Source of the DNA: Kineosporia mesophila
GTDB taxonomy: Bacteria > Actinomycetota > Actinomycetes > Actinomycetales > Kineosporiaceae
Direction: 5' to 3'
Assembly (NCBI RefSeq): GCF_021129235.1
Contig: NZ_JAJOMA010000002.1
Span: forward strand, 248,001-312,000
DNA length: 64,000 nt
The translations under genes and the position numbers were made by a program. Numbering within the stretch: position 1 is the stretch's first letter; every line of letters begins with the position of its first letter. Under the pieces are notes generated by a model. It made no database searches. It saw only the letters and a program-made list of their open reading frames with translations, and was not told where the DNA came from. Positions 1-64,000 of this stretch are shown in pieces.

Positions 1-1786
1 CATGAATCTGCCCGAGACGGCTGTTCCAGATGATTGTGCCGGTCGGATAGGGCTCGTCGGGGCGGGTCAGGCGCAGGGTCCAGCCGGCGTGTGTCTTGAG
101 GCGGTGGTGGAAACGGCACAACGGAATCAGGTTGCACGGACACGACTTCCCACCCTTGGCATACGGGATGGCATGGTCGATGTCGCACTGCACGGCGTCT
201 CGGGTGCAGCTGGGATGGACGCATCGCTGGAAGCGCCCGAGGACCTGGTCGATGACGCTCTGGCGGGGCTTGTACCGGGTGGACGGCTCGGCACAGTGAG
301 CCTGGTCGCCCGGCGGATGTGATCTGCCCGTGTCACTGATCACTGTGACTTTCTCGGCCTGGCGGGCGATCTCCCGGGCCAGGTCGGCGGGGACAGCTCC
401 GTGGCGACTGAGCTCTCCGGGTAGGTCGTCCAGTCCCAATAGAGTCGTAGCGCTCATCGTGATGACCAGATGGGGACGGCGCCCCTGCCGGGTCGGAAGC
501 CGTGGGGGCAGCCACCAGGCAAAAACCTGATCATCACTGGTCGGTGAAAGGACGGGGCTTGCCGAGCCTGCTGGTCCTGTCAGACCTAATGAGCCTGTCG
601 GACCTGCCGGGTTTGATGGACGGGATGGGCTTTCTGGGCTTGTCGGGCTGGCCGGGGCGCCAGGCTCTTTCGGAAACTGGGAGCCTGCCGGCTCCTTCGG
701 GGCTGCGGGATCGGCCAGCTCGGTCAGGACCACACCCTCCTCCGGGGTGGCGGGGACCGGAGATGACTTCGGAGCTGACGGAGCTGACGGAGCTGGCGAA
801 GCTGACGGAGCTGACGGAGCTGACGGAGCTGACGGAGCTGACGGAGCTGATGGAGCTGATGGAGCTGATGGAGTGGATGGAGCTGACGGTGCGGATGGTG
901 CGGCGGGATGCCCGGCCGGGACGACACGTCCGGCGAAGGTCGTGTCATCGGGTGAAGGGTTCGCCGGTACGAAGGGTATGGGGTGGTTCTCGTGAATGGC
1001 CCGGAAGATCGCTACGAGCGCGTCGGCGCAGCGCTGGTCATGGGTGCGTAGATCCGGAACTCCGGTGCGGGCCTTGTAGTCCCGGCACGCATCGGCCAGC
1101 GCATCGAGAACCGACTGGATCAGCTGCGCCTGGTCGGCGCGCAGGGTGGCGGTCACACCACCCATGCCGTCGGCCAGGGGATAGGCCATGACGCAACGCT
1201 TCTCGAAGGCCAGCTGGTGGTTGCGCCGGGCCGATTCGGGATCGGCCTTCAGGATCTCCCGCTTGGCCGCGCTGATGGCATTGCGCACGGACTTACCGGC
1301 CAGGTTCGCCGCCAGCGCCCGTTGCACTTGGTCCCACAGCGGACTTCCGGGATGCAGGCGATCGATCATCTGCGTGTGCACCGACACCGCTGCACACCAG
1401 TCCAGATCTCCCCGCTCCACCAGTGCCAGGATCAGCGGCAGTTCCCGGCAGACGGCGACAGCGGTAGCGACGTAGTTCTCAGCCTGACCACGGGACAGAC
1501 TCAGGGCCAGACCGATCTCTGCCGCCACCAGTTCCACGGCGTCAATGGCTTCGCGGGGCCCGCCGGGTGTGGCAGGGAGGCTCGCCAGACGAGTCGCTCG
1601 CTCCAGAAAACGCGCCATCCGCGCGTCCAGCTGCCTTTGCAGCCGCTTCGCCGCGGCCACTGCCCCCAGGCACTCGCTCTCCCCGGCCGAGGCCCGGTCA
1701 ACGGCATCGACCGCCCGCATCAATACCCGGGCGGGCAAGCCCTTCAATTTCACGCCGGGCCACCCCGCCAGCATGCTCCCCGTCAT
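1..1786 (-). CDS. DUF222 / HNH endonuclease-like protein (13E12-type family), 3' end outside window
   Basis: The frame is open from ATG at 1786 to the left edge (about 595 codons), so the C-terminus is missing. The N-terminal ~290 residues form an alpha-helical DUF222-type domain. A Ser/Ala/Pro-rich linker (around residues 300-400) follows. The C-terminal part is an HNH nuclease module containing CDIDHAIPYAKGG and then CRFHHRLKTHAGW, which supplies the expected Asp-His, Asn and His-His residues plus paired cysteines. This is the architecture of the actinobacterial REP13E12/DUF222-HNH family, probably a mobile or damage-responsive nuclease whose true role is not settled. ATG 1786 lies 24 bp downstream of a perfect SOS-box palindrome, which supports this start. 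The linker is encoded by tandem 9-bp repeats. Family assignment is strong; function is inferred. Confidence 0.88.
   Translation of the reverse strand, partial: MTGSMLAGWPGVKLKGLPARVLMRAVDAVDRASAGESECLGAVAAAKRLQRQLDARMARFLERATRLASLPATPGGPREAIDAVELVAAEIGLALSLSRGQAENYVATAVAVCRELPLILALVERGDLDWCAAVSVHTQMIDRLHPGSPLWDQVQRALAANLAGKSVRNAISAAKREILKADPESARRNHQLAFEKRCVMAYPLADGMGGVTATLRADQAQLIQSVLDALADACRDYKARTGVPDLRTHDQRCADALVAIFRAIHENHPIPFVPANPSPDDTTFAGRVVPAGHPAAPSAPSAPSTPSAPSAPSAPSAPSAPSAPSAPSASPAPSAPSAPKSSPVPATPEEGVVLTELADPAAPKEPAGSQFPKEPGAPASPTSPESPSRPSNPAGPTGSLGLTGPAGSASPVLSPTSDDQVFAWWLPPRLPTRQGRRPHLVITMSATTLLGLDDLPGELSRHGAVPADLAREIARQAEKVTVISDTGRSHPPGDQAHCAEPSTRYKPRQSVIDQVLGRFQRCVHPSCTRDAVQCDIDHAIPYAKGGKSCPCNLIPLCRFHHRLKTHAGWTLRLTRPDEPYPTGTIIWNSRLGQIH
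771..887. repeat. Tandem 9-bp minisatellite inside the DUF222/HNH linker
   Basis: Thirteen head-to-tail 9-bp units close to GGAGCTGAC (plus strand), with variants GAT and GGC. On the minus strand each unit encodes a Ser-Ala-Pro type tripeptide of the interdomain linker. Because 9 is divisible by 3, copy-number change stays in frame and only alters linker length. Confidence 0.9.
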
Positions 1787-1809
1787 GATCGGTACCCCCG
1801 CACCGTCGA

Positions 1810-1825
1810 TCGAACGTATGTTCGA
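1810..1825. promoter_or_regulatory. SOS box (LexA-type operator)
   Basis: The sequence TCGAAC-GTAT-GTTCGA is a perfect 16-bp palindrome matching the LexA consensus of mycobacteria and other Gram-positives (CGAAC-N4-GTTCG). It ends 24 bp before the ATG of the DUF222/HNH gene on the minus strand. The TetR gene ends at 1921 in the same direction, so the box most likely serves the DUF222 gene alone. Confidence 0.85.
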
Positions 1826-1920
1826 ATGATACCTCAAAAGGTGACCGCCGACGTCCTCAAAGCATGTGGTCCAGATCGTGCATCTCTCGCTCGATCGAGC
1901 CCTCGGCACGCGAGAAGCTT

Positions 1921-2682
1921 TTACCCCTGAGCTTTTTCTGGGCGCGCCCGACCCGAGCGTTCGACGATGCGCTCCAGCCAGCGTTCCAGGAGGGACTCCT
2001 CGGCCGGTTCCAGCGCCTCGCTGCCGGTGAGGGTGAGCTGGGAGTGCAGTTGCCGGGCGGCGTCACCGACCGGGTCTTCGGTGGCGCTCGCGACCGGCTG
2101 CGTGAGCACCGCGCCGAAGGCGGCGTCGCGGGCGCGGTGGGAGAGACCGTCGTCGAAGAGGGCGGGCTCGGCGATGCGGCTGAGGGCGACGCCGACATTG
2201 GACGAAAGGATGAGCTGGGCAGCGTGACTCACGTCGATCCGCAGGGCGCCGACCGCTGAGCAGCGCAGCAGGGAGGCCTCGAGCAGGCCGAGGATATGTC
2301 GGCGGGCCTGGCTGTGGGAGTGCGGACGGGGTGCGAACATCAGCTGATAGAGCGCCGGGTTGGCGACCGCGAAGTCCATGTGGTCGTCCCAGCCGGCATA
2401 GAGGTCGACCACCGGGTCGTCGGTCTGCTCGAGCTGCGCCTTGTGCCGCGCGTAGCGTTCGAAGCCCGCGTCGGCCACCGCGTCGAGCAGGCCGCGCTTG
2501 TCGCCGAAGAGCCGGTACAGGCGGGGCTGAGTGACGCCAACCGCTTCGCACACAGCCCGGGTCGCGATGTCCTGATCGTCGGAGTGGGCCAGAAGCTTCT
2601 CCGCGGCCTCGATCATGGCTGTCCTCAGCAGGTCGTCGTCAGTATGGGGGCCGCGGCGAGTGGCTTCCGGGGACGCAGTCAT
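1921..2682 (-). CDS. TetR/AcrR-family transcriptional regulator
   Basis: 253 residues. The N-terminal helix-turn-helix (about residues 20-70) has the TetR signature AVGVTQPRLYRLFGDKRGLL. The C-terminal helical domain includes ANPALYQLMFAPRP, typical of TetR ligand-binding domains. It is divergent from the methyltransferase at 2744, with about 60 bp between starts, so it may repress that gene and itself. A -10-like TATCAT lies 6 nt before the ATG, suggesting a leaderless transcript. The inducer cannot be inferred. Confidence 0.88.
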   Translation of the reverse strand: MTASPEATRRGPHTDDDLLRTAMIEAAEKLLAHSDDQDIATRAVCEAVGVTQPRLYRLFGDKRGLLDAVADAGFERYARHKAQLEQTDDPVVDLYAGWDDHMDFAVANPALYQLMFAPRPHSHSQARRHILGLLEASLLRCSAVGALRIDVSHAAQLILSSNVGVALSRIAEPALFDDGLSHRARDAAFGAVLTQPVASATEDPVGDAARQLHSQLTLTGSEALEPAEESLLERWLERIVERSGRARPEKAQG

Positions 2683-2688
2683 GGATCA

Positions 2689-2694
2689 ATGATA
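2689..2694 (-). promoter_or_regulatory. -10 hexamer of the TetR gene (leaderless)
   Basis: TATCAT on the minus strand, followed by six bases and the ATG at 2682. No Shine-Dalgarno can fit between them, so transcription would start at or next to the start codon. Confidence 0.5.
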
Positions 2695-2743
2695 CGGCTT
2701 GTTCGTAGCGAGGGTTCCCCGATATCGGTGGGAGAATTTCCCG

Positions 2744-3379
2744 ATGCGTGACTACGTCTCCTGGCACGACGCCTACGACGATCCCGGCTCGGCCCTGTCC
2801 TGGCGGTTGTCGCGGGTCCGCCACCACATCACCGCAACCCTGAACGGTAGACCCGGCGAGCCGATCACGGCCGTGAGCCTGTGCGCGGGGGACGGCCGGG
2901 ACCTGATCGGCGTGCTGTCCGCCCGCCCCGACGCCGACCGGGTCGAGGGCGTGCTGGTGAAGTTGAGCCCGGAACTTGCCGCCCGGGCCCGCGCGGCGGC
3001 CGGCGAGCGCGGGCTGCGGATTCGGGTCCTCACCGCCGATGCGGGCGCGGCCGCGACGTACGCCGGCCTGGTCCCCGCCGACCTGGTATTGATGGTGGGC
3101 GTCTTCGGCAACATCACCGACGGGGATCTGGAGGAGCTGATCCGTGCGGCTCCGGCGTTCTGCCGGTCCGGTGCCACGCTGGTCTGGTCGCGGGGCCGGG
3201 ACGACGACATCCGTGATCTGAACGATGCCGTCCGGGGCTGGTTCGCAGAAGCCGGATTCAGCGAACTTGCCTACGAGACCATGGAAGACGGCGAGAAAGC
3301 CGCGTTGGGGGTCGTGCGCTACGACGGTGGCCCGGTGCCGATGGACTTCGCGCGTCGGCTCTTCAGTTTCGTCCGCTGA
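2744..3379 (+). CDS. Class I SAM-dependent methyltransferase-like protein
   Basis: 211 residues from ATG 2744; a TTG at 2699 is possible but lacks a ribosome-binding site. The glycine-rich SAM loop is AVSLCAGDGRDLIGVL (motif I), and VPADLVLMVGVFGNI fits motif IV. The fold continues to the end with a beta-strand containing LGVVRYDG. It matches a widespread actinobacterial family of unknown substrate, often annotated as class I SAM methyltransferase. Divergent partner of the TetR gene, so possibly under its control. Substrate unknown. Confidence 0.75.
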   Translation: MRDYVSWHDAYDDPGSALSWRLSRVRHHITATLNGRPGEPITAVSLCAGDGRDLIGVLSARPDADRVEGVLVKLSPELAARARAAAGERGLRIRVLTADAGAAATYAGLVPADLVLMVGVFGNITDGDLEELIRAAPAFCRSGATLVWSRGRDDDIRDLNDAVRGWFAEAGFSELAYETMEDGEKAALGVVRYDGGPVPMDFARRLFSFVR

Positions 3380-3428
3380 ATTCGATCGTTCGGTACCCGC
3401 ACTGCCCCCAGGATGTAACGCTCCGGAC

Positions 3429-3740
3429 ATGAACGACACAGTGGTCGCAACGGTGGCACCACGTCAGGTCCGGGTGGACACGGCCTGGATTCTTCGCGGC
3501 GTGGCCGTGGTGGCCTGGATCGTCTCCGGGAGGGCGGGGCTGATCCTGATGTTCGAGGACCGGGTCGTCGGTGGCACCTGGCTCGCGCTGGGGCTGATCG
3601 CGGCGGTCGAGCCGACACCCCGAGCCGGCCCCGGCCTCCCGGCGGGCGCGGCCTGTGGTTCGACGTCGGCGAAGGTCATGGTCGACCAAGGAACCGGTGA
3701 CGGGTCAGGCAGGTCAGGCCGTTCTGTGCTCAGTCATTGA
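3429..3740 (+). CDS. Small putative membrane protein, probably truncated by the adjacent IS
   Basis: 103 residues from ATG 3429. One hydrophobic segment (about residues 20-62, containing GVAVVAWIVSG and WLALGLIAAV) suggests one or two membrane spans. The last ~35 residues are low-complexity Gly/Ser/Arg, and the stop (3738-3740) falls inside the left end of the IS5-like element. The natural C-terminus has therefore probably been lost. No family recognised; it may not be functional. Confidence 0.4.
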   Translation: MNDTVVATVAPRQVRVDTAWILRGVAVVAWIVSGRAGLILMFEDRVVGGTWLALGLIAAVEPTPRAGPGLPAGAACGSTSAKVMVDQGTGDGSGRSGRSVLSH

Positions 3741-4700
3741 AGACTTCCCCACCTCCTGCGTCACAGGGGTTACGGGGGCGGTAAGAGTGCACGTAGCGGC
3801 GGTAGGGACATGAAGAAGCTCCTGGTGAAATCGCGATTGTCGAGATCAAGATCCATCACCAGGAGTTCCGTGTGGTTGTCTGCCGCTCGGGCATGACCGT
3901 GTCCACTCAGACGCTGCGGTTCGTTACGAACGCGTTGCGCACCCACCGGCGGACCGGGACCCGGTGGTGTGTGTTGTTCTCGGGGCAGTTGGCTTTGATG
4001 GTTTTAGCGCATCCGACGAAGGGTGAGACCTACCGCGATCTGGCCGTGGGATTCAGGGTCGGCACCACCACGGCCTATCGGTATTTGCGTGAGTCGCTGG
4101 AGGTCTGGAGTTTCTGGCTGCTCTGGCCCCGACGCTGGAGCAGGCGATCCAATCGGCGGTGAACAGGGCTTAGGTGACGCTGGACGGCATGCTGCTGCGC
4201 ATCGACCGGGTGGCCATGGTCTCCGGTGGTGACCGGGTCTACTACTCGGGTAACACAAGGCCTCTGGCGTGAATGTGCAGGTCATCGCCGATCCGGCAGG
4301 CCGGCTGATCTGGGCCTCACCCGCCCTGCCCGGCGCTCGCCATGATGCCGGAGCGGTTCGGAAGCACGCGATCCCAGCAACTTGGGCCGCGGCCGACGTG
4401 ACCACCTTCGCCGACGCGGCCCATATCGGAGCCGGATCCGCGATCCGAGCACCATTCCGGCGCCTGCGCCGTGACCCGGCATCTCATCTCTTCACTCGCC
4501 GCGAGCTCTCTGCCGGCCAAAAGGCCGTCAACACGTCAATCTCGCAGATGCGTGCTCCAGGCGAGCGAGCTGACGCCGAGCTCAAGAGCTGGCGTCTCCT
4601 GCGCAAGATCCGCTCCAGCCCCGCCCACACAGCGTGCCTGGTCAACGCGGTTCGGATTTTGATCCGTAACTCCTAAGGAGGTTGGAAAGTCCTCACTGAG
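3729..4700. mobile_element. Degenerate IS5-family insertion sequence
   Basis: About 0.96 kb containing a broken DDE transposase gene. The ends are imperfect inverted repeats: GAAGACTTCCCCACCTCCT at 3739 matches the reverse complement of 4676-4694 (GAGGACTTTCCAACCTCCT). CTCAGT (3729) and ACTGAG (4695) sit just outside, and GGTTACGG/CCGTAAC-type bases recur inside. No clear target-site duplication is visible. The element is dead: its transposase has two frameshifts and a stop. Confidence 0.82.
3872..4676 (+). pseudogene. IS5-family (DDE_Tnp_4-like) transposase, inactivated
   Basis: The first part (from GTG 3872) encodes the helix-turn-helix region with FRVGTTTAYRYLRESLEV. A frameshift near 4100-4110 moves the reading into AALAPTLEQAIQSAVN, which then meets TAG at about 4170. 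It continues with LDGMLLRIDRVAMVSGGDR and shifts again near 4252, where a KHK-type motif has lost a base. From about 4258 the frame runs intact through NVQVIADPAGRLIWASPALP and LKSWRLLRKIRSSP to TAA 4674-4676. The order and motifs match actinobacterial IS5-group DDE transposases. With one stop and two frameshifts it cannot make active transposase. Confidence 0.85.
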
Positions 4701-4746
4701 CCTGGCTACCACCAGCAGAGGTATTTTCCCTCTGTCCCGGCATCCC

Positions 4747-4752
4747 TAGGTT
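4747..4752 (+). promoter_or_regulatory. -10 hexamer of the XRE/MmyB-like gene (leaderless)
   Basis: TAGGTT followed by GGCGGC and the ATG at 4759. The 6-nt gap leaves no room for a Shine-Dalgarno, so initiation is probably leaderless. The promoter lies about 50 bp beyond the IS right end. Confidence 0.5.
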
Positions 4753-4758
4753 GGCGGC

Positions 4759-5598
4759 ATGGAGTCGAAGGATCTTGGTCAGTATCTACGTGCGTTGCGT
4801 AGTCGGTTCGAAGCCGGGGAGCTGGGAGTTCCTGCTGATAGTCGGCGCAAGGTAGCCGGCCTGCGTCGGGAGGAACTGGCCGAGCGCGCCGGTGTGAGCC
4901 TCTCGTATTACACGAGTCTGGAGCAGGGGCGGGCCGTGCGCGCATCGCCGGAGGTGCTGCAGGCGATAGCCCGGGCCCTTGACCTTGGCCAGGTCGAGAA
5001 GGACCACCTGATGAATCTGGCCAGCACGTTGCAGTCCTGGCGCCCGGCCGGAGCGCGGGTCTCTCGCCCCCTGCAGACGCCGGACACCCTCGACGAACTG
5101 CTGGAGGCGATGCCGGACGTCCCGGTCCTGGCCCACGACACCCACCTCGACCTGGTCGCGGCCAACCCCATGGGCCTGGCCCTGTACTTCCCGGACAGCC
5201 GCCTGGACACGCCGCTGAACCTGGCCCGAACGTTCTTCCTCGAACCCTCGCAGCGGGAACTCTACGTCGACTGGGAGACGAAGGCACAGAGCCTGACCGC
5301 GATGTTCCGCCTCGCCGCCGGACAGCAGCCGGACGACACCGGACTGAGCGGCCTCATCGGCGAACTCATGGTCAAGAGCCCGGAGTTCGAGCGGATGTGG
5401 TCACTGCATCAGGTCGTCTCTCCCGGGAGCGGACCGGTGGAGCTGAAGCATCCGCATGTCGGGCGGCTGACGGTGAATCAGCACGCCCTGGCCGTGATGG
5501 CCGTTCCCGGGATCTATCTCGTCGCGTCCACGGCCGAACCGGGGTCGCCGTCCGCCGAACGCCTGCAACTCCTGCCCATCTCGGAGAAGGCCTCATGA
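4759..5598 (+). CDS. XRE-family regulator with MmyB-like ligand-binding domain
   Basis: 279 residues. The N-terminal helix-turn-helix (about 8-75) carries the hallmark KVAGLRREELAERAGVSLSY followed by YTSLEQGR. Residues ~105-275 form the MmyB-like domain, reported in characterised members to bind fatty-acid-like ligands, with TLDELLEAMPDVPVLAHD and LVAANPMGLALY. Such regulators typically sit beside the enzyme gene they control. Here the stop overlaps the ATG of the hydrolase by 4 nt (ATGA at 5595), so the two are translationally coupled. The ligand is unknown, although the neighbour suggests an ester or lipid-like compound. Confidence 0.9.
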   Translation: MESKDLGQYLRALRSRFEAGELGVPADSRRKVAGLRREELAERAGVSLSYYTSLEQGRAVRASPEVLQAIARALDLGQVEKDHLMNLASTLQSWRPAGARVSRPLQTPDTLDELLEAMPDVPVLAHDTHLDLVAANPMGLALYFPDSRLDTPLNLARTFFLEPSQRELYVDWETKAQSLTAMFRLAAGQQPDDTGLSGLIGELMVKSPEFERMWSLHQVVSPGSGPVELKHPHVGRLTVNQHALAVMAVPGIYLVASTAEPGSPSAERLQLLPISEKAS

Positions 5599-6497
5599 GC
5601 CGGCAGCAGCGCCAGGCAATTGATGCCTTGATGCGGGCGCCACGGATTCCACCGGTCACGGTGGAAGAATTACGCGAGGGATTTGCGGCCGCCCGCGCAA
5701 GCATGCCGGTTCCCGATGGCGTCCACACCTCACCCGTGGTCCTGGGTCCCCGGCCGGCGCTGCGCGTGGACCCGCCTGGGGATCCTGCCCCGGGCGCGAT
5801 CCTGTACCTGCACGGTGGCGGCTTCGTGGCTGGCTCCCCGCGCACCTCCCTGACGATGACCGCGAATCTGGTGGCCAGCACCGGTATCCCGGCCTTCTCC
5901 CTGGACTATCGGCTCGCCCCCGAGCATCCGTTCCCGGCAGCCGTGGACGACACACTCGCCGCATACCAGGCCTTGCTGAAAACCGTTCCGCTTCCGGGCG
6001 GCGGGAGCCATGCCCAGATTGCTGTGGTCGGTGACTCCGCCGGGGGTAATCTCGCTGTCACCACATGTCTGGGTGCCCGGGCCGGCGGGTTGCCGATGCC
6101 CGAGGCCGTCGTGACTTTCTCGGCGGGCCTGGATTTCACCTACTCCGGGTCGAGCATGCGCACCAAGGAAGGGATCGACCCGCTCTTCACCCGGGCCAAG
6201 CTCCGGGCGGGACTGGCCCCGTACGTCGGTCATGCCGATCCCGAACACCCTCTGCTGAGCCCGGCCCTTACCGCTGATGTGACCGGGTTCCCGCCCGCCC
6301 TGCTCCAGGTCGGCACGAACGAGGTGCTCCTGGACGACTCGGTGCGGATGGCCGCACGCCTGCGGGACGCCGGGGTGGACGTCGTCCTGGACGTGGTAGC
6401 CGACGTCCCCCATGTCTTCCAAGCTTTCGCGGGTACTCTCGACGAGGCCGACGAGGCACTGCAGCGGGCCGCCCGGTTCATCGCCCAGTACCTATAG
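5595..6497 (+). CDS. Alpha/beta hydrolase, HSL family (family IV esterase)
   Basis: 300 residues. The oxyanion motif HGGGF is at ~73, the nucleophile elbow GDSAGGN has Ser at ~148, and the acid/His positions lie in the C-terminal region with DVPHVFQAF. DYRLAPEHPFPAA is the usual HSL-family strand. The N-terminal cap starts LREGFAAARASMP. It should cleave carboxylic esters of small or acyl alcohols; the physiological substrate is unknown. ATG 5595 overlaps the stop of the regulator, giving a two-gene operon. No signal peptide, so cytoplasmic. Confidence 0.92.
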   Translation: MSRQQRQAIDALMRAPRIPPVTVEELREGFAAARASMPVPDGVHTSPVVLGPRPALRVDPPGDPAPGAILYLHGGGFVAGSPRTSLTMTANLVASTGIPAFSLDYRLAPEHPFPAAVDDTLAAYQALLKTVPLPGGGSHAQIAVVGDSAGGNLAVTTCLGARAGGLPMPEAVVTFSAGLDFTYSGSSMRTKEGIDPLFTRAKLRAGLAPYVGHADPEHPLLSPALTADVTGFPPALLQVGTNEVLLDDSVRMAARLRDAGVDVVLDVVADVPHVFQAFAGTLDEADEALQRAARFIAQYL

Positions 6498-6792
6498 GCA
6501 CGAACCCCTGTGCTCTTCGCCGGCGCCGGGAATGGGCAACGCGGCACCTGGCGGCCCGAGGTGATGGCCGCAGCGAAGCTACGTCGCGCCTTTGTGGGCG
6601 TGAGCCAGCACGAGCAAGGCCTGTAATGGGTATATAGCGCGTTCGGCACAAAGGTGGGCGTCTTGGTGCACGCGTTCAGGGCAGAACGGTGGAGCAGCTC
6701 ATGCGGCTCCCGGCGGCGCTGATCTGGGCAATCCCTATCCCACCAGGAACTTCTTGATGTTTGTGAACCGCCATGGGCACCCCAGAACCACT

Positions 6793-6820
6793 GTTACTCA
6801 GGAGGTTGGAAAGGGCTCAC
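6793..6820. repeat. Orphan IS5-type terminal inverted repeat
   Basis: GTTACTCAGGAGGTTGGAAA followed by GGGCTCAC is almost the same as the right end of the element at 4665-4696 (GTAACTCCTAAGGAGGTTGG and onward). No transposase remnant accompanies it, so it is a solo end or the trace of an excised element. Confidence 0.7.
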
Positions 6821-6970
6821 TTTTCCACAGGCGCGTTCGCCTACGTGGCCGCATGAACCTGGGGACACGAAATCCCGGACTCCGCGCAGTTCGAGGGCTT
6901 CCTGACCCAAAAGATTGCGGTCGGTCGCCTTGATCTCGTGGCTCACCTTCTGATGGCCCGACCTGACTCC

Positions 6971-7056
6971 CAGTCAACCCCGCAGACCCGGCCTGGTTCG
7001 GGTTGTGCTTCGTGCAGGTGGGCGGCCGGCCTGTGTAGGCGGTGCGGGGTTGACTG
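6971..7056. repeat. Perfect 14-bp inverted repeat with a 58-bp spacer
   Basis: CAGTCAACCCCGCA at 6971-6984 is exactly complementary to TGCGGGGTTGACTG at 7043-7056. The spacer is G-rich and has no gene. It could be the ends of a small mobile element, a regulator site pair, or a weak transcript hairpin. Confidence 0.7.
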
Positions 7057-7192
7057 CGAGCCTGCCGGGGCGGGGTTTCTCAGCCCCCGCAGCGGCCACC
7101 GACAAGAACATCGAGGCCTACCTCGGGTGGGGAAAGCCGCCGTCAAACGTTCTGGGCGAGAGGTCAAACGTCAACGACTGGTGAGCTGGGAA

Positions 7193-7858
7193 TCACCAGC
7201 CGCGCTCCCGCCAGACCGGGATCGCCGGCCGCTCCCGGCCGAGTGTCGAGTCCTTCCCGTGTCCGGGGTAGATCCAGGTAACGTCCGGGTAGACGCCGAA
7301 AATCCGCTCCTCCAGGTCATCCATCAGGCTGTTGAACTCGTCCGGATTTGTTGTCCGCCCAGGACCCCCCGGGAAAAGACTGTCGCCCGTGAAGGCGTGC
7401 ACGCTGCCGTCCGAACTGGTGAGCACCAGCGTGACCGACCCGGGCGTGTGGCCGCGCAGGTGCACGACGTCGAGGGTGAGTTCGCCCACGGTCACCACGT
7501 CGGCGTGACGCAGCCGGACGTCGGGCTTGACCGGGAGCTCGTCGGCGTCGTCCTCGCCCGCCAGGGTGGGGGCGCCGGTCACCTCGGCGATCTCCGGCAG
7601 AGCCCGGTGATGATCCCAGTGCTGGTGCGTGGTGACGATGCCGCGCAGCGGGCCACCGCCCTCACCGATCAGGGCGCGCACCCGTTCGGCGTCGTCCGCG
7701 GCGTCGATCAGCAGCTGGTCCCCGGTCTGCCGGCAGGTGATCAGGTACGCATTGTTGTCCTGGGGCGAGACGCTCGCTTTCCGGATCACCGCGTCGGGGA
7801 GCTCGCGGACGTCTGCGTGCCCTCCAGGGGTGACTTCTCCGTTGTAGACCATGGTCAT
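7193..7858 (-). CDS. MBL-fold metallo-hydrolase (glyoxalase II-like)
   Basis: 221 residues from ATG 7858 (an alternative ATG lies two codons later). The zinc-binding motif is THQHWDHH; further ligands lie in [19 protein letters not shown] and YPGHGKDS. The overall layout matches hydroxyacyl-thioester hydrolases of the glyoxalase II group and their actinobacterial relatives. Homologues are commonly found beside uvrA in Actinobacteria, which fits the divergent arrangement here. The frame stays open far upstream, but that extension overlaps the uvrA promoter and first codons and is not credible. Thioester or lactone hydrolysis is inferred. Confidence 0.88.
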
Positions 7859-8013
7859 ACCCTGCCATCCCCGACAGGCCGCCGGGCAACAGTGGGCCAG
7901 AGGACGAGGTGACTGGCGATGTGCGCCGGTCCAGTTTTCACTTCCACAAATCCCGTCAATGCCGTCACTCGCGCACCGGTGTTCGCGCTGCGGGGCCCGC
8001 TCGACGCGAAGAC

Positions 8014-8035
8014 TGTCGGTGGGGGCACCTAGCAT
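8014..8035 (+). promoter_or_regulatory. RecA-independent DNA-damage promoter (PafBC type) of uvrA
   Basis: TGTCGGTG (8014-8021), 8-bp spacer, TAGCAT (8030-8035). This matches the RecA-NDp/PafBC consensus tTGTCRGTG-N8-TAnnnT of mycobacteria and relatives. The -10 ends 7 nt before GTG 8043, so the transcript probably starts at the start codon. The same layout is found at uvrC. Confidence 0.85.
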
Positions 8036-8042
8036 GGCCTGC

Positions 8043-11213
<3,171 letters not shown>

Positions 11214-11221
11214 CTCGTGGG

Positions 11222-11252
11222 GCGGGGTGTCCCCGGCACGTGGACATCCCGC
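11222..11252 (+). terminator. Stem-loop terminator after uvrA
   Basis: Eleven-base-pair arms (11222-11232 and 11242-11252, one G-U) with a 9-nt loop, 9 bp after the uvrA stop. No strong U-run follows. Confidence 0.55.
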
Positions 11253-11614
11253 TCCTAAATCGCTGTCGGTGGTGGACCGCTGGGAGAGGGTCCGAGCTGT
11301 CCTACCAGCACATATACGCCGCTGAGACCGGCGGCCACCCCCGTGGCCCCGGCTCAGTCATGTTCACCGGTGACGTCCAGGTGCGCGAAGTGCGCCCGTC
11401 CACGGAGATCTTCAGGCGGTGTGGGCTCAGGCCTGGTCGGGCCCGGGGGCAGCAGCGGCTGAAAAGAGAGCCTGGGCAGGAGTGCCGGTCCCGTGTCCGT
11501 GGTGGACGGGTGGTTGACGCGGTTTCAGGTGTCCGGGTCCGGTGGGCGTGGGGCCTGGAACTGCGTCACCCGGGCGTCGAGGCCTGGGACGAGCGGGATG
11601 GGAGTGCCACAGTT

Positions 11615-11668
11615 CGGACGTGGTGGTGTCCGGACGTGGTGGTGTCCGGACGTGGTGGTGTCCGGACG
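11615..11668. repeat. Three 16-bp tandem repeats
   Basis: Three exact copies of CGGACGTGGTGGTGTC followed by a partial fourth (CGGACG). The unit length is not a multiple of 3, consistent with the region being non-coding. Confidence 0.9.
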
Positions 11669-11760
11669 GCACGGGCTGAGGGGGCTTGGCTAAGGGCCGG
11701 TTCCACGTCCGCGGTGGACCGGGCACGTGGTTTCTCAGGGGAGGCCGGACGCGTGGGGTG

Positions 11761-12402
11761 TCACAGACCGAACGAGGCTCGACAGGGGGCCATCCCCGTG
11801 ACCGTGACAGTTGGCTGGGTGCTTTCGCGCCAGGCCTCGACGGTCAGGCGCAGCCGATCGGAGATCAGGGCCTCACCGTTGCGGGCGTCCACGCGGATGC
11901 CGTCGTGCCGGTAGCCGAGTTTGCGGGAGACGCCCTGAGACGCGTGATTGTCCTGGAACACCTCGGTCAGCGCCGCGGTGGCGCCGAGCTGGTCGAAGGC
12001 CAGGGCGAGCAGGCCTGTCCTGGCCTCGGTTCCGTAGCCGTGGCCCTGGTGCGGCAGGCCCAGCCACGATCCGCTGGTGACCTCCCGGACCACGGGGAAA
12101 TCCCGGGCGCGCAGGCCCACGAGTCCGATCGGCTGCCCGGCCAGGAACACCCCCCGGTTCAGTGCCCACGACGCGACGTCCCAGGCGGCGAGGTCCCGCC
12201 AGTGCGCCTGCAGCACGTTCCGGGCCCGGTCGGCCGGGGAACCGTCCGACCACGGGGTCAGGAACGGGCGCTCGTCCGGGGGATGCACGCCCCGGCCGGC
12301 GACCTGCGCGATCTCGGCGATCTCCTCCTCACGGGGAAGGCGTAGCTCGAGGCGTGGTGTGACGACGGAGAGCCCGTACAGCGGCCAGAGATCGGGGAGC
12401 AC
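11761..12402 (-). CDS. GNAT-family N-acetyltransferase (RimJ/RimL type)
   Basis: 213 residues from GTG 12402; the longer open frame upstream is Arg-rich and unlikely. TPRLELRLP opens the GNAT fold in the way typical of RimJ-like enzymes. The acetyl-CoA loop is seen in LPHQGHGYGTEARTGLLALA (Q/RxxGxG/A type). VFQDNHASQGVSRKLGYRHD is the characteristic late strand-helix. It should transfer an acetyl group to a small molecule or protein N-terminus. Divergent from the methyltransferase at 12495. Substrate unknown. Confidence 0.85.
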   Translation of the reverse strand: MLPDLWPLYGLSVVTPRLELRLPREEEIAEIAQVAGRGVHPPDERPFLTPWSDGSPADRARNVLQAHWRDLAAWDVASWALNRGVFLAGQPIGLVGLRARDFPVVREVTSGSWLGLPHQGHGYGTEARTGLLALAFDQLGATAALTEVFQDNHASQGVSRKLGYRHDGIRVDARNGEALISDRLRLTVEAWRESTQPTVTVTGMAPCRASFGL

Positions 12403-12494
12403 ACCACGGGAGTCTGCCAGCCGCTGAGGGACGAACGGCGAAGAACACGTTCGTCCGGTGTCCCTTTGGTCGCTTTTTCGGGCACTCTGTAGCT

Positions 12495-13484
12495 GTGCGA
12501 GAAGCATCCGTAACCGAGTCCTCCGTCGTCGGGCCGCCCTCACGGGGCAGCGCCTACTACGACCGCTGGTACTCCGACATGCAGGTGTCGCCGGTCAAGG
12601 ACGCCATCCTGGCCCGCCGCCTCGGGATCCCCGCCGACTTCGGCCCGGTGGGCGTGCTGCCGTTCGGGGCGCTGGACGACATCGCCGGGAGACTGGCCCT
12701 GACCGAGGGCGCTCTGCTGGCCGACATTGCCTGTGGCCGCGGCGGTTACGGGATCGAACTGGCCCGGCGCGCGGATGCGCGGCTGGCGGGCGTCGACTTC
12801 TCCGCCGTCGCGCTCGGGCAGGCCCGGAGTACGGCCGCCCGCCGGCTGGGACGGGAAGTGACGGCGGCGGATCTGGGGAGATCGGCACACACCGGTCTGC
12901 CGGGGCCGCGGGAGAACGGTGACGGCCTGGACGCTGCGCACGGTCTGGACGCTGCGCACGGTCTGGACACTGCGCACGGCCCGGGCGCTGCGCACGGCAC
13001 GCCGGCGAGCACCGGCTGGCCCGGTTCGCCGTACCTGGACACGGGCCGCGCACGGTTCTGGCTCGGCACGCTGACCGCCACCGGCCTGTCCGCGGCATCG
13101 GTCGATGCCCTGCTGTGCACCGACTCGATCCAGTTCGCCGGGCCACCGGCCGCGGCGCTCGCCGAATTCCACCGGGTGCTGCGTCGTGGGGGCCGCCTCG
13201 CGCTCACCACCTGGATGGCTGCGGATCCTGAGGATGCCCGGGTGCCGGAGCGGATCCGGCAGCTCGATCTGCAGCGGGATCTGGTCGATGCGGGATTTGA
13301 GGACGTCGTGGTCGAGGAACGTCCGCAGTGGGCGGCTGTGGAGCGCGGCCTGTACGAGGAGGCCGTCGCCACTTCGAACGACGGGAAAGACCTGGCGCTG
13401 GCCTCGCTGCAGGACGAGGGGCGCGCGGCTCTGGAAGACTTCGACAAGATGCGGCGGGTCGTGGCCTTCGCGACCCGACCGTAG
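12495..13484 (+). CDS. Class I SAM-dependent methyltransferase with a repeat insert
   Basis: 329 residues from GTG 12495. Motif I is LLADIACGRGGYGIELARR and the acidic motif II residue lies in LAGVDFSAVALG. The post-motif region LHRVLRRGG-type is seen as FHRVLRRGGRLALTTWM. Between motifs II and IV sits an insert (about residues 144-168) made of four copies of a GLDAAH-type hexapeptide, probably a surface loop. The C-terminal ~100 residues are helical and could be the substrate cap. Substrate unknown. A strong stem-loop follows the stop within 10 bp. Confidence 0.82.
   Translation: MREASVTESSVVGPPSRGSAYYDRWYSDMQVSPVKDAILARRLGIPADFGPVGVLPFGALDDIAGRLALTEGALLADIACGRGGYGIELARRADARLAGVDFSAVALGQARSTAARRLGREVTAADLGRSAHTGLPGPRENGDGLDAAHGLDAAHGLDTAHGPGAAHGTPASTGWPGSPYLDTGRARFWLGTLTATGLSAASVDALLCTDSIQFAGPPAAALAEFHRVLRRGGRLALTTWMAADPEDARVPERIRQLDLQRDLVDAGFEDVVVEERPQWAAVERGLYEEAVATSNDGKDLALASLQDEGRAALEDFDKMRRVVAFATRP
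12924..12995 (+). repeat. Four 18-bp in-frame repeats in the methyltransferase gene
   Basis: Four adjacent 18-bp units close to GGTCTGGACGCTGCGCAC encode GLDAAH, GLDAAH, GLDTAH and GPGAAH. Copy-number variation would leave the frame intact. Confidence 0.92.
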
Positions 13485-13491
13485 ACCGAAC

Positions 13492-13526
13492 GGTGGACGT
13501 CGACGAGAAGCTCGTCGACGTCCACC
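13492..13526. terminator. Strong stem-loop after the methyltransferase gene
   Basis: A perfect 16-bp stem (13492-13507 with 13511-13526) closed by AAG, starting 8 bp past the stop. The T-tract is short (ATTTCAGATTTT). It begins with GAACGGTGGACG, the same bases that start the stem at 47445. Confidence 0.75.
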
Positions 13527-13674
13527 ATTTCAGATTTTACGGATCGTGGGGCGCAGCTTCGGAGGGACGATCCGCGCGGTGTGCGAACGGTGAGGGCCGC
13601 TCGCGGTGGGGGTGCGGCGCCGGAGGCGGAAACTCCTGGGGCTCAAGAGCATCCGCCCTCATCGGGTCCGGGGG

Positions 13675-13731
13675 CTACTTGAAGTACTGGTACACGAGGT
13701 AGACGACGAGCAGGATGATCAGGACTTCCAT
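13675..13731 (-). CDS. Possible 18-residue single-span membrane peptide
   Basis: ATG 13731 to TAG 13675 encodes an 18-residue peptide that is nearly all hydrophobic (MEVLIILLVVYLVYQYFK), long enough for one membrane span with a charged tail. AAGGTGAGG lies 7 nt before the ATG as a good ribosome-binding site. Size and composition recall KdpF-like peptides, but no kdp genes are near. It lies downstream of metH on the same strand. Could be chance. Confidence 0.35.
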   Translation of the reverse strand: MEVLIILLVVYLVYQYFK

Positions 13732-13967
13732 GGGCACCTCACCTTGGCCGAAGGGGTCCTGGAAATAGTCATCCGCGGGAACCGGGCGGACAAGGTGCCC
13801 TCGATGCGCCGGCGGGACCGGCCGATGCACCGACCGACAGCCATCCGCAGGACAGGTGCCGTGTGACCGATCCGGTGCCGGGGTGTACGGGGGCAGGATC
13901 CGTGCACTGTGGATGCACTCTGGGAACTGCGGCGACGGGCCCTCTCCGGACCCGTCACCGAGCGCGG

Positions 13968-17603
<3,636 letters not shown>

Positions 17604-17639
17604 CTTGCAACCCCACTCCGACACGGAATCGACATGTTC

Positions 17640-17727
17640 TGAGAGGGGCGCCCTTCTGTGCTCTGAGCCTCGGTGAGCGTGGCGGGCTCTGATGGTGGCA
17701 GTGCCCGTTGCAGCGCCTCTCACGTGC
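17640..17727 (-). promoter_or_regulatory. Probable S-adenosylhomocysteine (SAH) riboswitch upstream of metH
   Basis: On the minus strand, 5' to 3', it reads GTGAGAGGCGCTGCAACGGG, then a GCCC arm, then CCGAGGCTCA, and finally GGGCGCCCCTCTC. The elements match the SAH-riboswitch pattern: P1 TGAG/CTCA, the conserved GCGCTGC, AGGCTC, and a 3' GCGCC...CTC strand that pairs back as a pseudoknot. It ends ~37 nt before the metH ATG. An extra ~9 nt before AGGCTC departs from the compact consensus, so confidence is moderate. SAH binding would turn on metH to recycle homocysteine. Confidence 0.6.
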
Positions 17728-17915
17728 GGCCGACGCACAAGTTTACGAGGTAAGGGCCCAGAAACCGAGTCGCGGGGGACCAACGGGGTGGCAGGTACCC
17801 TTCCGGCCGACACTTCCGCACCTGAAAATGAGGGACGCGGGTGCGCCCCGGCAGGTGGTTCGGTCGCGGAACGTTTAGGGTTGGAAACACCCGGATCGTC
17901 CGTCGCAGGATTCTC

Positions 17916-20348
17916 GTGGAGTCGCTGGTCGTGAAGAGCCTGACGGAGGGGGAAGCCCGGGAACGTGCGGACCTGCTCGGGGTGGAGCGGTACGACATCG
18001 CGGTGGATCTCACCGATCTGCCGACCGGGCCACGGGTGCGCACCACCTCGACGATCACCTTCTCCTGCCGCACCCCGGGGGCCGCCACGTTCGTGGACGC
18101 TGCGGCGACCGTGCTGGGCGCGACGCTCAACGGACGTGCGCTGGGCCCGGCCTCGGAGGGCAGGCTGTCGCTGGACGACCTCGCCGCGCAGAACACGCTG
18201 GTGGTGGAGTGCGAGCAGACGAACACCCGGGACGGCGCCGGTGTGCACAAGGCCGTGGACCCGGCCGACGGTGAGGTCTACCTGTGGACGTCGTTCGAGC
18301 CGGACCAGGCTCGCTGGGTGTGGGCGTGCTTCGACCAGCCCGACCTGAAGGCGCCGCACGCGTTCACCGTCACCGCTCCGGCGGAGTGGACGGTGACCAG
18401 TAACTCGGGCACCGCGCGGGTGTCTGACGGGCCGGGCGGGTCGCGGGTCTGGGAGTTCGGCGCGACGCCCACGCTCTCGCCCTACAACACCGTGGTCAAC
18501 GCCGGGCCGTTCCACCAGGTGCGGCGCCGGGTCGACGGGTACGACCTGGGCCTGTTCTGCCGCCGGTCGCTGGCCCCGGTGCTCGACCGGGACGCCGAGC
18601 AGCTGTTCACGGTCACCTCCCAGGGGCTGCGGTTCTTCGGCGAGCAGTTCGAGATGCCCTTCCCGCAGGCCCGTTACGACCAGGTGTTCGTGCCGGAGTT
18701 CGGTGGCGCGATGGAGAACTTCGGCTGTGTCACCTGGAGCGACGGTTTCCTGCGCCGCAGCGCTCCGACGCCGGTCGAGAACGAGCAGCTGGCCCGTGTC
18801 CTGCTGCACGAGATGGCGCACATGTGGTTCGGCAACATCGTCACCATGCGCTGGTGGGACGATCTCTGGCTGAACGAGTCGTTCGCCGAGTTCGCCTGCA
18901 ACTGGGCCGCGGGCGAGGCCACGGAGTACACCGACTCCTGGGCCCGGCACCTGGTGGCCGGCAAGCTCTCGGCCTACCTCGCCGATCAGGGACCGGTCTC
19001 GCACCCGATCCGCCAGCCGATCCGCGACGTGGCCGAGGCGATGTCGATCTTCGACTCGATCACTTATCCCAAGGGTGCTTCGGTGCTGCGGCAGTTGCAG
19101 GTCTATGTCGGGGAGAAGGCGTTCCGGGCCGGTACGGCCGCCTACTTCGCGAAGTACGCCTGGCAGAACACCACGCTGCAGGACCTGGTCGACGAGCTGG
19201 CCGCCGCGAGCGACAAGGACCTGACCACGTGGCGGGACGGCTGGCTGGGCACGGCCGGCACCGACCACTTCACCCTGGACACCTCGGGGGAGCAGCCGGT
19301 GCTGGTGGGACGGGGCCCGCAGGGTCCGCCGCGACCGCAGGTGCTCGCGGTCGGCTCCTACCGCTCCGGCCTGGCCCCGGGGAACGGCCTGACCCGCACG
19401 CACCGGGCCCTGGTCGAGGTGAGTTCCGCGCGGACGTCGCTCGACCTGCCCGGTGACGCGGACTTCTACCTGGTCAACGACGACGACCTGACTTTCGCGA
19501 CCACCCGCCCGGCCGACCCGGCCGCGGCCGCGCGACTGCCCACCCCGATCGCCCGCGCGGTCGCCGTCACGAGTCTGTGGGACGCCCTGGTCACCGGTGA
19601 GATGAGCGCCGACCGGACCGTGGCCGGTCTGGTCGCGGTGCTCGACGTGGAGACGGTGCCCGTCCTGATCGGGACCTACCTGAACCTGGCCGGTGACGTG
19701 GCCGGCGACTGGGCCCCGGCCGCTCACCGGACCGCGATCGAGGCGCAGGTGGCGGAGGTAGCCCGGCGTCTGGCCGCCGACCCGGCCCGGCGGAGCGTGG
19801 CGTTGCGCACCCTGGCCCGTGTCACCGGTGATCTCGAGGCCCTGTTCGGTGAGGTCGGTGACGACATCGATCTGGCCTGGCGGGCACTCGTGCGCAAGTC
19901 CGAGCTGGGCGGCGACACGACGGCACAGGTCCAGGACCTGCTGGACCGCGACCCGGACCCGGACGCCGGGATACGGTCGATGGCGGTGCGCGCGGCCGCT
20001 CCCGACCCGGAGGCGAAAGCCACGGCCTGGCAGGCCCTGGTCGACCGGACCGTTCCCCCTCCCGCCGTCCGGGCGGTCAGCTCCGCCTTCTGGCGCCCCG
20101 GTCAGGAGACCGTGCTGGCCGGGTACGCCGAGCGGTACCTGGCCCTGCTGCCCACCCTGCACCGGGGCGGCATGATCCCGGCGCTCCACCTTTCCCGCGA
20201 CCTGTTCCCGGTCTTCGGCATCGACGAGGCTTACGTGGCGCGGGCGACCGAGGCGGCCGCCGCCGGCGACGTGGCGCCGGTGGTCGCCAAGACCCTGGCG
20301 GAACGTGCCGACGAGGTGGCCCGCATGCTGCGGGCCCGGAAGGGGTGA
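17916..20348 (+). CDS. pepN: Aminopeptidase N (M1 metallopeptidase)
   Basis: 810 residues from GTG 17916, which has AGGA five bases upstream; GTG 17931 is an alternative. It releases N-terminal residues from peptides in the cytoplasm. The substrate-anchoring motif GGAMENFG and the zinc motif HEMAHMWFG, with the third ligand Glu in NESFAEF 18 residues on, are complete. The N-terminal beta-domain contains [20 protein letters not shown], as in actinobacterial PepN, and the C-terminal ~350 residues form the ERAP1-like helical domain. No signal peptide. Divergent from metH; a TAGGGT hexamer near 17875 could be its -10. Confidence 0.95.
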
Positions 20349-20468
20349 GCCCTGGTTCCCGGGCTGGTTCCCTGATTGCTTCCCGCCCACTGAGACCTGG
20401 ATGACGGACCCCGCGCGCAGCGGCAGCAGGGTGCCGTCGATGTCTCCGGGGTGCTCACCGGCCATCGT

Positions 20469-21665
20469 TCACACCTGCCGGAACGGGCGGGAGGAGAACC
20501 CCAGCAGGCCACTGAGCAGGAGCAGTGACGCGGCCAGCGCCGTGACGGGCGTGGGGTCGACGGCGTCGGCGAGGGCCCCGACGACATTGTTGGTCACGAG
20601 CAGGGCCACGGTCTGGACGAGCACGAGCACCGCCTGCACCCGGGACAGGTGCGTCGGCGGGGTGGCGCCCAGGACCGCGGGGGAGGCATGCCCGGCGAAC
20701 AGGCCGGTGCCCGCGCCGGAGACGGCGGCGCCGAGGACGGCCAGGGCCGGACTCGGCGCCAGCGCCACGAGCAGGAGCCCGGCGGCGGCGATCACGGTGC
20801 CGGCCGCGACCGCCTGCCCGGCACGGGGCAGGGCTCCGCGCCGGGCGATCAGCAGGGCCACCGCGATCGTGCCGAGGGCCTGGGCGCCGACGACCAGGCC
20901 CGCGCCGCGGGCACCCCAGCCGTGGTCGCGGGCCAGCAGTGGCACGAGGATCGAGAACGCGGGCAGCACCAGGCCCGCGACGGCCCCGGTCAGCAACAGG
21001 ATCGTGCGCAGCACCGGGTCGGCCAGGGCGAGACGCAGGCCGTCGAGCGCAGACGCGGCCAGGCTCCCGGTGGCCGGGACGTGGTCACTCATCGGTGTGA
21101 TCAGGAGCAGGACGGCCAGCACGGCGGCGAACGTGATCGCGTCGAGCAGGAGCACCCCGGAGAGCCCGACCGCCACCACGAGCAGGCCGCCGAGAGGCCC
21201 CGCGATCAGCTGGGCCACCTGGCCCCCGGCCTGGCGCAGGCCCAGCGCCCGGGGCAGTTGCCCGGGGGTGACGAGCAGGCGGGGCAGGCTGCCGGAGGCG
21301 GGCAGGTAGAAGGCGTCGACGAGACCGAGCACCAGGCCGGTCACCAGGAGGATCCCGGCGGCCGGCCCGGACCGGTGCAGGACGAGGGCCAGGACGAGGC
21401 AGAGGCCGATCATCACCGCGTCGCCGGTGATCATCACCCGCCGGGCGCCGACCCGGTCACCGAGCGCCCCGCCGATCAGCAGGAACAGCGCCCGCGGCAG
21501 GTTGACCGCGGTGAGCACCAGCCCGGCGAGGGCTCCGCTGTGCCCGGTCGCGGTCCAGCCCAGGGCGAAGTAGAGCACGCCGTTGCCCAGGATCGAGATC
21601 ACGGCGCCGCTCACCCACAGCAGATATGCCTGGGGCAGAGGTTCTTTCGCGGTGGTGATGGTCAC
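20469..21665 (-). CDS. MFS transporter
   Basis: 398 residues with about 12 hydrophobic spans. The loop motif [15 protein letters not shown] between spans 2 and 3 is the MFS signature. The sequence resembles the drug/metabolite exporters related to enterobactin exporter EntS-like actinobacterial proteins. GTG 21665 is preceded by GGGGAG. It lies tail-to-tail with pepN and divergent from uvrC. Substrate unknown; efflux is the likeliest role. Confidence 0.88.
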
Positions 21666-21789
21666 TGTCCGGGCTCCCCGTCGGCCGTGTCCGGTATGTC
21701 GGGGTGGAGCCTACGGACGGGGTCCGACAATTTCGGCGGGGTCCTGGCCGGGTCTCGGTGGGGACCGCTGCCGGACGGCGGGACAGAAC

Positions 21790-21811
21790 TGTCGGTGGGG
21801 GCACTTAGTGT
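21790..21811 (+). promoter_or_regulatory. RecA-independent DNA-damage promoter (PafBC type) of uvrC
   Basis: TGTCGGTG (21790-21797), 8-bp spacer, TAGTGT (21806-21811), then seven bases to GTG 21819. Spacing and motif are identical to the uvrA promoter, and the shared block extends through the spacer (GGGGCAC). Confidence 0.85.
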
Positions 21812-21818
21812 GGTGGCC

Positions 21819-23855
21819 GTGGCTGATCCCTCGACGTACCGACCTGCCGTCGGAACCATCCCCGAGCAACCGGGTGTCTACCGGTTCCGTGACGACTCCG
21901 GGCGGGTCATCTACGTCGGCAAGGCCAAGAGCCTGCGGCAGCGGCTGAACTCGTACTTCGCCGATCCGGCCGGGTTGCACCCGCGCACCCAGACGATGGT
22001 GTTCACCGCGGCGAGCGTGGAGTGGACCACGGTGAACACCGAGGTCGAGGCGCTCCAGCTGGAGTACTCCTGGATCAAGGAGTACGACCCGCGGTTCAAC
22101 GTGAAGTACCGCGACGACAAGTCCTACCCCTACCTGGCCGTGACCATGGGTGACGAGTTCCCGCGGGTGCAGGTGATGCGCGGGGCCAAGCGCAAGGGCA
22201 CCCGTTACTTCGGGCCGTACGCGCACGCCTGGGCCATCCGCGAGACCGTCGACCTGCTGCTGCGGGTCTTCCCGGTGCGCACGTGCAGCAACGGCGTGTT
22301 CAAACGGGCGGGTCAGGTGGGGCGTCCGTGCCTGCTCGGCTACATCGACAAGTGCTCGGCGCCGTGCGTCGGCAAGGTCACGCCCGAGCAGCACCGGCGG
22401 CTGGCCGACGACTTCTGCGACTTCATGGGCGGCAAGACCGAGCGCTACGTGAAGCGGCTCGAGCGCGACATGCTGCAGGCCTCGCACGACCTGGAGTTCG
22501 AGCAGGCGGCCCGGCTGCGCGACGACGTCCAGGCGCTGTCGCGGGCGATGGAGAAGAACGCCGTGGTGCTGGCCGACGGCACCGACGCCGATGTGTTCGC
22601 GCTCGCCGACGATGAGCTCGAGGCCGCCGTGCAGGTGTTCCACGTCCGCGACGGCCGGATCCGCGGTCAGCGCGGCTGGGTGGTGGAGAAGGTGGAGGAC
22701 GTCACCACCGCCGACCTGGTCGAGCACCTGCTGCAGCAGGTCTACGGCGACGTGAACGGTGAGGCGGTGCCGCGCGAGGTGCTGGTGCCGCACGAGCCGC
22801 CGCTGCTGGACGAGGTGGAGAGCTGGCTGGCCGGTCTGCGGGGTTCCCGGGTCGAGGTCCGGGTGCCGCAGCGTGGTGACAAGCGCACGCTGATGGAGAC
22901 GGTGGCGCGGAACGCCGGGCAGGCCCTGACGCTGCACAAGACCCGCCGGGCGGGCGATCTCACCACCCGCTCGAAGGCGCTGCAGGAGATCCAGGAGGCC
23001 CTGGAACTGCCCTCGGCCCCGCTGCGCATCGAGTGCTACGACATCTCGCACATCCAGGGTTCCAACGTGGTCGCGTCGATGGTCGTGTTCGAGGACGGGC
23101 TGGCGAAGAAGTCCGAGTACCGCAAGTTCACGATCAAGGGCCTGAACGGCACCTCCGACGACGTCGCCTCGATCCGGGAGGTGATCACCCGGCGCTTCCG
23201 GCGGTACCTGGGGGAGAAGGAGGAGGAGGCCGCGCTGGCGGCGGGCGCCGACCCGGCCACCGGCGAGATCCTCGACGAGGCACCGTCCCTGGAGGAGGAC
23301 GGCGTGCCTCCGGGCATCGACCCGCAGACCGGCCGGCCGAAGAAGTTCGCCTACGCCCCGAACCTGGTCGTGGTCGACGGTGGCGCCCCCCAGGTGGCGG
23401 CCGCCGCGACGGCGATGGCCGAGCTCGGCATCGAGGGCGTGGCCCTCTGCGGTCTGGCCAAGCGTCTGGAGGAGGTCTGGATCCCGGACGACGAGATGCC
23501 GGTGATCCTGCCCCGCTCCAGCGAGGGGCTTTACCTCCTGCAGCGGGTGCGCGACGAGGCGCACCGTTTCGCTATCACCCACCACCGCCAGCGTCGCAGC
23601 ACCGCGATGACGGCCAGCGAGCTGGACACCGTGCCCGGCCTGGGGCCGGCCCGCAAGAAGGCACTGCTGGCGCACTTCGGATCGGTGAAGAAACTGCGCG
23701 CGGCCTCGGTCGAGGCCATCGCCTCGGTGCAGGGCGTGGGACCGAAGGTGGCCCAGTCGGTGGTGGACAGCCTCAATCCCCCCGATACCGCTTCGGGGGC
23801 GGCCACGGAGAACCGGCCCGCGATCGACATGGCCACCGGGGAGCTGCTCGACTGA
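21819..23855 (+). CDS. uvrC: Excinuclease ABC subunit C
   Basis: 678 residues. UvrC makes both incisions around a UvrAB-marked lesion. The GIY-YIG domain is at the N-terminus ([20 protein letters not shown], about residues 20-100). The cysteine cluster [15 protein letters not shown] follows near 185. The UVR helix pair is around 215-250 ([16 protein letters not shown]). The RNase H-like endonuclease domain contains [14 protein letters not shown] and [11 protein letters not shown] with its catalytic acids. The C-terminal double HhH ([19 protein letters not shown]) binds DNA. GTG 21819 fits a leaderless start 7 nt after the -10. Usual neighbour of rapZ-yvcK-whiA in Actinobacteria. Confidence 0.98.
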
Positions 23856-24125
23856 CGCGCGTCCCGCTGTCCGGAGAACTGCTCGGCCGGCGGCTTCCCG
23901 GTCTGCCGTGGCTTTCCGGGGACTGCTCGGTGGACGGCTTCGTGGGCTCGATCTCCGCTGCTCGAGGGAGGGGGTCCGCACCGATCGGCCGGTTCTGCCA
24001 GGACCCGGGAATCGGCTAAGAGTGGTCGCGACGCACCAGGGGGCCCACCGGTCCAGTACCGGAAGTCCTACGGGTCAAGGGCCGCCAGGGCCCTCCTGCA
24101 CGAGCCGGACCGCAGGGGCGCAATA
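23856..24125. other. Spacer between uvrC and the rapZ operon
   Basis: Part of a 341-bp gap before rapZ. No stem-loop or gene of convincing quality is seen apart from the short upstream frame at 24126. The rapZ operon promoter must lie here or inside uvrC, but no clear -35/-10 pair could be picked. Confidence 0.4.
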
Positions 24126-24200
24126 ATGACCAGCCCCCACGAATCCGGCACGACATCGACAGCGAACAGACATCCGACAGGTTTGGAGAGCTACAGGTGA
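24126..24200 (+). CDS. Possible 24-residue leader peptide coupled to rapZ
   Basis: ATG 24126 is preceded by AGGGGC and runs 24 codons to TGA 24198-24200. The TGA overlaps the rapZ GTG (24197-24199), and the rapZ ribosome-binding site lies inside the frame. This geometry would couple rapZ translation to the leader. No recognised sequence, no amino-acid run suggesting attenuation. May be fortuitous. Confidence 0.3.
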
Positions 24201-25138
24201 CGACCACCCCGGAGGCGAACGGGCCGACGGAGCCGGAGGGCCGTGCGGAGCATCGCGCGGAGCAGACCGGTTCGGCGACCACGTCCGAACTGCTCATCAT
24301 CACCGGCATGTCCGGGGCCGGGCGCAGCACCGCGGCCAAGGCCCTCGAAGACCTCGGCTGGTACGTCGTCGACAACCTGCCGCCGCAGCTGATCGCCGAG
24401 CTGGCGATGCTCGCGGGCTCGGCCGAGCCCCGCGTCCGGCGCATTGCGGTGGCCGTCGACGTGCGGGGGCGCTCGTTCTTCAGCGCCCTGGCCGACGCCG
24501 TGTCCACGGCCGAGAACAGCGGCATCCGCACCCGCCTGCTGTTTCTCGACGCCACCAACGAGACCCTGGTGCGCCGGTTCGAGTCGGTCCGCCGGCCGCA
24601 CCCGCTGCAGGGCGACGGTGCCCCGCTGGACGGCATCCGCGCCGAGCGCAAGGTGATGGGTGAGCTGCGGGGCAACGCGGACACCCTGATCGACACCTCG
24701 CGCCTGAACGTGCACGAGCTGGCCAGCAAGATCATCGCGATGTTCGGCGACGAGGGCGACCCGGCGATCCGGATCCTGCTGATGTCGTTCGGGTTCAAGT
24801 ACGGCCTGCCGCTGGACGCCGACCAGGTGGCCGACGTGCGCTTCCTGCCCAACCCGTTCTGGGTGCCGGAGCTGCGCACGCACAACGGGCTGGACGCCGA
24901 CGTGGCCGACTACGTGCTGGGGCAGGAGGGCGCAGCCGAGTTCGTCGACCGGTACGCCCTGGCCCTGCAGCCGGTGCTGGCCGGCTACGTGCGGGAGAAC
25001 AAGCGCTACGCCACGATCGCCGTCGGCTGCACCGGTGGCAAGCACCGTTCCGTCGCGATCACCGAGCTCCTGGCCCAGAAGCTGGAGGGCGACGGGGTGG
25101 CCGTCACCGCTGTGCACCGTGACCTGGGGCGCGAGTGA
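24197..25138 (+). CDS. rapZ: RNase adapter / nucleotide-binding protein RapZ
   Basis: 313 residues from GTG 24197 with GGAGAG ahead. The P-loop is [20 protein letters not shown] (about residues 33-50, with the Lys of GxxGxGKS replaced by Arg). The Walker-B-like and C-terminal part carries VRFLPNPFW and [13 protein letters not shown], which are diagnostic of the family. In enterobacteria RapZ senses cell-wall amino-sugar precursors; in Actinobacteria the role is less defined. The stop overlaps the yvcK GTG by 4 nt, and whiA follows, the conserved three-gene order. The N-terminal ~28 residues are a variable Glu/Ala/Thr extension. Confidence 0.96.
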
Positions 25139-26112
25139 GCCCCACCTCCTCCGGCCGGGGCCCGAACGTCGTCGCGCTCGGCGGCGGGCACGGCCTGGCG
25201 GCGTCGCTGTCGGCGCTGCGGCACCTGACCGACCGGCTGACGGCCGTGGTCACGGTGGCGGACGACGGCGGCTCGTCGGGGCGGCTGCGGCGCGAGTTCG
25301 GCGTGCTGCCGCCCGGTGACCTGCGGATGGCGCTGTCGGCCCTGTGCGACGACAGCGAATGGGGCCTGCTGTGGCGCGACGTGCTGCAGCACCGCTTCGC
25401 CAGTGCGGGCGCCATGAACGACCACGCCCTCGGAAACCTCCTGATCGTCACCCTCTGGGAACTGCTCGACGACCCGGTCAGCGGGCTGGACTGGGTGGCC
25501 CGGCTGCTCGGGGCCCGAGGACGTGTGCTGCCGATGGCCGCGGTACCCCTGGACATCGAGGGCACGGTGCTCGGCATCGACCCGGACGACCCCGCGGGCC
25601 TCACCACGGTGCGTGGTCAGGTCGCGGTGGCGACCACCCCGGGGCGGGTGATCGGGGTGCAGCTCAGCCCGAACGATCCACCGGCCCGGCCGGAGGTGCT
25701 CGAGGCGGTGCGCGACGCCGACTGGGCTGTGCTCGGCCCCGGCTCCTGGTACACCAGCGTGCTCCCGCACCTGCTGGTGCCGGAGCTGGCCCGGGCCCTG
25801 GCGCGGACCGAGGCCCGGATCTGCCTGACGCTGAACCTGGGGCAGCAGCCCGGGGAGACCGACGGTTTCTCGCCCGAGAACCATCTCGAGGTGCTGGCCG
25901 CGCACGCCCCCGACCTGCGGATCGACGCCGTCCTGGTGGACCCGTCCCAGATCGAGGACGCGGTGTCACTGGAGCGCGTGGCGCGGGGGATGGGTGCGGT
26001 CGTCGTCAGCCGGGACGTGGCCATCGGTGACGGTACGCCCCGGCACGACCCTCTGCGCCTGGCCGCTGCTTACCGTGACCTGTTCAGCGGGGCGATCGTC
26101 CCGAACAGGTGA
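25135..26112 (+). CDS. yvcK: YvcK-family (CofD-like) gluconeogenesis factor
   Basis: 325 residues from GTG 25135. The N-terminal nucleotide-binding loop is [18 protein letters not shown], and [20 protein letters not shown] is the family hallmark. [10 protein letters not shown] and [16 protein letters not shown] complete the CofD-like core. YvcK binds UDP-sugars and is needed for growth on gluconeogenic carbon and for cell shape in Bacillus and mycobacteria (CuvA). Translationally coupled to rapZ. No membrane segment. Confidence 0.96.
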
Positions 26113-26221
26113 ACTGCTCCCGGCAGAAGGGCTGACGCCGGACGGGCATTCGAAGGGGCTCCCGTCCGGAGCTTTCACAAGCGCACGAACCATGCTTGCG
26201 CACGGTGGCAAGATGCTGTTC

Positions 26222-27202
26222 ATGGCATTGACGGCACTGGTCAAAGACGAATTGAGTCGGCTGCAGGTCACCAAACCCTGCTGCCGCAAAGCCGAGGTGT
26301 CGGCAACCCTCCGGTTCGCCGGAGGGCTACACATCGTCGGGGGCCGCATCGTCGTGGAGGCCGAGCTCGACACCGCCCACGCGGCCCGCCGGCTGCGCAA
26401 GGACATCAGCGACGTGTTCGGCCACACCAGCGACATCGTCGTGCTGGCGCCCGGCGGCCTGCGCCGCGGCAGCCGGTACGTGGTCCGCGTGATCCGTGAC
26501 GGGGAGTCACTGGCCCGGCAGACCGGTCTGGTCGACGGCCGCGGCCGCCCCGTCCGTGGGCTCCCGCCGCAGGTCGTCTCCGGCGCCACCTGCGACGCCG
26601 AGGCCGCCTGGCGCGGCGCGTTCCTGGCCCACGGCTCGCTCACCGAGCCGGGCCGCTCCAGTGCCCTCGAGGTGACCTGTCCGGGCCCGGAAGCGGCCCT
26701 CGCGCTGGTCGGCGCCGCGCGCCGGCTCGGCATCCAGGCGAAGGCCCGCGAGGTGCGGGGCGTGGATCGCGTGGTGATCCGCGACGGCGACACGATCGGC
26801 GCCCTGCTCACCCGCCTCGGCGCGCACGACGCGGTGATGGCCTGGGAGGAGCGGCGGATGCGCCGCGAGGTGCGGGCCACCGCGAACCGCCTGGCGAACT
26901 TCGACGACGCGAACCTGCGGCGCTCCGCCCGGGCCGCCGTGGCGGCCGGTTCGCGGGTGGAGCGGGCCCTGGAGATCCTCGGCGACGAGGTTCCCGAGCA
27001 CCTGCGGTCCGCCGGCCGGCTGCGCCTGGCCCACAAGCAGGCCAGCCTGGAGGAACTCGGCCAGCTGGCCGAGCCGCAGATGACGAAGGACGCCGTGGCC
27101 GGCCGGATCCGCCGGCTCCTGGCGATGGCCGACAAGCGGGCCTCCGACCTGGGCGTGCCGGGCACCGACGCGAACCTGACGCCGGACATGCTCGACGCCT
27201 GA
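26222..27202 (+). CDS. whiA: Sporulation/division transcription regulator WhiA
   Basis: 326 residues from ATG 26222 ([14 protein letters not shown] is the usual start; ATG 26213 is also in frame). The N-terminal homing-endonuclease-like domain has [20 protein letters not shown] and [20 protein letters not shown]. The C-terminal helix-turn-helix (about 235-326) holds [20 protein letters not shown] and [13 protein letters not shown]. WhiA works with WhiB in controlling septation and sporulation genes in Streptomyces and is conserved even in non-sporulating actinobacteria. 109 bp separates it from yvcK, so it may also have its own promoter. Confidence 0.97.
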
Positions 27203-27386
27203 AAGTCCTTGACAGGCGCTTCAAAGGTGACCGGAGACAGACCGGGACCACCGGCGCGCCAGGTGACCGACGTCCTTCATTCATGGACTTTTGGCCCCCC
27301 GATCACCCTGAAATCCCGGGTCCGGACGTGGGACCCGGCAGGGTGCTGTCTGGACACCTGCCCCCGAAATGCACCGCGTAGGGTGA

Positions 27387-28460
<1,074 letters not shown>

Positions 28461-28465
28461 GTTTC

Positions 28466-29677
28466 ATGAAGACCATCGACGACCTCACCGCCGAGCTCGG
28501 AACCCTTTCCGGCAAGCGCATCCTGGTCCGCAGCGACCTGAACGTGCCGCTGGACAAGGAGACCGGAGCGGTGACGGACGACGGCCGGATCCGGGCGTCG
28601 CTGCCGACCTGGCAGCGACTCCTGGACGCGGGCGCGAAGGTCATCGTCGTGGCGCACCTCGGCCGGCCGAAAGGCGTTCCGGAGGCGAAGTACTCCCTCG
28701 CCCCGGCGGTCGAGCGGGCCAAGGAGCTGCTGCCCGGGGTGACCATCACCCTGGCCCAGGACACCGTGGGCGAGTCCGCGCAGGCCGCGGTCACCGCCCT
28801 CGGTGACGGCGAGCTGCTGGTGCTGGAGAACCTGCGTTTCAACGCGGGGGAGACCAGCAAGGACGACGCCGAGCGCGGTGCGTTCGCCGACCAGCTCGCC
28901 GCTCTGGCCGACGGTTTCGTGAGCGACGGCTTCGGCGTCGTGCACCGCAAGCAGGCCAGCGTCTACGACGTCGCGCAGAAGCTGCCGCACGCCGCGGGTG
29001 GCCTCGTGCTGGCCGAGGTCGAGGTGCTCAAGCGCCTCACGCAGACCCCGCAGCGGCCCTACGCGGTCGTGCTGGGCGGTTCGAAGGTGTCCGACAAGCT
29101 CGGCGTCATCGACAACCTGCTGAACACGGCCGACCGGCTGCTGATCGGCGGAGGCATGGTGTTCACCTTCCTCAAGGCCCAGGGTCACGAGGTCGGCAAG
29201 AGCCTGCTCGAGGAGGACCAGCTCGACACCGTCCGCGGGTACATCACGCGGGCGCAGGAGCAGGGCGTGGAGCTGGTGCTCCCCGTCGACGTGGTTGCGG
29301 CCACGGCCTTCGCGGGCGATGCCGAGCACGACGTGGTCGCCGCGGACGCGATTCCGGCCGACCGCCTGGGCCTGGACATCGGCCCGGAGTCCGGCAAGCT
29401 GTTCGCCGCCAAGCTGGCGGACTGCGAGACGGTCTTCTGGAACGGCCCGATGGGCGTCTTCGAGCTGGAGGCGTTCAGCCACGGCACCCGTGCGGTGGCC
29501 CAGTCGCTCGTCGACTCGTCGGCGTTCAGCGTCGTCGGTGGCGGGGACTCGGCCGCAGCGGTGCGCACGCTCGGCTTCGACGAGAAGGCCTTCGGCCACA
29601 TCTCGACGGGCGGCGGCGCGAGCCTGGAATTCCTGGAGGGTAAGACCCTTCCGGGCCTGACCGTCCTGGAGAACTGA
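28466..29677 (+). CDS. pgk: Phosphoglycerate kinase
   Basis: 403 residues. [13 protein letters not shown] and [12 protein letters not shown] form the N-terminal 3-phosphoglycerate site. [19 protein letters not shown] and [14 protein letters not shown] belong to the nucleotide domain, with [14 protein letters not shown] at the C-terminus. It makes ATP from 1,3-bisphosphoglycerate. ATG 28466 follows the gap stop by 5 bp, and the stop overlaps the tpiA ATG by one base. Confidence 0.98.
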
Positions 29678-30483
29678 TGGCTAAGTCCGACGAGAAGAGC
29701 CGCATCCCGCTGATGGCGGGGAACTGGAAGATGAACCTCGATCACTTCGAGGCGGCTCATCTGGTGCAGAAGCTGGCGTGGACCCTCGACGACGCGAAGC
29801 ACGACTTCGACGTCGTCGAGGTGGCGCTGATCCCGCCGTTCACCGACCTGCGCTCCGTGCAGACGCTGGTGGACGGCGACAAACTCGGCTTCAAGTACGG
29901 CGCACAAGACCTGTCGCAGTACGACAAGGGCGCGTACACCGGGGAGATCTCCGGGGCGATGCTCGCGAAGCTGAAGTGCACCTACGTGGTGGTCGGCCAC
30001 TCCGAACGCCGGCAGTACCATTACGAGGACGACGCCGTGGTCAATGCCAAGACCAAGACGGCCATCAAGCACGACCTCATCCCGATCGTCTGCATCGGTG
30101 AGGGGCTCGAGGTGCGCAAGGAGGGCCGTCAGGTCCAGCACTGCCTCGCCCAGCTCGACGCCGATCTGGCCGGCGTTCCCGCCGACAAGGTCGCGTCGCT
30201 CGTGATCGCCTACGAGCCGGTCTGGGCGATCGGCACCGGCGAGGTCGCCACCCCGGACGACGCGCAGGAGGTCTGCGCGGCGATCCGGAAGCGGATCGGC
30301 GAGCTCTACTCGCCCGATGCCGCGGCTGCCGTCCGGGTCCTGTACGGCGGTTCGGTCAAGGCGCAGAACGTGGCCGGGATCATGGCGAAGGAAGATGTCG
30401 ACGGTGCACTCGTCGGCGGCGCCGCGATCGATCCGGGTGAGTTCGCGTCAATTGTCCGCTATCGGGACCATAAGACAGTCTGA
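29677..30483 (+). CDS. tpiA: Triosephosphate isomerase
   Basis: 268 residues. GNWKMNLDH carries the phosphate-contacting Asn and Lys. [14 protein letters not shown] holds the electrophilic His, [16 protein letters not shown] the catalytic Glu and the flexible loop, and [10 protein letters not shown] the phosphate grip. It interconverts DHAP and glyceraldehyde-3-phosphate. Last gene of the glycolytic trio; a strong stem-loop follows 42 bp after the stop. Slightly longer than E. coli TpiA, as in other actinobacteria. Confidence 0.98.
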
Positions 30484-30524
30484 GCCTGACGCTCAGGTCT
30501 GGTAAAAACCGCGTGTCCGGCGGC

Positions 30525-30559
30525 GCGCGGCCTCCGATCTGTCCGATCGGGGGCCGCGC
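30525..30559 (+). terminator. Stem-loop terminator after gap-pgk-tpiA
   Basis: 15-bp arms (30525-30539 and 30545-30559, one G-U) with loop TGTCC. A -10-like TACGCT follows at 30566 for secG, so the stem separates two transcription units. Confidence 0.75.
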
Positions 30560-30565
30560 ATCGCC

Positions 30566-30571
30566 TACGCT
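30566..30571 (+). promoter_or_regulatory. -10 hexamer for secG
   Basis: TACGCT directly after the terminator and 51 bp before the secG GTG. No convincing -35 is visible because the spacer overlaps the terminator stem. Confidence 0.4.
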
Positions 30572-30621
30572 GTGACTTCAAAGTGCTTCCCAGATCGAGC
30601 AACGAGATAGAGGTCCGCGTC

Positions 30622-30876
30622 GTGTCCGTGCTACGCCTGAGCCTTCAGGTGCTTCTCGTCATCACCAGCCTCATCCTGACGCTGCTGATCCTTCTCCATA
30701 AGGGGAGGGGCGGTGGGCTGTCGGACATGTTCGGTGGTGGCATGTCCTCCAGCATGGGCAGCTCCGGGGTCGCCGAGCGCAACCTCAATCGCTTCACGAT
30801 CGCGATCGGCGTCACCTGGGCAGTGGTGATCGTGCTGCTCAACCTGATCTACAGGTTCTTCCCCGACGCGTTCTGA
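30622..30876 (+). CDS. secG: Protein-export membrane protein SecG
   Basis: 84 residues from GTG 30622, with AGAGG a few bases ahead. Two membrane spans (about 4-25 and 55-78) flank the conserved cytoplasmic loop HKGRGGGLSDMFGGG. SecG assists SecYEG during preprotein translocation. It sits in its usual actinobacterial position between tpiA and rbpA. Confidence 0.95.
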   Translation: MSVLRLSLQVLLVITSLILTLLILLHKGRGGGLSDMFGGGMSSSMGSSGVAERNLNRFTIAIGVTWAVVIVLLNLIYRFFPDAF

Positions 30877-30928
30877 ACGACATAACTGCAACCGGCGCGA
30901 GTCCGGGTACTGAAGGAGAGGATTCACG

Positions 30929-31279
30929 GTGGCGAGTGGCAACGCTATCCGCGGTAGCCGAGTTGGCGCCGGGCCGATGGGAGAGGCGGAGCGGGGCGAC
31001 ACGGCCCCCAGGTTCCGCGTCTCCTACTGGTGCGCGAACAAGCACGAGACCAAGCCGAGTTTCTCGGAAGAGGCGGGTGTGCAGCCCCCGGAGACCTGGG
31101 ACTGCCCCCGTTGTGGTTTCCCCGCAGGGCAGGACCGCACCACGCCGCCGTCTCCGCCCCGCAACGAGCCTTACAAGACGCACCTCGCGTATGTGAAGGA
31201 GCGTCGCAGCGACGCGGACGGCCAGGCGATCCTGGAAGAGGCGCTGGCCTCTCTGCGGGCCCGCCGGATCATTCGCTGA
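30929..31279 (+). CDS. rbpA: RNA polymerase-binding protein RbpA
   Basis: 116 residues from GTG 30929 with GAAGGAGAGG upstream. The core domain has paired cysteines in YWCANKH and WDCPRCGFPAG. The basic linker and sigma-interacting helix follow (THLAYVKERRSDADGQAILE). The tail is ALASLRARRI. RbpA stabilises the open complex formed by the housekeeping sigma factor and affects rifampicin response. The first ~20 residues (GNAIRGSRVGAGPMGEAERG) are the typical unstructured N-terminus. Confidence 0.97.
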   Translation: MASGNAIRGSRVGAGPMGEAERGDTAPRFRVSYWCANKHETKPSFSEEAGVQPPETWDCPRCGFPAGQDRTTPPSPPRNEPYKTHLAYVKERRSDADGQAILEEALASLRARRIIR

Positions 31280-31300
31280 GATTCCGCGAATCCAGGCACT

Positions 31301-31339
31301 GACGATCGGCTCCCGGCATCGTGCCGGGAGCCGATCGTC
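31301..31339. terminator. Strong stem-loop after rbpA
   Basis: A perfect 18-bp stem (31301-31318 with 31322-31339) with TCG loop, then GTTTGG. It ends 28 bp before the damage-type promoter of the next gene. Confidence 0.85.
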
Positions 31340-31367
31340 GTTTGGCGCTGGGTGGTGGTTCCAGAAC

Positions 31368-31389
31368 TGTCGGTGGTCGCGGGCATGAT
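31368..31389 (+). promoter_or_regulatory. PafBC-type damage promoter with a weak -10
   Basis: TGTCGGTG (31368-31375), 8-bp spacer, CATGAT (31384-31389), then seven bases to ATG 31397. The layout equals that of uvrA and uvrC, but the first base of the -10 is C instead of T. Confidence 0.55.
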
Positions 31390-31396
31390 GTCCGTC

Positions 31397-32314
31397 ATGA
31401 CCTCGATCGCTGAGAACACCCGTACGACACCGCCGCGGCTGGGAATCGCCTTCGTGCCGGTCGTTCCTCCCGAGCGCTTCCGCTCCATCGTCCTGGCTGC
31501 CGAGGAATCGGGGCTGGACGAGCTCTGGGTCTGGGAAGACTGCTTCAAGGAGAGCGGGGTCGCCACCGCCGCAGCGGCCCTGGCCTGGACCGAGCACATC
31601 CGGGTCGGCATCGGCCTGATGCCCGCCCCGCTGCGCAACGTGGCGCTCACCGCCATGGAGATCGCCACCCTGTCGCGGATGTTCCCCGGCCGGCTCATGC
31701 CCGGAGTGGGTCACGGTGTGCAGGACTGGATGGGGCAGGTCGGCAACCGCGCGGTCTCACCGCTCACCCTGCTGCGGGAGTACTCGACCGCGCTGCGCCG
31801 GTTGCTGCACGGCGAGAAGGTCACCGTCGACGGCACGTACGTGAAGCTCACCGACGTGGCGCTGGACTGGCCGCCGAGCCCGGTGCCGCTGCTGTACGTC
31901 GGGGGTGAGGGCCCGAAGACGCTCACGCTGACCGGTGAGGTCGGTGACGCCACGATGCTCAGCTGGGCCGGCGACGACGAGTCGATCCGCCGGCGCGTGC
32001 AACTGGTGCGCGACGGGCTGGCAGCCGATGCCAAACCCGGCGCCCTCGGCCCGCACGAGATCACGATCGGGCAGATAGCGGCGACCGGTCCCGGTTCCCA
32101 GGCCCGGGTGGACGCCGAGCTCCCGATCTGGGGACGCACGCCGGGCCCCGGTGACGGGGTGGCCGGCGATGCGGCCACGATCGCGGCCGATGTGCTCCGG
32201 CTCGGCGCCCTGGGCTGCACCACGGTCATCCTTCAGCCCACGTCGGACGAGCCCGATCTTGAGGGCTTCATCCGCTTCCTGGGGCAGGAGGTGCGGCCGT
32301 TGCTTGCGGGGTGA
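31397..32314 (+). CDS. Luciferase-like (probably F420-dependent) oxidoreductase
   Basis: 305 residues from ATG 31397, probably leaderless. The TIM-barrel luciferase-like pattern is clear: LGIAFVPVVPPERFRSIV, LDELWVWEDCFKESG, HIRVGIGLMPAPLRNV, RLMPGVGHGVQDWMGQVG and PLLYVGGEGPKTLTLTGEVG. In Actinobacteria such proteins usually use coenzyme F420 rather than FMN. Substrate unknown. It directly follows the rbpA terminator and has a DNA-damage-type promoter, which would be an unusual regulon member. Confidence 0.85.
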   Translation: MTSIAENTRTTPPRLGIAFVPVVPPERFRSIVLAAEESGLDELWVWEDCFKESGVATAAAALAWTEHIRVGIGLMPAPLRNVALTAMEIATLSRMFPGRLMPGVGHGVQDWMGQVGNRAVSPLTLLREYSTALRRLLHGEKVTVDGTYVKLTDVALDWPPSPVPLLYVGGEGPKTLTLTGEVGDATMLSWAGDDESIRRRVQLVRDGLAADAKPGALGPHEITIGQIAATGPGSQARVDAELPIWGRTPGPGDGVAGDAATIAADVLRLGALGCTTVILQPTSDEPDLEGFIRFLGQEVRPLLAG

Positions 32315-32344
32315 GATGGGGGGCGACTCGGCGCGGGAGTGGTC

Positions 32345-32467
32345 GTGCCCGCGAGTGGTGTGGCTGTGCCCGCGAGGTGGGCCGTGCCTGCGGGTGGTGT
32401 GGCTGTGCCTGCGGGTGGTGTGGCTGTGCCTGCGGGTGAGGTGGTCGTGCCTGCGGGTGGCGTGGCC
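32345..32467. repeat. Degenerate 21-bp minisatellite
   Basis: Six units of 21 bp (one 18 bp) close to GTGCCTGCGGGTGGTGTGGC plus one base, lying between the monooxygenase and otnC. On the plus strand a 64-codon frame would read VPAGGVA heptads, but there is no ribosome-binding site and it overlaps the otnC end. Confidence 0.85.
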
Positions 32468-32511
32468 GTGCCTGCTGGTGCTGGGGTCTCAGTCGGTGGG
32501 CTGGTCCTGTC

Positions 32512-33231
32512 TCAGCTGGCGGAGCCCCAGTAGCTGCCGTACTTCAGGGCCAGTTCCTCGGCTTGAGCCGTGGTGAGGAGGCGGGGGGAGTGGCCGGAGG
32601 TGAGGAGGGTGAGTTTGCAGGCCTCCTCCAGTTCCACGGCGGCGTTCATGGCGGCGGACAGGGTGGACTGGGCCACCACTGATCCGTGATTGGCCAGCAG
32701 GGCCGCCCGGAAGGGGAGGTCCAGGGCCTCCAGTTCCTCGGCCTGGGCGATGTCACCGGGCGGGGCGTAACCGATGAGGGGGGTCTGGCCCACCCGCATC
32801 ACGAAGTACGGGGTGATCGGGGCGACGGCGCTGGATTCGGACCAGGGGGTGAGGCAGGCGGCCGCTACGGCGTTCACGCTGTGCAGGTGCACCACCGCGC
32901 CGGCATCGGGGGTGCGGCGGTAGAAGGCCCGGTGCAGGGTGAACTCCTTGGACGGCTTCGGGCCCGCCAGATGTTTTCCGGACAGGTCCAGCACAGCCAG
33001 GCGTTCGGGGTCGAGCGCGCCCATCGACTCGTTCGTCGGGGTGAGCAGCATGCGGTCACCGAGGCGCACGCTGATGTTGCCCGAGGTGCCCGGGCTCAGG
33101 CCGAGTTCGACCAGCCGGCGGCCGGTCTCGACCAATTCGGCCCGGGCCGCGGCTTCGTCCGGGGCGGTCGTCCGGTCGGCGGCTGTCGTCTCGTCCGGTG
33201 CCGTTGTTCCTTCTGGCGAAACACTGCTCAT
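32512..33231 (-). CDS. otnC: Class II aldolase/adducin-family decarboxylase (OtnC-like)
   Basis: 239 residues from ATG 33231, whose start overlaps the otnK stop by 4 nt. The class II aldolase fold is shown by LGLSPGTSGNISVRLGDRML, the sugar-phosphate site LTPTNESMG, and the zinc ligands in VVHLHSVNAVAA and LLANHGSV. By homology and pairing with a DUF1537 kinase it should be 3-oxo-tetronate-4-phosphate decarboxylase, giving dihydroxyacetone phosphate and CO2. The N-terminus is a Thr/Asp/Glu-rich extension (~30 residues). Last gene of the otnK-otnC operon. A fuculose- or ribulose-phosphate aldolase role is less likely given the kinase. Confidence 0.85.
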   Translation of the reverse strand: MSSVSPEGTTAPDETTAADRTTAPDEAAARAELVETGRRLVELGLSPGTSGNISVRLGDRMLLTPTNESMGALDPERLAVLDLSGKHLAGPKPSKEFTLHRAFYRRTPDAGAVVHLHSVNAVAAACLTPWSESSAVAPITPYFVMRVGQTPLIGYAPPGDIAQAEELEALDLPFRAALLANHGSVVAQSTLSAAMNAAVELEEACKLTLLTSGHSPRLLTTAQAEELALKYGSYWGSAS

Positions 33232-34520
33232 GACAGCACCGTCCAGGCCCCGCTCATCAGATCCTCGTCCCCGAAATTGCCCGACTTCAACAGCAGATTC
33301 ATCACCCGCCCGCGCGAGTCGCCCTGGGCCCAGGTGACTCCCGCGGCGACCGGCTGGCCGATCACGAGTTCTCGTACGTTCAGGGCCGAGACCACGGCCC
33401 CGGAGGTCTCGCCGCCGGCCACGATCATCTGGCGGCACCCGGCGTCGGCGAACTCCGACGCCAGGCGGGACAGGGCCTGCTCGACCAGGTCCGAGGCCGG
33501 GACCTCGCCCGCTGCCGCAGGTTGCACGTCCGACAGTTCCCCGACCGCGTAGACGAGCACCGGCTTCTCGCTGTCCTGCTGCCATTCCCGCACGGCCCAG
33601 GTGCGCAGCCCGGCCACGGCACCCTCGAAATCCGCGCGCAGCGCGGCGATGTCGAGTCGGCGGTGCGGCATCAGCGCCTGGGCGTGGGCGATCTGGCCCC
33701 GGGTGGCCGCCGACGCACTGCCGGCGAGCACCGCCTTGGGTCCGCCGTGGGCGGACAGCCGGACGGGCGGGGCCCCCGGACCACTGAGACCGAGCGCCAG
33801 GCCGGAACCACCGGTGATCAGCGGAAGGTCGGCGGTCGCGGCGGCGATGGTGACCAGATCATCCTCGGACTGGGCGTCCACGACCACGGCGACCACTTCG
33901 TCCCCCCTTCGCAGGGACTCCGATCGCAGCGACTCTGATCGCAAAGACTCTGATCGCAAAGACTCCAGAGCCTCCCGCAGGCCGCCCGACCGCACCGTCC
34001 CCAGACCGACCTGCACGACCGACGCCGTGCTCTGCGCGGCGAGAAGCCGGGGCACGTCCGAATCGGTCATCGGGGTGAGCGGGTGGTGGCGCATAGGGCT
34101 CTCACCCAGGGGCGTCCCGTGCACGTACAGCTGCCCGTCGACGACCGTGCGGCCGGCTGCGGGGAACGAGGGCACCACGACGGTGAGCGACGTGCCCAGA
34201 TCCGAGGCCAGGGCGTCGAGGATCGGCCCGATGTTGCCGGCCGGCGTGGAGTCGAACGTCGAGCAGTACTTGTCGTAGATACGCGTGGCACCCATCCGGC
34301 GCAGTGCGCGCAGCGCGGTACGGCTGGCCGCCACGGCTGCCGACGGTTCGATGGTGCGGGTCTTGAGAGCGATGACGACCGCGTCGGCCTGTTCGGGCAG
34401 AACGGTCAGCCGCTCGTGGCTGGGTACGCCGATCGACACCACGGTGCGGAAACCGCGCGCGACCAGCGCCATCGCCAGGTCGGTCGCGCCGGTGAAGTCA
34501 TCGGCCAGGGCGCCGAGCAC
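33228..34520 (-). CDS. otnK: Four-carbon acid-sugar kinase, DUF1537 (OtnK-like)
   Basis: 430 residues. The N-terminal DUF1537 domain opens with ALADDFTGATDLAMAL, and FRTVVSIG and YDKYCSTFDSTPAGNIGPI bind the acid-sugar. The C-terminal nucleotide domain has IVAGGETSGAVVSALNV and GVTWAQGDSRGRVMNLLLKS. Proteins of this group phosphorylate 3-oxo-tetronate at O4 with ATP, upstream of OtnC. An in-frame triple repeat LRSES (about residues 187-201) lies between the domains. Divergent from the dehydrogenase-permease-regulator genes. Exact substrate (erythronate- or threonate-derived) is inferred. Confidence 0.88.
   Translation of the reverse strand: MLGALADDFTGATDLAMALVARGFRTVVSIGVPSHERLTVLPEQADAVVIALKTRTIEPSAAVAASRTALRALRRMGATRIYDKYCSTFDSTPAGNIGPILDALASDLGTSLTVVVPSFPAAGRTVVDGQLYVHGTPLGESPMRHHPLTPMTDSDVPRLLAAQSTASVVQVGLGTVRSGGLREALESLRSESLRSESLRSESLRRGDEVVAVVVDAQSEDDLVTIAAATADLPLITGGSGLALGLSGPGAPPVRLSAHGGPKAVLAGSASAATRGQIAHAQALMPHRRLDIAALRADFEGAVAGLRTWAVREWQQDSEKPVLVYAVGELSDVQPAAAGEVPASDLVEQALSRLASEFADAGCRQMIVAGGETSGAVVSALNVRELVIGQPVAAGVTWAQGDSRGRVMNLLLKSGNFGDEDLMSGAWTVLS
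33916..33960 (-). repeat. Three 15-bp in-frame repeats in otnK
   Basis: Three adjacent copies of GACTCTGATCGCAAA (first copy with two changes; plus strand), encoding LRSES-type pentapeptides in a loop of the kinase. Confidence 0.9.
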
Positions 34521-34536
34521 GCGTCCCTCCAGAAGT

Positions 34537-34549
34537 CATTGAGACAATG
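34537..34549. promoter_or_regulatory. Candidate operator in the otn divergent promoter
   Basis: CATTG-AGA-CAATG is a perfect 5-3-5 inverted repeat, 17 bp upstream of the otnK start and 22 bp before the -35 of the opposite operon. It is AT-rich for this DNA. The DeoR protein at 37387 is the obvious candidate binder. Confidence 0.4.
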
Positions 34550-34570
34550 TGTGAAATCAAGTTACATCAG

Positions 34571-34599
34571 TTGACGCTCATGTGAATCGTGGTTAGCGT
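34571..34599 (+). promoter_or_regulatory. Housekeeping-type promoter of the dehydrogenase-gntP-deoR operon
   Basis: TTGACG (34571-34576), 17-bp spacer, TAGCGT (34594-34599). Both hexamers and the spacing fit the primary-sigma consensus, giving a 5' leader of about 60 nt before ATG 34666. Confidence 0.65.
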
Positions 34600-34665
34600 C
34601 TCGCCACACCTCACCGTCGAGGCCCAACACCCTCGGCGGCCCGAACGACCTTGGTTAGGAACACC

Positions 34666-36021
34666 ATGAACCTCGGGTTGCTGCTGTCCCAGCACGAACC
34701 GGCTGTCGTCCGCTATGCCCTCTCCGGAGCAGGCGGCGGCTTCGGTCGCACCCTTCTGGCCCAGACCCTTCTCATCGACGCCCTGCGCCCCTCGCTGCTG
34801 TGCGACGTCGACGTGGAGAAGGTGCACGCGCTGTGCGTCGAGCTCGGCTACGACGACCTGGCGATCTGCCGGACCGCCGACGAGGTCCGGGGCGCCACGG
34901 CCGGGACCGTCATCGTGCCCAGCGCCGACCTCCTCGACCCCGACCGGTACGACGTGCTCGTCGAGGGCACCGGCAGCCCGGCCCACGGTTACCGGATGGC
35001 CCGCGCCGCCCTGCTGGCCGGCCGTCACGTCGCGATGGTCAGCAAGGAGGTGGACTCGGTCACCGGCGTCGAGCTGGCCCGGGTCGCCGCCGAGAACGGC
35101 GTGGTCTACACCCCTGCGGACGGCGACCAGCCCGCGAACCTGCTGGCCCTGGTCAGCTGGGTCCGCACGCTGGGCCTGGAGATCGTGGCGGTCGGCAAGT
35201 CCGGTGAGTACGACGTGGTGCTGGACGGTGACGAGATCCGTTACCTCGACATCACGATCCCGGCGGGCGAACTGCCCCGATTGATGACGCTCGGGGTCAG
35301 CCCCGGCGAAACGCTGGCACGGCGCGCGGAGGCGGTGAAAACGCTCAAACTGCGGGCTGCGGCTGACCCCTGCGAGATGGCCGTCGTCACCACGCACGGC
35401 GGTTTCGTCCCCGACACCGAGTCGATGCACTACCCGCTGGCCCGGATCAGTGAGCTGGCCGACATCTACTCGCTGCGGGAGGACGGCGGCATCCTCGCGA
35501 AGAGCGGTGTGGTGGACGTCTTCACGGTGCTGAGGAGGCCCGACGAGGCGAGCTTCGGCGGTGGCGTCTTCGCGATCGTGCGCACCGGCGACCCGGAGAC
35601 CTGGAAGCTGCTCGAGGGCAAGGGTCACGTGGTCAGCAAGAGCGGCAAGTACGCCTGCCTGTACCTGCCGTACCACGTGATGGGCGTGGAGACGCCGGTC
35701 TCGCTGCTCGCGGCGGTCCGGCTGGGGATCGGCTCGGGGGTGGCCGCACCACGCCAGAACGCGGTGATGGCGGGGCGGGCGCGTACCGGCCTGCCGAAGG
35801 GCACCGTGCTGCACATGGGTGGCCATCACCACGAGATCGACGGCGTGGAGCCAGTTCTCCTGCCCACGACCGAGGCTGCGCCGAACCCGGCGCCGTTCTA
35901 CCTCGCCGCGCACGCCACCCTGGCGCGGGACGTGGAGGCCGGCGAGCTCATCACGTTCGAGGACCTGGCCGACGCGGACGCCGACCTGGTCGCCGCCTGG
36001 ACCCGGGGCCTGCGCGCATGA
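34666..36021 (+). CDS. NAD(P)-dependent dehydrogenase with SAF domain (homoserine-dehydrogenase-like)
   Basis: 451 residues from ATG 34666 with TTAGGA upstream. The Rossmann motif ALSGAGGGFGRTLLAQ is at the N-terminus. The middle region resembles homoserine-dehydrogenase-like enzymes (VAMVSKEVDSVTG, YTPADGDQPANLLALV). The C-terminal ~90 residues look like an SAF domain (LARDVEAGELITFEDL). In this operon it probably oxidises a hydroxy-acid to the 3-oxo-tetronate used by OtnK, a job done in described pathways by a different dehydrogenase family. The stop overlaps the GntP ATG by 4 nt. Substrate is inferred only from context. Confidence 0.75.
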   Translation: MNLGLLLSQHEPAVVRYALSGAGGGFGRTLLAQTLLIDALRPSLLCDVDVEKVHALCVELGYDDLAICRTADEVRGATAGTVIVPSADLLDPDRYDVLVEGTGSPAHGYRMARAALLAGRHVAMVSKEVDSVTGVELARVAAENGVVYTPADGDQPANLLALVSWVRTLGLEIVAVGKSGEYDVVLDGDEIRYLDITIPAGELPRLMTLGVSPGETLARRAEAVKTLKLRAAADPCEMAVVTTHGGFVPDTESMHYPLARISELADIYSLREDGGILAKSGVVDVFTVLRRPDEASFGGGVFAIVRTGDPETWKLLEGKGHVVSKSGKYACLYLPYHVMGVETPVSLLAAVRLGIGSGVAAPRQNAVMAGRARTGLPKGTVLHMGGHHHEIDGVEPVLLPTTEAAPNPAPFYLAAHATLARDVEAGELITFEDLADADADLVAAWTRGLRA

Positions 36022-37370
36022 GTTCCGAGATCGTCTCCCTGCTCTGGGCGCTCGCGGCCGTCGTCGTACTGATCCTGATGATCACGCGGGCGAAACTGAA
36101 CCCCTTCCTCGCCCTGTCGATCACCGCGATCGCGCTCGGTCTGGTCAACGGCCTCACCCCGGGCGAGGTGATCGACGCGTTCAAGGACGGTGTCGGCGCC
36201 ATCCTCGGCGGTACCGCCCCGACCATCGGCCTGGGCGTGATCCTCGGCAGCCTGCTGCTCGGCTCCGGCGGTGCGGACAAGATCGTCGACTCGTTCCTCG
36301 GTCGGCGTCCGGTCGCCTGGATCCCGTCGCTGATCTGCGTCGCGGCCGTGATCATCGGTCTGCCGCACCTGTTCGACGTCAGCTTCGTGATGCTCGCGCC
36401 GCTGGTCTACACCGTGGCCCGGCGCCGCAACGTGCACCTGTTGTGGGTCGGCCTGCCGCTGGCCTCCGGCCTCTACGTGTCGCACGGCCTGCTGCCCCCG
36501 CACCCGTCACCGACCGCCGCGGTCAGCGCCTACGGTGCCAACACCGGTCTGACCATCGCCTACGGCCTGATCATCGCCGTGCCCACGGCCATCGTCTGCG
36601 GCCCGCTGTTCACCCGGTTCGCCCGGCGCTGGTTCGGTCCGGCGCCAGACCTGGACGGTGGCCCGGCCCCGGTCACCGACGTGGAACCGGAACGGCCGGG
36701 TCGGCCGGTCTCCCTGGCCCTGAGCCTGATCTCGGTGCTGATGCCGCCGGTGCTCATGCTCATCGGCACGATCGGCACGGCGAACACCGCCGAGGGCACC
36801 GCCCCCTACAACGTGTTCGAGGCGTTCAACGACTCGATCATCTCGCTGCTGGTGGCCGTGGTCTTCGCGTTCTTCGCCCTGGGCCGGCGCAGTGGTTTCT
36901 CCGCCGGTCAGCTGCAGAAGATGTCGGGCAAGGGCCTGGCCGCCGTCGGCCCGATCATCCTGATCCTGGGTGCGGGCGGTGCGCTGAAGCAGATGTTCAC
37001 GGCCACCGGGGTGGACGCGATCATCGCCGACCACGCCGGCAGCTGGTCGATCCCGGCGGTGGTGCTGGCCTGGGTCGTCGCCGCGCTGCTGCGCATCTGC
37101 CTGGGCTCGGCCACGGTCGCCACCACGGCCGCCACCGGCATCGTGGCACCGCTGCTGGCCGCCGACCCGACCCTGTCGCCGGAGCTGCTGGTGCTGGCCA
37201 CAGCCTCCGGATCGGTCATGCTCTCGCACGTCAACGACTCCGGGTTCTGGCTCTTCAAGGAGTACTACCAGCTCAGTGTGAAGCAGACGTTCCGTACCTG
37301 GACGCTGATGCTCAGCATCCAGTCGCTGATCGGTCTGGCCGGTGTGGTGGTACTCAGCGCGGTGATCTGA
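36018..37370 (+). CDS. GntP-family acid-sugar permease
   Basis: 450 residues with about 12-14 membrane spans. The opening LLWALAAVVVLILMI, the glycine-rich GLGVILGSLLLGSGGADKIV and LPHLFDVSFVMLAPLVYTVA are typical of GntP, as is GLYVSHGLLPPHPSPTAAVS. The C-terminal half has SGSVMLSHVNDSGFWLFKEY. The family takes up gluconate and related acids by proton symport. Coupled to the dehydrogenase ahead; DeoR follows 16 bp later. The likely cargo is a four-carbon acid such as erythronate or threonate. Confidence 0.93.
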   Translation: MSSEIVSLLWALAAVVVLILMITRAKLNPFLALSITAIALGLVNGLTPGEVIDAFKDGVGAILGGTAPTIGLGVILGSLLLGSGGADKIVDSFLGRRPVAWIPSLICVAAVIIGLPHLFDVSFVMLAPLVYTVARRRNVHLLWVGLPLASGLYVSHGLLPPHPSPTAAVSAYGANTGLTIAYGLIIAVPTAIVCGPLFTRFARRWFGPAPDLDGGPAPVTDVEPERPGRPVSLALSLISVLMPPVLMLIGTIGTANTAEGTAPYNVFEAFNDSIISLLVAVVFAFFALGRRSGFSAGQLQKMSGKGLAAVGPIILILGAGGALKQMFTATGVDAIIADHAGSWSIPAVVLAWVVAALLRICLGSATVATTAATGIVAPLLAADPTLSPELLVLATASGSVMLSHVNDSGFWLFKEYYQLSVKQTFRTWTLMLSIQSLIGLAGVVVLSAVI

Positions 37371-37386
37371 TGGACTGGGCGACAAC

Positions 37387-38190
37387 ATGCCCGAGGAACT
37401 CATCGAAACCCCGCTGATCCCCGACCAGCGCCGCGAGCTGCTGCTGCGGCACCTCCAGCGCGAGCGCGTGCTGTCGGTGCACCAGCTCACCGACCTGCTC
37501 GAGGTGTCGCACATGACCGTGCGCCGCGACATCGCGACCCTCGAGCGGGAGGGCCGGGTCGTGCCGGTGCCCGGCGGTGTCCGCATCGCCGGGGCCACCC
37601 GGCATCTGCAGGCCGAGGCCTCGCGTCACGACAAGGCCATGGTCGAGCCCGCGGGCAAGGCGGCCATGGCCGCCCGGGCCGCCGCCGAGGTGCTCACCGA
37701 CCGGATGACCGTCTACCTGGACGCCGGCACCACGCTCGCCCAGCTCGTGCCGCACCTCGTGCAGCTGAGTGGGATGACCGTCGTCACCAACGATTTCGCC
37801 GTTGTCGACGAGCTGCTCGCGTCCCGGGCCGATGTCGAGGTGATTCACGTCGGGGGGGCGGTCGACCGGCAGAACCGTTCCAGTGTGGGTGTTCTGGCCA
37901 CCGCGATCCTCGAGCGGATCGCCCTCGACGTGGCCTTCATCTCCAGCAGCTCGTGGGACCTGGGGCGCGGCGTCACCACGCCCTACCCGGACAAGGTCGC
38001 CGTCAAGCAGGCCGCCATGTCCAGCGCGACCGAATCGGTACTTGTGGCAGGGAGTTCCAAGTACGGGCGGTTCGGTATGTACCGGGTCTGTGAGCTGCCG
38101 CAGCTGTCGCTGGTGGTCACGGACTCCGGTCTGGACCCGGCCGATGCCCAGGCCGTTCGCGAGGCGGGGGTGAACCTGGTGCAGGCCTGA
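37387..38190 (+). CDS. DeoR/GlpR-family regulator of the acid-sugar locus
   Basis: 267 residues from ATG 37387. The winged helix (about 10-70) has LLRHLQRERVLSVHQLTDLL and VSHMTVRRDIATLEREG. The sugar-phosphate sensing domain contains YLDAGTTLAQLVPHL and VTNDFAVVDELLAS. SKYGRFGMYRV is the usual late motif. These are generally repressors released by a phosphorylated intermediate, here plausibly 3-oxo-tetronate-4-phosphate. Third gene of its operon, and may act at the inverted repeat at 34537. Confidence 0.92.
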   Translation: MPEELIETPLIPDQRRELLLRHLQRERVLSVHQLTDLLEVSHMTVRRDIATLEREGRVVPVPGGVRIAGATRHLQAEASRHDKAMVEPAGKAAMAARAAAEVLTDRMTVYLDAGTTLAQLVPHLVQLSGMTVVTNDFAVVDELLASRADVEVIHVGGAVDRQNRSSVGVLATAILERIALDVAFISSSSWDLGRGVTTPYPDKVAVKQAAMSSATESVLVAGSSKYGRFGMYRVCELPQLSLVVTDSGLDPADAQAVREAGVNLVQA

Positions 38191-38223
38191 AGGTTCGGGG
38201 CACCGGACGGCGCCCCGGACCTT
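38190..38223. terminator. Bidirectional stem-loop between deoR and the M23 gene
   Basis: 12-bp arms (38190-38201 and 38212-38223, one G-U pair), the first overlapping the DeoR stop codon. It separates two convergent genes. Confidence 0.65.
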
Positions 38224-38232
38224 CAGGGATGA

Positions 38233-39648
38233 TCAGGCGAGGTACAGCACCCCCTGGCCCTCATGCCCCAGGTAGGCCTGCCAGCCGGAGGAGATGGCTC
38301 CCTGGTCGGCGAAGTAGGTGCCGGTGTTGGTGCGCACGGTGAGTTCGCCGCTGGTCTTGAGCACGAACATGTCGTCCAGGCCGTCGCCGTCCCAGTCGGC
38401 GAAGTACAGCCGGCCCTGACCGGCGTCACCGAGGTAGTTCTCCCAGCCCGAGGACTTGATGCCCTGGTCGGAGAAGTGCTCCCCGGTGTTGGTGCGGATG
38501 TCGAGGTCGCCGTTCTGCTTGAGCACGAACATGTCGTCGCGCCCGTCACCGTTCCAGTCGGCGAACGAGATCCGGCCCTGGCCCTCGTGACCGAGGTAGG
38601 CCTCCCAGCCGGAGGAGACGGCTCCCTGGTCGGCGAAGTAGGTGCCGGTGTTGGTGCGCACGGTGAGTTCGCCGCTGGTCTTCAGGACGAACATGTCGTC
38701 GAGGCCGTCGCCGTTCCAGTCGGCGAAGTAGAGCCGGCCCTGGCCCTCGTGGCCCAGGTAGGACTGCCAGCCGGAGGACTTGATGCCCTGGTCGGAGAAG
38801 TGCTCCCCGGTGTTGGTGCGGATGTCCAGGTCACCGGTCGGTTTGAGGACGAACATGTCCTTGCGGCCGTCGCCGTCCCAGTCGGCGAACGAGATCCGGC
38901 CCATGTCCTCGTGCCCCAGGTAGTTCTCCCAGCCGGAGGAGTAGGTGCCCTGGTCGGCGAAGTAGGAACCGTTGTTGACCCGGGCGTTCAGGTCGCCGTT
39001 GGTCTTGAGCACCATCAGGTCGGTCTTCGCGTCGCCGGAGAAGCTGGCCCGCTGCGGTCCGCAGCCGTTCTTACTCTCCAGGTTGCGCCACTCCTTGCCG
39101 ACGCCCGGGCCGTAGGTCTTACCGTTCCAGGTGATCGCGACCCGCTCGGCGTTCTCGGTGCCCCAGGTGAAGACGCCGTCGTCGTTGGCGTCGTAGCCCT
39201 GCTCGAAGTGCAGGTGCGGCACACCGTTCGAGGTCGGGCCGGTGTGCCCGATCCGCCCGATCGTCTCGCCCTGTTTCACCGTGTCGCCGATCGAGACGGA
39301 CCGCGACTGCATGTGGATATAGGTGGTGAAGTTTCTTCCACCGTGGTCAATCTGGACCATGTTGCCAGCATTGTCGTGGAACTTGGACTGCACCACCGTG
39401 CCGTCGGCCGGGGCGACGATCCGGGAGCCCTCGGTGTCGTCCTGAGGCTCGGCGACGATGTCGACCGCGGGGGCATGGGTGTCGTCGTAGGTGTTGACCC
39501 GCCACTTGGTGCCGCAGGGGAATGGCATCTGGTAGTCGGGTGTCGCCGCCTGGGCCGGTACGGAGGTGGCGACCAGGGCGCCGGCGGCGATCAGGCCCGC
39601 GGTCAGCGTGGTGACGCCGGTGCGGATCCGGGAACGTCTCGTGGACAA
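38233..39648 (-). CDS. Secreted M23 (LytM-type) peptidase with five-repeat FG-GAP/propeller domain
   Basis: 471 residues from TTG 39648, which has AAAGGA six bases upstream. A Sec signal peptide spans about 1-35, ending VPAQAA. The M23 peptidase head (~40-170) shows THAPAVDIVA, the PHLHFEQ zinc motif, and IVAPADGTVVQSKF, so it probably cleaves peptidoglycan cross-links. From ~195 five repeats of 54 residues follow, each with a calcium-type DWNGDGLDD loop and a YFADQG/HFSDQG strand, and a final GVLYLA strand that could close a five-bladed propeller. The repeats are nearly identical to those of the next gene. The propeller may bind wall glycans or calcium. Confidence 0.9.
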   Translation of the reverse strand: MSTRRSRIRTGVTTLTAGLIAAGALVATSVPAQAATPDYQMPFPCGTKWRVNTYDDTHAPAVDIVAEPQDDTEGSRIVAPADGTVVQSKFHDNAGNMVQIDHGGRNFTTYIHMQSRSVSIGDTVKQGETIGRIGHTGPTSNGVPHLHFEQGYDANDDGVFTWGTENAERVAITWNGKTYGPGVGKEWRNLESKNGCGPQRASFSGDAKTDLMVLKTNGDLNARVNNGSYFADQGTYSSGWENYLGHEDMGRISFADWDGDGRKDMFVLKPTGDLDIRTNTGEHFSDQGIKSSGWQSYLGHEGQGRLYFADWNGDGLDDMFVLKTSGELTVRTNTGTYFADQGAVSSGWEAYLGHEGQGRISFADWNGDGRDDMFVLKQNGDLDIRTNTGEHFSDQGIKSSGWENYLGDAGQGRLYFADWDGDGLDDMFVLKTSGELTVRTNTGTYFADQGAISSGWQAYLGHEGQGVLYLA

Positions 39649-39678
39649 AGGATTTCCTTTCAAAGGGGGAGAAGACGA

Positions 39679-41145
39679 TCAGGACAGGTAGAGGACGCCT
39701 TGGCCCTCGTGGCCCAGATAGGCCTGCCAGCCGGAGGAAATGGTGCCCTGGTCGGCGAAATACGTTCCGGTGTTGGTGCGCACGGTCAGTTCACCGCTGG
39801 TCTTCAGCACGAACATGTCGTCCAGGCCGTCCCCGTCCCAGTCGGCGAAGTAGAGCCGGCCCTGCCCGGCGTCGCCCAGGTAGGACTGCCAGCCGGAGGA
39901 TTTGATGCCCTGGTCGGAGAAGTGCTCGCCGGTGTTGGTGCGGATGTCGAGATCGCCGGTGGGTTTGAGGACGAACATGTCGTCGAGTCCGTCTCCGTTC
40001 CAGTCGGCGAACGAGATCCGGCCCATGCCCTCGTGGCCCAGGTAGTTCTCCCAGCCGGAGGATTTGATGCCCTGGTCGGAGAAGTGAGTGCCGGTGTTGG
40101 TGCGGATGTCCAGGTCGCCGGTGGGTTTGAGGACGAACATGTCGTCGAGTCCGTCTCCGTTCCAGTCGGCGAACGAGATCCGGCCCATGCCCTCGTGGCC
40201 CAGGTAGTTCTCCCAGCCCGACGAGATGGTGCCCTGGTCGGCGAAGTAGGTGCCGTTGTTGGTGCGGACGGTGAGTTCGCCGTTGGTCTTCAGCACGAAC
40301 ATGTCCTTGCGGCCGTCGCCGTTCCAGTCGGCGAAGTAGAGCCGCCCCTGGCCCTCGTGGCCCAGGTAGGCCTGCCAGCCGGAGGAATAGGTGCCCTGGT
40401 CGGCGAAGTAGGAGCCGTTGTTGACCCGGGCGTTCAGCTCTCCGTTGGTCTTGAGTACCAGCAGGTCGGTCTTCGCGTCGCCGGAGAACGAGGCCGCGGG
40501 CCGGTCCTGGGCGGCGTCCCAGACCGCGTCGACGATGCGCCCGGCGTCGGCCGCCTGGGCCTGATAGCGGTCCGGGTAGGCCGAAACCTGCACCGCCTGG
40601 CAGACTTCCCCGACCGGGGCGCTCTGCCAGGAGTTGTTCGGGTACTTGTCCTCCATCTTGTTCAGGAACGCGGTGGTCGCCCAGGTGGCGTTCGTGCGGT
40701 TCGCCACGCTGCCCCACGACGCCCGCTGCTGGAACAGGCCCAGGCTGTCGTGGTCGGTCTCCTCGGTGTAGTTGTGCAGCGTCGACTCGACGATCGCCGT
40801 GGTCACGGCGATCACTCCGGCCTGTCGGGAAAGACCTCGATCACGAACGGTTTTCACGATCATTCGGGCGCAGGACGCCTGGTAGGCGGTGATTCCGCCG
40901 GACAGGCCGCCGGTCAGCCGGCCGTCCAGCGAGTTCGCCGCCGTGGTGTCGGCAGACTTCGTCCCGTCCGGGTCGCAGGCGGTGGTGGAGATCGCGGCGA
41001 TGCCCGCAGGGGTGTCGACCGGTCCCACCACGGGGACGTCGGCAGCCAGCGCGGAGCCGGCCGGGCCGGCCACGAGAAGGCAGGCAGCCAGGGCGAAAGT
41101 CATGGTGCGGTGAGCGGGCAAACGGGTGCCCACGGTTCTCGACAA
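39679..41145 (-). CDS. Secreted lysozyme-like head with five-repeat FG-GAP/propeller domain
   Basis: 488 residues from TTG 41145 (TGGAGA is five bases ahead). Signal peptide ~1-35 with MTFALAACLLVAGPAGSALA. The head (~45-215) contains ACDPDGTKSAD, AGVIAVTTAIVESTLHNYTE, DHDSLGLFQQRASWGSV and VCQAVQVSAYPDRYQAQA, the pattern of actinobacterial lytic-transglycosylase-like exported proteins. The C-terminal five 54-residue repeats and closing GVLYLS match those of the neighbour downstream, only 30 bp away. Together they look like an operon of two wall-acting enzymes sharing one binding module. The catalytic Glu is probably in AIVESTLHN, by analogy. Confidence 0.85.
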   Translation of the reverse strand: MSRTVGTRLPAHRTMTFALAACLLVAGPAGSALAADVPVVGPVDTPAGIAAISTTACDPDGTKSADTTAANSLDGRLTGGLSGGITAYQASCARMIVKTVRDRGLSRQAGVIAVTTAIVESTLHNYTEETDHDSLGLFQQRASWGSVANRTNATWATTAFLNKMEDKYPNNSWQSAPVGEVCQAVQVSAYPDRYQAQAADAGRIVDAVWDAAQDRPAASFSGDAKTDLLVLKTNGELNARVNNGSYFADQGTYSSGWQAYLGHEGQGRLYFADWNGDGRKDMFVLKTNGELTVRTNNGTYFADQGTISSGWENYLGHEGMGRISFADWNGDGLDDMFVLKPTGDLDIRTNTGTHFSDQGIKSSGWENYLGHEGMGRISFADWNGDGLDDMFVLKPTGDLDIRTNTGEHFSDQGIKSSGWQSYLGDAGQGRLYFADWDGDGLDDMFVLKTSGELTVRTNTGTYFADQGTISSGWQAYLGHEGQGVLYLS

Positions 41146-41264
41146 AGTGGTCTCCAGGACTGGATGAACGGGAAAAAGGATGTGGTGCAACCAGTCACAG
41201 CCGCCCCCACGGCTTCGAGTGACTCGGTGCGAACCCCCGCCGAAGTTCTATCCCGGCATGGCTC

Positions 41265-41295
41265 AAAAAACAACCATTGCGGTGGTTGTCCTTTT
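41265..41295. terminator. Rho-independent terminator
   Basis: A-run, CAACCA-TTGCGG-TGGTTG stem and CCTTTTT follow one another at 41265-41295. It works on both strands and lies 3' of the TPR-GGDEF gene, ending that transcript before the secreted-enzyme pair. Confidence 0.8.
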
Positions 41296-41367
41296 TCGGC
41301 ACTATGTGAAGCGAGGTCGAGCCGGGGGGCGACGACCCAATCAGCCTTTGGGGGGCTCGTTCACTTG

Positions 41368-42975
41368 CTAGAAGTCTGTGCAGATCCGGTTGCGTCCGGC
41401 CGACTTCGCGGCGTAGAGCTGTGCGTCGGCGCGGGCGAGCAGGGAGGAGGGGGTGTCCTCGAGAACGGCCGTGGCCATTCCTCCGCTCAGCGTGATGATG
41501 CGGCCCGGGGTGATCGGTGTCCACCCGTAGTTCTCGACGGACGCCCGCAGCGACTCGGTGATCCGCAGGGCCTCGTCGCGGTGGTCGGTACTGAGGATGA
41601 GCAGGAGTTCCTCACCACCCAGCCGGGCCGCGAAGGAACCCGTGACCGCAACCGGGGCGACCGCGTCCTCCAGCAGCCGGGCCACCGTGCGCAGCACCTC
41701 GTCACCGACCTCGTGCGAGAACGTGTCGTTGACGGACTTGAAGTGATCGAGGTCGAGCAGGGCCACGCTGAGCACGCCGGACGTGACCATCTGGTTGCGC
41801 AGCAGCCCGCTCAGGCGTTCCTCGACGTAGAGCCGGTTGCGCAGGCCGGTGAGCGGGTCGCGGCGGGCCTCCTCGCGGTAGCGCGCCGCCTCCTCGCGGG
41901 CCGTGACCGTCTCGAAAATGGTCTGGCGGGCGCGGGCCTGGGCCTCCCGCTGCTGGGAAAGCAGTTCCTGGTCGGCCTCGTAGAACTCCTTGTGAGTCTC
42001 GAACGCCGCCCGATAGTCGCCCAGCGCGGCCTGCACCTCGGCCTCCTCCTTGAGGATACGGGCCTTGGTACGGCCGTAGGCCTCCGAGCTGACCAGGTCA
42101 CGGGCCCGGCCCAGGGTCTTCGCGGCGAGCTCGGCCTCGCCCAGACCTCGCTGGGCCACAGCCAGGGTGAGCAGGTACTCGGGCAGCGCGTCGCCGGCCT
42201 TCACCTCCAGCTGCTCGGCCGCGTCGACGGCCTGCTGCGCCGTCTCGGCGGCCGGGCCCGGTTCGTCGCGCAGCAGGTGGATGCGCGCCACCGTGTCCAG
42301 GGCGTCGGCGTTCAGCGGGCGCCCGTAGTGCCGGCCCAGAGACATCAGAAGCCGGGCCTGTTCCAGAGCGGTGTCTCCGTCCCCGGACTCCAGCGTGCTG
42401 TAGGCCCGGTTGTTCACCACCAGCATGTGCATGCGCCCGTCGCCGGTGGCCAGTTCCTCGGCCCGGGCGTACCAGATCATCGAGTCCTCGTGGTCGCCGA
42501 GCTCGTCCAGCAGGTCGGCGACCTTGATGAGCACCCGGGTGCGCAACCGGCGCGAGACCCCGTCGGTGAACGCGCCGACCGCGTCCATCACGTGCTCCAG
42601 CGCCGTCGGCCGGTCGCCGAGGTCGGTGTAGATGCGGGCCGTCAGCCAGCACGCCCGCACGGTGTGCTCCGCGCCCAGCGGTGCGTGCGCGTCGCGGGTC
42701 TGGTTGACGATCGCCGCGGCGGCGGCCGGCTCCCCGTCCCGCTGGTAGGCCTCGGCCTGCCAGAGCAGCGCGCTCACGGTGGCGTCGTGATCACCGAGTT
42801 CCTCGGCCCGTTCCTGGAGGCCGCGGGCCCGGTCCAGGGCGCGGGCCGGGTCCAGCCCGACGGCGTCGTCCAGGGCCGCGAGCTCCTCGGCCAGCCGGGC
42901 GCGTTCCTCACCGAGGCTGAGCCCGGCAGCAGGGGGTACGGGCCGGCCGTCACGGGGCTGGTTCACCTCGATCAC
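41368..42975 (-). CDS. TPR-repeat GGDEF protein (probable diguanylate cyclase)
   Basis: 535 residues from GTG 42975. The first ~340 residues are tetratricopeptide-like helical pairs (for example LLWQAEAYQRDGEPAAAAAI and LTLAVAQRGLGEAELAAKTL). A short coiled coil (EAQARARQTIFETVTAREEA) leads to the GGDEF domain (~365-535) starting DPLTGLRNRLYVEERL. The active-site loop is RLGGEELLLIL, i.e. GGEEL rather than GGDEF/GGEEF; the metal-binding Asp is in LLDLDHFKSVND. It is therefore likely, but not certain, to make cyclic di-GMP. No membrane spans, so the TPR part is the probable sensor. Confidence 0.9.
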   Translation of the reverse strand: MIEVNQPRDGRPVPPAAGLSLGEERARLAEELAALDDAVGLDPARALDRARGLQERAEELGDHDATVSALLWQAEAYQRDGEPAAAAAIVNQTRDAHAPLGAEHTVRACWLTARIYTDLGDRPTALEHVMDAVGAFTDGVSRRLRTRVLIKVADLLDELGDHEDSMIWYARAEELATGDGRMHMLVVNNRAYSTLESGDGDTALEQARLLMSLGRHYGRPLNADALDTVARIHLLRDEPGPAAETAQQAVDAAEQLEVKAGDALPEYLLTLAVAQRGLGEAELAAKTLGRARDLVSSEAYGRTKARILKEEAEVQAALGDYRAAFETHKEFYEADQELLSQQREAQARARQTIFETVTAREEAARYREEARRDPLTGLRNRLYVEERLSGLLRNQMVTSGVLSVALLDLDHFKSVNDTFSHEVGDEVLRTVARLLEDAVAPVAVTGSFAARLGGEELLLILSTDHRDEALRITESLRASVENYGWTPITPGRIITLSGGMATAVLEDTPSSLLARADAQLYAAKSAGRNRICTDF

Positions 42976-43254
42976 ACCCCGCGCCTTTCTGACGGTCCGT
43001 TCATCGGGACATCGGTCCCTGGAATGCCGTTCTTGACCGGTCCGGTCCGTTCTCGACCCCACCGGCGGCGGCGGGCCCGAGGGTTGTCACCCGGCCGGGA
43101 GCAGCGCACGAGGGATTGTCCAGACTGTCCCGCACCTTCGGGCAGCATCGGCACGGCACCGGGCCATTATGGCCACTGCCACCCCGAATGCACGGTGCGT
43201 GAGGTTTTCCGCGTGTCCGCCGGTCACCCCGGACCGGACCGGTTCAGGCCGGAT

Positions 43255-44508
43255 TCAGGTCTCGGTGGTCGCGATGTGGCCGCGCTGCTGCTGCCAGGTG
43301 CCGGCGGCCACCCCGGCGATCATCGCCACCGCCAGGCCCAGAGCGGTCAGGGTCGGGCTCAGCGGCAGCAGGCTGATCCCGATCACGACGGGGAGCGTCG
43401 CGACCGGCCACGGCCAGGCCGCGCTCCAGCGCCCGGCCGAGCCGGCCATCACCAGGGCGACACCGGCGACGAACAGCCCCACCCCCACGCAGAGCGCCGC
43501 CCGGCCGCCGGGGGAGAGGTCCCCGACCGGGTGCAGCACGTACTCCTCCACACCGACACCGACACTGGCCAGGCCGAGGAACAGCGGCAGATGGCCGTAG
43601 ACGTACCGGTCGTGGGTGGCGGAGGCCCGGTTGTCGTTCTTCTGCAGGATGCGGTGCTTGCTCGCCGCCCCGCCCAGGTCGAAGTAGGTCCACCACAGGG
43701 CCGCGGTGATCACGAAACCGATTGCGGCGGTGGTGAACGAGGCCAGGCGCCAGTCGGTGTCGTGCAGGCCGACCACCACGGAGGCGATGGACTCACCGAG
43801 CACGAGCATGGCGAACAGGCCGAACCGGTCGGGCAGGTGCTGCTCGTGCAGCGGGATGCGGTTGCCGAAACGGGTCGCCAGCAGCGGGGCGGTGGCCTCG
43901 ATCAGCAGGCCGGCGGCCCACAGGGCGTAGCGGGCGGGGCCGGGGACGGCCAGCGACACCGACCACAGCACGGCGCTGACGGCGGTCGCTCCGAGGTAGA
44001 GGTCCAGGGTGCGGCGGGCGTCCGGGACGTGGTGGTGGGCCCGGGCGTAGAGCGCCATCAGCAGGACCTGCGAGCCGAGATAGCCCGCCGCGAAGTAGAC
44101 CGAGCCCGAGGTGGTGGCGCTCGAGGAGGCTGCGGCCATCACCGCGACCGCGAACGTCTGGCCCAGTTTCGCCAGCCGGTAGGGCACGTCGTTGGTGTCG
44201 AAGCGGTTGGAGTAGAGCGTGGTCGTGACCCACGACCACCAGACCACGGTGAACAGCCCGGCGAAGACCCCGGCCCCGTGCCAGCTCAGGTCGTGCGCGA
44301 AGGCACTGGTGAGCTCGGCGACGACCAGCACGTAGGCGAGGTCGAAGAACAGCTCCAGGCGGGACGCGGACCGGTCCTCACCGGTGCGCAGCCGGGGCGG
44401 CTGGATCAGCGCATCGGCCTGACGGGCACCACCTTGCCCGTCATTGTCCTGCTGGTCTGGGTCCTGCTGATTGCTCTGTTCCTGGTTGTGCTCCGGCTCC
44501 GCCGGCAT
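43255..44508 (-). CDS. Low-temperature-requirement A (LtrA) family membrane protein
   Basis: 417 residues from ATG 44508 with AGGGAAGG ahead. About 12 hydrophobic spans. The family markers are ASRLELFFDLAYVLVVAELT near residue 55, FGLFAMLVLGESIASVVVGL, and ALWWTYFDLGGAAS. LtrA was named for cold growth in Listeria; its biochemical function is unknown. The first ~50 residues are a Gln/Asp/Glu-rich soluble tail. The gene overlaps the small membrane-protein frame upstream by 68 bp. Confidence 0.9.
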   Translation of the reverse strand: MPAEPEHNQEQSNQQDPDQQDNDGQGGARQADALIQPPRLRTGEDRSASRLELFFDLAYVLVVAELTSAFAHDLSWHGAGVFAGLFTVVWWSWVTTTLYSNRFDTNDVPYRLAKLGQTFAVAVMAAASSSATTSGSVYFAAGYLGSQVLLMALYARAHHHVPDARRTLDLYLGATAVSAVLWSVSLAVPGPARYALWAAGLLIEATAPLLATRFGNRIPLHEQHLPDRFGLFAMLVLGESIASVVVGLHDTDWRLASFTTAAIGFVITAALWWTYFDLGGAASKHRILQKNDNRASATHDRYVYGHLPLFLGLASVGVGVEEYVLHPVGDLSPGGRAALCVGVGLFVAGVALVMAGSAGRWSAAWPWPVATLPVVIGISLLPLSPTLTALGLAVAMIAGVAAGTWQQQRGHIATTET

Positions 44509-44866
44509 GTCCGACCTTCCCTGGTGCGCCGTCGTCCCCGCCCCCGGACGGGGCCCTGGGAACCTGGCCCATCCTCGGGCCGCGCCACCGGGGCCGCCTT
44601 TCGACACGAATCAGGCGGTCGCGCCGCGGGCACCTCGCCGGACCATCAGCGCGGCCGGCTCCCGGGCCCGCCGGGCCTCGCGGCGTGCCGGGGCGGGTGA
44701 GCCGGGCGTACAGGTGCACCGGCACGCCGGGGCGGTCGGGACGGCGCGCCGGCGGGGTCGAGCTGCCGGAGGTGAAGACGCGCACGAACACGAAGACCAC
44801 GAACCCCAGGAACAGCGCCGCCACCAGGGGCAGCAGTACCGTCATCACGATCAGTGGGGTGGACAT
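44441..44866 (-). CDS. Small membrane protein with one N-terminal span
   Basis: 141 codons from ATG 44866 with GAGAGC upstream. The N-terminus MSTPLIVMTVLLPLVAALFL and the next 12 residues form one strong membrane span. The remainder is Pro/Arg/Gly-rich and looks disordered. Its 3' end overlaps the ltrA start by 68 bp in another frame, so either the two are coupled or the tail is spurious. No family recognised. Confidence 0.45.
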   Translation of the reverse strand: MSTPLIVMTVLLPLVAALFLGFVVFVFVRVFTSGSSTPPARRPDRPGVPVHLYARLTRPGTPRGPAGPGAGRADGPARCPRRDRLIRVERRPRWRGPRMGQVPRAPSGGGDDGAPGKVGHAGGAGAQPGTEQSAGPRPAGQ

Positions 44867-44915
44867 GTGCTCTCGAGGCGCCGGGTTCCGCGGATGTTGC
44901 TCCCGGCGCCCGGAT

Positions 44916-46442
44916 TCACCCGGGCAGGTGCCAGACCTGGTTCAGGTTGCTGCCGCTGCAGTCCCACATGATCAGTGGGTCACCGGCCGCCGGCTCGTTG
45001 GTCGTCGTGGTCAGGCAGCGCCCCGACCACGGGTTGCGCACCTCGTCGCCGACCGCCTCGAAGATCTGGGCCCGGGTGCCGTTGCACTCCCACAGCTGCA
45101 CCGTGAGACCGTTCTGCACCTCGTTGGCGCCCAGGTCGAGACACCGGTTGCCGGTCTTCAGCCCGCGCTCGGCGGTGTAGTCCCACTGCTGCAGCTCGGA
45201 CCCGTCGCACGGCTGGATCGTGGGCAGGTCACCGTTGGCCAGGCTGCCGGGCGCGGCCAGGCAGTTGCCGTTGGGCCCGGTCAGCGTCCGCACCGGCTGG
45301 TCGGTCTCGGCCGGGGCTTCGGAGGCCGGTGTTTCGGAGGTGGCGGGCGTGACGTCGGCCGGGCCGGCCGAGCTGGCCGGGCTGCCCGAGGCCTTGTCGT
45401 CCGCGTCGGCGCCGACCCCACTCACGAGCCAGGTCCCGATCAGCGCGACGCCCAGGACGACCGCCAGGAGCCCGGCGCCGACCAGCAGCGGACGGCGGCT
45501 GCGGGCGGACGGGGTGGCCGGGGCGGAGTAGGCCCGGGTGGCCCCGAGCGCCGGGGGCACCGTCGCCGGCGAGGTCCCCGGCGCGGGAGTCGCTCCCCTC
45601 CCCTTGAGTATCTGCTGGTAGAGCTGGTTCTCGATCAGTCCCGTCTCCGGCCGGCACCGCAGCACGATCTCCTCGGCCCCGGGACGCGCCGAGGGGTCGG
45701 GGTTGCTGCAGTCGCGGATCAGGGCGGCCAGGTCGTCGGGCACCCCGGTGACGTCGACCTCGCCGCTCATGCTGCGCCGGCTGACGGCGAAACCGCTGCC
45801 CACGCCGTACGGGGCCCGGCCCGTGGCCGCCTTCGCGATCGTCGCAGCCAGCGCGAAAACATCCGCCGCCGGGCCGATCTCGTGGCCGAGCAGGGCCTCG
45901 GGAGCGGTGTACCCGGGGGTGCCGACCGTCATCCCGGTCTGGGTGAGCCCTTCCTGGTCCTCACCCCGGGCGATCCCGAAGTCGATCAGCCGCGGACCGG
46001 TCACCGAGAGAATGATGTTCTGCGGCTTCAGGTCGCGGTGGCAGATGCCGTGCGCGTGGATGTCGACCAGAGCCTCGGCGAGCGCCGCGAACAGGCCCCG
46101 GGTGACGTCGGCGTCGAGTTGGCCCTGGTCGCGGATGGCCGCGGCCAGCGTCGGGCCGGGCACGTACTCCGTGGCCATCCAGTAGGGCGTGGTGGTCACG
46201 TTGTGGTCGATCAGCGCGGCGACGAAGGCGTTACGCACCGTCCGGAGGATCTCCACCTCCCGCCGGAACCGGTTCAGGACGTCCGGGTTCTCCTCGAACT
46301 GAGTGTTGATCACCTTCACCGCCACCGGCCGGCCACCCGGTGTGCTCCCGAGGTAGACGCGCCCCATGCCTCCCTGGCCCAGCCGCCCGGTGATGCGGTA
46401 CCGGCCGATCGACGACGGATCGGAGGCTTCCAACGGCTGCAC
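44916..46442 (-). CDS. Membrane Ser/Thr protein kinase with extracellular ricin-type lectin
   Basis: 508 residues from GTG 46442. The kinase domain (about 12-270) is complete: GRLGQGGMGRVYLG, the VAVKVIN lysine, CHRDLKPQNIIL catalytic loop, LIDFGIARGED metal motif and GTPGYTAPEAL. A Pro/Ala linker leads to a membrane span near 325-345 (LLVGAGLLAVVLGVALIGTW). Outside, ~380-508 is a ricin-B beta-trefoil with GNCLAAPG, QQWDYT, RCLDLGANEVQNG and LNQVWHLPG (QxW motifs). The usual PASTA domains are absent. It would let a carbohydrate or wall fragment control phosphorylation; substrates are unknown. Confidence 0.95.
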   Translation of the reverse strand: MQPLEASDPSSIGRYRITGRLGQGGMGRVYLGSTPGGRPVAVKVINTQFEENPDVLNRFRREVEILRTVRNAFVAALIDHNVTTTPYWMATEYVPGPTLAAAIRDQGQLDADVTRGLFAALAEALVDIHAHGICHRDLKPQNIILSVTGPRLIDFGIARGEDQEGLTQTGMTVGTPGYTAPEALLGHEIGPAADVFALAATIAKAATGRAPYGVGSGFAVSRRSMSGEVDVTGVPDDLAALIRDCSNPDPSARPGAEEIVLRCRPETGLIENQLYQQILKGRGATPAPGTSPATVPPALGATRAYSAPATPSARSRRPLLVGAGLLAVVLGVALIGTWLVSGVGADADDKASGSPASSAGPADVTPATSETPASEAPAETDQPVRTLTGPNGNCLAAPGSLANGDLPTIQPCDGSELQQWDYTAERGLKTGNRCLDLGANEVQNGLTVQLWECNGTRAQIFEAVGDEVRNPWSGRCLTTTTNEPAAGDPLIMWDCSGSNLNQVWHLPG

Positions 46443-46543
46443 GAACGGGCCCCTGACGGTAGTGGATGACGAGCGGATGGCGGCGTAAAAGCCCGCACAT
46501 CATGCCATGCCCGGTGAAAACGTCCGGTCCGTCGCTGTTCGAC

Positions 46544-46549
46544 TACGAT
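46544..46549 (+). promoter_or_regulatory. -10 hexamer of the methyltransferase at 46556 (leaderless)
   Basis: TACGAT, six bases before GTG 46556. No Shine-Dalgarno could fit, so the GTG is the favoured leaderless start. Confidence 0.5.
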
Positions 46550-46555
46550 GAGTGT

Positions 46556-47329
46556 GTGCCCGGCCCCCTGCACTTCGACGCCCACGCCGCGCTCTACGAC
46601 CGCGGTCGGCCGCCCTACCCCGACCAATTGTGGACGTGTCTGGGCTCCCACGGCTGGCTCTCGCCCGGCGGGCGGGTGGTCGAGCTGGGAGCGGGGAGCG
46701 GTCTGGCCACCCGCCGGTTGCTCGCCGCCGGCGCGCGGGTCACGGCTGTCGAACCCGGCCCCGCGCTCGCGGGACTGCTGCGCGAGCGGTGCCCTGATGC
46801 GTCCATCATTCTGGGCACTGCCGAGGAGACGGGACTGGACGAGAGCGCTTTCGATCTGGCCGTCATCGCCACCGCGGTGCACTGGCTCGATCTCGGGCTG
46901 GTTCTGCCGAAACTGCACGCCGCACTGACTCCCGGCGGGCATCTGGCGGTGTGGCGCAACGCCTTCGGTGATCCCTCGGTGTCGCTGACGCCGTTCCGCG
47001 AGCGGGTCGCCCAGGTCGTGGACCGCCGGCCGCCGGGCCCGCCGCGCTCCGGTCCGGGGGAGCTGGCGACCGCGGCCTGGGCCGATGCTCTGGAGGCGGG
47101 TGGGTACTTCGAGCGGGTCCTGGTCGAGGAGTTCGCCTGGGCGATCACGCTCGACCGCTCCCAGGTGCGCGACCTGTTCACGACCTTCAGCGACTGGAGT
47201 GCGGCCGAGGCGGACGAGGTGGCCCGGTCCGTGGACGATCTCGGCGGGCGGGTGGTGGAGCACTACCGCACGCCACTGGTCGTGCTCCGGCGGACGGGGC
47301 ACGTCCCGTCCGCCGGGAATACGTTTTAG
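46556..47329 (+). CDS. Class I SAM-dependent methyltransferase (UbiE/trans-aconitate-like)
   Basis: 257 residues from GTG 46556. HFDAHAALYDRGRPPYP is the usual start of this subfamily. Motif I is VVELGAGSGLATRRLLAAGA, motif II VTAVEPGPALAGLLRE, and motif IV FDLAVIATAVHWLDLGLVLP, followed by LTPGGHLAVWRN. Many actinobacterial paralogues exist with unknown substrates. Divergent from the kinase and convergent with pgl. Confidence 0.88.
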   Translation: MPGPLHFDAHAALYDRGRPPYPDQLWTCLGSHGWLSPGGRVVELGAGSGLATRRLLAAGARVTAVEPGPALAGLLRERCPDASIILGTAEETGLDESAFDLAVIATAVHWLDLGLVLPKLHAALTPGGHLAVWRNAFGDPSVSLTPFRERVAQVVDRRPPGPPRSGPGELATAAWADALEAGGYFERVLVEEFAWAITLDRSQVRDLFTTFSDWSAAEADEVARSVDDLGGRVVEHYRTPLVVLRRTGHVPSAGNTF

Positions 47330-47442
47330 GCCAGGGCCTTTCGCAGGATCGGGGTCGGCCGGTCGGCGATCAGCCGGTGGCCCAGGTCGTATCCCGCTGT
47401 TCGGCCGGGGTTTCGTGGCCGAGTGGGTGGGTCGTGCCGGGG

Positions 47443-47476
47443 GCGAACGGTGGACGATGTCTCGTCCACCGTTCGC
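47443..47476. terminator. Stem-loop between a methyltransferase and pgl
   Basis: A perfect 15-bp stem (47443-47457 with 47462-47476) with TGTC loop between convergent genes. The left arm contains GAACGGTGGACG, as does the stem at 13488. Confidence 0.75.
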
Positions 47477-47505
47477 AGCGGTCGGAGCGGTGGTCGGAGC
47501 AGTGG

Positions 47506-48228
47506 TCAGAGCTGGGAAGCGGCTGCCCGGTCGAGCAGCCACAGCGTGCGCTCGGTGCCCCGCACCGCACCGGCGGGCAGGTCCGCACCGCGCAGGGCCT
47601 GGGACACGGCCTCGGCCTTGCCCTCGCCACCGGCGAGCAGCCAGACCTGACGGGCCGCACCGATGGCACCCAGCGTCAGTGAGATCCGCTCCGGCGGGGG
47701 CTTCGGCGACTCGCGCACGGCGATCGCCGTGCCCTCCGTCACCGCGTAGCCGGGGTGACCCGGGAACAGTGAGGCCACGTGGCCGTCCGGGCCGACGCCG
47801 AGCATGAGCACGTCGAAGGCCGGCACGGTGCCGTCGGAGGAGGCCGTGGCCAGCTCCGAGGTGTAGGCGGCGGCCGCTGCGTCCAGGTCGAGACCACCAT
47901 CGCTGGCGGCCATCACGTGCACCCGCTTCGGCTCCAGCGGCAGCGCGTCCAGCAGGTACCCGCGGGCCTGCACCTCGTTGCGCTCGGCGTCGCCGGCGGG
48001 CAGGAACCGCTCGTCGCCCCACCAGAGGTCGACACGGCTCCAGTCCACGGTGTCGCGGGCCGGTGAGCTCGCGACGGCCTTGAGCAGCGCGCCGCCGTTC
48101 GAGCCGCCGGTGAGCACGACGTGCGCCACACCCCGGGCGTTCTGGGCGTCGCTGATCGCGGTGATCAGCCGGGCCGCCGTGGCGATGGCCAGCTGCTCGC
48201 CGTCGGCGAAGACGAAACGCTCGCTCAT
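47506..48228 (-). CDS. pgl: 6-phosphogluconolactonase
   Basis: 240 residues. The fold is glucosamine-6-phosphate-isomerase-like: VVLTGGSNGGALLKAV binds the phosphate, DLWWGDERFLPAGDAERNEV is the family signature, and LMLGVGPDGHVASLFPGHP supplies the catalytic His. It hydrolyses 6-phosphogluconolactone in the oxidative pentose-phosphate pathway. ATG 48228 overlaps the opcA stop by 4 nt; last gene of zwf-opcA-pgl. Confidence 0.97.
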   Translation of the reverse strand: MSERFVFADGEQLAIATAARLITAISDAQNARGVAHVVLTGGSNGGALLKAVASSPARDTVDWSRVDLWWGDERFLPAGDAERNEVQARGYLLDALPLEPKRVHVMAASDGGLDLDAAAAAYTSELATASSDGTVPAFDVLMLGVGPDGHVASLFPGHPGYAVTEGTAIAVRESPKPPPERISLTLGAIGAARQVWLLAGGEGKAEAVSQALRGADLPAGAVRGTERTLWLLDRAAASQL

Positions 48229-49154
48229 ACGGTGGCCCCTTGCGTGAGACGGGGCATGCCCTTGGTCAGGACGTCGCTGAACAGCTCGTCCTCTTCGAGC
48301 CGGCGCAGTTCCTCGATCAGGCAGTCCACGTCGGTACGGCGGTGCAGCGCCACCCGGCGCACGGGCTGGCCGGGCTGGGTCATGGTGGCAACCGTGCCGT
48401 CCTCCCGCACGATCGAGATGTCACCGGACGCGCGGGTCAGCGTGACGCCGACCATGCCGGTGCCGGCGTCGGTGTGCTCGATCGTGACCGGGCACTCCAG
48501 CGCGTAGGCCAGCCAGGCGGCCATCAGCTCGACGCTCGGCTTGTCCTTCGCACCCCGCACGACCGCGGAGGTGACCTCCTCGTACGGCGGCTGGTCGAGC
48601 GCCGCCGCGAGCAGCGCCCGCCAGCGGGTGAGGCGGCTCCAGGACAGGTCGGTGGTGCCCGGGGCGGTGACCGAGGCCAGCTGGGTCAGGGCCGCGAGCG
48701 GGTCGGCCGCCCTGGAGGAGTCGACGATGCGGCGGGTGGCCATGGTGCCGATGCGCTCGTTCACCGGGTCGGCCGGGGGCTCACCGGCCCACCAGACCAC
48801 GACCGGCGCGTCCGGCAGCAGCAGCGGGGTGACCAGGGCCGAGCCGTGGTTGGCGAGCTCACCGAACAGGCGCAGCACCACGACCTCGGCGGCCCCGGCG
48901 TCACCGCCGACCCGGATCTGCGCGTCTAGCCGGGAGTCGCCGTCGGTGGAACCGCGCACGATCACCAGGACCCGGGAGGGGTGCTCCCGGCTGGCGTCGT
49001 TCGCGGTGCCGATGGCGTCGTCGGAGCCGGACTCGTCGGTGACCAGGATCAGCGTGAGCACGCGACCCTGGGCGACCGCGCCGCTCTCGCTGCGGGCCTC
49101 GACCAGCCGCTTGCTGATCTCGTTGGTGGTGGTGTTCGGCAGGTCGACGATCAC
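48225..49154 (-). CDS. opcA: Glucose-6-phosphate dehydrogenase assembly protein OpcA
   Basis: 309 residues from GTG 49154, overlapping the zwf stop. The family core is visible in VLTLILVTDESG, AEVVVLRLFGELANHGSALV and TPLLLPDAPVVVWWAGEPP, with the C-terminal LTRASGDISIVREDG. OpcA is an actinobacterial/cyanobacterial factor that assembles or activates Zwf. Always found directly after zwf, as here. Confidence 0.96.
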   Translation of the reverse strand: MIVDLPNTTTNEISKRLVEARSESGAVAQGRVLTLILVTDESGSDDAIGTANDASREHPSRVLVIVRGSTDGDSRLDAQIRVGGDAGAAEVVVLRLFGELANHGSALVTPLLLPDAPVVVWWAGEPPADPVNERIGTMATRRIVDSSRAADPLAALTQLASVTAPGTTDLSWSRLTRWRALLAAALDQPPYEEVTSAVVRGAKDKPSVELMAAWLAYALECPVTIEHTDAGTGMVGVTLTRASGDISIVREDGTVATMTQPGQPVRRVALHRRTDVDCLIEELRRLEEDELFSDVLTKGMPRLTQGATV

Positions 49155-50695
49155 GGGACCCTCCAGCTGCGTCCGTCGCGGGAAAGCATGTCGTGGGCCG
49201 AGGCCGGGCCCCACTGACCGGGGTAGTAGGCCTCGGGCTGCTTGCCGGCGCTCTCCCAGTGCTTGGTGAAGGGGTCGAGGATCTTCCAGGAGAGCTCGAC
49301 CTCCTCGTGCCGGGGGAACAGCGGCGGGTCGCCGAGCAGGACGTCGAGGATGAGCCGCTCGTAGGCCTCGGGGGAGGACTCGGTGAACGACTCGCCGTAG
49401 CTCATGTCCATGCTGACGTCGCGCACCTCCATCGCCGTACCGGGCACCTTGGACCCGAAACGGATGGTGACGCCCTCGTCGGGCTGCACGCGGATCACGA
49501 TGGCATTCTGGCCCAGCTCACCGGTCGCGGTGTTGTCGAACGGCAGGAACGGGGCCCGCTTGAACACCACGGCGATCTCGGTGACGCGGCGGCCCAGGCG
49601 CTTGCCGGCCCGCAGGTAGAACGGCACCCCGGCCCAGCGGCGGGTGTCGATGTCCAGGCGCAGCGCGGCGAAGGTCTCGGTGATCGAGTCGGGCGCGATG
49701 CCGTCTTCCTCGAGGAAGCCGTTGACCGCCTCGTTGCCCTGGTAGCCCTTCGAGTACTGCCCGCGGGCGGCCGCCGAGTCCAGGTCGATGGGCACGCGCA
49801 CCGCGGACAGCACCTTCTCCTTCTCCGCGCGCAGATCCTTGGCGTCGAAGGAGATGGGCTCCTCCATCGCGGTCAGCGCGAGCAGCTGGAGCAGGTGGTT
49901 CTGGATCACGTCACGGGCCGCGCCGATGCCGTCGTAGTAACCGGCCCGGCCGCCGATCCCGATGTCCTCCGCCATCGTGATCTGCACGTGGTCCACGTAG
50001 TGGGCGTTCCAGATCGGCTCCCACAGCTGGTTCGCGAAGCGCAGCGCCAGCAGGTTCTGGACCGTCTCCTTGCCCAGGTAGTGGTCGATGCGGAACACCG
50101 AGTCGGGCGGGAACACCGACTCCACGACCTCGTTCAGCTCGCGGGCGCTCTCGAGGTCGTGCCCGAAGGGCTTCTCGATCACCACACGGCGCCAGGAGTC
50201 GCCGTCCTGCCGGGACAGGCCGGAGCGGGCCAGCTGCTTGGTCACCACCGGGAAGGCGCCCGGCGGGATGGACAGGTAGAAACCGTAGTTGCCACCGATG
50301 CCGCGCGTCGTGTCCAGCTCGGCCAGGACCTCGGCGAGCCGGTCGAACGCGGCGTCGTCGTCGAAGTTGCCCTGCACGAAGCGCAGGCCTTCCGCCAGCT
50401 GTTCCCACACCTCGGCGCGGAACGGCGTGCGGGCGTAGCGGCTCACCGACGACCGGACCTGCTCGGCGAAGTCGGCGTCGGACCAGTCCCGGCGGCCGTA
50501 GCCGACCAGGGAGAAGCCCGGCGGCAGCAGACCGCGGTTGAACAGGTCGTAGATGGCCGGCATCAGCTTCTTGCGGGCCAGGTCGCCGGTGACCCCGAAC
50601 ATCACCAGGCCGCTGGGCCCCGCGATCCTGGGGAGCCTGCGGTCACGGTCGTCGCGCAGCGGATTCTCGCTGGCACTCACCCGGGTCGGGCTCAC
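49151..50695 (-). CDS. zwf: Glucose-6-phosphate 1-dehydrogenase
   Basis: 514 residues from GTG 50695 with AAAGGA upstream. The NADP motif VMFGVTGDLARKKLMPAIYD is near residue 32. RIDHYLGKETVQNLLALRFA is the substrate-binding signature with the catalytic His nearby. It oxidises glucose-6-phosphate and feeds NADPH. First gene of the zwf-opcA-pgl operon; its own promoter must lie in the 114 bp after the pgi terminator. Confidence 0.98.
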   Translation of the reverse strand: MSPTRVSASENPLRDDRDRRLPRIAGPSGLVMFGVTGDLARKKLMPAIYDLFNRGLLPPGFSLVGYGRRDWSDADFAEQVRSSVSRYARTPFRAEVWEQLAEGLRFVQGNFDDDAAFDRLAEVLAELDTTRGIGGNYGFYLSIPPGAFPVVTKQLARSGLSRQDGDSWRRVVIEKPFGHDLESARELNEVVESVFPPDSVFRIDHYLGKETVQNLLALRFANQLWEPIWNAHYVDHVQITMAEDIGIGGRAGYYDGIGAARDVIQNHLLQLLALTAMEEPISFDAKDLRAEKEKVLSAVRVPIDLDSAAARGQYSKGYQGNEAVNGFLEEDGIAPDSITETFAALRLDIDTRRWAGVPFYLRAGKRLGRRVTEIAVVFKRAPFLPFDNTATGELGQNAIVIRVQPDEGVTIRFGSKVPGTAMEVRDVSMDMSYGESFTESSPEAYERLILDVLLGDPPLFPRHEEVELSWKILDPFTKHWESAGKQPEAYYPGQWGPASAHDMLSRDGRSWRVP

Positions 50696-50809
50696 CGTTG
50701 TTCCTTTCAGAGCTGACAGATCGAAAATGGTGGACGCCGGTCACGTCGGCGTACGCACGTACTGGGGGCCAAGTCCAAGCAGGCGCCCGGCATTCCCGTC
50801 ACCTACACG

Positions 50810-50855
50810 CGAAGGGTGGTTCTGCTGGTCCGGGGACCAGCAGAACCACCCTTCG
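50810..50855. terminator. Very strong stem-loop between pgi and zwf
   Basis: A perfect 22-bp inverted repeat (50810-50831 with 50834-50855) 15 bp after the pgi stop. It divides tkt-tal-pgi from zwf-opcA-pgl. Confidence 0.85.
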
Positions 50856-50869
50856 CCGGGCACTGGTGA

Positions 50870-52549
50870 CTACCTGCTGAGCACCTGGATCAGCTGGGCC
50901 AGCCCGGCCTTACGGTCGGTCAGGTGCAGGCGCAGCACCGGACGGTCGTGCTCGGCGAGCACGGTGGCGTCACCGGCGGCCTGGGCCGAGATGAGCTGAC
51001 CGAAGGTGAACGGCCGGTCCGGGATCTCCAGGTCGTCCGCGGAGTCCGCGGTGATCTGGAGGTAGACCCCGACCGGGGCGCCACCCTTGTGGAACTGCCC
51101 GGTGGAGTGCAGGAACCGCGGTCCCCACCCGAAGGTGACGGGGCGGCTCGTGTGCTTCGCCAGGGCGTCGCGCACCTGCGCCAGCTCGCTCTCGGCGAGC
51201 CGGTCGAGGTAGGCCATGACGGCCAGGTAGCCGCGGCCCGGCAGCTGCGCGAGCAGTGCGTCCACGGCCGCCTCGACGGTGGTGGCACCCTGGAGAAGGC
51301 CGGGAGTGGCCCGGATCTCGATGCCACCGTCGACGGCCTCGGCCGCCTCCGGCTCGGGACGGGCGTCGAGCATGCCGCGCGCGGCGGCCTTGGCGCTCTC
51401 CACGTCGGGCTGGTCGAACGGGTTGATCCCGATCAGGCGCCCGGCCACCACGGTGGCGTACTCCCAGAGCAGCATCTGCGCTCCGAGAGGTCCGTTCACC
51501 GTGACGGCGGCAGCGGCGGAGGAGTCGGAGGGCGCCGTGGTGGCGTCCGAACCGACCGGTGCCAGCCGCACCACGACCGTGTCGTCACCGGGGGTGGTGA
51601 CGTCGGCCGCCGTGGGGGAGGCGACGACCGGTAGCAGGCCGGTGCCTTCCTTGCCCGTGGACTCGGCGATCAGCTGCTCGACCCAGTCGCCGAAACCGCT
51701 GATGCCCGAGCCGTAGTCGGCGAAGACGGTCTTGTCGCGGAAGCCGCCCGAGGGAGCCGGCGAGCCACCGATGACGGCGCCCAGCACCAGACCCGGGTTG
51801 GCCTCGATGTCCTCGGCCAGCTGGTCGCTGACCCCGGCCGCCTCGTCGAGCAGCCGGCCGATGTCCGCCCCGGCCAGACCGGACGGCACCAGGCCGAACG
51901 CGGTCAGCGCCGAGTAACGGCCGCCGATGGTCGGGTCGGCCTGGAAGATCGCCCGGTAACCGGCCTCCTGGGATGCCTTCTCCAGCGGCGAGCCCGGGTC
52001 GGTGACCACGACGATGCGGCTCTTGGCGTCGATGCCGGCCTTGGTGAAGGCCTCTTCGAAGATCCGGCGCTGGCTGTCGGTCTCGAGCGTGCCCCCGGAC
52101 TTGCTGGAGACCACGATCACCGTGCGCTCCAGCTCGACCAGGGCGGCGCGGACCTGACCGGGATCGGTCGAGTCGAGCACCACCAGGTCGACGCCCGCGG
52201 TCTGGGTGATGACCTCGGGAGCCAGCGACGAACCGCCCATGCCGCACAGCACGACCCGGTCGACACCCTCGGCGAGCAGCTCGGCCCGCAGGGTCTCGAT
52301 CGGCTCGACCAGCGGCCGGGAGGTATCGGCCAGGCCGACCCAGCCCAGCCGGACGGAGGCCTCGGAGACCGCGGCCTCGCCCCACAGGGTGGGGTCCTTG
52401 GCCAGGATCCGGGAGGCCACCTTGTCGGCGACCAGGGTGGCGAGGTGCTTCTCGACCGCCTTCAGCGCGTCCGGTCCGGCCGGGGTGACGGTGACGTCAG
52501 CGGCCACGTCGTCGGCGGGCCAGACGTCCGACGGGCTGCCCTCGCTCAC
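50870..52549 (-). CDS. pgi: Glucose-6-phosphate isomerase
   Basis: 559 residues from GTG 52549, overlapping the tal stop by 4 nt. The sugar-isomerase (SIS) halves are seen in [37 protein letters not shown] and [33 protein letters not shown] and [14 protein letters not shown] lie in the C-terminal half. This form is the divergent actinobacterial Pgi found with tal and tkt, rather than the classic E. coli type. It links glycolysis with the pentose-phosphate genes on either side. Confidence 0.95.
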
Positions 52550-53667
52550 TCGGACACCCGGGCCTTGGCCCGCTCGAGCTCGTCGGTGACGGAACCGAGC
52601 AGCTCGCCCCAGCTCTTCTCGAACTTGTCCAGGCCCTCGACCTCGAGCAGGTTCACCACGTCGTTGTAGTCGACGCCGGCGTTCGCCAGGGCGTCCATCG
52701 TGGCGGTGGCGGCGGCGTAGGAGCCGGTCACCGTGTCACCGGTGATGACGCCGTGGTCGAAGGTCGCCTCGAGCGTGGCGCCCGGCATGGTGTTGACCGT
52801 GTCCTTGGCGACCAGCTCGGTCACGTACAGGGTGTCGGGCAGCTTGGGGTCCTTCACGCCGGTGGAGGCCCACAGCGGACGCTGCACGTTGGCACCGGCC
52901 GCGGCCAGCTCGCTCCAGCGGGCGGTCGCGACGGACTCCTCGAACGCCTGGTAGGCGAGCTGGGCGTTGGCCAGGCCGGCCTTGCTCTTCAGGGCCAGGG
53001 CCTCGTCCGTGCCGACCGCGGTCAGGCGCTTGTCGATCTCGGTGTCCACGCGGGACACGAAGAAGGAGGCGACGGAACGGATGGTGGAGAGGTCGATGCC
53101 CTTGGCCTTGGCCTGCTCCAGGCCGGCCAGGTAGGCGTCGATGACGGCGCGGTAGCGCTCGAGGCTGAAGATCAGCGTGACGTTGACGCTGATGCCCTCG
53201 CCGATCACGGCGGTGATCGCGGGCAGGCCCTCGACGCTCGCCGGGATCTTGATCATGGCGTTGGCGCGGTCGACGGTCGCCCAGAGCTTCTTGGCGCTGT
53301 CGATCGTGCCGTCGGTGTCACGGGCCAGACGCGGGTCGACCTCGATGGACACCCGGCCGTCCTGGCCCTTGCTGCTGTCGAACAGCGGCTTGAAGACGTC
53401 GCAGGCGCTGCGCACGTCGTCGGTCGTGATCTCGAAGACCGCGAGGTCGACGTCCGCGTTGTTCTTGGCCAGGGTGTCGACCTGGTCCTGGTAACGGTCA
53501 CCCTTGGAGAGGGCGTTCGCGAAGATCGTGGGGTTGGTGGTGACCCCGACGACGCCGCGCTCGTCGATCAGCTTCTGCAGGTCGCCGCTCTCCAGCAGCT
53601 CACGGGAGAGGTCGTCGAGCCAGACCGAGACGCCGTGGGCGGCAAGGTCTTTCGTAGCGTTGGACAA
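52546..53667 (-). CDS. tal: Transaldolase
   Basis: 373 residues from TTG 53667, chosen because AGGAGG lies seven bases ahead; the frame extends further but without a site. [17 protein letters not shown] and [16 protein letters not shown] are the actinobacterial transaldolase start. The Schiff-base lysine lies in NAMIKIPAS, and [20 protein letters not shown] follows. It exchanges dihydroxyacetone units between sugar phosphates. Second gene of tkt-tal-pgi. Confidence 0.97.
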
Positions 53668-53796
53668 GATGTGCCTCCTGTTGCGGTCGCCGTGCGGCGT
53701 CCGCACGGCTCATCGTCGAAACCGGCCCGGCCGCCTGGGACTGCGTCGGCACAGGCGGCGGGCCGGGTGGTACTGGTCGTGCTGGTCTTTCGAGGA

Positions 53797-55908
53797 TCAG
53801 GCCTCGGTGCCGCGCAGGCTGTCCTTGGCGGCGTTCACCACGGCCTCGGAAGTGATGCCGTACTCCTGGTAGATCCGCTTGTAGTCGGCGGAGGCGCCGT
53901 AGGTCTCGACGGAGATGCTGCGGCCGGCGTCGCCGACGAAGTCGCGCCAGCCGAGGGCCAGACCGGCCTCGACCGAGACACGGGCCTTCACTGTGTGGGG
54001 CAGGACGCTCGCCTTGTAGTTGGCGTCCTGCTCGTTGAACCACTCGACGCACGGCATCGATACCACGCGGGTCGGGATTCCCTCGGCCTGCAGGGTCGCC
54101 CGGGCCTCGACGGCGAGCTGGAGCTCGGAACCGGTACCGATGAGGACGACCTTCGGGTCGCCGCCGTCGGCCTCGGCCAGGATGTACCCACCGCGCGCCA
54201 CGCCCTCGGGGCCGTTGAAGCCGGGGGCGTCACGGTCGAAGGTGGGGAGGTTCTGGCGGGACAGGATCAGGCCGACCGGGCCGGAGTTGCGCTCCAGCAA
54301 CGTACGCCACGCCCACGCCGTCTCGTTGGCGTCACCGGGACGCACGATCGAGAGGTTCGGGATCGCGCGCAGGGCGGCCAGGTGCTCGACCGGCTGGTGG
54401 GTCGGGCCGTCCTCGCCCAGACCGATGGAGTCGTGGGTCCAGACGTAGGTGACCGGGATGTTCATCAGCGACGTGAGCCGGACGGCGCCCCGCATGTAGT
54501 CGCTGAACTGCAGGAAGGTACCGCCGTAGGGGCGGGTGTTCCCGTGCAGGCGGATACCGGCCAGGATCGAGCCCATGGCGTGCTCGCGGATGCCGAAGTG
54601 CAGCGTGCGGCCGTACGGGTTACCGGTCCAGGTCTCCGTCGAACGGTGCGACGGGATGAAGGACGGCTCGCCCTTCATCGTGGTGTTGTTGGACTCGGCC
54701 AGGTCGGCCGAGCCGCCCCATAGCTCGGGCAGCACCGGGGCCAGGGCGTCGAGGACGGCGCCGGAGGCCTTGCGCGTCGAGACGTCCTTGCCGGCCGGGA
54801 AGGACGGCAGCGCGCTCTCCCAGCCATCGGGCAGACGCCCGGCGGCCAGACGCTCGTGCAGCGAGGCCTGCTCGGGGTTCGCGGCTTCCCACTTCTTGAA
54901 GCCCTCGAGCCACTGCGTCTTCAGGGCCGCACCACGGTCGACCGCGCCGCGGACATGCTTGAACACCTCGGGCTCGACGATGAAGTCCTGGTCGGTCGGG
55001 AAACCGAGCAGCTCCTTCGTGGCCTTGATCTCGTCCAGGCCGAGCGCGGAACCGTGCGAGCCGCCGGTGCCCTGCTTGGTCGGGGCCGGCCACGCGATGA
55101 TCGTGCGCAGCAGGATGATCGACGGCTTCGAGGTCTCGGCCTTGGCCGCCTCGAGCGCGTCGTGGAGGGCCTGGGCGTCTTCGACGTACTCGCCGGTGAC
55201 GGTCCAGTCCACCTTCTGCACGTGCCAGTGGTACGCCTCGTACCGCTTGGCGACGTCCTCGGTGAAGGCGATGTCGGTGTCGTCCTCGATGGAGATGTGG
55301 TTCTGGTCGTAGATCACGACCAGGTTGCCCAGCTCCTGGTGACCGGCGATCGACGAGGCCTCGGCGGTGACGCCTTCCTGCAGGTCACCGTCGGACGCGA
55401 TCACGAAGATGTTGTGGTCGAACGGGCTGGTGCCCGGGGCGGCCTCGGGGTCGAACAGGCCACGCTCGCGACGGGCGGCCATCGCCATGCCCACGGCGGA
55501 GGCGAGGCCCTGGCCCAGCGGGCCGGTGGTGATCTCGACGCCGGCCGTGTGGCCGTACTCCGGGTGGCCCGGGGTCAGCGAGCCCCAGGTGCGCAGCGCC
55601 TTCAGGTCTTCCAGCTCGAGGCCGTAGCCGGCCAGGAAGAGCTGGACGTACTGCGTGATGCTGGAGTGCCCGGCGGAGAGCACGAACCGGTCCCGGCCGA
55701 CCCAGTTCGGGTCCTGCGGGTCGTGCTTCATGACCTTCTGATAGAGCATGTAGGCCGCGGGGGCGAGGCTCATGGCCGTGCCGGGGTGCCCGTTGCCGAC
55801 CTTCTGCACCGCGTCCGCGGCGAGCAGGCGCACGGTGTCCACCGCGCGCTTGTCCAGGTCGGTCCATTCGAACCTGTCGTTGGCGCTTGTTGCCGCGGTG
55901 TCTGTCAC
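53797..55908 (-). CDS. tkt: Transketolase
   Basis: 703 residues from GTG 55908. Thiamine-diphosphate binding is shown by NGHPGTAMSLAPAAYMLY, GPLGQGLASAVGMAMA and SDGDLQEGVTAEASSIAGHQ with its Mg2+ ligands. The pyrimidine domain has FGIREHAMGSILAGI and THDSIGLGEDGPTHQPVEHL. It moves two-carbon units in the non-oxidative pentose-phosphate pathway. Head of tkt-tal-pgi and divergent from ctaB, the common actinobacterial order. A TAGGCT at 55954-55949 (minus) could be its -10. Confidence 0.98.
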   Translation of the reverse strand: MTDTAATSANDRFEWTDLDKRAVDTVRLLAADAVQKVGNGHPGTAMSLAPAAYMLYQKVMKHDPQDPNWVGRDRFVLSAGHSSITQYVQLFLAGYGLELEDLKALRTWGSLTPGHPEYGHTAGVEITTGPLGQGLASAVGMAMAARRERGLFDPEAAPGTSPFDHNIFVIASDGDLQEGVTAEASSIAGHQELGNLVVIYDQNHISIEDDTDIAFTEDVAKRYEAYHWHVQKVDWTVTGEYVEDAQALHDALEAAKAETSKPSIILLRTIIAWPAPTKQGTGGSHGSALGLDEIKATKELLGFPTDQDFIVEPEVFKHVRGAVDRGAALKTQWLEGFKKWEAANPEQASLHERLAAGRLPDGWESALPSFPAGKDVSTRKASGAVLDALAPVLPELWGGSADLAESNNTTMKGEPSFIPSHRSTETWTGNPYGRTLHFGIREHAMGSILAGIRLHGNTRPYGGTFLQFSDYMRGAVRLTSLMNIPVTYVWTHDSIGLGEDGPTHQPVEHLAALRAIPNLSIVRPGDANETAWAWRTLLERNSGPVGLILSRQNLPTFDRDAPGFNGPEGVARGGYILAEADGGDPKVVLIGTGSELQLAVEARATLQAEGIPTRVVSMPCVEWFNEQDANYKASVLPHTVKARVSVEAGLALGWRDFVGDAGRSISVETYGASADYKRIYQEYGITSEAVVNAAKDSLRGTEA

Positions 55909-56279
55909 GACGATCCAGATCCTTCCCTTGCATGGTCTTCTCAAATCGAGCCTAGACCCGGCAGGTATACCCAGCCGTTCCAGACGCGGGTGAACTCTTG
56001 CAGGTGAGCTGGCACCGTTGGTGTCCGGACAGATTTTACGTCAGCCCGACGACAACGAGGTCACGAGGGGTGGGTGTGACATCCGCCCGCTGACCGTTTC
56101 GGAACGCAGGCGCCCGTCCTGAACTGCGCAGACACCGCGATCGCGGATCGCCCCGGCGCATCACTAGGGTTACCCGGACGTTCTGCCGAGCTTCTGAAAG
56201 GGTTACGGGGTGCCGCGTCGGAAGAGCCGAGGGCCCCGCGTAGAGTGACGACCGTCCGAATCTGAACATCGAGGGAATT
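55909..56279. other. tkt/ctaB divergent promoter region
   Basis: 371 bp without a gene. It contains a TAGGCT hexamer facing tkt (55949-55954) and TAGAGT facing ctaB (56241-56246), with another TAGGGT at 56165. No clear operator or riboswitch is seen. Confidence 0.55.
56241..56246 (+). promoter_or_regulatory. -10 hexamer of ctaB
   Basis: TAGAGT 33 bp before GTG 56280, giving a short leader that holds GAGGGA as ribosome-binding site. Confidence 0.45.
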
Positions 56280-57308
56280 GTGACTGCAGTCGAACCTCGC
56301 CCGGCACCGGCCTCGGGGCTGACGGCGCCGCCAACGCATGTCCCGACCGTGCCCGCGCTGAGGGCCGCCTTCCCGGAACTGACGGGTGAGAGCGAGCTCT
56401 TCCTCGTCCGCGCCAGACGCAGCCTCACGATGCGCCGCACGGTGCTCGCCTACGTCGCGCTGACCAAGCCCCGCATCATCGAACTGCTGCTCGTCACCAC
56501 CGTGCCGGCGATGATGCTCGCCGAGCGGGGCGTGCCGTCGCTGTGGCTGGTCCTCGCCACCCTGTTCGGGGGGTCCCTGGCCGCGGGCAGTGCCAACGCG
56601 CTGAACATGTACATCGACCGCGACATCGACGCGGAGATGAAGCGCACCGGCAACCGCCCGCTGGTGACCGGTGAGGTGAGCCCCCGCGGCGCCCTCACCT
56701 TCGGGCTGGCCCTGGGCGCGATCTCCGTCGTGGTGCTGGCCGTGCTGGTCAACGTGCTCTCGGCGCTGCTCGGCCTGGCGGCCATCCTGCTGTACGTCGT
56801 GGGTTACACGATGATCCTGAAACGCCGCACCCCGCAGAACATCGTGTGGGGCGGCGTGGCGGGCTGCCTGCCCACGCTGATCGGCTGGTCGGCCGTCACG
56901 AACAGCCTCGACTGGGCCCCGTTCGTACTGTTCGGCATCGTCTTCCTGTGGACCCCGCCGCACTACTGGCCGCTGTCCATCAAGTACCGCGAGGACTACG
57001 CCAAGGCCGGCGTGCCGATGCTGCCCGTGGTCGCCGACCCGGTCGTGGTCGGCCGGCAGATCGTCATCTACTCGTGGGCCATGGTGCTCTGGTCGTTCCT
57101 GCTGATCCCGGCCGCCGACACCGGCTGGCTCTACACGATCGGCGCGGTCCTGTCCGGTGGGTACTTCCTGCTGGAGGCGCACCGGCTGTACGGCCGGGCC
57201 AAGCGGCAGGAGGCCGAGCTCAAGCCGATGCGGCTGTTCCACGGCTCGATCACCTACCTGACCGTGGTCTTCCTGGCGGTCGCGCTCGACCCGCTGCTGC
57301 ACTTCTGA
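56280..57308 (+). CDS. ctaB: Protoheme IX farnesyltransferase (heme O synthase)
   Basis: 342 residues from GTG 56280. An UbiA-type enzyme with about nine membrane spans after a ~55-residue soluble N-terminus. The prenyl-diphosphate motifs are [20 protein letters not shown] and [33 protein letters not shown] opens the membrane part. It adds farnesyl to protoheme to give heme O for the cytochrome aa3 oxidase. Usual divergent neighbour of tkt in Actinobacteria. A stem-loop with a T-run follows. Confidence 0.97.
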
Positions 57309-57320
57309 GCCATGTCTCAC

Positions 57321-57358
57321 GGCGGGGCCGGATCACTTCTCGGTGTTCCGGCCCCGCC
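57321..57358 (+). terminator. Rho-independent terminator after ctaB
   Basis: 12-bp arms (57321-57332 and 57347-57358) with 14-nt loop, followed by GCCTTTTG, 12 bp after the stop. Confidence 0.8.
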
Positions 57359-57391
57359 GCCTTTTGTCCCCGGCCTGGCATCCTGGCGCCT

Positions 57392-58288
57392 ATGCGAATC
57401 GGACTTCAGGTGCCCAAATTCACCTGGGACGGTGGCCGCGCGGAGATCGGGAAGACGTTCGGGCGGATCGCCCGCGACGCCGATCAGGCGGGGCTGTCGA
57501 GTCTCTGGGTGATGGACCACTTCTTCCAGATCTTCGGCGCCCCGGAAGGGGAGATGCTCGAGGCCTACACCGCGCTGGGCTACGCGGCCGCCCTGACCGA
57601 GCGGATCACGCTCGGCACGCTGGTGACGGGCGTGACGTACCGGCACCCGGGCCTGCTGATCAAGACCGTCACCACGCTCGACGTGCTCTCCGGGGGCCGG
57701 GCCTGCCTCGGGATCGGCGCGGCCTGGAACGAGGAGGAACACCGGGGTCTCGGGGTGCCCTATCCCCCGACGGCCGAGCGGTTCGAGCGGCTGGAGGAGA
57801 CGCTGCAGATCGCGCACCGGATGTGGGACGGCGACGAGAGCCCCTTCGAGGGCAAGTACTACCGGCTGGAACGGCCCCTGAACCACCCGCCGGCCGTGAA
57901 CCGGCCGAAGATCCTCATCGGTGGTGGCGGCGAGAAGAAGACCCTGCGCCTGCTCGCCCGGTACGGCGACGCCGGCAACCTGTTCGACGGTCCGGACCCG
58001 GCCGTGATCCCGCACAAGCTCGCCGTGCTGCGGGGGCACTGCGAAGCGGTCGGCCGGGACTACGCGCAGATCCACAAGACCGTGCTGAGCAACCTGTTCC
58101 TCACCCGGGACGGCGCGGCCGAGGGCAGCCAGACCCCGGAGCAGGCTGTCGAGCGGCTGGCGAGACTGGGCGAGCTCGGGGTGGACGAGGTCATCGTCAA
58201 CAGCCGGGTGGTGTCGAGGCCCGGGGTGTTCGACCTCTTCGCCGAGGTGGCGGACGGTCTGGCCGGGGTCGTGCCCGCGGGGCGCTGA
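57392..58288 (+). CDS. Luciferase-like F420-dependent oxidoreductase
   Basis: 298 residues from ATG 57392. The pattern is that of LLM-class F420-dependent enzymes: MRIGLQVPKFTWDGG, SSLWVMDHFFQIFGAPEGEM, ITLGTLVTGVTYRHPGLLIK, LDVLSGGRACLGIGAAWNEE, and PKILIGGGGEKKTLRLLARY. The HPGLLIK and GIGAAW segments shape the cofactor pocket. Substrate unknown. It lies 33 bp after the ctaB terminator, with a CATCCT sequence seven bases before the ATG as a possible weak -10. Confidence 0.92.
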   Translation: MRIGLQVPKFTWDGGRAEIGKTFGRIARDADQAGLSSLWVMDHFFQIFGAPEGEMLEAYTALGYAAALTERITLGTLVTGVTYRHPGLLIKTVTTLDVLSGGRACLGIGAAWNEEEHRGLGVPYPPTAERFERLEETLQIAHRMWDGDESPFEGKYYRLERPLNHPPAVNRPKILIGGGGEKKTLRLLARYGDAGNLFDGPDPAVIPHKLAVLRGHCEAVGRDYAQIHKTVLSNLFLTRDGAAEGSQTPEQAVERLARLGELGVDEVIVNSRVVSRPGVFDLFAEVADGLAGVVPAGR

Positions 58289-58415
58289 GGTTCCTGCCGC
58301 TGCGTGCACACATCGCCGGTCGCCGCTGGGCCGTTCGGTTCAACTGCCCGCGGCCGTGGCAGATCCCGTGACGCTGTGTACTTGATTCGGGTCGGGCCCG
58401 GCCGACCTGGTGGGC

Positions 58416-60881
58416 ATGAAGGAGACGACGGGCGTCCTGGCGGCCCGGCCCCTACCGCTCGTCCTCCCTCTTCTGGGGCTTCTCACGCTGGTCGTCATGG
58501 CCGGTCACCCGGATCTGCAGCCGTGGTTGCTGCTGACCGGGACGTGGGTCGCCGTGGGTACGACGCTCGGTGGAATCGCCTGGTACCGGCCCGCCGAGTG
58601 GATCGCCTGGGGCCTGGTCGCGGGAATGCTGGCGTTGTGGGGCGGTGCGGGTCTGGCCGACCTGTTCTTCGGAAGCGGTATGGCGTTCAGTGCGGTGCTG
58701 GTGTCGGCGGGACAGGTCTGTGCGGTGGGCGTCGTGGTCCGGCTGTTCTGGATCCGGCGCCGCGGTGAGGGTGCGGGTACGGCGGGAATTGAGGACGCGG
58801 GTACTGGCGGTGCGGTTGTCAGCGGTGTAGGTAACAGCGGTGTCGGTAACAGTGGTGCGGGTATTAGCGGTGCGGTGAACAGCGGTGCGGTGAACAGCGG
58901 TGCGGCGAACAGCGGTGCGAGTGCGGGTGTCATTGATGTTGCTGGCGGGAAGACACGGTGCATCTCCTTCCCAGGCGCCGTCGAGGAGTTCGGCAGGCGC
59001 GGTGACCGGTTGTCCCGGTACGCCGACCTGCTGCTCCTCGTCGGCGTCTTCGGCGTGGTGGTCGCCCAGACGGTGGCGACCGTGCAGGCCCTGCCCCACG
59101 GGGTCTCGGTCACGGCCGCGGTCGTCCCGGTCGTGGACGTGGTGCTCGGCGGTCTGCTGGTGCGGTTCCTGATCTCCCGGGACCGGGTGCCACGCAGCAT
59201 CTTCCTGGGCGTGGCGGCCGCCTTCCTGACTCTCGTCAACGATCTGGTGGTCGTGGTCGGGACGGGTGAGCGGGCCCCGGCGCATGCGCTGTTCGGCCGG
59301 GTGGCGGCCGCGGTCGCCGTCGGGTTGTTCGTCTGGGCCCCGCTGGAACCCTCGATGCGGGCGGCCTTCTCGCCCGCGTCCCTACTTCGTCGTCGTTCCG
59401 AGTCGTCGCGCCTGATCGCGCTGATGCCGCTCGCGGTCGTTCCGGTGCTGCTCTACCTGGTGGACGGGGACGACGCCGGCCGGCTGCCCGGCCTGGTCTA
59501 CGTGCTGACCGGGGTGCTGGTGGCCCTCGTGGCGCTGGTGCGGGGGGCCGCCGCGGTGCTCGACAACGAGCGCCTGATCGAGCGGGACTGGTACACCGGC
59601 CTTCTCAACCGCCGCGGGATGGTGCGGGCCTTCCTGGAGCTGAATCCGTCACCGCAGCGGCCCTGGCTGGTGGCCCTCCTCGACATCGACGACTTCAAGC
59701 AGGTCAACGACACGTTCGGGCACTACGCGGGTGACGACCTGCTGGTCCAGATCGCCCGCCGGCTGCGCGGTCAGCTCGGGCCCGGCGCGGTCATCGCCCG
59801 GCCCGGCGGTGACGAGTTCCTGCTCATGCTCCCGCCCGGCCACCTGCCCGTCGACGCGATCCGCGAGCGGGTGTTCACGGCCCCGTTCACGGTCGCCGGT
59901 CACGAGATGCCGGTGCGGGCCAGCTTCGGCGTCACCGAGGTCAGCGTTCCGGGGCGCGACGAGGCCGAGGTGCTGACCGAGGCGGACATCGCCCTCTACT
60001 CGGCCAAGGCCGCGGGCCGGAACACCGTGGTGGTGTACGACCCGAAGCAGCGCGAGCAGGTGCTCGGCCGTCAGGCCATGCTCACGGATCTGCGCCGCAC
60101 GATGGACGGAGACACCACGGCCGGCGTCTTCGAGGTCTACTACCAGCCGCTGGTCGAACTCGGTACCGGCCTGATCACCGGCTGCGAGGCGCTGATGCGC
60201 TGGCGGCACGCCGAGCGCGGCCTGGTGCGCCCCGACGACTTCTTCGGTCTGGCCGAGACCTCCGGCCTGGCCGGTGAACTCGACCGCTGGGTGCTGCAGG
60301 AGGCGCTCGGCCAGGTCGCCGCCTGGGAGGCCGAGGGCATCGGCTCGATCTACGTCAGCGTGAACCTGGGGCGCACCAGCATGCTCGATCCCCGCCTGGC
60401 CGACGCCACGCTGGAGTCACTGGCGTGTGCCGGGGTGCGGGCCTCGCAGCTGCACCTGGAGATCACCGAGCACGACGAACTCCCGCCCGAGGCGGGTGCT
60501 CTGGCCCTGGCCCTGCTCACCGAGGCGGGGGTGCGCGTGAGCCTGGACGACTTCGGTATCGGCTACACCTCGCTGGCCTACCTTCACCGCTATCCGGTGC
60601 GCCAGCTCAAGCTCGACCGCTCGATCACCTGCAACCTGCAGACCGCGCAGACCTCACCCCTGCTCGAGGGGATCGTGGCCCTGGCCCGCTCGCTCAAGGT
60701 CGACGTGGTGGCCGAGGGCATCGAGACCGAGCCCCAGCGCGAGCGCCTGGCCGATCTGGGCATCGCCTACGGCCAGGGCTACCACCTGTGCCGCCCCCAG
60801 CCGGCGGCCCTGATGACAACCCTGCTGCGAGAAGCCGGCCCGGCAAAACTGCTCAGAACCCCCGCCCCCATCTTGTCGTGA
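58416..60881 (+). CDS. Membrane GGDEF-EAL protein (cyclic di-GMP turnover)
   Basis: 821 residues from ATG 58416 (GTG 58410 is also possible). About 9-10 membrane spans fill residues 10-390, interrupted by a Gly/Asn/Ser repeat linker around 130-175. The GGDEF domain (~395-560) begins DWYTGLLNRRGMVRAF and has ARPGGDEFLLML, an intact cyclase site. The EAL domain (~570-815) has GCEALMRWRH, VSVNLGRTSM, LEITEHDELP and LDDFGIGYTSLAYLHRYPV, with LKLDRS and VVAEGIETE, so phosphodiesterase residues are also present. Net activity is not predictable. The stop codon lies inside the giant inverted repeat at 60877. Confidence 0.95.
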   Translation: MKETTGVLAARPLPLVLPLLGLLTLVVMAGHPDLQPWLLLTGTWVAVGTTLGGIAWYRPAEWIAWGLVAGMLALWGGAGLADLFFGSGMAFSAVLVSAGQVCAVGVVVRLFWIRRRGEGAGTAGIEDAGTGGAVVSGVGNSGVGNSGAGISGAVNSGAVNSGAANSGASAGVIDVAGGKTRCISFPGAVEEFGRRGDRLSRYADLLLLVGVFGVVVAQTVATVQALPHGVSVTAAVVPVVDVVLGGLLVRFLISRDRVPRSIFLGVAAAFLTLVNDLVVVVGTGERAPAHALFGRVAAAVAVGLFVWAPLEPSMRAAFSPASLLRRRSESSRLIALMPLAVVPVLLYLVDGDDAGRLPGLVYVLTGVLVALVALVRGAAAVLDNERLIERDWYTGLLNRRGMVRAFLELNPSPQRPWLVALLDIDDFKQVNDTFGHYAGDDLLVQIARRLRGQLGPGAVIARPGGDEFLLMLPPGHLPVDAIRERVFTAPFTVAGHEMPVRASFGVTEVSVPGRDEAEVLTEADIALYSAKAAGRNTVVVYDPKQREQVLGRQAMLTDLRRTMDGDTTAGVFEVYYQPLVELGTGLITGCEALMRWRHAERGLVRPDDFFGLAETSGLAGELDRWVLQEALGQVAAWEAEGIGSIYVSVNLGRTSMLDPRLADATLESLACAGVRASQLHLEITEHDELPPEAGALALALLTEAGVRVSLDDFGIGYTSLAYLHRYPVRQLKLDRSITCNLQTAQTSPLLEGIVALARSLKVDVVAEGIETEPQRERLADLGIAYGQGYHLCRPQPAALMTTLLREAGPAKLLRTPAPILS
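58820..58920 (+). repeat. In-frame ~15-bp repeats in the GGDEF-EAL linker
   Basis: Several units close to AACAGCGGTGCGGTG, with shorter variants, encode NSGAV/NSGVG-type pentapeptides in a loop between membrane segments. Confidence 0.85.
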
Positions 60882-60959
60882 TCATGCAAAACCTCCCCGA
60901 AGTTCTAGAACTGTCGCTCTGAGAGTTCTAGAACTCCGGGGAGGTTTTGCATGATCACG
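60877..60959. repeat. 36-bp inverted repeat forming a giant hairpin
   Basis: Arms 60877-60912 and 60924-60959 are complementary over 36 bp with a single mismatch, around an 11-nt loop. Each arm contains the 12-bp palindrome AGTTCTAGAACT and ends in CGTGATCATGCA. It starts inside the stop region of the GGDEF-EAL gene. Its AT content (CTAG, TGATCA) is unlike neighbouring DNA. A transcript terminator, a MITE-like element or a protein-binding site are all possible. Confidence 0.95.
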
Positions 60960-61002
60960 GAAGGTTGGGGGGCACCCAGGGCTCAGTGCTCATCCCTACC
61001 GC

Positions 61003-61368
61003 TCAGAGCCACGTCGTTCCCAGCCAGGCTGTCACCACCGCCATCGCCAGCAGCACCAGATTCAGCCCGATCACGCCGGTCTCGCCGCGGGAGAGGTGGG
61101 TGACCGTGCCGCCGATCTGGATCAGGGCCAGGCCGATCGCGGCCGCCACCGCGAGGACCGGGGCGATGCCGGTGAGCGGCGGCAGGATCAGGCCGAGGGC
61201 ACCGAGCACCTCGAGCACGCCGATCGTGCGCACCAGGGGCATGGGCACCGTGTCGACCCAGCCCATCATCGGCATCAGCTGTTCCTGGCTCTGGGTCACC
61301 TTCTTCCCTCCGGCGTAGAGGTAGAAGACGGCCAGCAGGCCCGCCAGGATCCAGTAGGCGATGTTCAT
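61003..61368 (-). CDS. DoxX-family membrane protein
   Basis: 121 residues from ATG 61368 with AAGGAGCTGTC ahead. Four membrane spans. The family marks are WILAGLLAVFYLYAGGKKVT at the start and RTIGVLEVLGALGLILPPLT in the second span. DoxX-like proteins relate to quinone or thiosulfate redox and to oxidative or thiol stress membrane complexes; the exact role is unclear. Divergent from hxlR over a 110-bp region with a perfect palindrome. Confidence 0.9.
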   Translation of the reverse strand: MNIAYWILAGLLAVFYLYAGGKKVTQSQEQLMPMMGWVDTVPMPLVRTIGVLEVLGALGLILPPLTGIAPVLAVAAAIGLALIQIGGTVTHLSRGETGVIGLNLVLLAMAVVTAWLGTTWL

Positions 61369-61441
61369 GACAGCTCCTTGAGCATGACAGTTACCGATCG
61401 GAAGTGACAGCATCATGAGGGAGTCAGGGAAGCGTTACAAA

Positions 61442-61459
61442 AGGCACACGCGTGTGCCT
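61442..61459. promoter_or_regulatory. 18-bp palindromic operator in the doxX/hxlR intergenic region
   Basis: AGGCACACGCGTGTGCCT is a perfect 18-bp palindrome, 19 bp before the hxlR ATG and 74 bp before the doxX ATG. Position and symmetry fit binding of a dimeric HxlR protein that controls both genes. Confidence 0.65.
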
Positions 61460-61478
61460 GAGACCCTCGGGAGTGGTC

Positions 61479-61850
61479 ATGTCGGAGTACGGACGCACCT
61501 GTCGGATCCGGGGTGACGGCGGGCGCACGCTGCGCGCGGTCCTGGATCGGATCGCCAACAAATGGACCCTTCTCGTGGTCGCGACCATCGACCACGGCCG
61601 GCTGCGGTTCACCGACCTGCACCAGCAGATTCCCGGTATCTCGCAGCGCATGCTCACCCTGACTCTGCGCAACCTGGAGCGTGACGGCCTGGTCTCGCGC
61701 ACGGTGTACGCCGAGGTGCCGCCCCGGGTGGAGTACGAGCTCACCGCGACCGGGCGGAGCCTGATCACTCCCGCCCTGGCCCTGGCCGAATGGGCCGTCG
61801 ACCACGTCCCGCACATCGAGAAGAGCCGCACCGCCTACGAAGACCGGTGA
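61479..61850 (+). CDS. HxlR-family transcriptional regulator
   Basis: 123 residues from ATG 61479 (CGGGAG upstream). The winged helix-turn-helix has RIANKWTLLVVATIDHGRLR, FTDLHQQIPGISQRMLTLTL and RNLERDGLVSRTVYAEVPPR, the classic HxlR line. These regulators often sense electrophiles or redox stress through cysteines; here only one Cys (CRIRGDGG) is near the N-terminus. It probably represses doxX and itself through the nearby palindrome. Confidence 0.93.
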   Translation: MSEYGRTCRIRGDGGRTLRAVLDRIANKWTLLVVATIDHGRLRFTDLHQQIPGISQRMLTLTLRNLERDGLVSRTVYAEVPPRVEYELTATGRSLITPALALAEWAVDHVPHIEKSRTAYEDR

Positions 61851-61862
61851 CATGATGGGGGT

Positions 61863-62756
61863 GTGTCACGAACGCCCGCCTCCGACGTGGAGATCACCGC
61901 CGACACGGTGCGGCGGTTGCTGCGCGAGCAGCATACCGACATGGCGCACGAGCCAGTCACCGTGCTCGCGAACGGCTGGGACAACGTCATCGCCCGGGTC
62001 GGCGACGATCTCCTGGCCCGCCTTCCCCGTCGTGAGCAGGCCGCGAAACTGGTTCTCGCCGAACAGGCCTGGCTTCCCCAACTGGCCCCGCGCCTGCCGC
62101 TCGCGGTTCCCGTGCCGGTGCGCACCGGCGTCCCCACGTCCTTCTACCCCTACTCCTGGAGTCTCACCCCGTGGCTGCCGGGCCGCCCGGTGGTGTCGGG
62201 CGACGGCACGAGCGCCGAGATCGACCCGGGGGGAACGGCGCTCGCGCTGGGAGCGTTTCTCGGGGCCCTGCATCACCCCGCGCCGCCGCACGCGCCCACG
62301 CACCGGACCCGGGGCGTCCCTCTGCTCGATCGCCGGGAGCTCGACGACCACAACGCGTCCCTCCTGAGCGACACCGGGCATCTGATCGAAGCGCTGGAAG
62401 CCGGCCGGTCGGCGAAACCCTGGCCGCACGAGCCGGTCTGGCTGCACGGCGATCTACATCCGGCCAATGTCCTGGTACGGGAGGGGCGGATCGGAGCGGT
62501 CATCGACTTCGGAGACGTCACCGCGGGCGATCCGGCCACCGACCTGGCCGTGGCCTGGATGCTCGTCCCGGCGCCGGCCCGGGACGTGTTCTGGGACCAG
62601 TACGCGCGGGCTGTGCCCTTTCTCGACGAGACCCGGGTGATCCGGGCCCGGGCCTGGGCCGCCGCGTTCGCCCTGGTCTTCCTCGCGAACTCCGCGGACA
62701 ACCCGCAGATGGCGGCGATCGGGCGGGCGACCTCCGGTGCGCTGAGGTCAGAATGA
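61863..62756 (+). CDS. Aminoglycoside phosphotransferase (APH)-family kinase
   Basis: 297 residues from GTG 61863. The kinase-like fold shows the nucleotide region LANGWDNVIARVGDDLLARL, the catalytic loop WLHGDLHPANVLVREGRI and the metal-binding AVIDFGDVTAGDPATDLAVA. APH-family members phosphorylate aminoglycosides, homoserine, choline or similar alcohols. Nothing in the locus identifies the substrate, so an antibiotic-resistance role should not be assumed. Follows hxlR by 12 bp, and a weak CATGAT hexamer lies six bases before the start. Confidence 0.88.
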   Translation: MSRTPASDVEITADTVRRLLREQHTDMAHEPVTVLANGWDNVIARVGDDLLARLPRREQAAKLVLAEQAWLPQLAPRLPLAVPVPVRTGVPTSFYPYSWSLTPWLPGRPVVSGDGTSAEIDPGGTALALGAFLGALHHPAPPHAPTHRTRGVPLLDRRELDDHNASLLSDTGHLIEALEAGRSAKPWPHEPVWLHGDLHPANVLVREGRIGAVIDFGDVTAGDPATDLAVAWMLVPAPARDVFWDQYARAVPFLDETRVIRARAWAAAFALVFLANSADNPQMAAIGRATSGALRSE

Positions 62757-62766
62757 GGGACGACGT

Positions 62767-62788
62767 GGGCCTTTGGGGCCCCAGGCCC
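62767..62788 (+). terminator. Weak stem-loop after the APH-like gene
   Basis: GGGCCT (62767-62772) and AGGCCC (62783-62788) enclose GGGG-CCCC; 10 bp after the stop. Stability is uncertain because the inner part has no free loop. Confidence 0.3.
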
Positions 62789-62808
62789 CCTGGGTGAGGG
62801 GGCGGTGT

Positions 62809-62814
62809 TACGGT
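62809..62814 (+). promoter_or_regulatory. -10 hexamer of the gene at 62821 (leaderless)
   Basis: TACGGT, six bases before ATG 62821, no Shine-Dalgarno between. Confidence 0.5.
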
Positions 62815-62820
62815 CGCGAC

Positions 62821-63126
62821 ATGCGTCTTCCCACGGCAGCGGTCACGGCAGGTTCTCTGATCGGGGGCTGGCAGGTCGCCCGCCGCACCGGGGTCCGGCC
62901 CCTGGGTGGTGTGGTGCTCGCGGCCGGAGGGGCGCTGGCCGGCCGGGAATGGGCCCGCACGACCGGGCCGGTGACCACCGGTGCACTGGTGGCCACCTAC
63001 GTCGGGGCCTTCGGCCTCAGCCACCCCCTGGCCAAGAAGATCGGAGCCTGGCCCTCGGTGCTCACGGTCTCGGCCCTCACCGCCGCGGCCTCGTACGTGG
63101 TGTCCGACCGCCGCCGGGCGCGCTGA
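62821..63126 (+). CDS. Small hypothetical membrane protein
   Basis: 101 residues with three hydrophobic stretches (about 7-20, 26-42 and 47-62) and a basic C-terminus (SDRRRAR). TGALVATYVGAFGLSHPLAK looks like a conserved core in actinobacterial small membrane proteins, but I cannot name a family. Precedes the TusA-like gene by 15 bp, so they may share a transcript. Confidence 0.7.
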   Translation: MRLPTAAVTAGSLIGGWQVARRTGVRPLGGVVLAAGGALAGREWARTTGPVTTGALVATYVGAFGLSHPLAKKIGAWPSVLTVSALTAAASYVVSDRRRAR

Positions 63127-63141
63127 AACGCTCACCCGGAC

Positions 63142-63447
63142 ATGACCGAGCCCCTCGTCGTCGACGGCACCGGGATGCTCTGCGTGCGCCTGCTGATCAA
63201 GCTGCGCGGTGTGGTGGCGCAGGCGGATCCGGGCACGGTCGTGCACGTGCTCACCACCGATCCGGCCGCGCCCATCGACCTGCCGTCGTGGTGTCATCTC
63301 ACCGGTCATGAATACCTGGGGCAGGTCGGGGAACGGCCCGAACATGCGGTGCACGCGGTGAGGGTGACCGCCGGTGCGCGACGCACCCGCCCCGATCGTC
63401 CCTGGCATCTGGAACCGGAATCCGGGCCGTCCGATCGACGCGAATGA
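63142..63447 (+). CDS. TusA/SirA-like sulfurtransferase-fold protein
   Basis: 101 residues. LVVDGTGMLCVRLLIKLRGV aligns with the start of TusA-family proteins, and VAQADPGTVVHVLTTDPAAP with the following helix-strand. A CxP-type active site is not canonical: the usual Cys-Pro is replaced by CVR. DLPSWCHLTGHEYLGQV keeps a second cysteine. Could be a sulfur carrier or a diverged binding protein. The last 30 residues are a polar tail. Confidence 0.7.
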   Translation: MTEPLVVDGTGMLCVRLLIKLRGVVAQADPGTVVHVLTTDPAAPIDLPSWCHLTGHEYLGQVGERPEHAVHAVRVTAGARRTRPDRPWHLEPESGPSDRRE

Positions 63448-63595
63448 CGGTGACATTCGACGGAACGGGGGCATCGCGAATGCCGGACCCGGATAAAACG
63501 TCCGTCTGCGTAGTCGCCTGGTCCGTCCGGGTGAATGGTGCCCTCGGCAATTAGTCGACGACCACCCCGAATTACTCCTTGCCAGAATCTCGCCC

Positions 63596-63601
63596 TATGC
63601 T
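63596..63601 (+). promoter_or_regulatory. -10 hexamer of lsr2 (leaderless)
   Basis: TATGCT followed by CTGCTC and ATG 63608. The promoter is in a locally AT-richer stretch, as expected for a gene autoregulated by an AT-binding protein. Confidence 0.55.
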
Positions 63602-63607
63602 CTGCTC

Positions 63608-63928
63608 ATGGCGCAGAGAACAATTGTGGAATTCACCGACGACCTCAACGGAAAGCCCGCGGCCGAGACGGTCACGTTCTCGCTCGACGGCAAGACCTAT
63701 GAGATCGACGTGACCGACAAGAACGCCGCGAAATTGCGCCAGGCTTTCGAGCCCTGGACCGAGAGCGCGCGTCGTCTCACCAAGTCCGGCCGCACCATCC
63801 GTAAGGTCGCCACCGACGTCGACACCGCTGCTGTGCGCGCCTGGGCCGCCAGTAACGGCATCGAGGTCTCCGCCCGTGGCCGTATCTCCTCGACCGTGCT
63901 CGAGCAGTACCGCGCCGCCGGGAACTGA
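63608..63928 (+). CDS. lsr2: Lsr2-type nucleoid-associated silencer
   Basis: 106 residues. The N-terminal dimerisation beta-domain has VEFTDDLNGKPAAETVTFSL and YEIDVTDKNAAKLRQAF. The C-terminal AT-hook-like DNA-binding helix pair has VRAWAASNGIEVSARGRISS with the RGR minor-groove motif. Lsr2 coats AT-rich foreign DNA and silences it in Actinobacteria, the functional counterpart of H-NS. The usual RGRIP is RGRIS here. Most actinobacteria have one or two copies; this may be either. Confidence 0.95.
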   Translation: MAQRTIVEFTDDLNGKPAAETVTFSLDGKTYEIDVTDKNAAKLRQAFEPWTESARRLTKSGRTIRKVATDVDTAAVRAWAASNGIEVSARGRISSTVLEQYRAAGN

Positions 63929-63964
63929 TCGAAACCCGATTGACCGCGGGCCGGTCGTTCCCCC

Positions 63965-63970
63965 TAGGTT
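63965..63970 (+). promoter_or_regulatory. -10 hexamer of the gene starting at 63978
   Basis: TAGGTT with seven bases (GACCGGC) before the ATG at 63978, again a leaderless layout. Confidence 0.45.
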
Positions 63971-63977
63971 GACCGGC

Positions 63978-64000
63978 ATGCATCCCGCAGTGGAAAAACT
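63978..64000 (+). CDS. Start of an unidentified gene running off the window
   Basis: ATG 63978 begins a frame reading MHPAVEK at the window edge. The -10-like TAGGTT directly upstream supports a real start. Too short to classify. Confidence 0.4.

Follow-up and report, generated by a model that had tools for sequence, protein, structure and literature searches.

Two adjacent genes of Kineosporia mesophila encode an M23 peptidase and a GH184-like muramidase, both putatively secreted and both ending in the same kind of five-repeat module, and this pair is probably a small lectin-aimed lytic cassette that belongs to a wider kind of actinobacterial locus. The window analyzed here is the whole stretch of 64,000 nucleotides (positions 248,001 to 312,000 of contig NZ_JAJOMA010000002.1), in which the muramidase gene (gene A) precedes the peptidase gene (gene B) on the reverse strand. 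The initial annotation had described an M23 peptidase gene and a lysozyme-like gene separated by 30 bp, and the positions of both genes were correct, assuming TTG starts (Table 1). Each of these starts lies behind a sequence resembling a ribosome-binding site, and an earlier TTG at 39663 is also possible for gene B. The two genes would be read from one transcript as an operon, and secretion of both proteins is likely from the signal peptides, which were judged by eye.

Table 1. Features of the gene pair, with positions in the window.
Feature	Position	Strand	Details and basis
Gene A: putatively secreted GH184-like muramidase head and five-repeat module	39679..41145	-	488 aa from TTG 41145; phmmer, five FG-GAP_3 stretches, frame and start
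Putative signal peptide and GH184-like head of gene A	40495..41145	-	conserved E120 and D131
Module of gene A	39679..40494	-	five 54-residue repeats (162 bp each) and short last strand LYLS; repeat analysis
Intergenic gap	39649..39678	-	30 bp, GAAAGGA site before TTG; sequence inspection
Gene B: putatively secreted M23 peptidase head and five-repeat module	38233..39648	-	471 aa from TTG 39648; PF01551, PF13517
Putative signal peptide and M23 head of gene B	39049..39648	-	H112, H145 and H147 present; first pair H58-x4-D63
Module of gene B	38233..39048	-	five 54-residue repeats and last strand LYLA; repeat analysis

The shared module

The modules of the two genes are 84% identical over 271 amino acids (695/810 at the DNA level), which by alignment is a likeness far beyond chance, and the heads are unrelated. 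Between the modules there are 57.5 synonymous and 60.5 nonsynonymous differences (pS 0.31, pN 0.10). The domains had been called nearly identical. The five repeats of 54 residues were confirmed, but the modules are better described as very similar, because two repeat types stand in different order (1-A-B-A-B in the M23 protein and 1-B-A-A-B in the muramidase, as read from repeat-by-repeat DNA comparison). Repeat 2 of gene B is closest to repeat 4 of gene A (146/162), compared with 129/162 to repeat 2 of gene A. The calcium-like loop reported for each repeat (DxNxDG or DxDxDG) was found in four of the five repeats of either protein (8/10), while repeat 1 has SFSGDA. In addition, SSGW, the GW sugar-pocket motif, which the initial annotation did not mention, is present in all ten repeats.

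FG-GAP_3 (PF13517) matches five stretches in each gene (91.5 and 92.6 bits, cut-off 26.9), and by its profile the module is a VCBS/FG-GAP propeller. In its predicted structure (pLDDT 65.2, pTM 0.62), propellers were the best fold matches, with a TM of about 0.55 to the best of them. Among solved structures, the fold nearest to that of the module belongs to UmbA4, a Streptomyces umbrella-toxin lectin, whose structure contains a bound wall polymer. The profile and the fold matches therefore bear out a propeller related to lectins, whereas the five blades that had been proposed rest on the repeat counts rather than on a high-confidence model, and the ring is presumably closed. An integrin-like adhesion role was set aside, as the best 28 fold matches are lectins.

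The module also resembles parts of other known proteins. The C-terminal part of FusH, the fusidic acid esterase (NF000157), matches the module (1.3e-48; 165.9 and 162.4 bits), but FusH has an esterase head and the pair proteins score far below the equivalog cut-off of 999. With the VCBS supercluster of tachylectin-like propellers and actinolectins, as treated in the accessible part of PMC8023676, the module has in common an Asp-rich loop, the GW motif and probable secretion, and bacterial tachylectin-like members often bear catalytic domains according to the same text. In contrast to tachylectins, which are without this loop, the 54-residue repeats of the pair contain it, and neither protein matched Pfam Tachylectin (PF14517) at E-values up to 1.

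The catalytic heads

The head of gene B matches Peptidase_M23 (PF01551) with an E-value of 6.7e-23 and 81.1 bits (cut-off 28.7), although the match begins at profile position 12 and leaves the first metal motif outside. The HxH motif (H145, H147) is present, and the first metal-site pair is spaced by four residues, whereas HxxxD is the usual spacing of this site in M23 peptidases. Gene B resembles M23 peptidases with a wall-binding domain, of the lysostaphin and LytM kind, in combining a PF01551 head with a putative C-terminal binding domain; it differs from them in that first spacing and in having a propeller instead of SH3b or PG_binding_1. Relatives of this head carry other tails, namely FG-GAP of another kind (congener L340 and Nonomuraea L150), PG_binding_1 (L336) and an SH3-like domain that is below the cut-off (L337).

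No Pfam family matched the head of gene A. By phmmer against PDB, its matches were the GH184 muramidases 8b2h_A (1.1e-14) and 8b2e_A (1.3e-7). E120 and D131 are nearly invariant in one alignment of the family (A4), the corresponding Glu and Asp are invariant in another (A2), and they probably correspond to Glu41 and Asp66 of KsGH184, which are named in the study that defined the GH184 family (PMC10394673). In the accessible part of that study, the bacterial members described have no wall-binding domain and the fungal ones have an SH3-like domain, so gene A, with its C-terminal propeller, differs from these bacterial members. Both family assignments (PF01551 and the GH184 matches in PDB) support the two complementary peptidoglycan activities that had been suggested for the pair.

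Muramidase heads related to that of gene A were also found on other repeat tails, in G476 (43%), G559 (51%) and the Streptomyces genome G298 (46%); beside the gene of the last (L335:4103-5857) no second wall enzyme was tagged. The head family is common among phage tape-measure and lysin proteins. Among 384 phage records matching the head, none has a single place that covers 80% of the protein. Phage origin was rejected after a module-based scan of viral contigs, which reaches close relatives only, gave eight pattern matches and no confirmed one.

Occurrence of the module and the heads

Within its own genome the module is restricted to genes A and B (two matches, and all ten PF13517 matches lie within them). 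Seven of the 58 related genomes match it at E-values up to 0.001, the own genome included, and the other six matches are weak (best 3.7e-8); none of the five congeners has it. In the phylum sample 3/396 genomes match at 1e-12, again with the own genome included. Counting the own genome in each case, close relatives of the heads at 1e-24 were present in 2/316 genomes for gene A and 3/316 for gene B, and weaker relatives of either head in 51/58 related genomes. Because the module is missing from all five congeners and close relatives of the heads are rare, an accessory trait fits better than a core wall function.

Tandem sets of wall enzymes in other actinobacteria

Judged from sequence, the pair exemplifies a wider pattern, in which two or three wall enzymes stand in tandem with tails that usually match within a locus and differ strongly between loci. 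On plasmids of Streptomyces NBC_01296, 00161, 00998 and 00536, NlpC/P60-type and Rpf-type enzymes are adjacent and have the same five-repeat tail. Relatives of the NlpC head occur in 237/392 Streptomyces genomes at 1e-25, and a relative of these NlpC heads (L211) carries PG_binding_1. From the better NlpC-head matches 20 regions were chosen by hand, in part because another enzyme could already be seen there; ten of them contained tandem enzymes with shared tails, and the other ten had none, some of these being broken by contig ends. The positive regions together with the window, S. globosus, S. clavuligerus pSCL4 (CHAP+Rpf+M23), G740 and two NBC plasmids gave 15 measured loci, beside which G559, broken by a contig end, is a sixteenth. 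The independent lineages are fewer than the loci, because two loci are NBC relatives and two (S. globosus and G745) are orthologous. The locus of G811 (L189) resembles a further NlpC+Rpf set with broken frames and was excluded from the counts. Pfam heads in the sets include NLPC_P60, Transglycosylas, Peptidase_M23, CHAP, Rv2525c_GlyHyd-like, SASA and Exo_endo_phos, and some NlpC and muramidase labels are based on motifs instead of Pfam.

Across the 15 loci the best within-locus tail identity ranged from 60 to 100%, and the neighbor was the best match in the set for 32/39 tails. The seven exceptions are from S. globosus (2), the second cassettes of G745 (2) and G740 (2), and the third gene of G504. 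G740 and G745 have two cassettes each, with tails differing between cassettes, and the tail in G703 is another repeat, which is not VCBS by Pfam. Plasmid location was rejected as an argument for competition, since the plasmid cases were drawn from a collection made up of plasmids, and the contigs of other cassettes are as long as 10 Mb. Each part comes from a known family; tandem wall enzymes with locus-matched propeller lectins were not found described in the open-access literature searched.

Concerted evolution of the tails

Within NBC plasmids the two modules share 827 (01296), 800 (00161), 814 (00998) and 778 (00536) of 828 bases. Between NBC_01296 and 00536 the orthologous modules share 714/828 and 725/828, and 621/687 and 335/378 positions are identical in the heads. 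For the plasmid family, modules are thus 94-99.9% identical in DNA within a plasmid, compared with 86-88% for orthologues in the most distant member. Both NBC_01296 and 00536 have both genes in the same order; therefore, the pair arose before these plasmids diverged, and sequence has later been exchanged between its copies. Concerted evolution of the tails is demonstrated in this family. The three sister plasmids gave a mixed picture: the 00161 modules share 800 bases with each other and 807-809 with those of NBC_01296, and one 00998 module shares 815 with 01296 and 814 with its neighbor. Synonymous differences among the sister plasmids are 0.048-0.116 in the modules versus 0-0.022 in the heads (0.010 versus 0.006 between 00998 and 00069). 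In the NBC_00069 plasmid (L199), the Rpf gene is gone compared with L151, and the next gene lies at an unchanged distance of 348 bp (347/349 compared bases identical). This loss of one enzyme unit is consistent with what exchange between two module copies would leave.

Elsewhere the signal varies. Modules of the first cassette of G740 are 97-100% identical to each other, and the module carried by the related NlpC protein of G517 is 79% identical to them. The NlpC+M23 cassette of S. globosus and its orthologue, the second cassette of G745, contradict concerted evolution, as the tails follow the head (84-87% across genomes versus 60-64% within). For most wall cassettes, recent duplication and concerted evolution are indistinguishable because no orthologue is in the set, and the same holds for duplication and exchange in the pair of the window.

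Control loci and umbrella toxins

As a control, we used genes that join trypsin-like or SGNH heads to similar five-repeat tails and that likewise occur in close proximity in Streptomyces and Kitasatospora. The best match of their tails was in another locus for 18/21. Within-locus identity differed between 15 wall loci and nine control loci (P-value = 0.0025), and after orthologues were collapsed (13 and 5 loci) the P-value was 0.067; the comparison is uneven, because the set includes orthologues of the control loci but none of most wall cassettes, and the contrast is at most suggestive.

The trypsin-like proteins with five-repeat tails (L009-L020, L147 and L149) look like UmbA by sequence. The serine of GDSGGP is replaced in all eight heads checked (L009-L020), and the catalytic triad of UmbA is incomplete according to the accessible text of PMC11062931. 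In one Kitasatospora locus (L019:2223-5189), a secreted head of unrecognized kind and an SGNH head share 100% tail identity across 269 aa. UmbA proteins have C-terminal propeller lectins, many of them five-bladed, in which they resemble the pair, and UmbA4, which the module matches best in fold, binds a wall polymer resembling teichuronic acid (PMC11062931, PMC13274773, accessible parts). By the same accounts, UmbA has an inactive trypsin-like head and acts in a toxin particle, whereas the pair has wall-enzyme heads in tandem. Membership in UmbA was rejected, since neither protein matches the trypsin-like N-terminal domain.

Proposed function of the pair and alternatives

We propose that one transcript would give two secreted enzymes, of which the muramidase would cut the MurNAc-GlcNAc backbone and the M23 peptidase the peptide bridges, and that the common five-repeat VCBS lectin propeller would tether both to a single wall glycopolymer and so bring the two cuts onto the same wall. 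Recombination between module copies keeps the tails matched in one plasmid family. We infer the ligand, the lysis and the target of the pair. The main argument for wall binding is that the propeller stands where wall-binding domains stand; a shared targeting role had been suggested initially, and it is supported, by analogy, by the close relative of the M23 head that has PG_binding_1 in the same place (L336). As target, neighboring bacteria have a slightly better than even chance and the producer's own wall is a serious but lesser candidate; competitors are likelier because the pair is patchy and the lectin is related to the ones with which umbrella toxins act against other Streptomyces.

That the propeller binds the producer's own polymer and the enzymes remodel its wall in growth or sporulation, with modules varying as strain polymers vary, is possible but doubtful. 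Rpf and NlpC/P60 heads typically belong to enzymes acting on the producer's own wall, no immunity gene was recognized beside the pair, though an attack system might have one, and the wide occurrence of weaker head relatives in related genomes is as expected of general wall enzymes; the absence of the module from the congeners and the rarity of close head relatives argue against this reading. It is unlikely that the matching tails are a mere by-product of recombination between neighboring repeats, the shared tail having no common ligand or being a simple spacer. Differences between sister-plasmid modules are mainly synonymous, which would be expected if copies were exchanged and new binding was not selected for, and the NBC_00069 plasmid lost one unit between copies. 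However, most control tails match elsewhere better than their neighbor, the sugar-pocket motifs are kept, and the within-locus contrast, suggestive after the collapse of orthologues, points the same way. It is very improbable that the pair proteins are UmbA-like adaptors of an umbrella toxin particle: in both profile and fold the module is closest to UmbA lectins, but the trypsin-like domain, which binds UmbB, is absent from both proteins, and the UmbC ALF repeats (PF03752) have no match in the genome, although this search was likewise silent in all 14 control genomes.

Returning to the lytic cassette, a broader reading is put forward tentatively, as an idea that falls short of probable: actinobacteria may carry a so far unnamed class of lectin-aimed lytic cassettes, in which two or three secreted enzymes that cut different bonds bear the same propeller lectin, which would direct them to a wall glycopolymer that certain competitors have. 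The lectin pool would be common with umbrella toxins, and recombination between module copies would retune the whole set and keep the aim matched as lectins diversify between strains. If so, the diversified propeller lectins of soil actinobacteria would have a second use, aiming sets of wall enzymes besides toxin particles, and the genomes of these bacteria would be a natural collection in which lectins and wall lysins are matched. The pair also clearly illustrates how neighboring enzymes with unrelated heads can keep their putative binding domains alike, and the ligand of VCBS propellers on wall enzymes becomes directly testable, as one ligand should serve all enzymes of a cassette.

Surroundings of the pair

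The GC contents of the two genes are 0.667 and 0.670, compared with 0.696 for the window, a difference too small to argue for recent transfer. In the search for riboswitches, Rfam gave no match within positions 36000-44000 of the window at E-values up to 0.1, and none in 17 loci at gathering scores. Directly upstream on the same strand (41368-43062, -) lies a gene for a TPR and GGDEF protein of the diguanylate cyclase kind. At 44916-46442 (-), 3.7 kb from the pair, a gene encodes a protein kinase whose C-terminus is a ricin-type lectin domain (PF00069, PF00652); it may be a membrane kinase that senses sugars. An open frame of 2145 aa (38263-44700, +) runs antisense to the pair and its neighbors and is probably an artefact of high GC. 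On the other side, the gene at 33228-34520 (-) encodes a sugar-acid-kinase-like protein with the short in-frame repeat LRSES.
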